Virus record (IMG/VR): IMGVR_UViG_3300006033_000115
Location: 1-22,573 of that record
Length of the DNA stretch: 22,573 nt
Source: a virus
Strand: one strand, 5' to 3'
Below are positions 1 to 22,573 of the stretch, one piece after another. The notes under the pieces were generated by a model. It was given only the letters and a program-made list of their open reading frames with translations, was not told the DNA's origin and searched no databases. Each line of letters opens with the position of its first letter. Within the stretch, counting starts at the first letter, position 1. The position numbers were made by a program, and so were the translations under genes.

Positions 1-1396
1 TCCCGGTCGAGATGACGACTTCAAGAAACGAGAAATAGCCAAAAACGGAATGCTGAAGTGGCTGCAGGAGTTTGAATGCTGCGCTGGACACGAGATTGTT
101 GCGGTGGTGGACCCAAATGGGCACACATACGAAATATCAATGGAGAATCTCGCGCTCCAACTCAACCACACCCCACTGGATGAAATGAAACCAGGAGTAT
201 ATGCAAATTCTGATGGCTTGCGCATCCTCACCCCTGGTGGCTTTGAGACATTTGATGGAGTGGCGTTTACGGGTGTGCGAGATGTTGTGAGTGTACGATT
301 CACGGACGGGAACTCTCTCACAACAACATTGGACCACAAAGTGTTTGTGCGAGGACAAGCCGTTCAGGTGAGTTCACTCCTTCCAGGAATGCGGTTGAGC
401 GGTTACCAGAAACCAAAGATCGTGGCGTCGATTGGATTGGTGGGACGCGAACGGGTGTTCGATGTTGTGAACACCGAATCTCACACCTACTTCACAAGTG
501 GGGTGGTATCTCACAATTGTGTATTCGTGTCGTCAGATCCTCTGTTGATTGACAGCATGAAAGCTCAGTTGTTGATTCCAACAGAACCTGTAACGGTGAA
601 TCACGGCATCAAAATATGGGAGCATTTTAGCCCCGACAACACCGAAGCTGGCGACTTAGTCGACAAGGAGTCAAAGCAGGGCAAGGCAAACTCATCTGGC
701 TCGTTTGACAATTGGTACAAATCAAACACCCAACAATTTAGCGAGTCACCATCGCTAAAACCCAACAACAAGCAGTGTATCATGACCGTCGACCCCGGAA
801 AAGGGATTGGAAATGATTACACTGTCATCGAGGTGTTTTCTTACCCAGGACTGTCTCAGATGATGGAGTATCGAACCAACTCCACCAAAACAGGTGAAAT
901 CTACAAAGTGCTGAAGTATTTGTGGAAGAAGGCTGGTCAAGCAAAGTGGGATGTGCTGTTTACCGTCGAAAACAATGGGGTTGGTGAAGGGTTGATTACC
1001 CTATTCGAAACCGACGAGACTCTTCCAGACAATGTGGAAATGATCTCCGATGGTGGCAAGCAGCAGGGTATGAACACCAACAACTCCAGCAAGCTTGGCG
1101 CGTGTCGAATTTTTAAAGAGTTCATTGAAAGTGGGAAGCTGAAAGTGGTCAGCCCCGACCTAATTCGCGAAATCAAAACATTCGCTCAGAGTAAGGGATC
1201 GTATTCCGCACAACTGGGCAGCACTGATGATTGCGTGTCTGCAACCTTGCTCGTGTGTCGAGTTGTCAAGCAACTGGCATCATATGACACCGATGCTTAC
1301 GATTCCCTATACACAGTTGGAGAGTTGTCGGACGACGACATTGTGGGGGGCGAGGATGGTGGTGATGACTACGACGAGATGCCGATCATCTTCTAA
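1..1396 (+). CDS. 17: Large terminase subunit, gp17 type (5' truncated, intein-containing)
   Basis: This is the DNA-packaging motor and nuclease that docks on the portal. The frame is already open at base 2, so the gene begins before the window and its ATPase motifs are not visible. The first visible residues (PGRDDDFKKREIAKNG, then WLQEFE) resemble the end of the T4 gp17 ATPase domain. A mini-intein interrupts the protein at 77-517, and the flanks join as QEFE-CVFVSSD, which matches gp17-like proteins without a gap. The nuclease domain follows, with three acidic clusters in the expected order: VDPGKG (Asp at 791-793), VENNGVGEG (Glu at 968-970) and STDDCVS (Asp pair at 1226-1231). The C-terminus is very acidic (GGEDGGDDYDE). 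It is the only plus-strand gene here and converges on the prohead protease gene. Family assignment is firm. The identity of the missing N-terminal part is inferred. Confidence 0.93.
   Translation, partial: PGRDDDFKKREIAKNGMLKWLQEFECCAGHEIVAVVDPNGHTYEISMENLALQLNHTPLDEMKPGVYANSDGLRILTPGGFETFDGVAFTGVRDVVSVRFTDGNSLTTTLDHKVFVRGQAVQVSSLLPGMRLSGYQKPKIVASIGLVGRERVFDVVNTESHTYFTSGVVSHNCVFVSSDPLLIDSMKAQLLIPTEPVTVNHGIKIWEHFSPDNTEAGDLVDKESKQGKANSSGSFDNWYKSNTQQFSESPSLKPNNKQCIMTVDPGKGIGNDYTVIEVFSYPGLSQMMEYRTNSTKTGEIYKVLKYLWKKAGQAKWDVLFTVENNGVGEGLITLFETDETLPDNVEMISDGGKQQGMNTNNSSKLGACRIFKEFIESGKLKVVSPDLIREIKTFAQSKGSYSAQLGSTDDCVSATLLVCRVVKQLASYDTDAYDSLYTVGELSDDDIVGGEDGGDDYDEMPIIF
77..517 (+). other. Mini-intein (147 aa, no homing endonuclease) within terminase
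   Basis: This is an in-frame protein-splicing element. It starts at Cys (77-79; CCAGHEIV fits block A, C-x-A-G-x-x-hydrophobic-V) and ends at His-Asn (512-517), followed by Cys as the +1 extein residue (518-520). Block B is visible as TLDH (Thr 326-328, His 335-337) and block F as RVFDVVNTESHTYF, followed by VVSHN. Of the two adjacent Cys codons I chose the first as residue 1, because removal then leaves a gapless gp17-like junction and Gly falls at block A position 4. About 147 residues leaves no room for a LAGLIDADG or HNH endonuclease. All residues needed for splicing appear present, so it is predicted to be active. Confidence 0.9.
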
Positions 1397-1398
1397 TA

Positions 1399-1424
1399 AA
1401 AAAAGCCCCTAACGGGGCTTTTTT
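1399..1424. terminator. Bidirectional rho-independent terminator between terminase and prohead protease genes
   Basis: Perfect arms AAAAAAGCCCC (1399-1409) and GGGGCTTTTTT (1414-1424) surround the loop TAAC. Each strand shows a GC-rich stem followed by a T run, so the element can stop both the plus-strand terminase transcript and the minus-strand transcript. The TAA stop of the minus-strand gene (1425-1423) overlaps the outer stem. Confidence 0.93.
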
Positions 1425-2067
1425 ATTGCTTCAGAAGCTGCTTCAAGAACTTCTGGATCTCTTGTTCGAAGAATCGCTGAGCTGTTGTGTCCTCTTGCAT
1501 TGCTTCAGCGAGGGTAAGCACGCGTCGACCTTGAATGTCTTGTTGCAGGGATTCGTAGATTGATGTGGGCATGGCCATTGGCGCTGATGGAGTTGCGACA
1601 AGGTCGATGCAGCGGCAGATGAATCCACGAACATTACCACCTTCCATTACCTCGCCCGTTCCACGAGTTGAGACACCCAGTCGACCACCACCCTCCAGAA
1701 TCTTGGAAGCGATGAGGCCCATCGGGGTCTCGAGGATCTTGATTCGTCCAACTGCATTGCTTCCAACCATTCGGAGAGATTCAAACATGTGGGACACGTT
1801 TTTCAATTCGACAGAGATGCGCGAATCGAGAGGGTGATCCAATTCACCGTAACACTGCTTGTTGTTGATATCCTCTTGCAATGTGTCCACTGCGGTTTGG
1901 ATTTCGTTCAGTGGGTAGTTCCGCTGATTGCGGTTTTTTGCTTCCGCTTGCATGCAGATACCCTCCAGGTACCACATGCGCTTTTTTGTGACCGAATCCT
2001 CAACCGACTCAGTCACAAACTGTGCCTGGTCAGGTGTATACGTTTCAAATAGGATGGAAGTTGACAT
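1423..2067 (-). CDS. 21: Prohead core protease, gp21 type
   Basis: This is the serine protease that digests the prohead scaffold and trims capsid proteins during maturation of T4-type heads. The product is 214 aa, very close to T4 gp21. Visible family signatures are an N-terminal EGICMQAEAKNRNQRNYP segment, GELDHP with the candidate catalytic His78, GVSTRG with the candidate Ser133, and CIDLVATPSAP with Asp155 as a possible third residue. The ATG start at 2067 has no clear Shine-Dalgarno sequence. Five bases upstream ends one arm of a 16-bp inverted repeat whose loop contains a late-promoter-like element. It follows the portal and a 66-aa gene, the same order as 20-67/68-21 in T4. Scaffold and major capsid genes, which follow in T4, are not in this window. 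Confidence 0.9.
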   Translation of the reverse strand: MSTSILFETYTPDQAQFVTESVEDSVTKKRMWYLEGICMQAEAKNRNQRNYPLNEIQTAVDTLQEDINNKQCYGELDHPLDSRISVELKNVSHMFESLRMVGSNAVGRIKILETPMGLIASKILEGGGRLGVSTRGTGEVMEGGNVRGFICRCIDLVATPSAPMAMPTSIYESLQQDIQGRRVLTLAEAMQEDTTAQRFFEQEIQKFLKQLLKQ

Positions 2068-2072
2068 CTGAG

Positions 2073-2119
2073 TAAGATAAGTGTTGACGTATTTATGTCA
2101 ACAGTCAACACTTATCTTA
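2073..2119 (-). promoter_or_regulatory. 16-bp inverted repeat enclosing a late promoter, upstream of prohead protease gene
   Basis: Arms 2073-2088 (TAAGATAAGTGTTGAC) and 2104-2119 are perfect 16-bp complements with a 15-base spacer. One arm abuts the stop codon of the 66-aa gene (2122-2120) and the other ends five bases before the protease ATG. No T run follows, so it does not look like an ordinary terminator. RNA read through from upstream would fold over the protease initiation region. RNA started at the late promoter in the spacer would lack the first arm and remain open. Confidence 0.8.
2090..2097 (-). promoter_or_regulatory. T4-type late promoter (CATAAATA) for prohead protease gene
   Basis: The minus strand reads ACATAAATACG, matching the T4 late element TATAAATA at seven of eight positions. 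It lies 22 nt before the ATG. Transcription starting about six nt downstream would give a leader of roughly 17 nt that begins inside the proximal arm of the inverted repeat. Confidence 0.72.
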
Positions 2120-2320
2120 TCACGCTGTCGCAGCGGGAGGTGGTGGTTCAATCCCTCTGTGTGCATCAACATACGGGTGCACATCAAGAGGGACGTTGAT
2201 GTGCTTTGCAATTGCACGCATTTTCAGGTCAATGATACTGGAGAGGGTGGCTGATGTGTCCTCTCCAGCAATCGTCTGGTTGATCATGGTTTCATACTGT
2301 TGGCGCAGAGCTGGGTTCAT
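2120..2320 (-). CDS. Small protein between portal and prohead protease (possible core protein)
   Basis: A 66-aa protein with a helical N-terminal half and a Pro/Ala-rich end (EPPPPAATA). I recognise no family motif. Two features argue that it is real. Its ATG overlaps the portal stop codon as TGATG, and TAGGA lies eight nt upstream, one of the few good Shine-Dalgarno sequences in the window, so it is probably translationally coupled to the portal. In T4 this position holds the small prohead core proteins gp67 and gp68. By position only, it may be an internal core or scaffold component. It is followed immediately by the large inverted repeat before the protease gene. Confidence 0.72.
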   Translation of the reverse strand: MNPALRQQYETMINQTIAGEDTSATLSSIIDLKMRAIAKHINVPLDVHPYVDAHRGIEPPPPAATA

Positions 2321-3972
2321 CAGATTTTCCTATCAGGTGGAGTGGGCGCCTCTTCAGCGCCCGCGTCTGGCGTATTTACATTCAAGTCTTCAGCGGGAGT
2401 TTCCCCTCCACCCTCGTCGAAATCAGCGTTAGCGTCAGGTTCTAACCCAAAATCACCAACACCCCCACCTCCAAATCCTCCGCCTCCGCCCCCACCTAAT
2501 CCATCAGCACCCTCTGCCTGATACAGTTTAGGGATCAGCAGTGGATCATTCTCTTTGATGTTCTTTTCCTCACGTAGCATTCGTTGGTTTTCAATCACCT
2601 CATTCTCGGTGAGTTGCAGGAATCGCTTCAAAGCAAAACGAGGTGACAGGTACGGCACCGTCGTGGTTTGACTCAACAACCCCAACAGAGCACCATCTTT
2701 CTCTGCCTGTCGGTATGCACCAAAGTTGCTGGGTTCTGGGAGACGAACTTCAAACTTTGAATCGTCAATTTTAACCCCGACGTTTTTCAGAAACCTCTTG
2801 AATTCCGCATCCAATGTTTGTTCCATTGCGAGCTGATGACGCTCGACAAATTTGGAAAACCGCAACTCTTGGATGAATGCACTTCCGAGGCGACCATCGG
2901 AAATCACAGCAGGTGAATCTGCTCTGTGCCAGTTTTGAGGAACACGAAGTCCCTCGAACAACTTGTTGCTGAAGTAGTCCAAATCACTCAAATCTCCCAG
3001 ATTCTGACCTCCAGGGAGAACCTCGATCTTGCTACCTTTGCCCTCGCTGCCGGTGGCAACATAGAAGTCTTCCATCATATCCTGAGGATCGTAGATGTTG
3101 TCAACCGTGGCAGAGTTGTCAACAGAATTCAAAGCTGGCACCTTTCGTTGGCGCATTTCCAGCTTGATCTGATCCATATATGCTTTCCGTCGCTGAGGTG
3201 GCATCCGACCAACATCAATGTAGAACACGCGACGCTCTGGTGCTCGTTGCACTCGGTAGATGATGATGGCATCTTCAATCAACTTCTTCTGTTGATATGC
3301 TTTGTATACAGCAGACAACACAGACAACCCAAAAGGAGCTGACGTGCTCATGTCGTTGTTGAGTGTGAACCAAATCAAATTCGCTAACGGTTCAACGGAC
3401 AACTCCTGTTGTTTCATTGAAGTTGGCTGACCTTGATTCACACCCTTGTGGTTTTGGTTGACTACCAGACCAATCACATTTTGAGCGTCATTTTGATCAA
3501 CATACGCACCAGACACCTGTTGCATGGGTAGGTGCTCCCACTTCGAGAATGGCTTCGGCCGCTTGAAGACCACATCACCATACTTGATCAAATTTCGAGC
3601 AATAAAGAACAGTTTTGTGTTCAAACCCGTCATTTTGATCCATCGACGAAGTGCGATGTTGACGGTGTTTTGCTCCGACTCCGTCAATTCGCCATCTTCT
3701 GCATGAATCAACAACAATTCGTCGCGAGTACCATTGGTCATTTCCTCAGCGATAATGTCGAGTGCTCGCGATACTTCAACATCGCTGTCCATCAGGTTGT
3801 ATTCTGTGTACCGAGATGTTCGGTTACCAGAACCTGTGACGATGTTTGAATACCAACCAGTGATGTTCCCAACAGACAAGCTATCGAACGTCACATTGTC
3901 AGCAATTTGAGCTGGCGTTGGCTCAGCATCAACTAGCTTGAAATACCCCGTAAACTTTGCCTGCTTATTCAT
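2320..3972 (-). CDS. 20: Portal vertex protein, gp20 type
   Basis: Portal monomers form the dodecameric ring at the special head vertex through which terminase pumps DNA. The 550-aa product is close to T4 gp20 (524 aa). Typical segments are YNLMDSDVEVSRALDIIAEE near residue 60, KKLIEDAIIIYRVQRAPERR followed by VFYIDVGRMPP in the middle, and LFEGLRVPQNWHRADS. An Arg/Glu-rich helical region precedes a long Gly-rich, acidic tail (about residues 485-550), which is poorly structured and more variable than the core. The ATG at 3972 has only a weak GGTG upstream but sits 22 nt downstream of a late-promoter-like element in an inverted repeat. It overlaps the 66-aa gene and follows the tape-measure candidate, which is not the T4 order. 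Confidence 0.93.
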   Translation of the reverse strand: MNKQAKFTGYFKLVDAEPTPAQIADNVTFDSLSVGNITGWYSNIVTGSGNRTSRYTEYNLMDSDVEVSRALDIIAEEMTNGTRDELLLIHAEDGELTESEQNTVNIALRRWIKMTGLNTKLFFIARNLIKYGDVVFKRPKPFSKWEHLPMQQVSGAYVDQNDAQNVIGLVVNQNHKGVNQGQPTSMKQQELSVEPLANLIWFTLNNDMSTSAPFGLSVLSAVYKAYQQKKLIEDAIIIYRVQRAPERRVFYIDVGRMPPQRRKAYMDQIKLEMRQRKVPALNSVDNSATVDNIYDPQDMMEDFYVATGSEGKGSKIEVLPGGQNLGDLSDLDYFSNKLFEGLRVPQNWHRADSPAVISDGRLGSAFIQELRFSKFVERHQLAMEQTLDAEFKRFLKNVGVKIDDSKFEVRLPEPSNFGAYRQAEKDGALLGLLSQTTTVPYLSPRFALKRFLQLTENEVIENQRMLREEKNIKENDPLLIPKLYQAEGADGLGGGGGGGFGGGGVGDFGLEPDANADFDEGGGETPAEDLNVNTPDAGAEEAPTPPDRKI

Positions 3973-3986
3973 CTACACACCAACAA

Positions 3987-4011
3987 TTGTGGCGTATTTA
4001 CTACGCCACAA
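3987..4011 (-). promoter_or_regulatory. 10-bp inverted repeat overlapping the portal promoter
   Basis: TTGTGGCGTA (3987-3996) and its perfect complement (4002-4011) enclose a 5-base loop. The GTAAATAC motif spans the loop and one arm. RNA reading through from the tape-measure gene would form this hairpin 14 nt before the portal ATG. A transcript started from the embedded promoter would lack the first arm. There is no T run. Confidence 0.65.
3995..4002 (-). promoter_or_regulatory. T4-type late promoter (AGTAAATA) for portal gene
   Basis: The minus strand reads AGTAAATACG, sharing the TAAATAC core with the other late elements. The spacing to the ATG is 22 nt, the same as for the prohead protease. 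It matches TATAAATA at six of eight positions. Confidence 0.65.
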
Positions 4012-4017
4012 CTAATG

Positions 4018-7000
4018 TTACCCAACAGCTGGTGTGGTGAAGGGTGGGAACTTCGAACCTAGTTTGGATAGCGCGGTGTCCACACTACCCTCCAACTGCT
4101 CCAGTTGTTTTTTGATCAACTTCAATTGGTCAGGAAGCAGTTGGTTTTGGGCAACGACGAGTTTGGTCAATTGGTCAGCCATGGTTTTGAAGTACACTTC
4201 CTGCTGTTCTGCTTTAACTTGCGAACCTGAGCTTGGTGCATCTAGCACAGCACTTGGAGACGGTGCCCCTGACTTTGACACAATGTCACTGGGTTTGCTG
4301 CCACCACTGTCGCCAGTTAGTCGACCCCAGTTGTCATACAACCCATACGCTCCGCCAGCAAGACCACCAACGACTGCACCAACTGCATTACCAATGATAG
4401 GAACAGCGGTGCCTATCATTGCACCCATCGCCGCACCACTACCTGCTGAAGTTAGTACATCAAGCCCAGCTGCAGTTTTTGTGTGTCCTTGATCAGCAAC
4501 ATAACCAGAAGCCATGCTACCAACAACACCAACAGCTGCTCCCAATGCACCTTTTCCCACAGCACCTCGCACTGTGGGATTCTTCGCTGCTTCTGTCAAC
4601 CAGCTTAGCACCCCACCAGCTTTTGATTTCCCAACATCCAACAGGTCACCAAGTTTCCCAAGTTTCCCACCACCACCGAGGCCGGGCAACTTCGACGCAA
4701 ACCCACTCAGAACCTTCGAAGAAACAAGTGCGGTGATCACAGAAGCAATAAACACAACTGGACTCGATGTTCCAGCGGCATAAATCGACTGCATCTTACT
4801 GATCATGCTTCCAAACCAACCAGACCCAGCTCCCTCTGAACCTTCAGCAACCTCAGCTGCCCCTGCTGCTGATCGTTTCTTTCCTGTGTTGATTAGGGCT
4901 TGGTCACCACTTGTCTCGATTTCCGACTTCAGTCGGTCACGAATGCTTTCGTAGTTGCGAGCCATGCCAGCATCGACGTTCTCATAGCGCTGACTACCTT
5001 CGGTTGCGGCAGATTGCAACTCTGTTGTCGTCAATTGCTCCAGTCGCTTAATTTCTCCTTGTAGGCGTCGACGCTCTTCGTCTGGCAAGGTTTTGTCCTG
5101 CAACTGTGTGCGAATCCCAGCCATTTCCTCTCGACGAGCTGTCCATTTACCAGCCTGTGCTGGGTCCATGCTCGAGATCATTGCCATCATCTGATCGAGT
5201 GTGGCAGCAGTTTTCACTCGCCCACCCAACGTTGAATTCAAGTCTCGGCGTGCTGCGGCACGACTCATCTCACGTGCTTGTTCCAGAGTGTAGCCATTGA
5301 CCATCAATTGCTCTTCACTCTGAAGAATTGCCTGAACTCGCTGTTGTTTTTCGTGATCCTGCAGTCCAATCATCCCCAACCGGAAGTCGTTATCCTCATA
5401 CAACGCGGCTGTCATTTTCGCAATTTCTTGGATACTGCGTCCTGTGGCTCGAGAAAATCGCCCCATTACTGGAACAAGCGAATCAAACCCTTGTTTCGCT
5501 TTGTCTGCGCTGATGCCACTTTTGGACATTGCTTCGTACATATCACCGGCAATGCGAGCAGCCTCATCACGATTCATGGTAAATTGGAACATCTGGTCAG
5601 TTGATGACTCCAACGCATCACGAAATACTTTCTGCGATTGGGAGGTGAGCTGTGATGTTCTCGATGCAGCCAAAACCTCTTGATACACTCGCGACGATAT
5701 CCCCGACATGGCCGCATCCATGTAGTTGACAAACAACTCCGAGACGCTGCTTGCCACACCATGTGTTGACTGCCACTGCAGGTCAGTATACATGTCAAAC
5801 GCAGCTTTTCCGATTAGCGCCCCTGTCGCCAAATCTTTCAGCTTACTACCCAGAAATTCTGTAACTCTCCCCAGCAGGTTCATCCGCGTGTCAAGGACAG
5901 CGGTGGTGTTGATGTGCTCTCCTTGAGCAGCTGCCAACTTTTCGCGGTGTTGATGAACTTGTCTTGTGGTTGCAACTATTGCAGCCCCAAGCATTTCAAC
6001 TTCTTCAATATTGTTGGTTTGCTTTGCTTCCTCGTACTGAGCTTGCAACTCTTCCAACGCGAAAGAACTCTCGGTAATTTGAGCAGTGAGCTCGTTCATT
6101 GTTTTGCTCAACTTGCGTTGATTCAAAAACAACTGAATGTCGTTCTGCTCCGCAACAGCATCCAACTGCTGCTGTCTCGTGGCAGCTTCTGTCTGTTGAC
6201 TCAACCAAGATGAGTTTGCATCAACCATTGCATCCATCATGCTGATACGCAGATCGTGGTCGGTGTTGGCTGCAATTGCAGCTTCAACTTGTGCTGCAAC
6301 GACTGAATCAATTGACCCCGTCATTCGCTCACGAAGCAGTGTGCTGGTTCGTTCATACTCAGCAGCCACCTCAACCGACTTGTCGCTCAGCTTGGCAAAC
6401 TGCTCCGACAACTCCTCAATTTCGCTGTTAATGACATCCAGTTCGCCTGTTGACTTCTCCGCCACTGCCGCGTCTGCAGCTTTGATCCGGTCTGCCAACA
6501 ACGTCTGCACACGACCCAACTCGCCCGATATTGAGTTGAATGCAGAGTTTGCAGATGTTACACCAGACGCCAGATCATTCAACGTGCGTTTAGAATTAAG
6601 CGCAAGTTTCCGTTCCTCTTCTCGATTCTCTCGAGCGAGTTTCAGATTCTGCTGATGGTCGTCAATCAACTCTCGAGTGTTTTCACCAACCTGTTTTGTC
6701 TGCTCTCGAATTTGCTTGGTTCGAGCACTAATTTGTTCGAGGTGCGCCTTGTACGCACTCTCGTCCATTTTGTGGTTCTTTTGGAGAAGAGCTGTTGCTT
6801 CCTGCTGTTGCTGTACAAGTTTACGCAGCGATTCTGCACTTGCCACATTGAGCTTTTGCATCCGCTCCAGATTCTTGTGGTGTTTCTTGTTGGCCTTCTC
6901 AACCTCATCTGCCGTGTCGTTTACAGCATCGAAATTGACATTGAGAGTCCGAAGGGTTTTGTTGAGTGATTCGATGGTGGCAGACAACGACCGCGTCGCG

Positions 7001-7053
7001 TCAGTAATCGCGGTCGCTGCCTTACCACCCGTTTGACCTGGAGTTGTTGCCAT
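4018..7053 (-). CDS. Putative tail tape measure protein (coiled-coil virion protein)
   Basis: A 1011-aa product. Residues about 1-440 are rich in Glu, Gln, Lys and Ala with heptad-like spacing, suggesting long coiled coils. The middle (about 480-700) is helical, with motifs such as GFDSLVPVMGRFSRATGRS. The C-terminal third has hydrophobic, Gly/Ala-zipper segments (about 750-775, 825-850 and 870-908) like those of tape measures that insert into the host membrane. It lies just after a gp26/gp51-family gene with an apparent -1 frameshift extension, the classical chaperone-tape measure arrangement. If it is the ruler, about 1000 residues would mean a tail longer than T4's. I see no lysozyme or peptidase motif. 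It could instead be an internal virion protein. Its ATG follows a late-promoter-like element by 21 nt. Confidence 0.7.
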   Translation of the reverse strand: MATTPGQTGGKAATAITDATRSLSATIESLNKTLRTLNVNFDAVNDTADEVEKANKKHHKNLERMQKLNVASAESLRKLVQQQQEATALLQKNHKMDESAYKAHLEQISARTKQIREQTKQVGENTRELIDDHQQNLKLARENREEERKLALNSKRTLNDLASGVTSANSAFNSISGELGRVQTLLADRIKAADAAVAEKSTGELDVINSEIEELSEQFAKLSDKSVEVAAEYERTSTLLRERMTGSIDSVVAAQVEAAIAANTDHDLRISMMDAMVDANSSWLSQQTEAATRQQQLDAVAEQNDIQLFLNQRKLSKTMNELTAQITESSFALEELQAQYEEAKQTNNIEEVEMLGAAIVATTRQVHQHREKLAAAQGEHINTTAVLDTRMNLLGRVTEFLGSKLKDLATGALIGKAAFDMYTDLQWQSTHGVASSVSELFVNYMDAAMSGISSRVYQEVLAASRTSQLTSQSQKVFRDALESSTDQMFQFTMNRDEAARIAGDMYEAMSKSGISADKAKQGFDSLVPVMGRFSRATGRSIQEIAKMTAALYEDNDFRLGMIGLQDHEKQQRVQAILQSEEQLMVNGYTLEQAREMSRAAARRDLNSTLGGRVKTAATLDQMMAMISSMDPAQAGKWTARREEMAGIRTQLQDKTLPDEERRRLQGEIKRLEQLTTTELQSAATEGSQRYENVDAGMARNYESIRDRLKSEIETSGDQALINTGKKRSAAGAAEVAEGSEGAGSGWFGSMISKMQSIYAAGTSSPVVFIASVITALVSSKVLSGFASKLPGLGGGGKLGKLGDLLDVGKSKAGGVLSWLTEAAKNPTVRGAVGKGALGAAVGVVGSMASGYVADQGHTKTAAGLDVLTSAGSGAAMGAMIGTAVPIIGNAVGAVVGGLAGGAYGLYDNWGRLTGDSGGSKPSDIVSKSGAPSPSAVLDAPSSGSQVKAEQQEVYFKTMADQLTKLVVAQNQLLPDQLKLIKKQLEQLEGSVDTALSKLGSKFPPFTTPAVG

Positions 7054-7074
7054 TTGCTAGTTTTCGACGTGGGG

Positions 7075-7082
7075 TATTTAGC
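7075..7082 (-). promoter_or_regulatory. T4-type late promoter (GCTAAATA) for tape-measure gene
   Basis: The minus strand reads GGCTAAATACC, with the shared TAAATAC core 21 nt before the ATG at 7053. It lies in the short gap after the frameshift extension frame ends. Spacing is the main support. Confidence 0.62.
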
Positions 7083-7087
7083 CGAAA

Positions 7088-7378
7088 TTAGTAGTTTGGA
7101 TACATTTTGGCCTTTTCTGCCTCGAGTCGATGTGTCACAAACTCGGAAATCATCTGACGCTCAGCAAACGTACGTTCGAGCATTTGGTCATATGATATTG
7201 CACCCCGCATGAAGTACACCAATTCAATAACCTGTTGAAGCAATGCGCGACCTTCACCCTCCAGCTGTTCAAACATCCCTGTTATTGCGGCAGGCTGGCC
7301 TGAACGGAGGGTTGCGTAAAAAAACTTTGTGGATTCAGTGGAACATTCAGTGTCAGTGCTGCTTTGCAGTCTTTGCAC
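7088..7378 (-). CDS. -1-frame extension of the tail assembly chaperone (made by ribosomal frameshift)
   Basis: This frame overlaps the end of the upstream gene and is shifted -1 relative to it. The only upstream start is a GTG at 7378 with no Shine-Dalgarno sequence, so separate initiation is unlikely. A T7 slippery run at 7324-7318 lets ribosomes pass from ...NPQSFF into YATLRSGQ. The predicted fusion is 347 aa (271 from the upstream frame plus 76 here) and spans 8130 to 7088. The extension is helical (FEQLEGEGRALLQQVIELV, YFMRGAISYDQM, then a basic-acidic end). By position it corresponds to the T part of lambda GT or gp41-type chaperones. Resemblance to gp51-like partner proteins of T4 phages is from memory only. 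Confidence 0.78.
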   Translation of the reverse strand: MQRLQSSTDTECSTESTKFFYATLRSGQPAAITGMFEQLEGEGRALLQQVIELVYFMRGAISYDQMLERTFAERQMISEFVTHRLEAEKAKMYPNY

Positions 7379-8130
7379 ACGACGTCTGATTGAAACTCCA
7401 ATCCAAATTTGTTGACCTGCTCAACGTGGTGGGTTAGATCAGCAACCCATGGTGGTGGGATGGTTTCCAACCACTCTCGGATGAACCCCTGCTCACTGAC
7501 ACCATCAACATCTACCAATGCAGGTGCAAGCCCTTCAATGATTGTGGAACTAATCATTTGAGCAAACTCCAAATCACTGAGTTCTCCTGCGTTGCGGTTT
7601 TCCATGGACCGCTGAGATGCGGCGATGACATCTGCAAGGAGATATGGTCGAATGTTGACACTTTCGCCAGACGGCATCGTGTACTTCAACCGCTCTTTGA
7701 ATGTTGTGGGGTCCAGTTCTTTGATCTTGTTGAGGAACTGTCGGACGTCAATGTTGTATGTATGAGGTTTGTGATTTTCACAGCTGTGATCATACTTGAT
7801 CTCAACCGTCGATCCATACGTGATCTTTCGCAGTATAACCAGGAGGAAATCGACGTCCTTCGCGATCAATTCGAGAGGATTCACAATCTGTGGGATGCAT
7901 CGAGAAAACGTCTGGACTATCGCCTGACCACTGAACAACAGATCAGGTGTTTTCATCAGAATTTCTTCGTAAGTTGCCATCGGGTAAACATGGAGTTCAC
8001 CCTTCTCCAAAACTTCAGGTGCAACTTGGTTTGTGGTGTAAGTGAGTGCTCGACTTGGGAGCCGCACAGTTTCACCAGGAAGTCGTTTGCTCTGCAGCAG
8101 TGGGTTCACTACAATTGGCGTATCTGTCAT
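7282..8130 (-). CDS. T4 baseplate-family protein (gp26/gp51-like), putative tail assembly chaperone, short form
   Basis: A 282-aa product. The N-terminus has LPSRALTY followed by GELHVYPMATYEEILM and SGQAIVQTFSRCIP, the signature I associate with the T4_baseplate family that includes gp26/gp51-like proteins. DFLLVILRKITYGSTVEIKY and a Cys-x2-His (117-120) follow, then a Cys-x2-Cys (252-255) before LNVPLNPQSFF, which looks like a zinc-ribbon half. The FF pair (270-271) is encoded by the T7 slippery run, after which this frame ends 11 codons later. A minority of ribosomes should continue into the -1 frame. Such proteins act in baseplate or hub assembly and, in other phages, bind the tape measure encoded next, as here. 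The ATG lacks a Shine-Dalgarno sequence and follows a late element by 22 nt. Confidence 0.82.
   Translation of the reverse strand: MTDTPIVVNPLLQSKRLPGETVRLPSRALTYTTNQVAPEVLEKGELHVYPMATYEEILMKTPDLLFSGQAIVQTFSRCIPQIVNPLELIAKDVDFLLVILRKITYGSTVEIKYDHSCENHKPHTYNIDVRQFLNKIKELDPTTFKERLKYTMPSGESVNIRPYLLADVIAASQRSMENRNAGELSDLEFAQMISSTIIEGLAPALVDVDGVSEQGFIREWLETIPPPWVADLTHHVEQVNKFGLEFQSDVVCKDCKAALTLNVPLNPQSFFTQPSVQASLPQ
7318..7324 (-). promoter_or_regulatory. Slippery heptamer T TTT TTT for programmed -1 frameshift
   Basis: On the minus strand the sequence is AG T TTT TTT ACG in the upstream frame, an X XXY YYZ heptamer in correct phase. After a -1 slip the next codon is TAC, which opens 76 sense codons. 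A short hairpin (CAGG...CCTG, 7302-7291) lies about 15 nt downstream and a TGAAC/GTTCA pair may extend it. As a stimulator this is only suggestive. Confidence 0.8.
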
Positions 8131-8152
8131 GTTGGGAGGTGGCGCGATTCGC

Positions 8153-8160
8153 TATTTACG
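8153..8160 (-). promoter_or_regulatory. T4-type late promoter (CGTAAATA) for chaperone gene
   Basis: The minus strand reads CGTAAATAGC, 22 nt before the ATG at 8130 and just after the terminator of the fibre operon. It differs from the others by G instead of C after TAAATA. The constant spacing supports it. Confidence 0.58.
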
Positions 8161-8168
8161 TGCAAAGA

Positions 8169-8194
8169 AAAAGGGGCCCTTAAGGGCCCCTTTT
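8169..8194 (-). terminator. Terminator of the fibre operon
   Basis: Perfect 11-bp arms AAAAGGGGCCC/GGGCCCCTTTT with loop TTAA, followed on the minus strand by a further T and then CTTT. It lies 28 nt after the stop of the fibre gene at 8223, so it ends the unit reading from 12912. Confidence 0.92.
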
Positions 8195-8222
8195 GTATTA
8201 GGTACCGAAGCACCCATCAGGA

Positions 8223-11108
8223 TCAGAACTTCACTTGAGTTCCGCGGACGGTTGCAACCCAACGAATCGAAGTTGCAGCAGCACCGGTCACGGTCACAGC
8301 CAGGGCGCCGTTGGTGGTGTCGGCGGACACCACAGCATCCCATGTAGAGCTGGTTTCGCCCAGGATGTTCTTGCTGGGAGTACCGATGAAGCTGGTTGCA
8401 GCAGCATTTGCACCACGCAGAGCCACACCGTCAAAACGGTAGCCAGCAGCAGCAGTTCCATCAGCCTTCAGACCAATCACTTGCACGGTGAATGTCCAAG
8501 CGGTGTTGTTGGCCAGAGTGGCGCGAGCATCGGTGCCGTTCAGGAACAGTTCGGTAGCAGTTGCATCGCTGGTAGCGTTGCGGAGCACCAGTTCGAACCC
8601 TTGGGCATCACCAGATGCAGCGAAGTAGCCACTTGCGTGAGCCAGTTCACCAGTCAGAGCAGCAGCAGAGGCGGAACCCAGAGCCACGGCGTTGTTGCCA
8701 GTAGCAGAAGGAGCAACCTGAGACACACCGTTCTCTTTGTACAGAGTCAGACCCACATCAGCCGGCACCAGGGCACGGAAGGTAGGAGCTGCATCCACAC
8801 CAGTGGCGGGGCCAGCGAACACCATGTTGGCGGCTTGGGTAGCCAATTCGCCAGTCAGAGTGCCAGTGGTCGTCACAGGAGAACCAGACACCGTGAAGAT
8901 GCTTGGCAGGTCCAAACCAACGCTCGTCACACCAGTGTTGGCCACTGTGATTGTGCGTGCGCCGACGTCCGGAGTCAAGCTGATGCCAGTGCTGGGGACC
9001 AGGGTGTATGTGGTGAACGTGTCGGCAGCAGTAGCCATCACGATACCAGTTGTGGCCAGGGCAGCCAGGCTGTCCAAACCAGCGTCATACGCCTGCACTC
9101 CAGAAGCAGAACCCTTCGCGCCATTCACCCAGTTGGTGCCGTTGAAGTACACCACGTCGCCAGAGGTGGCGCTCGTGATCACAACATCGGTCAGGTCATC
9201 CAGGGCCAGGTCGGGGGCAACAGCGTTCTGAGAAATCGGCACCCACTTGCCAGCAGTAGCGTCCCAAGTGATCAGGTCACCATCAGCCTTGGCCGCAGTG
9301 GTCATGTCGACGTTCAGCAGGTCTTCCAGGTCAGCGGCCAGAGACACAGCACCAGCAGTCACAGAGAACTGATCGGTGTTGAAGCTCGCCACACCCTTCA
9401 CGGTTGTGCTTGCGTCAGCGGCAGAGATTGTGATCACGCCAGTGTCGTAAGCAGTGCTCAGAGCACCAGCACCGTTCACAGCCAGAGAACCACCCAGAGC
9501 AACTGTTCCGTTACCAGCGTTGCCAGTCACAGAGAAGGTGCTGTTGGCCAACATTGCGTTGGTCACGTCACCGGTGTCGATGAAGATACCGTTGGTGCCG
9601 TTTTGGGTGATACCTGCGCCAACACGGAGAGCCAGTTGAGCAGCAGTGTCGGTGGAAGCATCAGCGCCGTTGACGGTCAGGAACAGAGCGCTACCAGTGT
9701 AGACGTCAATACCAACTTCGTCGGAAGGCAGCTGAGCAATACCAGCACCCAGGTTCACGTTGATGGTGTTGCCATCTTTCGACAGACCATTACCAGCAAC
9801 GATTTGGCCAGCGCCAGTGAACTGCACCCAAGCGGATCCGCTGTACACGTAACCAGTTTCGGTGGCAGAGTCAAACAGGGCCCAACCATCGGCAGGGGCA
9901 ACGCCAGCGTCCAGCGTGTCGGTTGCAGTGGCAGTGTAGACCTTGCTGTCAACTGTGTTCAGGTAACGCTCGCCAACCACATAGGGGCCAGTGGGAGCGC
10001 CAGCTGTCACAGAAGCAACAGGCTCTTGCCAAGACAGACCACCAGCCAGACTGTCAACGTAGCCCTTGGTGGCAGCGTCGTTGGCGTTCTGAGGAGTAGT
10101 CAGACCGATCACAGTAGCGGTACCACCGAACGACAAGTTGCCGCTCATGGTGTCGCCAGAGACGTTCACGTAGGTGGAGTCAACCAGACCAGTGATGTCA
10201 GACGCAACCACAGCGGTGTTGCCGGTCACGCGACCAAAACCATCCAGAGTCACCTTCAGGAAAGAACCAGTGGCGCCCTGTGTCACTTCGGCCAGATCCA
10301 CAACAGCATTACCAGCAACCATGGCACCGTTGGTGACCACGACATTGCCAGAGGTACCTTCGATGGCGCGAGATGCGTAGGTGATGGCTTGCTCGTCCAG
10401 GCCGTCGTTTGTGCGAACAACAATGCCTTCGCCGGTCATGGCATCCAGACCAGCTGCGTTGCCAGAGGCTTCGTAGCCCAGAGTCAGGGTGTCACCAGTG
10501 TGATCCAGAGTCAGGTCGCCAGAGACGGCCAGAGTCTTTTCTGTGTATGCGCCAGCGCCGGTGCGATACACCAGACCAACAGCATCCAGGGCAGCCAAGC
10601 CAGTCAGTTCAGCGTTTACGCTGATTGTGGGGTTGCCAGCAACGCCGTCGCCGTTTGTCACGGTCACGGGAGCGGTACCAATGAACTCACGAGCCACGTA
10701 GGTGCCGTCGTCCAGACGAACAACGGGGCCATCAGCTTGGGGGTCGATCTGGCTGAAATTCAGCAGTTCACTATCCAGAGTCAGAGTGATCGTGCCAGCG
10801 CCAGTCACAGTGCCGTTGGTCACAACGAGAGCGTTGTTGGCGGATTCCACTGTCACAGATGTGACGGTACCACCTTCGTCGGCCACCCAAGCGGTGCCGT
10901 CAAACACTTCCATTGCGTTCAGTGTGGTGCTCCAACGTTGGGTACCAGCAGGCACGCCGTTAGGGCGCTGTGCTTCAGTACCTGAAGGCAGAGCCAGACC
11001 ACCGTTACCGATGATCTGCAGAGTTTGGCTACCACCCAACGGGGGCGCCACTGTGGTGTCGATTGTCAGAATGCTGGTAACCGCACCAGTGTCGTGATTG
11101 AAATTCAT
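8223..11108 (-). CDS. Large repeat-rich tail fibre-like virion protein (961 aa)
   Basis: The frame opens further to a TTG at 11120, but I chose the ATG at 11108 because TGAGGA lies six nt upstream of it. The protein is rich in Thr, Ala, Gly, Val and Asp and poor in Cys, typical of beta-rich phage fibres. Recurrent modules include GLVYRTG, NGDGVAGNPTISV, DGFGRVTGNTAVV and ANDAATKGYVDSLAGG, known from T4-type fibre proteins. The last 160 residues (GNNAVALGSA, SGDAQGFELVLRN, TELFLNG, TSIRWVATV) form a module also found at the end of the upstream gene. Codon choice is strongly biased (CTG, CGT, GGC, GTT, AAC) and more GC-rich than neighbours, which suggests very high expression. It ends at a strong terminator. 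It may be a fibre, whisker or abundant surface protein, and the precise role is unknown. Confidence 0.8.
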   Translation of the reverse strand: MNFNHDTGAVTSILTIDTTVAPPLGGSQTLQIIGNGGLALPSGTEAQRPNGVPAGTQRWSTTLNAMEVFDGTAWVADEGGTVTSVTVESANNALVVTNGTVTGAGTITLTLDSELLNFSQIDPQADGPVVRLDDGTYVAREFIGTAPVTVTNGDGVAGNPTISVNAELTGLAALDAVGLVYRTGAGAYTEKTLAVSGDLTLDHTGDTLTLGYEASGNAAGLDAMTGEGIVVRTNDGLDEQAITYASRAIEGTSGNVVVTNGAMVAGNAVVDLAEVTQGATGSFLKVTLDGFGRVTGNTAVVASDITGLVDSTYVNVSGDTMSGNLSFGGTATVIGLTTPQNANDAATKGYVDSLAGGLSWQEPVASVTAGAPTGPYVVGERYLNTVDSKVYTATATDTLDAGVAPADGWALFDSATETGYVYSGSAWVQFTGAGQIVAGNGLSKDGNTINVNLGAGIAQLPSDEVGIDVYTGSALFLTVNGADASTDTAAQLALRVGAGITQNGTNGIFIDTGDVTNAMLANSTFSVTGNAGNGTVALGGSLAVNGAGALSTAYDTGVITISAADASTTVKGVASFNTDQFSVTAGAVSLAADLEDLLNVDMTTAAKADGDLITWDATAGKWVPISQNAVAPDLALDDLTDVVITSATSGDVVYFNGTNWVNGAKGSASGVQAYDAGLDSLAALATTGIVMATAADTFTTYTLVPSTGISLTPDVGARTITVANTGVTSVGLDLPSIFTVSGSPVTTTGTLTGELATQAANMVFAGPATGVDAAPTFRALVPADVGLTLYKENGVSQVAPSATGNNAVALGSASAAALTGELAHASGYFAASGDAQGFELVLRNATSDATATELFLNGTDARATLANNTAWTFTVQVIGLKADGTAAAGYRFDGVALRGANAAATSFIGTPSKNILGETSSTWDAVVSADTTNGALAVTVTGAAATSIRWVATVRGTQVKF

Positions 11109-11113
11109 GAATG

Positions 11114-11119
11114 TCCTCA
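11114..11119 (-). promoter_or_regulatory. Ribosome binding site (TGAGGA) that decides the fibre start
   Basis: TGAGGA sits six nt before the ATG at 11108, in the short gap after the upstream gene stops at 11138. It makes the longer TTG start at 11120, which would overlap this site, unlikely. Confidence 0.75.
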
Positions 11120-11137
11120 AAAGTTGAGCTAAACCGC

Positions 11138-12133
11138 TCAGTTCGTAATCTCGACCGTCTCAACCGCAGCCAGCCAACGAATTGTTTTACCAGATTCGCC
11201 AGTGGCTACAAATCTCAACGAGCCGTTCGTTGTGTTAACCGTGGTATTTATTGACCACCCTGGATTAGAGCTGCCTAAAATTTCCACAATTGGGGATCCT
11301 TGGAACGCTGTGCTGGCCGAACCTGCTCCTCTGTATATAACTCCCCTAACCATAAACCCTGCGTGCCCATCTGTACCATCTGTACGGTGGGCCGTAATTG
11401 TTGCTTTGAATGTCCACGTCGATTCATCAGGAAGAATCAGTGGTGATGTACCAGATGGGCCATCCAGAAAAAGTTCGCGTTGGAAGCCGTTTGTTGTAAC
11501 AGCTTTCAATATGTATTGACCTATCTGGGCGTCGCCAGATGTTTGGAATCGCCCAGCTGCTCGAACCATTCCATGCTTGTGGCGTGCGACGCTCTGCTCT
11601 CCAAGTGCGTACGAGCCATCAGCAGTAGCTTGGGCGCCTGGACCAATGGCAATTGCATTGGCGCCAGTGGCAACTGGATATGGCGAGGTTGCTGCGTAGT
11701 TCTCGCGATACAGATTGAGGTAGTCAGATGGAATGTCGGCGGCAGTTAGCAGCCCAGCTTCCCGAACCCGACCTTGTGCGTCAATCCGCATTTTGGTATA
11801 GGTTCCAGGATTGACTCCAGTGTCGGTGAGAGCAATTGCTGGATTGGTGACGCCATTCGCGTCCGTGATTTGGATCTGATCTGCCGTTCCAGCAAGAGTG
11901 CGAGTAACAATTTCACCCGTCCCCTGCTGTCGAACGAGAAAACCGAATGTGTTCAGTTCCTCTAGTGATTTCAGTTCAGGATCAGTGATCGTGGAACCCC
12001 AGGAGGTTCCATTCCAGAGCAGTAGCCCGCTCGTAGTTGTGGACCACGCTATTGCTGGCCCACCCGGATTTGGGGTCGTTGCTCCATGTGCGATGGGAGC
12101 AATGACTAGTTGGTCAAATGATAGCTGCTTCAT
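11138..12133 (-). CDS. Tail fibre-like protein sharing its C-terminal module with the next gene (331 aa)
   Basis: The N-terminal 70 residues include LLLWNGTSW, matching the VFDGTAW stretch at the start of the downstream fibre. A middle module (LEELNTFGFLVRQQG, GTADQIQITDANG, IDAQGRVREAG) corresponds to one fibre repeat unit of the 961-aa protein. The C-terminal half (GANAIAIGPGAQAT, VARHKHGMVRAAG, SGDAQIGQYILK, RELFLDG, WTFKATITAHRTDG, GKTIRWLAAVE) is a phage fibre end module of the same type as the downstream gene. It therefore looks like a short paralogue with one repeat unit. Codon use is ordinary, unlike its downstream neighbour. The ATG at 12133 has no Shine-Dalgarno sequence, and no late element lies at the usual distance. 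It is probably cotranscribed with the 225-aa gene. Confidence 0.78.
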   Translation of the reverse strand: MKQLSFDQLVIAPIAHGATTPNPGGPAIAWSTTTSGLLLWNGTSWGSTITDPELKSLEELNTFGFLVRQQGTGEIVTRTLAGTADQIQITDANGVTNPAIALTDTGVNPGTYTKMRIDAQGRVREAGLLTAADIPSDYLNLYRENYAATSPYPVATGANAIAIGPGAQATADGSYALGEQSVARHKHGMVRAAGRFQTSGDAQIGQYILKAVTTNGFQRELFLDGPSGTSPLILPDESTWTFKATITAHRTDGTDGHAGFMVRGVIYRGAGSASTAFQGSPIVEILGSSNPGWSINTTVNTTNGSLRFVATGESGKTIRWLAAVETVEITN

Positions 12134-12186
12134 GGGCGACGCAATAGCGGAAGATTGGAGGATGGTACAATAGCACCAACTCTACC

Positions 12187-12207
12187 TTCCACACGAGTTG
12201 TGTGGAA
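12187..12207 (-). other. Hairpin between the 225-aa and 331-aa genes
   Basis: An 8-bp perfect stem (TTCCACAC/GTGTGGAA) with a 5-base loop lies five nt after the stop at 12213. No T run follows on the minus strand, so it is more likely an RNA stability or processing element, or a weak terminator, than a strong stop. Confidence 0.5.
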
Positions 12208-12212
12208 CGAGA

Positions 12213-12890
12213 TCACCCCACAATCGTGATGCGATATTTATCGTTGCCCGGTGGAATTGCGAAAGATACAGTTGCCGTATTGATGTTGGCGAATGCGATG
12301 TCAACTCTCACGAGTTCGTTGGTTACCGAATCTCGAACCTGCGCGATCACATCGGCTGTGCCCAGATTATGGGTAATGGTATACACCAGATCAGCGGTGT
12401 TCCCAAACACCTGTGAATACTTCAGTGCTCCTGTTCCACCCCCAGTTGTGGTGCTGAACGTGTCAACAATTGACCCATTCATGTAGTTCAAGAGGTAGAA
12501 AGAGAATTTGTCTGGGAGTTGTTGGATCTGAACAGATGGTATGTTCAACAGCTCGTGATTCGGAGTCTTACGGGTGATCAACCCCTTGATGGAAAAGTCG
12601 TATCCAGACAAATCTGGCGATGAGGTTCCGTTGTTAGGATCAAATACCATTCGCGCAACAACACTGAACACCCCCTGGCTCGCGACACTTGTGATGGTGT
12701 ATCGAGTGAGTGTCCCCATCTCAATGGATGATGTGTCGAGCACGATCACATCATTGGGTTGCACATTGTATCCAACAGCCAACCCCTCATTGTCCGAGAT
12801 GTCGAATCCAACATCCCAAATGCCAGACCCATACTCCGTCTCGGCGAGGCTGGTGATTGTTACGACTGCGTGAAAAGCTACTGTAGACAT
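12213..12890 (-). CDS. Putative virion or fibre-associated protein (225 aa)
   Basis: I do not recognise the N-terminal 140 residues, which are beta-rich (VTITSLAETEYGSGIWDVGF, DVIVLDTSS, VVARMVFDPNNG). The C-terminal part (YTITHNLGTADVIAQVRDSV, ELVRVDIAFANINTATVSF) is a small beta module that recurs at the ends of phage fibre and adhesin proteins. The gene is the first of an apparent three-gene unit ending at the terminator at 8169-8194. Its ATG at 12890 lacks a Shine-Dalgarno sequence but lies 21 nt after a late-promoter-like element. A role as a small adhesin or fibre-associated subunit is inferred from the module and location only. Confidence 0.75.
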   Translation of the reverse strand: MSTVAFHAVVTITSLAETEYGSGIWDVGFDISDNEGLAVGYNVQPNDVIVLDTSSIEMGTLTRYTITSVASQGVFSVVARMVFDPNNGTSSPDLSGYDFSIKGLITRKTPNHELLNIPSVQIQQLPDKFSFYLLNYMNGSIVDTFSTTTGGGTGALKYSQVFGNTADLVYTITHNLGTADVIAQVRDSVTNELVRVDIAFANINTATVSFAIPPGNDKYRITIVG

Positions 12891-12911
12891 CTGTGACTTA
12901 TTTGGATCGAT

Positions 12912-12919
12912 TATTTATT
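12912..12919 (-). promoter_or_regulatory. T4-type late promoter (AATAAATA) for three-gene fibre unit
   Basis: The minus strand reads AAATAAATAATC, seven of eight matches to TATAAATA, 21 nt before the ATG at 12890. It lies directly downstream of the collagen-gene terminator, as expected for a new transcription unit. Confidence 0.65.
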
Positions 12920-12932
12920 TGCACAATGAAAC

Positions 12933-12960
12933 AAAAAAGGGTGCCGAGGCACCCTTTTTT
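12933..12960 (-). terminator. Terminator of the 1115-aa collagen-like gene
   Basis: GGGTGCC (12939-12945) pairs with GGCACCC (12948-12954), flanked by six A and six T, so it can work in both directions. The TAA stop of the collagen-like gene (12961-12959) overlaps the T run, the same economy seen at the prohead protease gene. Confidence 0.92.
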
Positions 12961-15900
12961 ACACAACCAACACTCGAAGTTTGACGCCGACGTTAGGCGT
13001 CATTCCTGTTCGCCCAATTGAAACTACACCACTAGCGATTGAGTAAGTCACGTTGGCCATCACTGGACCTGCTCCTGCCTCGTTCATGCTCACCATGATT
13101 GGGAAGATCATGCTGTTTAGGTCGTTCCCTCCGAACGGTTCCGGATACTTGATCATGAACCCAGACGTTGGGTTGAAGTTGATTGGGTAATGGACAGCGA
13201 TCGTCCGCAACATCAGCCCAGCAGGTACGTTGTCAATCTGGACCACACTACCTCCTGTGAGAGTGGCAGTGATTAGGTTCAGGTCCGTCTGCGATCCAGA
13301 CGCCACCACAACTAGCGTGCCATTCGCGCCATTGTTGGTCAGTGGAATGAACCGCTGCACCAGTGCTGTGGACCCTCCACCTCCATTGATTGTGACGGTA
13401 ACGTCAGTACCAACGGCGGTTGCTGTCACACCATCACCTTGGAATGTGAGTGATGTTGCGCCAGTGGTTAGCGATGTTGATTCATCCGACACAGCAAGTG
13501 CTGATCCACTACCAGCCGGACCAGTGGGGCCAGGAATTGTTGAGGCTGCTCCAGTAGGGCCAGTTGGTCCCAATCCACCAGCAGTTCCGTTGATACCTGC
13601 TGGTCCTGTAGGGCCAGTTGCACCAACAGAACCAACTGCTCCCGTAGGTCCAATCGCGCCAATTGGGCCCGTCGGGCCAGGGACAATTGAGTCGGCACCA
13701 GCAGGGCCAACTGATCCAGTGGGTCCCGTTGGACCAGTCAACCCAGCGGTACCAGCGGGGCCAGTTGGACCAGGAATAGTTGAATCTGCGCCGGGAGCGC
13801 CAGGAGCGCCAGTTGCACCAATAGCACCTGTTGGACCAGTCGGGCCTGTTCCACCCAGTACACCGTCAACGCCAGCGGGACCAGTAGGGCCAGGGATCGT
13901 CGAAGCTGCTCCAGTAGGGCCAGTTGGACCAACATCACCAGTCAACCCAGTAGCACCAACGGGGCCGGTTGGACCAGGAACAACTGAATCAGCACCAGGA
14001 GCTCCAGTTGCACCAACTGCTCCCGTAGGTCCTGTTGGACCAGGAACAGTCGAATCCGCGCCTGCAGCACCAGTAGGGCCAGCGACTCCAGCTGCACCTG
14101 TTGGTCCTGTGGGACCAGGGCCACCAAGCACACCATCGGCGCCAGCTGGACCAGTTGGACCAGGAACAGTCGATGCGGCACCTGTTGGGCCAGTGGGGCC
14201 AATGTCGCCAGTCAATCCAACTGGGCCAGTTGGACCCGGAACAGTCGAATCTGCACCAGGAGCGCCAGTTGCACCAATTGCACCTGTGGGACCAGTAGGG
14301 CCAGCAACTGTGGAGTCAGCACCTGTAGCTCCAGTAGGGCCTGTTGGACCAACTGAGCCGACAGCACCATCAACACCAGCTGGGCCAGTGGGTCCAGGAA
14401 CTATCGAAGCAGCGCCTGTTGGGCCTGTCGCGCCAACAGACCCTGCCAAACCAACTGCACCTGTTGGGCCAGTTGGACCTGGGGTGATCGAAGCTGCTCC
14501 TGTTGGGCCAGTTGGACCAGGAGCACCCGTTCCGTCAACACCAGCTGGACCAGTAGCACCAGTTGGACCTGTTGCGCCAATTCCAGCTGCGCCAGTTGGA
14601 CCTACATCACCAGTTGGTCCAACTGGTCCAGTGGGGCCGGTAGCGCCATCAACACCAGCTGGGCCCACCGCACCTTGAAGCGAGGCTAGCCATTGAGCTT
14701 CAGTTCCAATAAATCCAGCGAGGACAGCTTGTTGATACGCTGACAACCCAGCACCCGTTGGGCCTGTAGCTCCAGTGGGGCCAGCCGTTCCAATCAACGA
14801 CATCAACCAGTCAGCTTCTGTCCCAACGAAGCCGTTGGTCACTGCAACAGAGTAGGCATCTTCACCACCGGGGCCTGTTGGACCAACGGAGCCAGTTGGA
14901 CCAATCAACGACATCAACCAGTCAGCTTCCGTTCCAACGAATCCACCAGCGACGGCAGCTGTGTATGCAGAAGGACCAACAATCCCCTGAGGGCCGGCTG
15001 GGCCCGTTGCACCCTGTAGTGAAGCAAGCCAGTCAGCTTCCGTTCCAACGAATCCACCAGCGACGGCAACTTGAAACGCAGACAATCCCTGCGAACCTGT
15101 TGGACCAGGAGCACCATCAGCACCCTGCAATGATGCGAGCCATTCAGCTTCTGTTCCGACAAATCCACCAGCAACTGCTGCTGTGTAAGCTGATGGACCA
15201 GGAGCACCATCAGCACCCCGCAATGATGCGAGCCATTCAGCTTCTGTTCCGACAAATCCACCAGCAACTGCAGTTTGGTATGCTGAATCTCCAGGCAACC
15301 CCCTAGGACCCTGAGTTCCTGGTGCGCCGCTAGCACCAGGCAATCCTGGCGCAGGTGGGAAGAAGCGAATTGAGGTCTCTGAAATTACCCGTGCAACAGG
15401 AGGCTGATTTGCGCGTGTTGGATTGGTGATTGCTGGATCAGTATCCGTCAACTGTCCCGACACGTCAACCCAGAGTGGTGCGTTGACAGTTCCCCAAGAC
15501 CATTTCAGATTGTGAATAATGCCCTGCAACACAATTGAGCCATCATCATTCATGGCCATTGGATTGGACGCAAAACCAAGGATTCGATCGGTTGTATCCT
15601 CATACACCGCCAAGCGAACAGTGTTGAAGCTGTCATACGTCACGACGGAGAATTGTGGAATCGGCTCCAGTGCTTCAACAGAAATCAGTCGAGTTTCTAG
15701 TGAGTTGGGCGACGACACGGTTCCGTTAACGACCATGTCATCTTCAGTTGTGAACAATTCACCATTGCTTTTGCGAATTGGTCGACCATCCATGTCATAC
15801 ACAATTTTACCAACCATCCGAACACCAGTTACCCCAATCTGGGAACCAAAGGGGTAATACTCGACAATGGCTGCTTGTGCATACTTGGCAACAAACACAC

Positions 15901-16306
15901 GAACTTTTTCGATCCAAGCGGTACCGTTCCACACCTTCATCTTGAAGTTTTGGGTGTCGAACCAGTGTTGGTCAAATATGTGTGGGGCAGCTGGAGCTGT
16001 CTGTTTAACGATTGGTAGGGCAGGCGTAGCACCATAGGTGAGCACGCCTGTGGTAATGTTCACGTCTACGTAGAGCCAGTAGTCTGTTCCACTAGGAAGC
16101 TCTGGAGAGCCAAACCCCGTCCAAGCATTGGCAATGTCACTCTCGATCGACACTAGGTAGTTGGACTGCCCATGTGCAAAGTTGAGAATGAGTGGAGAGT
16201 TTCCTGCTAGGAGCGTCACCGACGTTGGGAGTGGCTGCAGGTAGTTTGGTACTCCTGCTCCTGTTTTTTGGCCGTTGGCAACACCTTGCCGGAATTGTAA
16301 TAGCAT
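12959..16306 (-). CDS. Collagen-like phage fibre protein with 31-aa [10 protein letters not shown] repeats (1115 aa)
   Basis: The frame extends to a TTG at 16351, but those 15 codons cover the late promoter. The ATG at 16306 gives MLLQFRQGV, matching MVINFRHGV at the start of the paralogous gene upstream. Residues 1-317 are a paralogous head region (ending SIRFFPPAP). Six repeats of [22 protein letters not shown] with Gly-X-Y linkers follow (about 335-545), then a long GPTGPTG collagen-like tract (about 545-932). The end is a unique beta-rich domain of about 180 residues, beginning with a [15 protein letters not shown] bridge. Collagen-like triplets make trimeric stalks in phage fibres, so a trimeric fibre with an N-terminal virion anchor and C-terminal tip is the likely form. 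It has its own promoter and terminator. Confidence 0.87.
13510..14670 (-). repeat. Collagen-like Gly-X-Y coding tract
   Basis: About 1.16 kb of nine-base-like units encodes [15 protein letters not shown] and [12 protein letters not shown] variants. Synonymous codons (GGA/GGC/GGG, CCA/CCT/CCC) are mixed, which limits long exact repeats, but many 15-20-base identical stretches remain. The tract can change length by recombination or slippage. Confidence 0.9.
14672..15310 (-). repeat. Six tandem [13 protein letters not shown] repeats
   Basis: The unit is about 31-38 residues: [19 protein letters not shown], SL, then a Gly-rich linker. Two neighbouring copies near 15127 and 15220 are 93 bases apart and identical for more than 50 bases. 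Copies near 14800 and 14903 (with WLMSLIG) are also nearly identical, so some duplications look recent. Confidence 0.88.
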
Positions 16307-16332
16307 GGACTTGGACTCGTTTTGGGATCTCG

Positions 16333-16340
16333 TATTTATA
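16333..16340 (-). promoter_or_regulatory. T4-type late promoter (TATAAATA) for 1115-aa collagen-like gene
   Basis: An exact TATAAATA octamer, followed by CG, lies 26 nt before the ATG at 16306 and just after the upstream gene's terminator. It is the best match in the window and anchors the interpretation of the weaker copies. Confidence 0.85.
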
Positions 16341-16367
16341 GCACCCTGCAAAACTCACCAGACACAG

Positions 16368-16389
16368 AAATGCTCCCGAAGGAGCATTT
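16368..16389 (-). terminator. UUCG-capped terminator of the 898-aa gene
   Basis: Arms AAATGCTCC/GGAGCATTT enclose a loop that reads TTCG on the minus strand, closed by C-G (CUUCGG in RNA), an unusually stable tetraloop. It starts three nt after the stop at 16393. The following T run is short (TTTCTGTG), so termination strength is uncertain. Confidence 0.82.
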
Positions 16390-16392
16390 GGA

Positions 16393-19089
16393 TCACTTGA
16401 TGAGGTATCGAGTTGCTGAGGAGTTTGTCGTCCCCAGCGATCGCCACTCGGGCTTCACTGGCTGATCATGTCGGATCCACACTTTCCCAACAAGACCGAT
16501 GATTCCCCATTCTTTTCGATGTTGGCGTCCCACATATTTCACAGTGGGATCCCAATCTGGGTTTAGAGCAAATGTATCCTCAACGTATGTTTCAGCGTCT
16601 TCAGGAATGGCAATTCCATCTCTGATGGCAGTATCCAGTTCGTAGTTGTGTTCCACATCTCCAGCATTTGTTGCCTCTACCCAGCGAACACGTTCCTGTT
16701 GGATTGGGATTTTGCGACCAAAATCATCATACAAGAATCGCCCTGCCCAATACGTCTCTGCACTGTCGCCAACAAATGCTCCTGTTCCAGATACCACACC
16801 AACAATGGAGTCAATAGTATCCCCAGCCTCCCACACGCGAACTTTATCGCCAACTAACACAACACAACAACCAACACGATCTTCGTTGGATGGGTTGCCG
16901 TCAGCCCACTCGAAGAATTCAGCGTAGTCCGCATGCAATGTCGAGAAGGTTGTTCCGCCAGAAATCGCCCCCGTAGCCCACACAGCAAATTCCGCTGCAA
17001 TCACAGGGTATGTGGTCGAGTTGACAGCAGTGTTAGTGGAATACGCAGCAAATGCGAGGTTTGATGCGATTGGGCGAATCGCTACGTTCACTCCCGGGTT
17101 GACGCTCGTCGCGCTCGTGCTGTTGTGGATAAACACACCAACGTCAGACACGCCAACTTGATAACCAAGGGCATCAATTGTTGTAGTTCCGGAGTAGATC
17201 CCCATACCGACCGTGTAGGTGTTGCCATACAAGTTCAAACTCTTTGACCCAGTTACTGTCAGCCCAGCATCGAAGTTGTATGTGGTCGTTGAGTTTCGAG
17301 CGTAGTATGAGCCAAGCAGCGTGGTTAGATCAGACTGCACAACAGCTGTATTGCCTGTGATTCGGCCTTTGGTGTCCCAAGTGATCTTCGAAAAGTTCGT
17401 TCCCGCTGTTTGAGTGATTGTCGCCAATGTCGTTGGGATTGTGATGTTGGCTGTCCCATTGAACGAAGTGGCAGTTCCTACAACATCACCACTCGTTGCA
17501 ATTGTGCGTGCGGTTGCAAGCGATGTTGCAGTTGCAGCGTTTCCTGAAATTGTAGTCTGCAGTGGGTGGACGTGATCTGAACGAGCTGCAGATGCAGCCG
17601 TACCAACACTACCAGTTCCAGCTGCAACCAGGGGTGTAGTTGCGCCATAAGTCACAGTTCCCGATGCCCCGGTGGGACCCGTTGCCCCAGCTGTACCGGC
17701 GGTTCCAGCTGCGCCAGTTGGTCCGGTTGGTCCAGTCGGACCAGTTGCCCCACTACCCGTTCCACCACTACCCGCGGGGCCTGTTGGGCCGATCGCACCC
17801 GTCGATCCTGTAGGTCCCGTCGCTCCCTTTGCCCCTGTTGCACCTGGTGTACCGGCAGTTCCAACTGCGCCAGTTGGTCCGGTTGGTCCAGTTGCCCCAC
17901 TGCCCGTTCCACCACCTCCAGCAGGACCTGTTGGGCCAACTGCTCCTGTGGCTCCAGTTGGTCCCGTCGCCCCACTGCCCGTTCCACCACTACCCGCGGG
18001 GCCTGTTGGGCCTGTTGCTCCATTCAAACCAATTCCGATAGGGCCAGTTGGTCCGGTTGGGCCTGTAGCTCCATTTCCAGTTCCACCACCAGACTCCACA
18101 ACCCCTATCACTTGTTGGAGGTGCTCAGTGCCAACAATCATCGGGAAGAACCGAATTTGATTCGGCGACATCACACGTGCAATCGGCAATTGTGGTGATC
18201 GAGTGGGGTTGGATGCTGTGGGGTTAACTTCCGTCAATCCACCATTCACATCAACCCACAACGGCGCGTTGACCGTCGTCCAATTCCAACCCATATTCTC
18301 GATCACCCCCTGAAGTACAATGGGGCCTTGAGTGTTTGTCTGAATCGAAGATGTTGCAATTCCGAGAATTTTTGATCCAGTATCTTCGTAGTTCGCTAGT
18401 CGGATAAAATCCGCATTGGTTAGACACACTATCGAGTACGCTGGGACAGACTGCTGAGCAGTCACTTGAAAGATTCGAGTCTCCAACGAATTTGGAGCTG
18501 ACACTGTCCCATTTACATAGATGTAGTCTTCTGTGGTAAAGAACTCACCATTTGATTTCCGAACCGGACGACCATTCCCGTCATAGATGATCTTTCCAGT
18601 AGGAATGTCCGTACCAGATGCGCCTATCTGCGTTCCATATGGACGATGCTCGATTGTGGTGTTGTTGACCAACTTGCCAACAAAGATTCGAATCCGTTCA
18701 ATCCAAAGTGACCCAGACCAGACTTTTGTTGTGTGATTGACTGTGTCATACCAATGGCGATCGTTTTCTGGAAACTGAGGAGCTGTTGGGGAGACAACGA
18801 GGGGGTATCGACTCTGACCATACGTCAACACACCTGTTGTTGCGTGGACATCTACATACAGATGGTAGTCAACCCCAGCTGGGTACGTCGCCGTGCGAAA
18901 TCCAGTCCACGATACCGTGTTTTCAATCGAGATCAGGTAGTTTGTCGTCTTGTGAGCAATGGCCAGTACCAATGGGCCAGTTGTGGTCACAAGATCCACA
19001 GTATTCCACGTAGTGCGGAGAAACGCGGGGGCGTTTGTAGCTGCATCAAAAGATGAGCTGACGACACCATGTCGAAAATTGATAACCAT
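16393..19089 (-). CDS. Collagen-like fibre protein with C-terminal Peptidase_G2-type autoprocessing domain (898 aa)
   Basis: Residues 1-310 are paralogous to the head of the 1115-aa gene ([48 protein letters not shown]). A GPTGPTG collagen-like tract follows (about 330-475). The next region has common fibre motifs: [30 protein letters not shown] and [16 protein letters not shown]. From about residue 715 the sequence [20 protein letters not shown], then [20 protein letters not shown] and [11 protein letters not shown], matches the Peptidase_G2 domain known from phage phi29 gp12, an intramolecular chaperone that cuts itself off after trimer folding. The protein is probably a trimeric fibre whose C-terminus helps folding. 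Whether cleavage occurs here is not shown. The ATG at 19089 follows a late element by 24 nt. Confidence 0.88.
17665..18100 (-). repeat. Collagen-like tract in the 898-aa protein
   Basis: This stretch encodes GPTGPTG and [17 protein letters not shown] units. The Ser/Gly-rich GSGGTGSG spacer occurs several times and is absent from the other collagen-like gene, so the tracts have diverged while the head domain stayed recognisable. Confidence 0.88.
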
Positions 19090-19092
19090 TAC

Positions 19093-19114
19093 ACTGCAAC
19101 CTTAGAGTTGCAGT
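19093..19114 (-). promoter_or_regulatory. Hairpin between late promoter and ATG of the 898-aa gene
   Basis: Eight-bp arms ACTGCAAC/GTTGCAGT with a 6-base loop lie three nt before the ATG. The AAGG that could bind ribosomes (minus strand) overlaps the loop and proximal arm. The predicted late start (near 19108) falls inside the distal arm, so only read-through RNA could fold it. Confidence 0.58.
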
Positions 19115-19121
19115 ATTTACT
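19114..19121 (-). promoter_or_regulatory. T4-type late promoter (AGTAAATA) for 898-aa gene
   Basis: The minus strand reads AGTAAATACT, the same octamer as before the portal gene, 24 nt before the ATG at 19089. It is placed between the stop of the 161-aa gene and the hairpin. Confidence 0.65.
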
Positions 19122-19139
19122 CGGGTCGGTAGTGTTTTG

Positions 19140-19625
19140 TTAGCGCATGATCCCCTGCGACTGAAGCAAGTGGGTAAGTTTGATCACGTGTTTACAAATC
19201 GCTGGTTGATCTGATGCAGGCTCCCGATCGCTCATTCGTGGACCCTTTGGGATATACGGTTTGGTGATTTCCCCAAACAACACCCGATAGCGCGAATTCA
19301 CTGCCGCAAACCGATAGTAGAAATCTTCGCAGTTGCATGAAATTTGAACATCGTCTGCACGAGTCGCGATGGGAGCAAATTGCATCGGTGTCCCATCGCT
19401 GAGTTCAACGGATGCACCACCTGACGGAGTTTCGGATACCACAGCTCGTATTTTGGCAGTGTGTCCTGTGCTTGTCTTAGCTTGGAACACAAGATCAGAT
19501 TCGCCAATTCGTTGAACGTGGTACCCTCCAACGATCTGAACTTGGTCTGCAATGTGGTGTCGCTTTTCTGTTGGAATTTGTTCCGTGTTCCGGATCAACT
19601 CCTGCATGGTCATTTCAACGAGCAT
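19140..19625 (-). CDS. SWIM-like zinc-binding protein of unknown role (161 aa)
   Basis: The main feature is CNCEDF (Cys97, Cys99) followed about 45 residues later by CKH (Cys144, His146), the CxC...CxH pattern of SWIM-type zinc fingers. The N-terminal half is beta-rich (HVQRIGESDLVFQAKTS, ASVELSDGTPMQFAP). Between the metal pairs lie RFAAVNSRYRVLFGEI and a Pro/basic stretch (KPYIPKGPRMS). From memory, similar small proteins occur among structural genes of large T4-type phages, but I know no assigned function. It may be a virion or assembly protein using a zinc site for stability. The ATG at 19625 has no good Shine-Dalgarno sequence, and in-frame ATGs at codons 5 and 7 are alternatives. It follows the 950-aa gene by 16 nt and is probably cotranscribed. 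Confidence 0.75.
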   Translation of the reverse strand: MLVEMTMQELIRNTEQIPTEKRHHIADQVQIVGGYHVQRIGESDLVFQAKTSTGHTAKIRAVVSETPSGGASVELSDGTPMQFAPIATRADDVQISCNCEDFYYRFAAVNSRYRVLFGEITKPYIPKGPRMSDREPASDQPAICKHVIKLTHLLQSQGIMR

Positions 19626-19641
19626 ATATGTGTTCTGTGTA

Positions 19642-22494
19642 TCACCAATACTTAGCCATCACCAGCTCGTCAACTCCCGTCGTCTGATCTTGGATAACCA
19701 GAGAATGTCGAATTCTCGATGAGATTGTAGTTGGCGCAATGTATTCCATCCCGCGATGAACATACATCGCGGATCGAGGAGCGCGTCGAGTGATGTACTG
19801 CGAGTACTCCAATCCATCGTAGTATCCAACCGTTTCCGCAGTCAATAGTTCATATCCTGTCAGATAATGGGTGGGGTTTGGATTAAAGTCAATCTCTGTT
19901 GGTGAAATGATAGTGCCCGCCACTATGAAATTCTGCAACCCCACCGGGGGAGCTCCTGTAATTACATCCCCCTCTACCAACTCGCCCATTGCTGTGGCGT
20001 ATACCAAACGACCAAGACTTGTCCAATTCCAATGCGGATTGTGGATGACGCCTGCAACTAGGATAGTGACTGGATATTGCTGGAAGCCATCCATACGCTC
20101 ATACCCAATAGTCGACCCCACAACAGAGTTTGTTGGATCGAAGATGAATGGTTGCTGCACGACTGGACGCCACACAGTGTTCGTGTTTGTATCACCCCCA
20201 GCAACATGCACGACCAAATCCTGCAGGCTTGCACCATAACGAGCGTGACGCTTTAGTTTGTACGTTGACATGTCAATCCGATACAATCCATTCTCGTGAG
20301 GATCGGTTTGATCTTTGACCAACACAGTGTCCACTATGCTAACTTCGACGCCGTCTATCATGATCGGCGAAGTTGCATTCAAATCAATAGACGCTGTTGT
20401 CGCAACAGCAGCGCTCACAGTACTCGTGACCATCCCAACCAATCCTTGATCGGGGTAGGTCGGAATGCCCGGAACGACTGCATTTACGTGAGTTGGCATT
20501 GCTGGTAGCCCAACACTATCCAACCACTCCTGTTGGGTTCCAGTGAACCCACTCGCCAAGGCAATCTCATATGGATCCATCGGAAGAAACACAATGCTGT
20601 TTCCCGCCATTGGTAGTGCTGTTCTTGAGCGAATGTAGTGATTTTGTGACGAACAGCTTTTTGGCGTATTTGCATACACATTTTGTGCATCACATGGCTG
20701 CTCGTAGTACTCATGAGGGTTTCCGTTCAACACAAATGACTCAAAGCCTGGAAACTTGAGTTGTGGTGGTGTCCCATATGGATGAAGCGAGTTGCAGATT
20801 TCACTGGTTGGGATAGTGCAGTCGCTTGTTCCACCATCGAATCCGTTCTGCTCATACTGGTACGCCTCAAAACCATCTCGACAGATCGAGATGATTGTTT
20901 GGTCAGCAATTGGCTCTGCACAAATTGCGCTACCATCCAACGCACGAGTTGGGCAAAAGGCTAACCCCAACAGCTCCGTTGAGGGGATTGGTGGCACAAC
21001 AGGGACAGCATCCGTGCAGTGTTCATATTCCACATCTTCAAAAATGAATTCTTCATACCCACTGCAGCAAACAGGCAATCCACAGCTAGACGAGTTGAAC
21101 ACGGCAGCATAGAACTCAGGTGGCAAATCTGCCGTCGTGACGTAATCTCCACCAACATATTTCAATAGGTACTTTGGTGTTTTGTGTTCCGAATCGTTCA
21201 GAGGAGGGACCTCCTCAACCTCCACCCCTTGGTTCACGAGATCCAAGAACCACTGAAGTCGTGATTGAAACTGAACTTTCGTGAGATTAACTTTCAGCAC
21301 ATCACCTGTCCGAAGTTTCCAGGGTGCTGCAGCGATGTGTAAGGTTAGCCGATTGTCGTCCCCTGCACGGAGTTCGCGAATCGTGGTCCACCCACCAATG
21401 TCAAACGATTGCGTAGTGGTTAGTCTTCCAACACTGTTGGAGCGGAATCTGTGCTTGGTTGATGAAATTGTTTCCAACCAAGCAGAGTACGTGCCAGTAA
21501 ACCCTTGCTCACGCGCTCTGCGAAATGAGTACACTTCAAATGTGGACCTGAACCAGCTTGTTGGATCTGTTGGAGTGGGAGATACACGAACTGCGTACAA
21601 TTCTTCGTCGTACGCCAAACCAGATCCCGACAACTCCCACTCCGAGAACGTCCCTTCGCCACGCACACTAGCCGTATCGAACACCAACAGCCCAGTCGCT
21701 GCATTATATCCAGTCACTGTGGCAGCAAGCTCACCAGCAGGATTCCACAGGGTGATGTCATCTCCAACCACTATGTTGAGATTCTGTGGAACGGTGCAAA
21801 ACTGTTGTCCCAACACCAAGTTGAGTGTGCTAGCTGATCGAATTTTGAACGCATTCAAAAGTTCAGCAACGGGCGTTGTGGTTCCGTCTGTCGTCAGCAG
21901 TGTTGGAATTTTGAATCGTTTGAACCGAAACCGGTCAACTTCCTGCATTCGAGTCGGGAGTTCGACCATGACTCGAATTGGCTGCAATGGTTCACCAAAC
22001 ATCCGAAGCACGCGGACGTTGAGTTGTGTAGATTCGAGTGGTGCAAGATCACATGGGAGCTGTTCAACACCAACAACACCAAAAAATCGATAGAATAACT
22101 GCTCGCCACCACCGGTCATGGCTACGGGATATCCCGTATCTTCGGTCGTGTATTCAAACCACGTTGACGATTCGAGTGAGTTTCCAGTTGGTACAGCATC
22201 ACCAGATGGTAAGATTGTCAACTCTTCCCCATACGCTTCTGATTCAAAACCACCAAATCCCAACTGTGGCTCAACAAAATTGCACGGACCACACGAAAGG
22301 TTGTGATCAATTTCAACCAAGCTAAGCTGCTGTTCGGTAACATTCACTCGAACATCATCTGTAAAGCGGAGCGTCATCCCCGCTTCCAGGATTTTGGTAC
22401 GATATGGCTTCACAACCTGCGCGTACTCCAACAACCCAGTGAGGGGGTTGGCGCACACAATGGGTGTTGGCAGGTTGGTGGGAGTCACTGGCAC
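19642..22494 (-). CDS. Cys-rich modular virion protein, putative adhesin or baseplate-fibre connector (950 aa)
   Basis: The start is a GTG at 22494 with AAAGGA five nt upstream, in the gap after the preceding stop codon. The N-terminus (ANPLTGLLEYAQVVKPYRTK) resembles virion proteins of large T4-type phages, but I cannot name the family. At least four copies of a short G[FY]-x-x-[FY] motif, usually next to Cys, occur (GFGGFESEAYGEE, GYEEFIFEDVEYEHC, GFEAYQYEQNGFDGG and GFESFVLNGN). Two GFTGTxxxWL segments match the repeats of the collagen-like protein. A VATTASIDLN...IVDTVLVKDQTDPHENGLYRI stretch is a module frequent in phage tail proteins. The end shares a VAGVIHNPHWNW segment with the head domain of both collagen-like genes. 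It is probably a tail-surface protein. Confidence 0.75.
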   Translation of the reverse strand: MPVTPTNLPTPIVCANPLTGLLEYAQVVKPYRTKILEAGMTLRFTDDVRVNVTEQQLSLVEIDHNLSCGPCNFVEPQLGFGGFESEAYGEELTILPSGDAVPTGNSLESSTWFEYTTEDTGYPVAMTGGGEQLFYRFFGVVGVEQLPCDLAPLESTQLNVRVLRMFGEPLQPIRVMVELPTRMQEVDRFRFKRFKIPTLLTTDGTTTPVAELLNAFKIRSASTLNLVLGQQFCTVPQNLNIVVGDDITLWNPAGELAATVTGYNAATGLLVFDTASVRGEGTFSEWELSGSGLAYDEELYAVRVSPTPTDPTSWFRSTFEVYSFRRAREQGFTGTYSAWLETISSTKHRFRSNSVGRLTTTQSFDIGGWTTIRELRAGDDNRLTLHIAAAPWKLRTGDVLKVNLTKVQFQSRLQWFLDLVNQGVEVEEVPPLNDSEHKTPKYLLKYVGGDYVTTADLPPEFYAAVFNSSSCGLPVCCSGYEEFIFEDVEYEHCTDAVPVVPPIPSTELLGLAFCPTRALDGSAICAEPIADQTIISICRDGFEAYQYEQNGFDGGTSDCTIPTSEICNSLHPYGTPPQLKFPGFESFVLNGNPHEYYEQPCDAQNVYANTPKSCSSQNHYIRSRTALPMAGNSIVFLPMDPYEIALASGFTGTQQEWLDSVGLPAMPTHVNAVVPGIPTYPDQGLVGMVTSTVSAAVATTASIDLNATSPIMIDGVEVSIVDTVLVKDQTDPHENGLYRIDMSTYKLKRHARYGASLQDLVVHVAGGDTNTNTVWRPVVQQPFIFDPTNSVVGSTIGYERMDGFQQYPVTILVAGVIHNPHWNWTSLGRLVYATAMGELVEGDVITGAPPVGLQNFIVAGTIISPTEIDFNPNPTHYLTGYELLTAETVGYYDGLEYSQYITRRAPRSAMYVHRGMEYIAPTTISSRIRHSLVIQDQTTGVDELVMAKYW

Positions 22495-22501
22495 GTTCCT
22501 T
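22495..22501 (-). promoter_or_regulatory. Ribosome binding site (AAAGGA) for the 950-aa gene
   Basis: The minus strand reads TAAAGGAACGTG. AAGGA lies two nt before the GTG at 22494 when counted from its last base and overlaps the end of the preceding gene's TAA, which suggests translational coupling. Confidence 0.6.
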
Positions 22502-22573
22502 TAGTTTACTTGGTGCGTTGATTCGAGGTACACGTAGCTGGTTTTGAACACATCTGCGTAGTTGTACCCACGA
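22501..22573 (-). CDS. C-terminal end of an upstream gene (partial)
   Basis: The minus strand from the window edge is open to a TAA at 22503-22501 and encodes RGYNYADVFKTSYVYLEST followed by HQVN. Only 23 codons are visible, so the function cannot be assigned. The stop lies six nt before the start of the 950-aa gene and overlaps its ribosome binding site, so the two are probably in one operon. Confidence 0.6.
   Translation of the reverse strand, partial: RGYNYADVFKTSYVYLESTHQVN

Follow-up and report, generated by a model that had tools for sequence, protein, structure and literature searches.

A conserved poly-T slip site predicts short and long forms of a tail assembly chaperone from one gp26-like gene in T4-related myophages

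The gene and its slip site

The stretch of DNA analysed here, called the window, comprises 22,573 nt (positions 1 to 22,573 of IMG/VR record IMGVR_UViG_3300006033_000115). A search for its close relatives among viral and genome contigs found none. Its minus strand carries a gp26-like gene, whose product matches PF12322 (T4_baseplate) with an E value of 2.2e-9 (37.8 bits vs a curated cut-off of 24.5) and phrog_150 with an E value of 4.4e-10. When this 0-frame product was used as a tblastn query, homologues were found in 61 phage records, nearly all of them jumbo myophages, and many of the alignments stop near the FF pair encoded at the site described below. An AlphaFold2 model of the protein has a pLDDT of 79.6, falling below 50 for residues 273-282.

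Eleven codons ahead of the stop of this gene, a run of seven Ts (7324-7318) lies in X XXY YYZ phase, with the codons AGT TTT TTT ACG, beyond which the -1 frame has 76 open codons. Slippage at this position would yield a fusion (TAC-NC) of 271 + 76 = 347 aa. Both features had been read from the sequence by the initial annotation, and both hold. The run is one of only two homopolymers of at least 7 nt in the window, and among the 16 in-phase XXXYYYZ sites within the window's genes it is the only all-T heptamer. On its own the open frame is only mildly unusual, since by chance alone 2.3% of the codon positions in the window's genes are followed by 76 or more open codons in the -1 frame; the case thus rests on conservation across phages. 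The slip site is preceded by an invariant CxxC knuckle, and C252 and C255, together with an upstream cysteine region near residue 117, may form a zinc ribbon, in which we infer a role for zinc.

Table 1. Features of the putative chaperone locus and its surroundings (coordinates in the window)
Feature	Coordinates	Strand	Description
0-frame ORF, 282 aa	7282..8130	minus	short chaperone form (TAC-N, putative), gp26-like, PF12322 T4_baseplate / phrog_150
Slippery heptamer T TTT TTT	7318..7324	minus	0-frame context CAA AGT TTT TTT ACG
-1 frame extension, 76 codons + stop (7090-7088)	7088..7318	minus	gp51 C-terminal-like domain
0-frame tail past slip, 11 codons + stop	7282..7317	minus	disordered in model, not conserved
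CxxC (C252, C255)	7366..7377	minus	invariant knuckle just ahead of slip site; invariant columns in alignments A1 and A3
First ATG in -1 frame	7274..7276	minus	5 nt past 0-frame stop; possible re-initiation start
Candidate tape-measure gene, 1011 aa	4018..7053	minus	34 nt downstream of extension
Palindrome hairpin GGGGCCCTTAAGGGCCCC + T run	8168..8190	minus	perfect palindrome, strong, intrinsic-terminator-like, between structural gene and chaperone gene

Gene neighbourhood

The initial annotation had placed the frameshift right before a tape-measure candidate. A 1011-aa gene does adjoin it, positioned between the gp26-like gene and the portal in a neighbourhood that is common to most jumbo relatives, but its label as a tape measure is weakly backed. 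Its match to phrog_28 (E 1.6e-5) covers residues 800-912 only, a tblastn search with it against phages gave no match, and when jumbo tape-measure candidates were aligned with it by hhalign, 47 residues matched weakly. Six jumbo counterparts were scanned, and only that of BF matches tape-measure PHROGs (about 3e-6). Upstream of the putative chaperone gene is a 965-aa virion-structural-like ORF, and a position between the major tail (tube) protein and the tape measure, as in the G/GT type, was not found for the chaperone gene. The terminator-like hairpin just upstream suggests that the gene probably starts a new transcription unit.

Conservation of the slip site

Comparison of homologues reveals that the T run and the -1 frame are kept together, as the initial annotation had proposed should be examined. 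In a set of 16 annotated jumbo phages and one uncultured genome, T TTT TTT or T TTT TTC occurs in phase at the same FF pair in 17/17; the slip lies 12 to 72 nt ahead of the 0-frame stop, and the -1 frame continues for 51 to 75 codons beyond that stop. Among IMG/VR loci, T TTT TTC is in phase in all 90 (80 cyanophage-like, 10 jumbo), and the -1 extension is present wherever the contig is long enough, 2 of the 90 contigs ending before the extension does. An in-phase slip is also found in Delftia phage PhiW-14, in the KVP40-like EniLVp02, in a contig of 63% GC (L115), and in a further independent lineage (L123). Rhizobium phages have it as well, as T TTT TTC in IC12 and T TTT TTG in RL38J1.

The 0-frame proteins were clustered at 60% identity by single linkage. 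The resulting 22 clusters span jumbo phages, cyanophages, Rhizobium phages, KVP40-like phages, and the 63% GC contig. The sequence NNT TTT TT(C/T/G) is in phase at the site in 19 of the 22, and at 6 of the 79 xFF sites elsewhere in these loci (Fisher p = 1.3e-12), so the suggestion that the slip occupies a conserved place at the FF after the second CxxC is well borne out. The codon ahead of FF in these 19 clusters specifies A, S, H, D, N, Y, G, or R, and it always ends in T.

The three exceptions, Cygsa01, Mutine, and K364 (L023, L117, and L118), keep the extension domain and lack the heptamer, indicating that the extension can be supplied another way. In K364 and Cygsa01 the two reading frames have an overlapping stop-start. 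The junction in Mutine has no ATG. In a divergent group consisting of L013 (LR756511) and L115 (the IMG contig of 63% GC), more sequence separates slip and stop, and the linker leading into the extension is poorly conserved. The record of RL38J1 (L022) carries the extension at both of its ends (43-255 and 158200-158412), apparently owing to a terminal repeat that includes the chaperone locus.

Translation of the -1 frame

The extension is under purifying selection, with a dN/dS of ~0.10 in the cyanophages and ~0.10 in the GAP32 group. PA5oct and RaK2 lack a usable start for an independent extension. The -1 ORF of PA5oct contains no ATG, GTG, or TTG except within its last 30 codons; in RaK2, the first possible start codon is 95 nt past the slip; and RAS14 has no ATG at the place that matches the first -1 frame ATG of the window, only a TTG. 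Furthermore, the window, XacN1, and RAS14 resemble each other more in the -1 frame than in the 0 frame over the stretch from the slip to the 0-frame stop, and this is so before any start codon. The same contrast in a second group is not clear.

The initial annotation had also argued for a frameshift from the observation that the GTG of the -1 frame (7378) has no Shine-Dalgarno sequence. The observation is correct, but the argument is uninformative because the portal, protease, candidate tape-measure, and gp26-like genes also lack one. Shine-Dalgarno sequences are in fact missing at nearly all genes of the window (minus-strand starts at 2067, 3972, 7053, 8130, 12133, 12890, and 19089), which may tell something of translation initiation in the host.

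In the cyanophages, the slip has a GGAGG ~10 nt to its 5' side and a hairpin of 7 bp that begins 8 nt to its 3' side. The hairpin shows modest covariation, which is confounded by the coding region. A downstream stimulator common to all lineages was sought and none was found, the short hairpin being present in cyanophages only, and no clear stimulator was seen near the slip in the window. The slip of P2, T TTT TTG, works without downstream structure (PMC3091744).

Relationship to T4 gp26 and gp51

T4 gp26 covers the full length of PF12322. Its paralogue gp51 also belongs to PF12322 and continues for a further ~48 residues at the C terminus, a part that hits phrog_634 ("baseplate hub assembly catalyst") at 1.8e-7. 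The same family is matched by the -1 ORFs of Sf-FS3 (8e-27), IC12 (5.5e-8), and RL38J1 (4.9e-15). The homology of the extension to gp51 is thus direct for the cyanophage and Rhizobium phage extensions, and for the jumbo group to which the window belongs it comes through profile-profile comparison only: the jumbo extensions match the combined set of cyanophage extensions and the T4 gp51 C terminus with P = 6e-6 and a probability of 85%. A Pfam scan of the extension gave nothing significant. When the jumbo 0-frame family was aligned with T4 gp26 and gp51 by single-sequence hhalign, the matches were weak; the PF12322 profile links both.

Copy number is consistent with this relationship. Of 25 phage records, 22 have one PF12322 copy, and two copies are present in T4 and its close relative Stupor, which have a separate gp51 gene. 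SCTP-2 gives no PF12322 match above threshold, yet its copy was found by tblastn. Together, the extent of PF12322, the phrog_634 matches, and the copy number indicate that the short form is the counterpart of gp26 and the fusion that of gp51. One frameshifted gene thereby appears, from these comparisons, to do the job of T4 gp26 and gp51, in the manner of lambda G/GT.

A frameshifted tail assembly chaperone

The gene is very probably a tail assembly chaperone of a T4-related myophage, predicted to be made in short and long forms by a programmed -1 frameshift. Most ribosomes would end in frame and produce the short form of 282 aa. A minority would slip back one base at T_TTT_TTT, with tRNA-Phe re-pairing, and read 76 more codons to give the form of 347 aa. 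If the roles follow those of lambda gpG/gpGT, the tape measure protein would be coated by the short form, tail-tube subunits would be brought in by the extra domain of the long form, and neither form would stay in the finished virion. T4 would obtain the equivalent pair from two genes, gp26 being the short form and gp51 the paralogue with the extension fused on. The slippage in cells, its rate, and the binding partners in this scheme are deduced from the sequence and from these analogies.

The main rival to the frameshift fusion is re-initiation, in which ribosomes would restart at an ATG near the stop of the first gene and make the extension as a separate small protein. The window itself has such an ATG, and its genes need no Shine-Dalgarno sequence. 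Cyanophages have a conserved ATG just past the stop, and in one of them a 63-aa ORF is annotated on its own as "baseplate hub assembly catalyst"; the slip-less K364 and Cygsa01 have their stop-start overlap. Re-initiation could therefore add a free form in the cyanophages. As the general explanation it is quite unlikely, given the lack of a start codon in PA5oct, the lack of one near the stop in RaK2, and the TTG of RAS14. In addition, the heptamer is kept despite changes in the preceding amino acid and even at 63% GC, the -1 frame is the better conserved one ahead of any start codon among the three sequences compared, and in T4 gp51 the two domains are naturally joined in one protein. The fusion could also arise if RNA polymerase slipped on the T run and generated a mixed mRNA. 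Seven Ts could in principle allow this, but in most relatives the seventh position is a C, the X XXY YYZ phase is kept throughout, and the GGAGG and hairpin of the cyanophages resemble known ribosomal stimulators, making transcriptional slippage highly improbable. The initial annotation also named an artefact, in which a misread or misassembled homopolymer would have broken up a single continuous gene; its probability is negligible. Homopolymers are error-prone on some platforms, but the arrangement recurs in dozens of independently sequenced isolates and contigs, and the distance to the 0-frame stop differs between lineages. Such an error is refuted for the family, and chance is likewise rejected by the 90 IMG/VR loci and the 19/22 clusters.

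A different kind of alternative accepts the frameshift and takes the protein to be a component of the baseplate hub rather than a tail assembly chaperone. Databases label the family in this way, the copy in CBB is labelled "structural protein", and genetic work cited in a review of the T4 tail places gp26 in the hub (PMC3004832). In the same review, gp26 and gp51 are placed among the hub assembly chaperones, and gp51 is described as essential, of unknown function, and absent from the particle (PMC3004832). The GenBank record of phage Stupor labels gp26, gp51, and gp28 "tape measure protein assembly chaperone", and the title of Vladimirov et al. 2022 announces the identification of T4-like tail-chaperone genes. 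A hub component is therefore unlikely, and the assignment of the gp26/gp51 family to the tail assembly chaperones, which the initial annotation had suggested along with a lambda-like logic, is supported by comparison. Leads from the fold are weak. Foldseek against the PDB paired the AlphaFold2 model of the window's protein with the HK97 tail assembly chaperone gp13 (2ob9; probability 0.30, E 2.5), and a model of cyanophage gp26 (pLDDT 82.9) found 2ob9 again (probability 0.23, E 2.1); the TM-scores normalised by target are 0.46 and 0.38. The two query models are homologous, so these matches are not independent trials. The E values are not significant alone, and the modelled likeness is a lead, weakly suggestive of a shared fold, and not a proof. 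A sequence search of solved structures gave no match.

Known systems and evolutionary implications

The proposed arrangement has several precedents. Lambda gpG/gpGT likewise comprises short and long products with a common N-terminus, made by a -1 frameshift near the 3' end of a gene just upstream of the tape-measure gene, but the heptamer is another one. P2 gpE/gpE+E' is similar in its poly-T heptamer T TTT TTG, its contractile tail, and its location directly upstream of the tape measure gene T, but gpE is without the CxxC pair. The extension was found to have no sequence homology with either lambda T or P2 E'. In the Vandenendeviridae and Andersonviridae, a conserved -1 frameshift with a poly-T motif has been proposed in the myophage tail chaperone gene (TAC-N/TAC-NC of phage Adele; PMC12846349); the motif there is given as GTTTTT, and the likeness to the present family is by description only. 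T4 gp26/gp51 is of the same family, and its gp51 includes the homologous C-terminal domain, but T4 uses two genes where one gene with a -1 slip would yield both products in the phage of the window.

A 2016 review describes G-T frameshifting as widely conserved "except T4" (PMC5009743). According to the PRFect paper (PMC10885494), Vladimirov et al. 2022 found some T4-like phages to have a short gene beside a longer, fused one. The Adele paper (PMC12846349) attributes to the same study the poly-T slip sites of TAC-N genes in T4-like phages. As these citing papers describe it, the mechanism is therefore not new in principle. What the present comparison adds is its reach among T4-related myophages, together with an explanation for a pair of ORFs that is widely misannotated. 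In many jumbo phages and cyanophages, gp26 is followed by a small ORF labelled "hypothetical" or "hub assembly catalyst", which probably encodes the latter half of a frameshift product. Homologues with a fixed slip for gp26-like and gp51-like products also support the idea that gp26/gp51 is the G/GT pair of T4. We lean toward the view that T4-related myophages, jumbo phages and cyanophages among them, ancestrally made their pair of tail chaperones from a single gene with a T_TTT_TTY -1 frameshift. T4 gp26/gp51 would then have come from a duplication that replaced frameshifting, and Ackermann-type phages would use overlapping stop-start genes instead.

Other features of the window

At 50-1396 on the plus strand, the window contains a fragment of the terminase large subunit, which begins inside an intein-like domain; this domain ends ...VVSHN|C, ahead of the RNase-H part of the terminase. 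The Pfam Intein_splicing match of this fragment is just 0.057; its terminase part matches at 1.4e-5. On the minus strand, 12959-16351 and 16393-19089 encode two large proteins with long collagen-like GPTGPTG repeats, which are probably tail fibre or decoration proteins. The first of these, 12959-16351, is accompanied by a long antisense ORF that is probably spurious.
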